This document shows positions 1 through 10,064 of a stretch of 10,064 nt of DNA, one piece after another. The notes under the pieces are model-generated. The model worked only from the letters and a program-made list of their open reading frames with translations, had not been told where the DNA came from and ran no database searches. Position 1 is the stretch's first letter. Each line of letters starts with the position of its first letter. The position numbers and the translations under genes were made by a program. The stretch is from Candidatus Thorarchaeota archaeon (lineage in GTDB: Archaea > Asgardarchaeota > Thorarchaeia > Thorarchaeales > Thorarchaeaceae): NCBI GenBank assembly GCA_016840245.1, contig JAEOST010000237.1, positions 1 to 10,064 on the forward strand, given 5' to 3'.

Positions 1-3000
1 ATTGGTGATGTACCGTACACATGAACTTCTAAACCATCCAATAACATATCAGAGTCCGAATCTGGGTTGAGTGGGTCTGATCCCGCTGCTATTTCTTCAC
101 CATCCTCAAGGTTATCATCGTCGCTATCCCGGTCATTGGCCATAGTGCCGTAGACCCTCAGCTCTTCCAGATTACCCAGACCATCACCATCAGAGTCCCA
201 GTCATCATCAGAGATGTTACCATGGGTCGTGTTGGTTGTGGGATCGGTGTCTGTGATCTCCACTTCCTCCCAGTCAGTAAGACCGTCCGTATCAGTGTGA
301 TTGGTCAGTGGATCTGACTCGTAGTCGTTTATCTCGCGGCCATCATCAAGTCCGTCCATGTCAGTATCGCTCATGAGAGGGTTCGTGTTGTACTCTACAA
401 CCTCATCATAGTCGTTTACGTCATCGTCGTCAGTGTCTCGCTTCAGTGGGTCTGTGATGTACGGATTGATCTCAGTTTCGTGAACCTCTTCATCGTTTGT
501 CAGTCCATCGCCATCCTCGTCGTCATTGAGGTCAGTGGTCCCGTCATCATCAGAGTCCTTGTCCCTTGGGTCGGTTTTCGTGAGCACACACTCCTCCCAG
601 TTGGTCAGGAGGTCTCTGTCCTCGTCGTCTGCACCGTCTAGTGTACCATCACCATCACTATCATCCACTAGGGGATCTGTGAGTGTGAGCAGTATCTCAT
701 GCTCGTTGGTCAATGTGTCATTGTCTATGTCCCAGTCAGCGTCTGATATACCATTACCCTGTGTGCTGTAGAGCCGTGGATTGGCCACGGACATGGTGAT
801 GTTGACCTCATGGTAGTCAGTCAGCCCATCTCCGTCACTGTCCTCCTCCAGAGGAAGTGTACCCAAATCTATCTCCTGTCCATCAAGAAGGCCGTCTTCA
901 TCCGAGTCTTCCTTCAGTGGATTAGTTTTGTAGAAATCTATCTCTTCTCCATCGTCAAGCCCGTCATCATCAGAATCTGAATCCAGTGCATCTGTTTCAT
1001 AGACCTTGATCTCGTCATAGTCAGTGATATCATCGTCGTCCGTGTCTGTATTGTTCAACGCGGTATGCCACGTAAAGGCCTCTTCGCCGTCGTCTAGGCC
1101 ATCTCCGTCTGAGTCTCGCTCATTGGGGTCTCCGAAGTAGTAGAATATCTCATCCCAATCACTGATAGTGTCCTCATCTGTATCAATCTCATTAGGATCA
1201 GTATCGTAGACCAGAATCTCAAGTCCGTCCGAGAGCATGTCCCCGTCTGTATCAACAAGAGTACAGTTGGTCTGATAGCGATAGATCTCGTTGAAGTTGT
1301 CTATTCCGTCTCCATCCTCGTCATCAAGATTGTCTGGTATGCCATCTCCATCAGTGTCCCAGAGAGTCGGGTCTGTGTGACTGTTACCCAGCTCATCATT
1401 GTCAGCAAGCTGGTCATCATCAGTGTCCTCGTCGATTGGTGAGGTCTCGTAGATGTTCACCTCATCACCATCACTGAGGTTGTCGAAGTCGCTATCAGGA
1501 TTCTCAGGGTCTGTACCCTCTTCGTACTCCTCCTTGTCATTCAAACCATCATTGTCGGTATCAGCTAACGTGGCATTTGTTCCGAAGATATAGACCTCGA
1601 AGTAGTCATCAAGCCCATCTGCATCTGTATCATTGAGAAGTGGATCTGTCCCAATATCTAATTCCTCTCTGTCATCAATCATGTCAGAATCGGTATCTGC
1701 CTTTGTGGGGTCTGTGTTGTGTGTGTTGACTTCATCACCATCACTCAAGAGGTCACCGTCTGTGTCCCAATTTGTTGGTGATGTCAGGGATGTGTAGACC
1801 TCGTAGTAGTCAGATAAATCGTCATGGTCACTATCCGTGCCTGTTGGGTCTGTATGGTAGACCCAGTACTCATCGTAGTCGTCTATACCATCGTTGTCTG
1901 TGTCCATGTCAGTGGGGCTGGAACCGCATGTGTAGACCTCTAAACCATCTAATAATCCATCAGAGTCAGTATCATTGACCATGGGGTCTGAACCGTAACC
2001 GTATATCTCCAGACCATTTGAGAGACCGTCTATGTCACCATCCAAGTTGTAGTCTGAGGTGCCATTCATGAAGGTACTGTATCTGCTTGCATTCAGGTTG
2101 AGCTCGTTTATCTCCACATCATCGTAGAGACCGTCCCTGTCAGTGTCTCTACGAGTTGGGTCTGTACCCTCCTCCCACTCCTCAAAGTCGGTCAGTCCAT
2201 CTCCGTCAGAGTCAATCTCCAATGGGTCAGGGTAGACCATGGCGCTGTCCAGTCCAGATGCGTCTATCCAAGTGACTGTGAATCCAAAGACCTCGAAACC
2301 ATCGCTGAGGCCATCGTTATCAGTGTCCATGTCACCGGGTGAGGGTTCGTAGATATCATTCTCCTCACCGTTCTCAAGACCATCGCCATCGGAGTCGAAG
2401 TTGTCGTCATTTGTACCAGGATTGGTTTCGGGATTGTTGGGGTCAGTTTCAGTAATCTCAACCTCTGTGTAATCGTCCAGATTGTCTCCATCACTATCTT
2501 TCACAAGTGGATTGGTCCCATACTCATTGACCTCATCTCCGTCGCTGAGTCCATCCTCATCGGTGTCCAATTCTAGAGGGTCAGTTCCATAGGTGATTAC
2601 CTCTTCACCATCTTCAAGTCCATCATCGTCTGAATCCTTATCGTTCGGATCCGTTTCACCAATGTCGATTACTCCGTCAGCATCCAGGTCCTCACCAAAC
2701 TCTGATGGGTCCCATACACCATTGGCTATTACATCATGCCAACCATCGTAGAGTCCATCCCCGTCAGAGTCTACATTGGTTGCATTCAGACCCATCTGGA
2801 CCTCCAGACCATCGCGAATCATGTCATCATCCGAGTCCCAATCCATGGGATCTGAATTATAGATGCGTATCTCATCACTGTTTGAGAGACCGTCGTTGTC
2901 CTGATCGTCATCACCATCCAAGATACCGTCATCATCGGAATCGTCGTCATTTGGGTCAGTCCCGATGTCATTTACCTCTTCACCGTCATTTAGACCATCT

Positions 3001-4736
3001 GAGTCGGTGTCTGCGTTGAGAGGGTCAGTGTAGACCCATTCTTCAGTATCCTCGTCCCAGTTAATCTCCTCATCGTTGGTCAGGCCGTCATTATCAGGGT
3101 CCTCTTCCCCATCGAGTGTACCATCATCGTTTGAATCATTATAGAGTGGGTCTGTTCCAGTCATGTCCACCTCGAACCAGTTGGGAAGACCGTCGTTGTC
3201 ACTGTCATAGTCATCATCACGTATTGATGCATGTTGGCTGTACGCATTGGTGGGGTCGGTTTCTGTGACGTAGAGTTCTATACCATTGGAAAGGTTGTCG
3301 CCGTCTTGGTCCTCGTCGTAGTCACTTATGTCATCATCATCCGAATCCTCGTCATTTGGATTCGTTCCTAGAATGAGCCACTCATCCCCGTCCTTCACAT
3401 TGTCATCGTCAGAGTCGGGGTCTCGCGGTAGCGTGAGAGAAGTTCGAAGTTCAAAGAAGTTCGAGAGGCCGTCAAGGTCCGAGTCCTCATCATTGTCGTT
3501 GATGAGGTCGCCATCAGAGTCATCATCAAGTGGATCAGTACGGGTGAGGTAAATCTCCTCTCCATTGGTGAGAAAGTCACCGTCCCAGTCATAGTCGTAG
3601 TCATTGGTTGTGTTGGTTGGGTCAAATGTGTAGGGATTAGTTGGGTCGAAGGTTGGCAGAAGGTCTATTTCGTCATTGTCGAAGATACCATCTTCGTCTG
3701 TATCTGTAGAATTGGCATTTGTACCGTAGGTTAGGACCTCAAGTCCATCATCTATGCCATCTTCGTCAGTATCAGTCAGAGTGGCATTCGTTCCATAGGT
3801 GAACCACTCTTCGTAGTCGTTGAGCCCATCTAGGTCTGTATCAGCCGAGTTTGGATCAGTGTCCCAGATGTCCACTTCGTCGCCATCACTAATGAGGTCT
3901 GAGTCTGTGTCCCAGTTCGTGGCATTGGTGCTGTAGGTGTTGATCTCCTCAAAGTCATCAAGACCATCGTGGTCGGTGTCCTTGGCAGTCACATTTGTAC
4001 CGTAAGTCACATACTCCTCATAGTCATCAAGACCATCCTCATCTGAGTCTGCCTCCCGAGGATTGGAACCTACGATCATAACCTCCTCGTAGTCTAGGAG
4101 GTTGTCGTTGTCAGTGTCATCGTCAGTGGGTGAGGTCTTCCAAATCTTGACCTCTTCCCCGTCAAGTAGGAAATCATCATCGCTATCAGGGTCGTGGACA
4201 TCACTACCGACCTCAATCTCTTTCCAGTTGGCTAAGTCATCGCTGTCCTCATCGTCGTAATAGTCAGAGATACCGTCATTGTCTGAGTCAACGTCATTGG
4301 GGTCAGTGTCGGTTGTGCGGACCTCCTCAAGGTTGGTGAGTCCGTCGCCATCGTTGTCGTCCTGAGCATCATTGATGTCGTTGTCGTTGGTGTCTACCTC
4401 AAGTGGGTCTGTGAGGGTTATGTTATTCTCTTCGTAGTCTGTGAGCTGGTCAAAGTCAGAGTCTGCGAAATTGGGGTTGGTGCCGATATAGATCTCTTGG
4501 TAATCTGTCAGCTCGTCATCATCTGAATCCTCATCATTGGGATCCGTGTCGTGAGTGATGACCTCAGCAAAGTCAGAGAGCTTGTCTGAGTCTGAATCTG
4601 GCGATAGTGGGTCGGTATTATACTCGAGCACTTCCTGTCCATCATCGAGATTATCATTGTCAGAATCAGCGTCATTGGGATAGGTACCTTCAATGAGGGT
4701 TTCTCGTGCGTCTGCAAGTGCGTCACCATCCTGATC
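1..4736 (-). repeat. Array of about 59 TSP3-like Asp-rich protein repeats (about 69-nt coding period)
   Basis: From residue 396 (DQDGDALAD) to the window edge the coding sequence is built almost wholly of tandem units. The common unit is D-(S/T)-D-x-D-(G/N)-(L/I)-x-D-(G/Y)-x-E-(V/I)-x-x-Y-x-T-(D/N)-(P/A)-x-x-x, 22-24 residues long. About a dozen places carry a compact extra loop, as in DDEDGDGLTNDEEV. Alternating aspartates at positions 1, 3 and 5 with an acidic residue near 12 are the calcium ligands of TSP3 and EF-hand-like loops. The units differ strongly in nucleotide sequence, so this is an old array kept by protein-level selection rather than a recent DNA satellite. The array continues past position 1, so the full count is unknown. 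Confidence 0.93.
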
Positions 4737-5921
4737 GTAACCGTAAGTTATGACCTGACCTAAGTTATTACCCACTATGAACTCGTCATTTCCGTTATCA
4801 TCGCGGTCGCCAGTGGCAAGGTCCCCGGAGTATTGGGGAACGTTGATCTCAGTGACAAGGTAGCCTGTGGCATTGAACACACTTACTGTATTGGTGCTCC
4901 CTGCAATCACCTGCAGGTCTAAGAGACCTCCAATATTGGCTACTGTGAGTCCGTTCACTGCAGCATTCAGGGTCCTGTTACGGAGGGAGTGCCCGGTACT
5001 GTTGAACCAACGCAGGTCTCCAGCATCTGTACCAACAACGAGTTCATGCAGAGCACCAGTGATGATATCATCAGCCAAGAGCCCAGTGATTGCACTCTCC
5101 AGTGTGATATTGAATCCTGATGTACCATCAAACTCGAATACATAGACATCACCGTTTTCGTTACCAAAGAGAATGGATGGGTTACCTCCAGGTATGACAT
5201 AATTTGAGGTCACTGCCAATACAGGATATGATGTTGACATGGAGAATGAAACGCTACTTGATAGTCCATCGAAGAGTGTGAACTCGCCTCCAACTGAGCC
5301 AATCAGGACATCAGCACGTGCATCGAGATTGACATCATTTGCCAGGATACTGCGTACTGCACCATCGGCGGTATAGTTCCAGAGTTGAACACCTGCATGG
5401 GTGTAGGCATATGCTAGACCATCTTCGCAACCTACTATAATTTCTGGATCAGTGTCCCCTGTGAGCTCACCAGTGGTTACAGTTCTAACATCATCAGGTA
5501 GCGACACATTGGTCAACACAGTCTGGTCTGCTGAGATGGCCAAGAGACCATCAACTGTTCCGATATGGAATCCCTCATCAGCGGGACTATCGAACACTTC
5601 CAGGTCGAATGGTGTTGCTCCAATATCCATACTCCAGATGAGTGCGGTATTGTGGTCGAAGAGGAACAGTGTACCATTCTCAGTTATCACAGCTACTTCG
5701 ATCTCATTGTCCCCATCCGCATTGAGGGTCACAATATCCACAATCTGGTTGCCAGTGGTGTTGGTCCATGCCTCAGCAATATCGAAGGCAGCAATCTCGG
5801 CAATGGCATTACCTGAATCATACAGGTTGACCTGCCCATAGTCCGGTGTGGTCACAATACTCTGCATACTAGCAAGAGCAAATGCAATGAACACAATCAA
5901 CAGTATATGGCGTGATTTCAT
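1..5921 (-). CDS. Giant secreted protein: signal peptide, beta-propeller and about 59 TSP3-like calcium-binding repeats (partial, 3' end outside window)
   Basis: This frame opens with ATG at 5921-5919 and stays open to the window edge, giving at least 1973 codons without a stop. I translated it through and spot-checked the frame at several places (around 5820, 4500, 3000, 1450, 575 and position 3). The N-terminus is a typical Sec signal peptide: MKSRH, then a hydrophobic stretch to about residue 17, with likely cleavage near ALA-S or MQS. Residues about 30-390 form eight propeller-like blades. From residue 396 onward the protein consists of units of the form DxDxDGLxDGxEVxxYGTDPxxx, mostly 22-24 residues, which match thrombospondin type 3 / bacterial TSP3 repeats that bind calcium. 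The protein is extremely acidic, has only a handful of cysteines and carries many N-x-S/T sequons. The likely role is an extended calcium-stiffened cell-surface fibre or adhesin with an N-terminal globular head. Its anchor, if any, lies beyond position 1. No specific ligand can be named. The start is supported by the signal peptide and an upstream GGAGG. Confidence 0.93.
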   Translation of the reverse strand, partial: MKSRHILLIVFIAFALASMQSIVTTPDYGQVNLYDSGNAIAEIAAFDIAEAWTNTTGNQIVDIVTLNADGDNEIEVAVITENGTLFLFDHNTALIWSMDIGATPFDLEVFDSPADEGFHIGTVDGLLAISADQTVLTNVSLPDDVRTVTTGELTGDTDPEIIVGCEDGLAYAYTHAGVQLWNYTADGAVRSILANDVNLDARADVLIGSVGGEFTLFDGLSSSVSFSMSTSYPVLAVTSNYVIPGGNPSILFGNENGDVYVFEFDGTSGFNITLESAITGLLADDIITGALHELVVGTDAGDLRWFNSTGHSLRNRTLNAAVNGLTVANIGGLLDLQVIAGSTNTVSVFNATGYLVTEINVPQYSGDLATGDRDDNGNDEFIVGNNLGQVITYGYDQDGDALADARETLIEGTYPNDADSDNDNLDDGQEVLEYNTDPLSPDSDSDKLSDFAEVITHDTDPNDEDSDDDELTDYQEIYIGTNPNFADSDFDQLTDYEENNITLTDPLEVDTNDNDINDAQDDNDGDGLTNLEEVRTTDTDPNDVDSDNDGISDYYDDEDSDDLANWKEIEVGSDVHDPDSDDDFLLDGEEVKIWKTSPTDDDTDNDNLLDYEEVMIVGSNPREADSDEDGLDDYEEYVTYGTNVTAKDTDHDGLDDFEEINTYSTNATNWDTDSDLISDGDEVDIWDTDPNSADTDLDGLNDYEEWFTYGTNATLTDTDEDGIDDGLEVLTYGTNANSTDTDEDGIFDNDEIDLLPTFDPTNPYTFDPTNTTNDYDYDWDGDFLTNGEEIYLTRTDPLDDDSDGDLINDNDEDSDLDGLSNFFELRTSLTLPRDPDSDDDNVKDGDEWLILGTNPNDEDSDDDDISDYDEDQDGDNLSNGIELYVTETDPTNAYSQHASIRDDDYDSDNDGLPNWFEVDMTGTDPLYNDSNDDGTLDGEEDPDNDGLTNDEEINWDEDTEEWVYTDPLNADTDSDGLNDGEEVNDIGTDPNDDDSDDDGILDGDDDQDNDGLSNSDEIRIYNSDPMDWDSDDDMIRDGLEVQMGLNATNVDSDGDGLYDGWHDVIANGVWDPSEFGEDLDADGVIDIGETDPNDKDSDDDGLEDGEEVITYGTDPLELDTDEDGLSDGDEVNEYGTNPLVKDSDGDNLDDYTEVEITETDPNNPETNPGTNDDNFDSDGDGLENGEENDIYEPSPGDMDTDNDGLSDGFEVFGFTVTWIDASGLDSAMVYPDPLEIDSDGDGLTDFEEWEEGTDPTRRDTDRDGLYDDVEINELNLNASRYSTFMNGTSDYNLDGDIDGLSNGLEIYGYGSDPMVNDTDSDGLLDGLEVYTCGSSPTDMDTDNDGIDDYDEYWVYHTDPTGTDSDHDDLSDYYEVYTSLTSPTNWDTDGDLLSDGDEVNTHNTDPTKADTDSDMIDDREELDIGTDPLLNDTDADGLDDYFEVYIFGTNATLADTDNDGLNDKEEYEEGTDPENPDSDFDNLSDGDEVNIYETSPIDEDTDDDQLADNDELGNSHTDPTLWDTDGDGIPDNLDDEDGDGIDNFNEIYRYQTNCTLVDTDGDMLSDGLEILVYDTDPNEIDTDEDTISDWDEIFYYFGDPNERDSDGDGLDDGEEAFTWHTALNNTDTDDDDITDYDEIKVYETDALDSDSDDDGLDDGEEIDFYKTNPLKEDSDEDGLLDGQEIDLGTLPLEEDSDGDGLTDYHEVNITMSVANPRLYSTQGNGISDADWDIDNDTLTNEHEILLTLTDPLVDDSDGDGTLDGADDEDRDLLTNWEECVLTKTDPRDKDSDDDGTTDLNDDEDGDGLTNDEEVHETEINPYITDPLKRDTDDDDVNDYDEVVEYNTNPLMSDTDMDGLDDGREINDYESDPLTNHTDTDGLTDWEEVEITDTDPTTNTTHGNISDDDWDSDGDGLGNLEELRVYGTMANDRDSDDDNLEDGEEIAAGSDPLNPDSDSDMLLDGLEVHVYGTSP
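4752..5834 (-). other. N-terminal beta-propeller domain (about eight VCBS/FG-GAP or PQQ-like blades)
   Basis: Residues about 30-390 of the giant protein repeat with a period of 40-46 residues. Each blade has a pattern such as D-x-N-x-D-x-x-x-E-(I/V)-x-(V/I)-G-x-x-x-G-x-(L/V)-x-x-(F/Y). Visible examples are LNADGDNEIEVAV, LTGDTDPEIIVG, VNLDARADVLIGS, ILFGNENGDVYVF, HELVVGTDAGDLRWF, LDLQVIAGS and RDDNGNDEFIVG. Two blades end with LIWSMDI and VQLWNYTA, which resemble the W-containing strand of PQQ-type repeats. I count eight blades. VCBS/FG-GAP propellers usually bind ligands or proteins, and their D-x-D-x-D loops can bind calcium. The blade count is by eye, and seven or eight would both be reasonable. 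Confidence 0.75.
5859..5921 (-). other. Signal peptide of the giant repeat protein
   Basis: Residues 1 to about 21 read MKSRHILLIVFIAFALASMQ and S. They show a short basic N-region (K2, R4, H5), a hydrophobic core of about 12 residues and small residues (A15, A17, S18, S21) suited to signal peptidase I. Cleavage after A17 or S21 is equally plausible. No lipobox cysteine is present, so a lipoprotein is unlikely. This places the rest of the protein outside the cell and indicates Sec-type export. Confidence 0.85.
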
Positions 5922-5928
5922 TCTTTTT

Positions 5929-6945
5929 TTAGCCTCCTTCTAATGCCGCTTTGGTCTCTTTCAATTCGGTCGCAATTTCTTTGAATTGTTTTTGCTTCCA
6001 AGGCTTCACTTGGAAATAGTCGAAGAAGTCTGCCTCTACTAAGCTGACCTCCTCAAAGGGAATCTTCCGTTCATTCAGTTCTCGGATGACACGTACCATA
6101 TTGTCAGCAGGGTCGTCTATGAAGAGCTTCATTGTGTTTCGACCTGCTTTGGCCATGTACGTCACTCCCTCTATTGCTCCAACATTGTCAAGTAGTGGAG
6201 CAGAGAGGTTGGGTAGGATTACTTGGATTGCCTCACCCTTTCCTGGTAGGGTTGATATGAGGTCTACCGGAGCACCAAACTGACTCACTAACCCATCCTC
6301 TAGTAGACATACGCGTGTACAATAGTCAACAATCTCAAGGTCATGGCTGATGATTACCATAGAGGTTCCAAGCTCATAGTTGAGCTCTTTCAAATAGTTC
6401 AGGGTCTCGTGTCTAAGGTGCGCATCAAGACCCGTTGTTGGCTCGTCAAGTAGTAACATAACCGGATCATGTATCATTCCTAGACATATCGAAACACGTT
6501 TTCTCTCTCCACCTGATAGTCTAGAGATCCGTTTGGTCTTGAGGTCTTCATCAAACCCTAGGATTGTCAGAATACTTCGAGCACGTTCTTCAATGATCTT
6601 GGGTCGCAGACCAAACATACGACCAAAGAACTGAGCATTCTGCAGAGCAGAGAAATCATAGTAAAGACTCAGATGTTCCAGTTGCGGTACATAGCCTACT
6701 AGTAGACTAATGAGGTCGCCCCTCTTAGTGACATCATGACCTCCAACAAATGCCTGTCCCTCTGTTGGTTTGATTTGTCCGGTGAGTACTCGGAGAACCG
6801 TGGTCTTACCTGCACCTGATGCTCCAATGATACCAAGAAACTCCCTCTTGCTGGCGTAGAATGACACTCCCTTGAGCGCATAGAAGCTACCAAAGGCCAC
6901 CTTGAGGTCGATGATGTCGATCTCTCGTTCGAGTCTGGGGCTCAT
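5929..6945 (-). CDS. ABC transporter ATP-binding protein (complete, 338 aa)
   Basis: This is a cytosolic nucleotide-binding subunit that would hydrolyse ATP to drive a membrane permease. All core motifs are present: Walker A GASGAGKTT at residues 41-49, Q-loop VPQ with Q88, signature LSGGERKRV at 143-151, Walker B VMLLLDE at 162-168, D-loop GLDA at 172-175 and H-loop H201 in ISHD. The SGGERKRVSI signature followed by LLLDEPTTGLD resembles ABC-2/ABCG-type exporters. The remaining 110 or so residues contain a beta-alpha domain ending near ADFFDYFQ, similar in placement to the C-terminal domain of ABC-2 ATPases (DrrA/CcmA-like), and then a charged, probably helical tail. The ATG is one base after the protease stop and has GGAGGGG six bases upstream, so the start is secure. 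No permease gene is visible. The substrate is unknown; export of surface components or protein handling would fit the neighbours. Confidence 0.95.
   Translation of the reverse strand: MSPRLEREIDIIDLKVAFGSFYALKGVSFYASKREFLGIIGASGAGKTTVLRVLTGQIKPTEGQAFVGGHDVTKRGDLISLLVGYVPQLEHLSLYYDFSALQNAQFFGRMFGLRPKIIEERARSILTILGFDEDLKTKRISRLSGGERKRVSICLGMIHDPVMLLLDEPTTGLDAHLRHETLNYLKELNYELGTSMVIISHDLEIVDYCTRVCLLEDGLVSQFGAPVDLISTLPGKGEAIQVILPNLSAPLLDNVGAIEGVTYMAKAGRNTMKLFIDDPADNMVRVIRELNERKIPFEEVSLVEADFFDYFQVKPWKQKQFKEIATELKETKAALEGG
5933..5937 (-). promoter_or_regulatory. Shine-Dalgarno site of the giant protein gene, inside the ATPase 3' end
   Basis: The minus strand reads GGAGG, then CTAAAAAAAGA, then ATG. 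The GGAGG encodes part of the last two glycines of the ATPase gene, and the ATPase stop TAA lies between it and the new start. The 11-base spacing is slightly long, and the A-rich spacer should be unstructured. This supports the ATG at 5921 and suggests translational coupling between the two genes. Confidence 0.7.
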
Positions 6946-6946
6946 C

Positions 6947-9900
6947 TCACACCCCTCCTATCTTTCCGCTAACCTTGCGGAACTTACTCTTTGCCATATC
7001 GAGAGTCGTCATCATGGCCCTGAGCGCTTCAACCTTCTGAACTCTATCAATATCCTCCCGAGCAATCAATTCCTCTATCTGAGTAAAGATAGCAACGAGC
7101 GTGTTTAGCGTATTGTCAATTTCGAACATTAGTTGTGTGTCAATCTCAGGAATACGCATCCTCTTACTACGTCTTCTCTTGTTCCATACCACACCAACAA
7201 CAAGTGCTCCAAATATACCAATACTTGAGAGGAATGCAATTTGGAACATTGTAAGGAATGGTTGTGGTCCATTTGTTGGAGGTGGGATTACCACGTCGTA
7301 GAGATAGAAACTCACACTGGCATAGGTGTTCGCATACTCCTGTGAGAAGATAATGAAGATGCCATTTACACGTCCAGCACTCTTGTAGTAAGATGGAATG
7401 AACTGTGATGAGTATAGACCGTTCTCAACAAATCCTGCGATAAAGCCCGCCTGTGAGCCATTTGGAAGCTCAAAGACAATGAATACGGTGAGATCATCAA
7501 CAGGATTGCCATAGTAGTCTGTGACATCAAGGTTAAGGTATACACTTCTTCCAACTGGATATTGAGTTGTGTTTTCAGCAAGTGATGCTACTCCAGCTAG
7601 AGTATGACTCAACAACCACTGGTTAAGGTTATCAAATAATATTGAGTTGTTGCATTCGAGTAGTTTATCATTCATGAATATCCTCGATGATCCAAACAGA
7701 ACCAGCTCGGGTTCCGAGTCATCAAGTAGTACCACAGGATTTCCATTTAGGGTCACAGCTGCCAATGAGTGGTTGTTGACAATATACGTCCCTCCACCAA
7801 GCCAAACGCTCTCGAGACCGTGAGCAAGTAGATTACCCATGACGATCTCAGTGGTATTTTCTTCAGTATGTTTTCCTTCCATTCTATATCCATATTCAGC
7901 AAGAAGCGGATTCAACCCAGTCAGATTGGCTCTATCCTCGTAGTCTCCAAAGATGACTAATCGTCCGCCATCTCTCGTGTAATTGGTCAATGTACTGATC
8001 TCGGTACTGTTGAATTCCTTTGTAGGACTCATAATGAATACCATTGAGAACTGTATAAGCAGGTTCTCATCTAATGCCATGCCGATACCTTCCACTAGAT
8101 CCAGTCCTTGCTCGCCCATTATCCGTTTCATCTCAGAGAGACCAGACAGTGTAGTCATTCTAAGCGAGTCGAACAGACTTCCGAGGTCTCCAATATCGAA
8201 TCCCCCAAGGCTAGTAGATGATGAGTCATCTTGAGCTGGTAAGAAACCTCCACTCGAATTACCCGTGTCTATTCCTAGGTCCAGACCACCCCCTAGACCA
8301 CCGCCAAAATCTCCGAGGCCACCTAATCCCCCGCCATGCGATGTGTCTAAGAACATCATGGCTCGCGGATACCTGATGGTCTTTTCGAGTGTGATATTTG
8401 TTGACCATCCCTGTTCCGTATGAATCACATAGTCACACCGGTGATAACCATCTATGCCAATAGGTGGAACCATAAGAAAGAGTGAGAAGTTATAGAATCC
8501 CTCTACATTGTCGCTCTGCGTGAGCGTCATATTACCCCAGTCAGTGACGTTTCCATGCTTCGAGATGGTGAGGTTTCCAAGAGGTACTGTAGTCGATAGT
8601 GAGAAAGTAAAAATCCCAAAATCAGCTGGAAAGTCCATGAAGAATGGGGCTGCAGGGAGAATTTTTGGAAAGACCGACGTTGACTCGATAGGTGTTATGA
8701 CAAAGACATCTCTCAACAGGAAGTCGTCAAGTATCCGATAGATTGTAGTCATGATATCTGAAGTGAGTTGCAATAACAGCCCCAATATGTCGCCAAGGGC
8801 ATAAGTGCAGATCCAGATTGCAGTGTGGATACCTTCCTCCTCTGGACGCCATTCCGCTACCAAGATCTTTGCTTCAAATGGGTCTAGTTCCTCCACTTGG
8901 AAGAGGTTGAGAAACATCTTGTCCTGGTCCTCAAGACTCTTGCTGACCAACAATCCAGCAGTGACATTTGAAGGCGTTTCACCAATATTCATGATGACTG
9001 CTCGAGATTGATAGGTTTCCCCTTGAAGTGCATTTCTCGGGATATCCGCTTCAACCACAATCAAGTCACCCTGGGCCACATAGGACTCACCTGGTTCTAG
9101 AATCCACATAGCTTCGATAGACTTGTCCAACACTGTTCGATTCTCACCAAAACCCATGGCAATGGTAACATTGACCAGTTCATAGGAATCAACAACGTCA
9201 AAGTCCCACTTCATACCAATGCCTACGTCACCATCATAGGTTGTAGATTCAGTGAGGTTGTCATCTGAGATATGGGACGATATAGTGGATGAATTTCCAA
9301 CTTCGAATGCATCAAGAGGGATACTAGAGTTTAGTCCAATATAGAATCTGTCATAGTTCTCGGCCTGTCCATATGCGAACAGCTGTTGATTCTCTAGGTC
9401 ATACTTTCCATGGTCGTCAATATCATCTAGAAACAGGTCTAGTGAGTATGATAGAAAGAGACTGACATTGGCTATAGGATCTAGTCCTAGGTTTAAGATA
9501 TACGGAGTTATTCTGAATGCAGTTAGGGGCTGTTCTGAGTATTCTGTCAGATTATACGACTCGACACATAACGTAACAAAGACCTCATCCTCGTATGACA
9601 GAATTCCTATGTACCTATTGTAGTAATCTGGAGATGAAGCTGCTGACACCTGATGTAACTCTCGTTTAACATCGAACATCATTAGATTAGTTGGGTCCAT
9701 ATTGTTCCAACGAAGCGATAGCGTGCCCATCAGGAAGTGTATTCCCATATCACTTCCAGGCCGTGTGTCCATCGCTATGAGTGTGGTACCATAACTACTC
9801 ATCATCAAGGTTGTATCAGCATTCATTCCCGTGGCGCTGAGGAACCCGAATGATAATAGAGGAAGCCCTGGTGTACGATTGTGGGTTTCGATAGGATTCT

Positions 9901-10064
9901 GTAGTGTGCTTAGATATCCAAAGGCCCTGCTCAGACTGACCAAGCCAGCTCCTGCATCGTTCACTCCGAAAGGAAGTGGAATTGCTGTATCTCTGAGAGT
10001 GTTTGACAAGACGATTGGAGTTGCTCTATCAAATGCCTGCATCAATATAGCTGCTGCACCTGCG
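6947..10064 (-). CDS. Membrane-anchored subtilisin-like (S8) protease with site-1-protease-like C-terminal region (partial, 5' end outside window)
   Basis: The frame is open to the window edge, with 1038 residues visible. The first complete residues read AGAAAILMQAF. This is the helix that follows the catalytic serine in subtilases (GTSMAAPHVAGAAA...), and FGVNDAGAGLVSLSRAFGYL closes the S8 domain. The nucleophile therefore lies just upstream of position 10064, and the TTG/ATG codons near 10045 are not the real start. In order follow: beta-rich regions, including a CARDB-like segment (about 8800-9030); a Rossmann-like domain (7602-8375) that resembles the post-catalytic part of eukaryotic site-1 protease; an Ig-like domain (about 7290-7580, VTDYYGNPVDDLTVFIVFEL); a proline spacer; one transmembrane helix; and a basic stop-transfer sequence with a 78-residue cytoplasmic tail. 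About 22 N-x-S/T sequons lie in the outer part. The role is probably proteolysis at the cell surface; the substrate is unknown. It is the first visible gene of the operon. Confidence 0.88.
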   Translation of the reverse strand, partial: AGAAAILMQAFDRATPIVLSNTLRDTAIPLPFGVNDAGAGLVSLSRAFGYLSTLQNPIETHNRTPGLPLLSFGFLSATGMNADTTLMMSSYGTTLIAMDTRPGSDMGIHFLMGTLSLRWNNMDPTNLMMFDVKRELHQVSAASSPDYYNRYIGILSYEDEVFVTLCVESYNLTEYSEQPLTAFRITPYILNLGLDPIANVSLFLSYSLDLFLDDIDDHGKYDLENQQLFAYGQAENYDRFYIGLNSSIPLDAFEVGNSSTISSHISDDNLTESTTYDGDVGIGMKWDFDVVDSYELVNVTIAMGFGENRTVLDKSIEAMWILEPGESYVAQGDLIVVEADIPRNALQGETYQSRAVIMNIGETPSNVTAGLLVSKSLEDQDKMFLNLFQVEELDPFEAKILVAEWRPEEEGIHTAIWICTYALGDILGLLLQLTSDIMTTIYRILDDFLLRDVFVITPIESTSVFPKILPAAPFFMDFPADFGIFTFSLSTTVPLGNLTISKHGNVTDWGNMTLTQSDNVEGFYNFSLFLMVPPIGIDGYHRCDYVIHTEQGWSTNITLEKTIRYPRAMMFLDTSHGGGLGGLGDFGGGLGGGLDLGIDTGNSSGGFLPAQDDSSSTSLGGFDIGDLGSLFDSLRMTTLSGLSEMKRIMGEQGLDLVEGIGMALDENLLIQFSMVFIMSPTKEFNSTEISTLTNYTRDGGRLVIFGDYEDRANLTGLNPLLAEYGYRMEGKHTEENTTEIVMGNLLAHGLESVWLGGGTYIVNNHSLAAVTLNGNPVVLLDDSEPELVLFGSSRIFMNDKLLECNNSILFDNLNQWLLSHTLAGVASLAENTTQYPVGRSVYLNLDVTDYYGNPVDDLTVFIVFELPNGSQAGFIAGFVENGLYSSQFIPSYYKSAGRVNGIFIIFSQEYANTYASVSFYLYDVVIPPPTNGPQPFLTMFQIAFLSSIGIFGALVVGVVWNKRRRSKRMRIPEIDTQLMFEIDNTLNTLVAIFTQIEELIAREDIDRVQKVEALRAMMTTLDMAKSKFRKVSGKIGGV
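6950..7183 (-). other. Cytoplasmic tail of the protease (78 aa, basic then amphipathic helical)
   Basis: After the basic cluster NKRRRSKRMR, the tail contains two long amphipathic segments (about MFEIDNTLNTLVAIFTQIEE and VQKVEALRAMMTTLDMAKSK) that look like a helical hairpin or short coiled coil, and it ends in SGKIGGV. Most anchored subtilases have only short tails. A tail of this size could bind a cytosolic partner, and the ATPase encoded next door is the obvious candidate. That partnership is inference. Confidence 0.65.
6952..6958 (-). promoter_or_regulatory. Shine-Dalgarno site of the ATPase gene, inside the protease 3' end
   Basis: The minus strand reads GGAGGGG, then TGTGAG, then ATG. 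The SD lies within the last protease codons (GGV-stop), and the protease TGA is separated from the ATPase ATG by one base. The spacing of six bases is ideal. This fixes the ATPase start at 6945 and indicates coupled translation. Confidence 0.85.
7184..7258 (-). other. Single transmembrane helix of the protease
   Basis: About 25 residues from FLTMFQIAF to GALVVGVVW are uncharged and hydrophobic. They follow the extracellular linker IPPPTNGPQP and are followed at once by NKRRRSKRMR, a strong positive stop-transfer signal. This orients the protease domain outside and the C-terminus inside the cell. Confidence 0.88.
7602..8375 (-). other. Rossmann/GATase-like domain resembling the MBTPS1 (site-1 protease) C-terminal region, within the S8 protease
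   Basis: The segment begins with YPRAMMFLDTSHGG, continues through SLRMTTLSGLSEMKRIMGEQ, VFIMSPTKEFNSTEISTLTN and DGGRLVIFGDYED, and ends near LVLFGSSRIF and FDNLNQWLLSH. From memory, human site-1 protease has RVLWDQYHN, LRSMGYFVEVLG, LLMVDSEEEYFPEEIAKLR, GLSLVIFSDWYN, GRIVLYGDSNCLD and CFWLLDALLQ in the same order. DUF4350/IFT52-type GATase-like domains share this pattern, so the match could be to the wider superfamily rather than to S1P in particular. A glycine-rich insertion (8274-8340) interrupts the domain after its first strand. Confidence 0.55.
8274..8340 (-). other. Glycine-rich low-complexity loop in the protease
   Basis: The segment reads GGGLGGLGDFGGGLGGGLDL, that is, repeated GG(G)L steps with a few aspartates. 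It sits between the first beta strand of the Rossmann-like domain (MMFLDTSH) and its first helix, followed by a Ser/Asp-rich stretch (QDDSSSTSLGGFDIGDLGS). It is probably a flexible or calcium-binding surface loop. Its function cannot be told from sequence. Confidence 0.7.
10003..10064 (-). other. C-terminal end of the S8 catalytic domain (post-serine helix)
   Basis: Translating past the first in-window start codon to the edge gives A-G-A-A-A-I-L-M-Q-A-F-D-R-A-T-P. Subtilases have GTSMA-x-P-H-V-A-G-A-A-A-L at this place, so the active-site serine is predicted seven or eight residues before the first visible alanine. The downstream FGVNDAGAGLVSL matches the G-x-G-x-(V/L)-(D/S)-x-x-x-A motif that ends the family fold. 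The catalytic Asp and His and the serine itself cannot be inspected here. Confidence 0.8.

Follow-up and report, generated by a model that had tools for sequence, protein, structure and literature searches.

An Asgard membrane protein with the domain order of site-1 protease, catalytic residues lost in its relatives, and ABC transporter genes alongside

Results

Organization of the locus

The window, that is, the whole 10,064-nt stretch of DNA analysed here, carries three genes on the minus strand. One of them, an ORF of 1038 aa open at its 5' end, encodes the last two thirds of a ~1455-aa protein combining S8 (subtilase) and GIFT domains, whose full-length relatives in Asgard archaea reach ~1450–1475 aa. 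Its nearest relative (P0001) is 79% identical. All relatives with a name come from Asgard archaea, in line with the origin that had been conjectured for this DNA. The features are as follows:

6947..10063, minus strand, S8-GIFT protein, 1038 aa, cut at the 5' end (ORF call and relatives)
9926..10063, minus strand, C-terminal end of the S8 domain, about aa 1–46 (alignment with full-length relatives)
8372..9925, minus strand, beta-rich region from S8 to GIFT (model of relative L001)
7580..8371, minus strand, GIFT (GATase-like) domain, from the first strand YPRAMMFLDTSHGGG through the LVLFGSSRIF region (profile matches)
8162..8326, minus strand, Gly/Asp-rich insert behind the first GIFT strand, ends approximate (sequence and a relative's model, of low confidence there)
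7934..7972, minus strand, motif DGGRLVIFGDYED (profile alignment)
7676..7705, minus strand, motif LVLFGSSRIF (profile alignment)
7241..7579, minus strand, conserved region between GIFT and transmembrane helix, probably Ig-like (conservation)
7184..7240, minus strand, transmembrane helix IAFLSSIGIFGALVVGVVW, aa 942–960 (hydropathy 2.28)
6950..7183, minus strand, cytoplasmic tail: stop-transfer NKRRRSKRMR, then a conserved, probably helical segment (sequence and conservation)
5929..6945, minus strand, ABC transporter ATPase, 338 aa, starting 1 nt past the S8-GIFT stop codon (ORF and profile)
3..5921, minus strand, giant beta-propeller and TSP3-repeat protein, 1973 aa, open at the window end, 7 nt past the ATPase gene (ORF and profile)

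The order S8 end, beta-rich region, GIFT domain, transmembrane helix and tail, which the original prediction had likened to that of eukaryotic site-1 protease (S1P; MBTPS1/SKI-1), was borne out by the ORF, Pfam, hydropathy and the relatives, and the architectural parallel holds. S1P, whose activity depends on SPRING, cleaves substrates of the SREBP/ATF6 type. As in S1P, hydropathy places a transmembrane helix and a short cytoplasmic tail at the C-terminus; this is the only strong helix, a second and weaker hydrophobic stretch (aa 415–433) lying inside the beta-rich region. The tail, expected to be basic, is so only at its NKRRRSKRMR start, the 73 residues past NKRRR containing 12 K/R versus 11 D/E.

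Catalytic residues are lost in the relatives

A catalytic S8 domain had also been predicted, and the window does contain the end of the fold (~46 residues), starting about 7 residues past the catalytic-Ser position; the catalytic residues themselves lie outside the window, and we read these columns from the relatives. The S8 fragment of the window gave no PF00082 match, whereas 6/6 full-length relatives exceeded the cut-off (126–149 bits), and the model of relative L001 predicts an S8 fold preceded by a pro-domain-like fold. Across 117 aligned full-length relatives, the oxyanion Asn column is Asp in all 117 and the catalytic Ser column contains Thr (60), Ala (50) or Ser (7), with the catalytic Asp retained in 112 and His in 108. 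The Ser two residues past the catalytic column is Ala in 14 of the 117, and also in L178, L182 and L184. More distant pseudo members additionally carry Arg in place of His and Gly in place of Ser, His being lost in several branches. Mean identity of the S8 columns near the motifs is only slightly above that of the rest of S8 (0.87 vs 0.82). Judged from its relatives, the window family is predicted to be a family of pseudoproteases, and cleavage by the window protein in the manner of S1P is therefore unlikely.

Comparison with S1P

With Foldseek, the structural search proposed in the original prediction favoured S1P: for the model of a window-family relative, the top match in the PDB was S1P (9csd_A, E 1.9e-24), scoring better than a subtilisin-like protein (3afg, E 2.6e-22). 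VIA-align ranked S1P fourth. To our knowledge S1P is the only solved protein with both S8 and GIFT domains, so this first place is expected of any S8-GIFT protein. The Pfam families MBTPS1_3rd and MBTPS1_4th matched neither the window at E<=1 nor six relatives at E<=10, searches in which the HMMER filters drop most weak matches, and MBTPS1_3rd exceeded its cut-off in 0/195 Asgard genomes. The beta region of the window family is much longer than the P-like domain of S1P, with which hhalign found no match. In phmmer searches with S1P over the collected proteins, its S8 domain matched Streptomyces-type subtilases best (129 bits for P0168, as against 115 for the top Asgard protein), and the window protein gave no match. 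Human S1P (8UW8, 8UWC, 9CSD) keeps D/H/N/S, unlike the window family, which has Asp for the oxyanion Asn, mostly lacks the Ser and sits in an ABC operon.

The GIFT domain of the window appears nearer in sequence to that of IFT52, an intraflagellar transport protein without an S8 domain, than to that of S1P. Matches at aa ~660–810 to IFT52_GIFT (E 8e-6), DUF4350 (E 1e-4) and ABC_transp_aux (E 1e-4) were all below curated cut-offs; for IFT52_GIFT (PF23355; cut-off 27.2 bits) the window scored 25.5 bits and 6/6 full-length relatives 27.5–37.9, all above it. The window GIFT profile matched IFT52 in the PDB (5fms, E 7e-8), with S1P absent from its matches at E<=10, and among eukaryotic GIFT domains that of IFT52 is the closest by sequence. 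Direct comparison with the S1P GIFT domain by hhalign yielded a local alignment of 86 columns (E 9e-7, probability 91) with a score of 50.9. This is above chance, since none of 30 column shuffles exceeded 21.2 and the reversed profile reached 12.5, and indicates homology of the generic GIFT kind. Both motifs that the original prediction had aligned with S1P recur in order in a whole-domain profile alignment of E 3.3e-5 and a probability of only 46; the stronger local alignment covers just the first. The window group was the weakest of four Asgard GIFT groups against S1P, and the S1P GIFT profile scored highest (32.7 bits) with L138, from the wider pseudo branch. The best S1P-type GIFT matches in Asgard genomes were mostly fused to S8; IFT52_GIFT loci of these genomes had S8 within the same ORF in only 1 of 20 examined.

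Placement of the window family beside S1P, which the original prediction had named as support, was not seen in two S8 trees; instead, the pseudo S8 domain formed its own clade (100/99 in the second tree). In topology tests, S1P joined to the pseudo clade was not rejected (p-AU 0.36), p-AU was 0.38 for S1P with L145/P0124, and the tree constrained to P0224/P0226 next to S1P was 4.2 lnL higher (p-AU 0.625), a weak hint that these two may be its neighbours. We rejected the trees as proof of a link to S1P, which sits unsettled on a long branch and is represented by animal sequences only. The second tree, with 58 of 88 rows kept (five long-branch rows deliberately left out, others thinned), gathered 24/26 active and 8/8 pseudo S8-GIFT rows in one group (support 90/82), along with two GIFT-less rows.

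Active-looking S8-GIFT proteins of Asgard archaea

The active rows, in which D/H/N/S are intact, include the 807-aa L145, a Thorarchaeota paralogue of ~960 aa and a Zn-ribbon type of ~1250–1310 aa. Foldseek ranked S1P first over most of the length of the L145 model (E 4.9e-45); in VIA-align, S1P was absent among the 50 entries listed, all of them subtilases. The active proteins share phylum and S8 and GIFT domains with the window family. By their sequences, they look like working proteases of the S1P type and, with their intact triad, appear to be better relatives of S1P than the window family and the better candidates for the S1P lead. Among the literature matches listed, no title or abstract concerned an Asgard S1P-like protein.

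Linkage to ABC transporter genes

Although the window shows a single ABC gene, the ATPase, comparison of loci revealed a conserved operon. Window-type loci were compared in 22 genomes, one from each: an ATPase of the 566-aa type lies directly upstream of the S8-GIFT gene in all 22, a permease (ABC2_membrane_3) is found in 20, the other two stopping at contig edges, and an ATPase of the 335-aa type lies downstream in 21, the exception being a contig end. Including other pseudo loci (19/23), cognate ATPases occur at 41/45 pseudo-S8 loci versus 0/14 active S8-GIFT loci. The latter, some on short contigs, had no cognate ABC genes, three of them carrying a weakly similar 230-aa ATPase; at four pseudo loci (L182, L183, L184 and L194) there was no cognate ABC gene within the stretch read. 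The linkage extends to L004, a member with only 23% identity, and to L180, L181 and L190, where the ABC genes found are all on the strand opposite to the pseudo-S8 gene. Because all pseudo members form a single clade, the ABC linkage and the loss of catalytic residues cannot be counted as independent of each other. An ATPase-TSP3 gene fusion called by the ORF finder in eight loci proved a masked-base artefact in all seven examined (the eighth is L164).

The operon recalls that of Gld, in which a GIFT domain, an ABC ATPase and an ABC-2 permease occur together (GldG or ABC_transp_aux with GldA and GldF). GldG fuses GIFT to permease helices, whereas the window GIFT belongs to a protein of its own that has an S8 domain and no fused permease helices; the ABC_transp_aux profile (PF09822) scored 21.8 bits on the window, against a cut-off of 34.7.

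Discussion

The window protein is probably a dead, membrane-anchored ectodomain subunit of a GldAFG-like ABC-2 transporter in Asgard archaea, a reading based on its domain order, the residues lost in its relatives and the gene linkage. Its family would be a branch of an Asgard S8-GIFT superfamily with the domain order of S1P that has lost protease chemistry. For complex formation, ligand binding, export and client, we infer the following arrangement. On the outside of the cell, the inactive subtilase fold, whose pseudo-active site is conserved, would bind a polypeptide but leave it uncut. Through the GIFT and beta domains, this binding would be coupled to the ABC-2 permease; the tail in the cytoplasm may touch the ATPases, linking substrate binding to ATP-driven export or surface assembly. 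In Thorarchaeota-like genomes, the neighbouring giant TSP3 surface protein would be a plausible client.

A structural cell-surface scaffold or adhesin, encoded in the same operon as the transporter solely for the sake of expression, would suit the large beta-rich ectodomain and the adjoining TSP3 protein; we consider it unlikely, as the linkage persists with opposite-strand genes and at the divergent L004, and the cytoplasmic tail is conserved. It is less probable still that these proteins are active S1P-like membrane proteases releasing membrane-bound or secreted substrates by means of a shifted or unusual nucleophile, either the conserved Thr or the Ser found two positions further along. The predicted S8 and pro-domain-like folds, the Foldseek rank of S1P, the largely retained Asp and His and the seven remaining Ser would agree with such activity, but the invariant Asp in the oxyanion column, the Ala that in some members replaces that second Ser and the loss of His in several branches argue against it.

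A reading in which the S1P ancestor has its closest relative in the window family itself seems very improbable. The common domain order, the Foldseek result, the p-AU of S1P with the pseudo clade and the L138 score speak for it; against it stand the missing MBTPS1 Pfam matches in the window and six relatives, the weakest hhalign comparison of the four GIFT groups, a GIFT domain nearer IFT52 and the lost active site. The window protein appears not to be an S1P, and of the suggested relation to the S1P ancestor the shared domain order survives, with the closer kinship probably lying with the other Asgard S8-GIFT proteins.

We tentatively entertain, while leaning against it, a broader scenario in which the S8-beta-GIFT-TM design of eukaryotic S1P was inherited from an Asgard membrane protease, of which active-looking versions persist and the window family is a dead branch reused as an ABC ectodomain. 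The occurrence of the S1P-type design in many Asgard genomes makes this origin testable, since the active-looking S8-GIFT proteases are open to expression and assay. We know of no earlier pseudo-subtilase partner of an ABC-2 transporter and, if our reading of the window family is true, one that accompanies such a transporter in different Asgard groups would represent a novel type of partner.

Domain order and lost catalytic residues

The protein compared with site-1 protease (S1P, MBTPS1) is encoded by a single open reading frame:

10063..6947, minus strand: S8-GIFT ORF, 1038 aa, 5′ end cut

Its relatives are about 1455 aa long. Where the matches listed name a source, it is a MAG of Thorarchaeota, Promethearchaeota or Lokiarchaeota; the nearest match, P0001, shares 79% identity with the window ORF. 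Alignment with these relatives showed that the window ORF begins about 7 residues past the catalytic-serine position of the subtilase (S8) domain. The S8 end is followed by a beta-rich region and a GIFT (GATase-like) domain, whose first strand leads into a Gly-rich insert; a second conserved region, a transmembrane (TM) helix and a 78-aa tail complete the protein. The domain order of the original prediction is correct.

Residues were counted in 117 full-length relatives from 120 listed proteins, leaving out three shorter ones. The oxyanion column contained Asp in 117/117; at the Ser column, 60 relatives had Thr, 50 had Ala and 7 had Ser; the Asp column retained Asp in 112 relatives (Ala in one, gaps in four), and the His column His in 108 (Ser in four, Pro in three, gaps in two). 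Judging from these residues, the window family is a pseudoprotease. A second alignment of 202 S8 domains, including BPN' and S1P, likewise showed Asp at the oxyanion position in 45/45 pseudo loci (S8-GIFT loci with lost catalytic residues). Their Ser position was mostly Ala, Thr or Gly, the exceptions being L165, L167, L170 and L194 (Ser), L180 (Leu) and L193 (Phe), and several had Arg in place of His. D/H/N/S were kept by the S8-GIFT proteins of 14 active loci and by the S1P rows with a filled column. In the S8 tree, the pseudo branch formed a single clade (100/99) with L195, an intact Asgard subtilase, as sister (97/94), a topology from which the residue loss looks derived.

Association with ABC transporter genes

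In the window, an ATPase gene starts 1 nt beyond the S8-GIFT stop, and a TSP3/beta-propeller gene lies 7 nt after it. Among 22 window-type loci, each from a different genome (L001, L002 and L158-L177), the cognate 566-aa-type ATPase was directly upstream in 22/22 and the ABC-2 permease upstream in 20, two loci stopping at contig edges; downstream, 21 loci carried the 335-aa-type ATPase and one reached a contig end. A separate TSP3 gene was called in 13 of these loci; one locus ends, and in eight the call ran on, passing through masked bases in the seven that were inspected. The eighth is L164, where the S8-GIFT frame is split into two ORFs. The giant window protein (3-5921, minus strand) has an N-terminal propeller followed by many TSP3 repeats; this propeller scores just above the cut-off of the family of ciliary BBS7 propellers (28.6 bits, cut-off 27), and a BBS2_Mid match fell just below cut-off. 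The upstream ATPase at L001:1393-3093 (plus strand) has an N-terminal region matching Regulator_TrmB (PF11495, 35.8 bits, cut-off 22.2), possibly a ligand sensor.

Cognate ABC ATPases were also present in 19 of the 23 other pseudo loci (22 genomes), on the strand opposite to S8-GIFT in L180, L181 and L190, and were not found in the stretch read for L182, L183, L184 and L194; L187, a truncated locus, gave no GIFT match. Cognate ABC genes occurred in 0/14 active loci, some of which are short contigs, and a weakly similar 230-aa ATPase was found at three of them (L140, L150, L155). The active proteins adjoining this ATPase carry a C-terminal zinc ribbon, and its neighbour ORF in L155:5255-11150 (minus strand) reads as a MacB-type permease. 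An A1 match extended past the S8 domain in at least 65/195 Asgard genomes, counted from the rows listed.

Likeness of the GIFT domain to S1P

The motif match to S1P originally predicted proved real as GIFT homology, but not specific to S1P. An animal-S1P GIFT profile aligned by hhalign with that of the window family (117 sequences) over 86 columns (probability 91, E 9e-7), scoring 50.9 versus ≤21.2 for 30 column shuffles and 12.5 for the reversed profile. Another alignment, less strong but covering more of the domain (E 3.3e-5, probability 46), was in register, placing S1P VIFSDWYN on VIFGDYED and VLYGDSNC on LVLFGSSKIF. However, PDB and Pfam favoured IFT52: a window-family profile of 18 sequences retrieved IFT52 structures (5fms, E 7e-8; 5fmr; 8bd7) and no S1P at E ≤ 10, and Pfam searches of six relatives gave IFT52_GIFT above cut-off in 6/6 and did not list MBTPS1_4th. 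The hhalign scores against S1P GIFT, 115.5 for active Asgard S8-GIFTs, 105.9 for other pseudo S8-GIFTs, 68.6 for S8-free Asgard GIFTs and 50.9 for the window family, give a ranking that is only a hint, because the active set was partly found through S1P likeness and profile depth was unequal.

Active Asgard proteins and the origin of the S1P design

Active Asgard S8-GIFT proteins appear to be better S1P leads than the window family, for example:

L145:7194-9617, plus strand: L145 S8-GIFT protease, 807 aa, genome G028, intact triad

Its GIFT domain starts with RVLWDQSHD (RVLWDQYHN in human S1P), and hydropathy indicates a C-terminal TM. The best PDB match by Foldseek of its model (pLDDT 84.3) was human S1P (712 alignment columns, E 4.9e-45, TM 0.59/0.64, rmsd 6.1), which was not among the 50 VIA-align matches listed. 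Among 120 proteins listed for L145, itself Asgard, 18/18 GIFT-bearing proteins with a named source were Asgard, versus 0/19 named GIFT-less ones. In the S8 tree, two active-looking S8-GIFT proteins, P0224 and P0226 (the latter named Heimdallarchaeota), are placed close to S1P, but support for this position is not significant.

MBTPS1_4th exceeded its cut-off in 13/195 Asgard genomes, 0/198 of the Streptomyces phylum and 0/199 of the Sutcliffiella phylum (two weak matches below cut-off), a bacterial comparison in which no control genome gave an over-cut-off match. At the best 20 MBTPS1_4th matches in the 195 Asgard genomes, S8 and GIFT shared one ORF in 17 clipped loci and, with the wider loci L138 and L193, in at least 19/20, L110 being the remaining one. 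Such ORFs occurred in 2/20 PF09822 loci (best matches in 59 genomes), or 3/20 including L216, whose frame carries an S8 match in the Asgard genome search (19/20 versus 3/20, Fisher p 4e-7), and in 1/20 IFT52_GIFT loci (best matches in 195 genomes; L220-L239). IFT52_GIFT exceeded its cut-off in 170/195 Asgard genomes, the frames being mostly 300-500 aa among the matches listed. From these fusion counts, the S1P-type GIFT of Asgard archaea tends to accompany S8, and the IFT52-type to stand alone.

This pairing is consistent with the S1P design having arisen in Asgard archaea. However, the S8 tree leaves S1P on a long branch without a resolved place, and among the proteins compared its S8 domain scores highest with Streptomyces-type enzymes; moreover, the S1P sequences were solely animal and the archaeal genomes solely Asgard.

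Proposed role of the S8-GIFT unit

In S1P, the oxyanion Asn338 is stabilized by the GIFT subdomain, which lies against loops of the S8 domain (PMC11231238). Every window-family relative examined has Asp at that position, while GIFT and S8 remain joined. The client, the direction of transport and the ATPase contact are guesses; the S8-GIFT unit itself is inferred to have been retained for binding and coupling, working together with the ABC-2 transporter.
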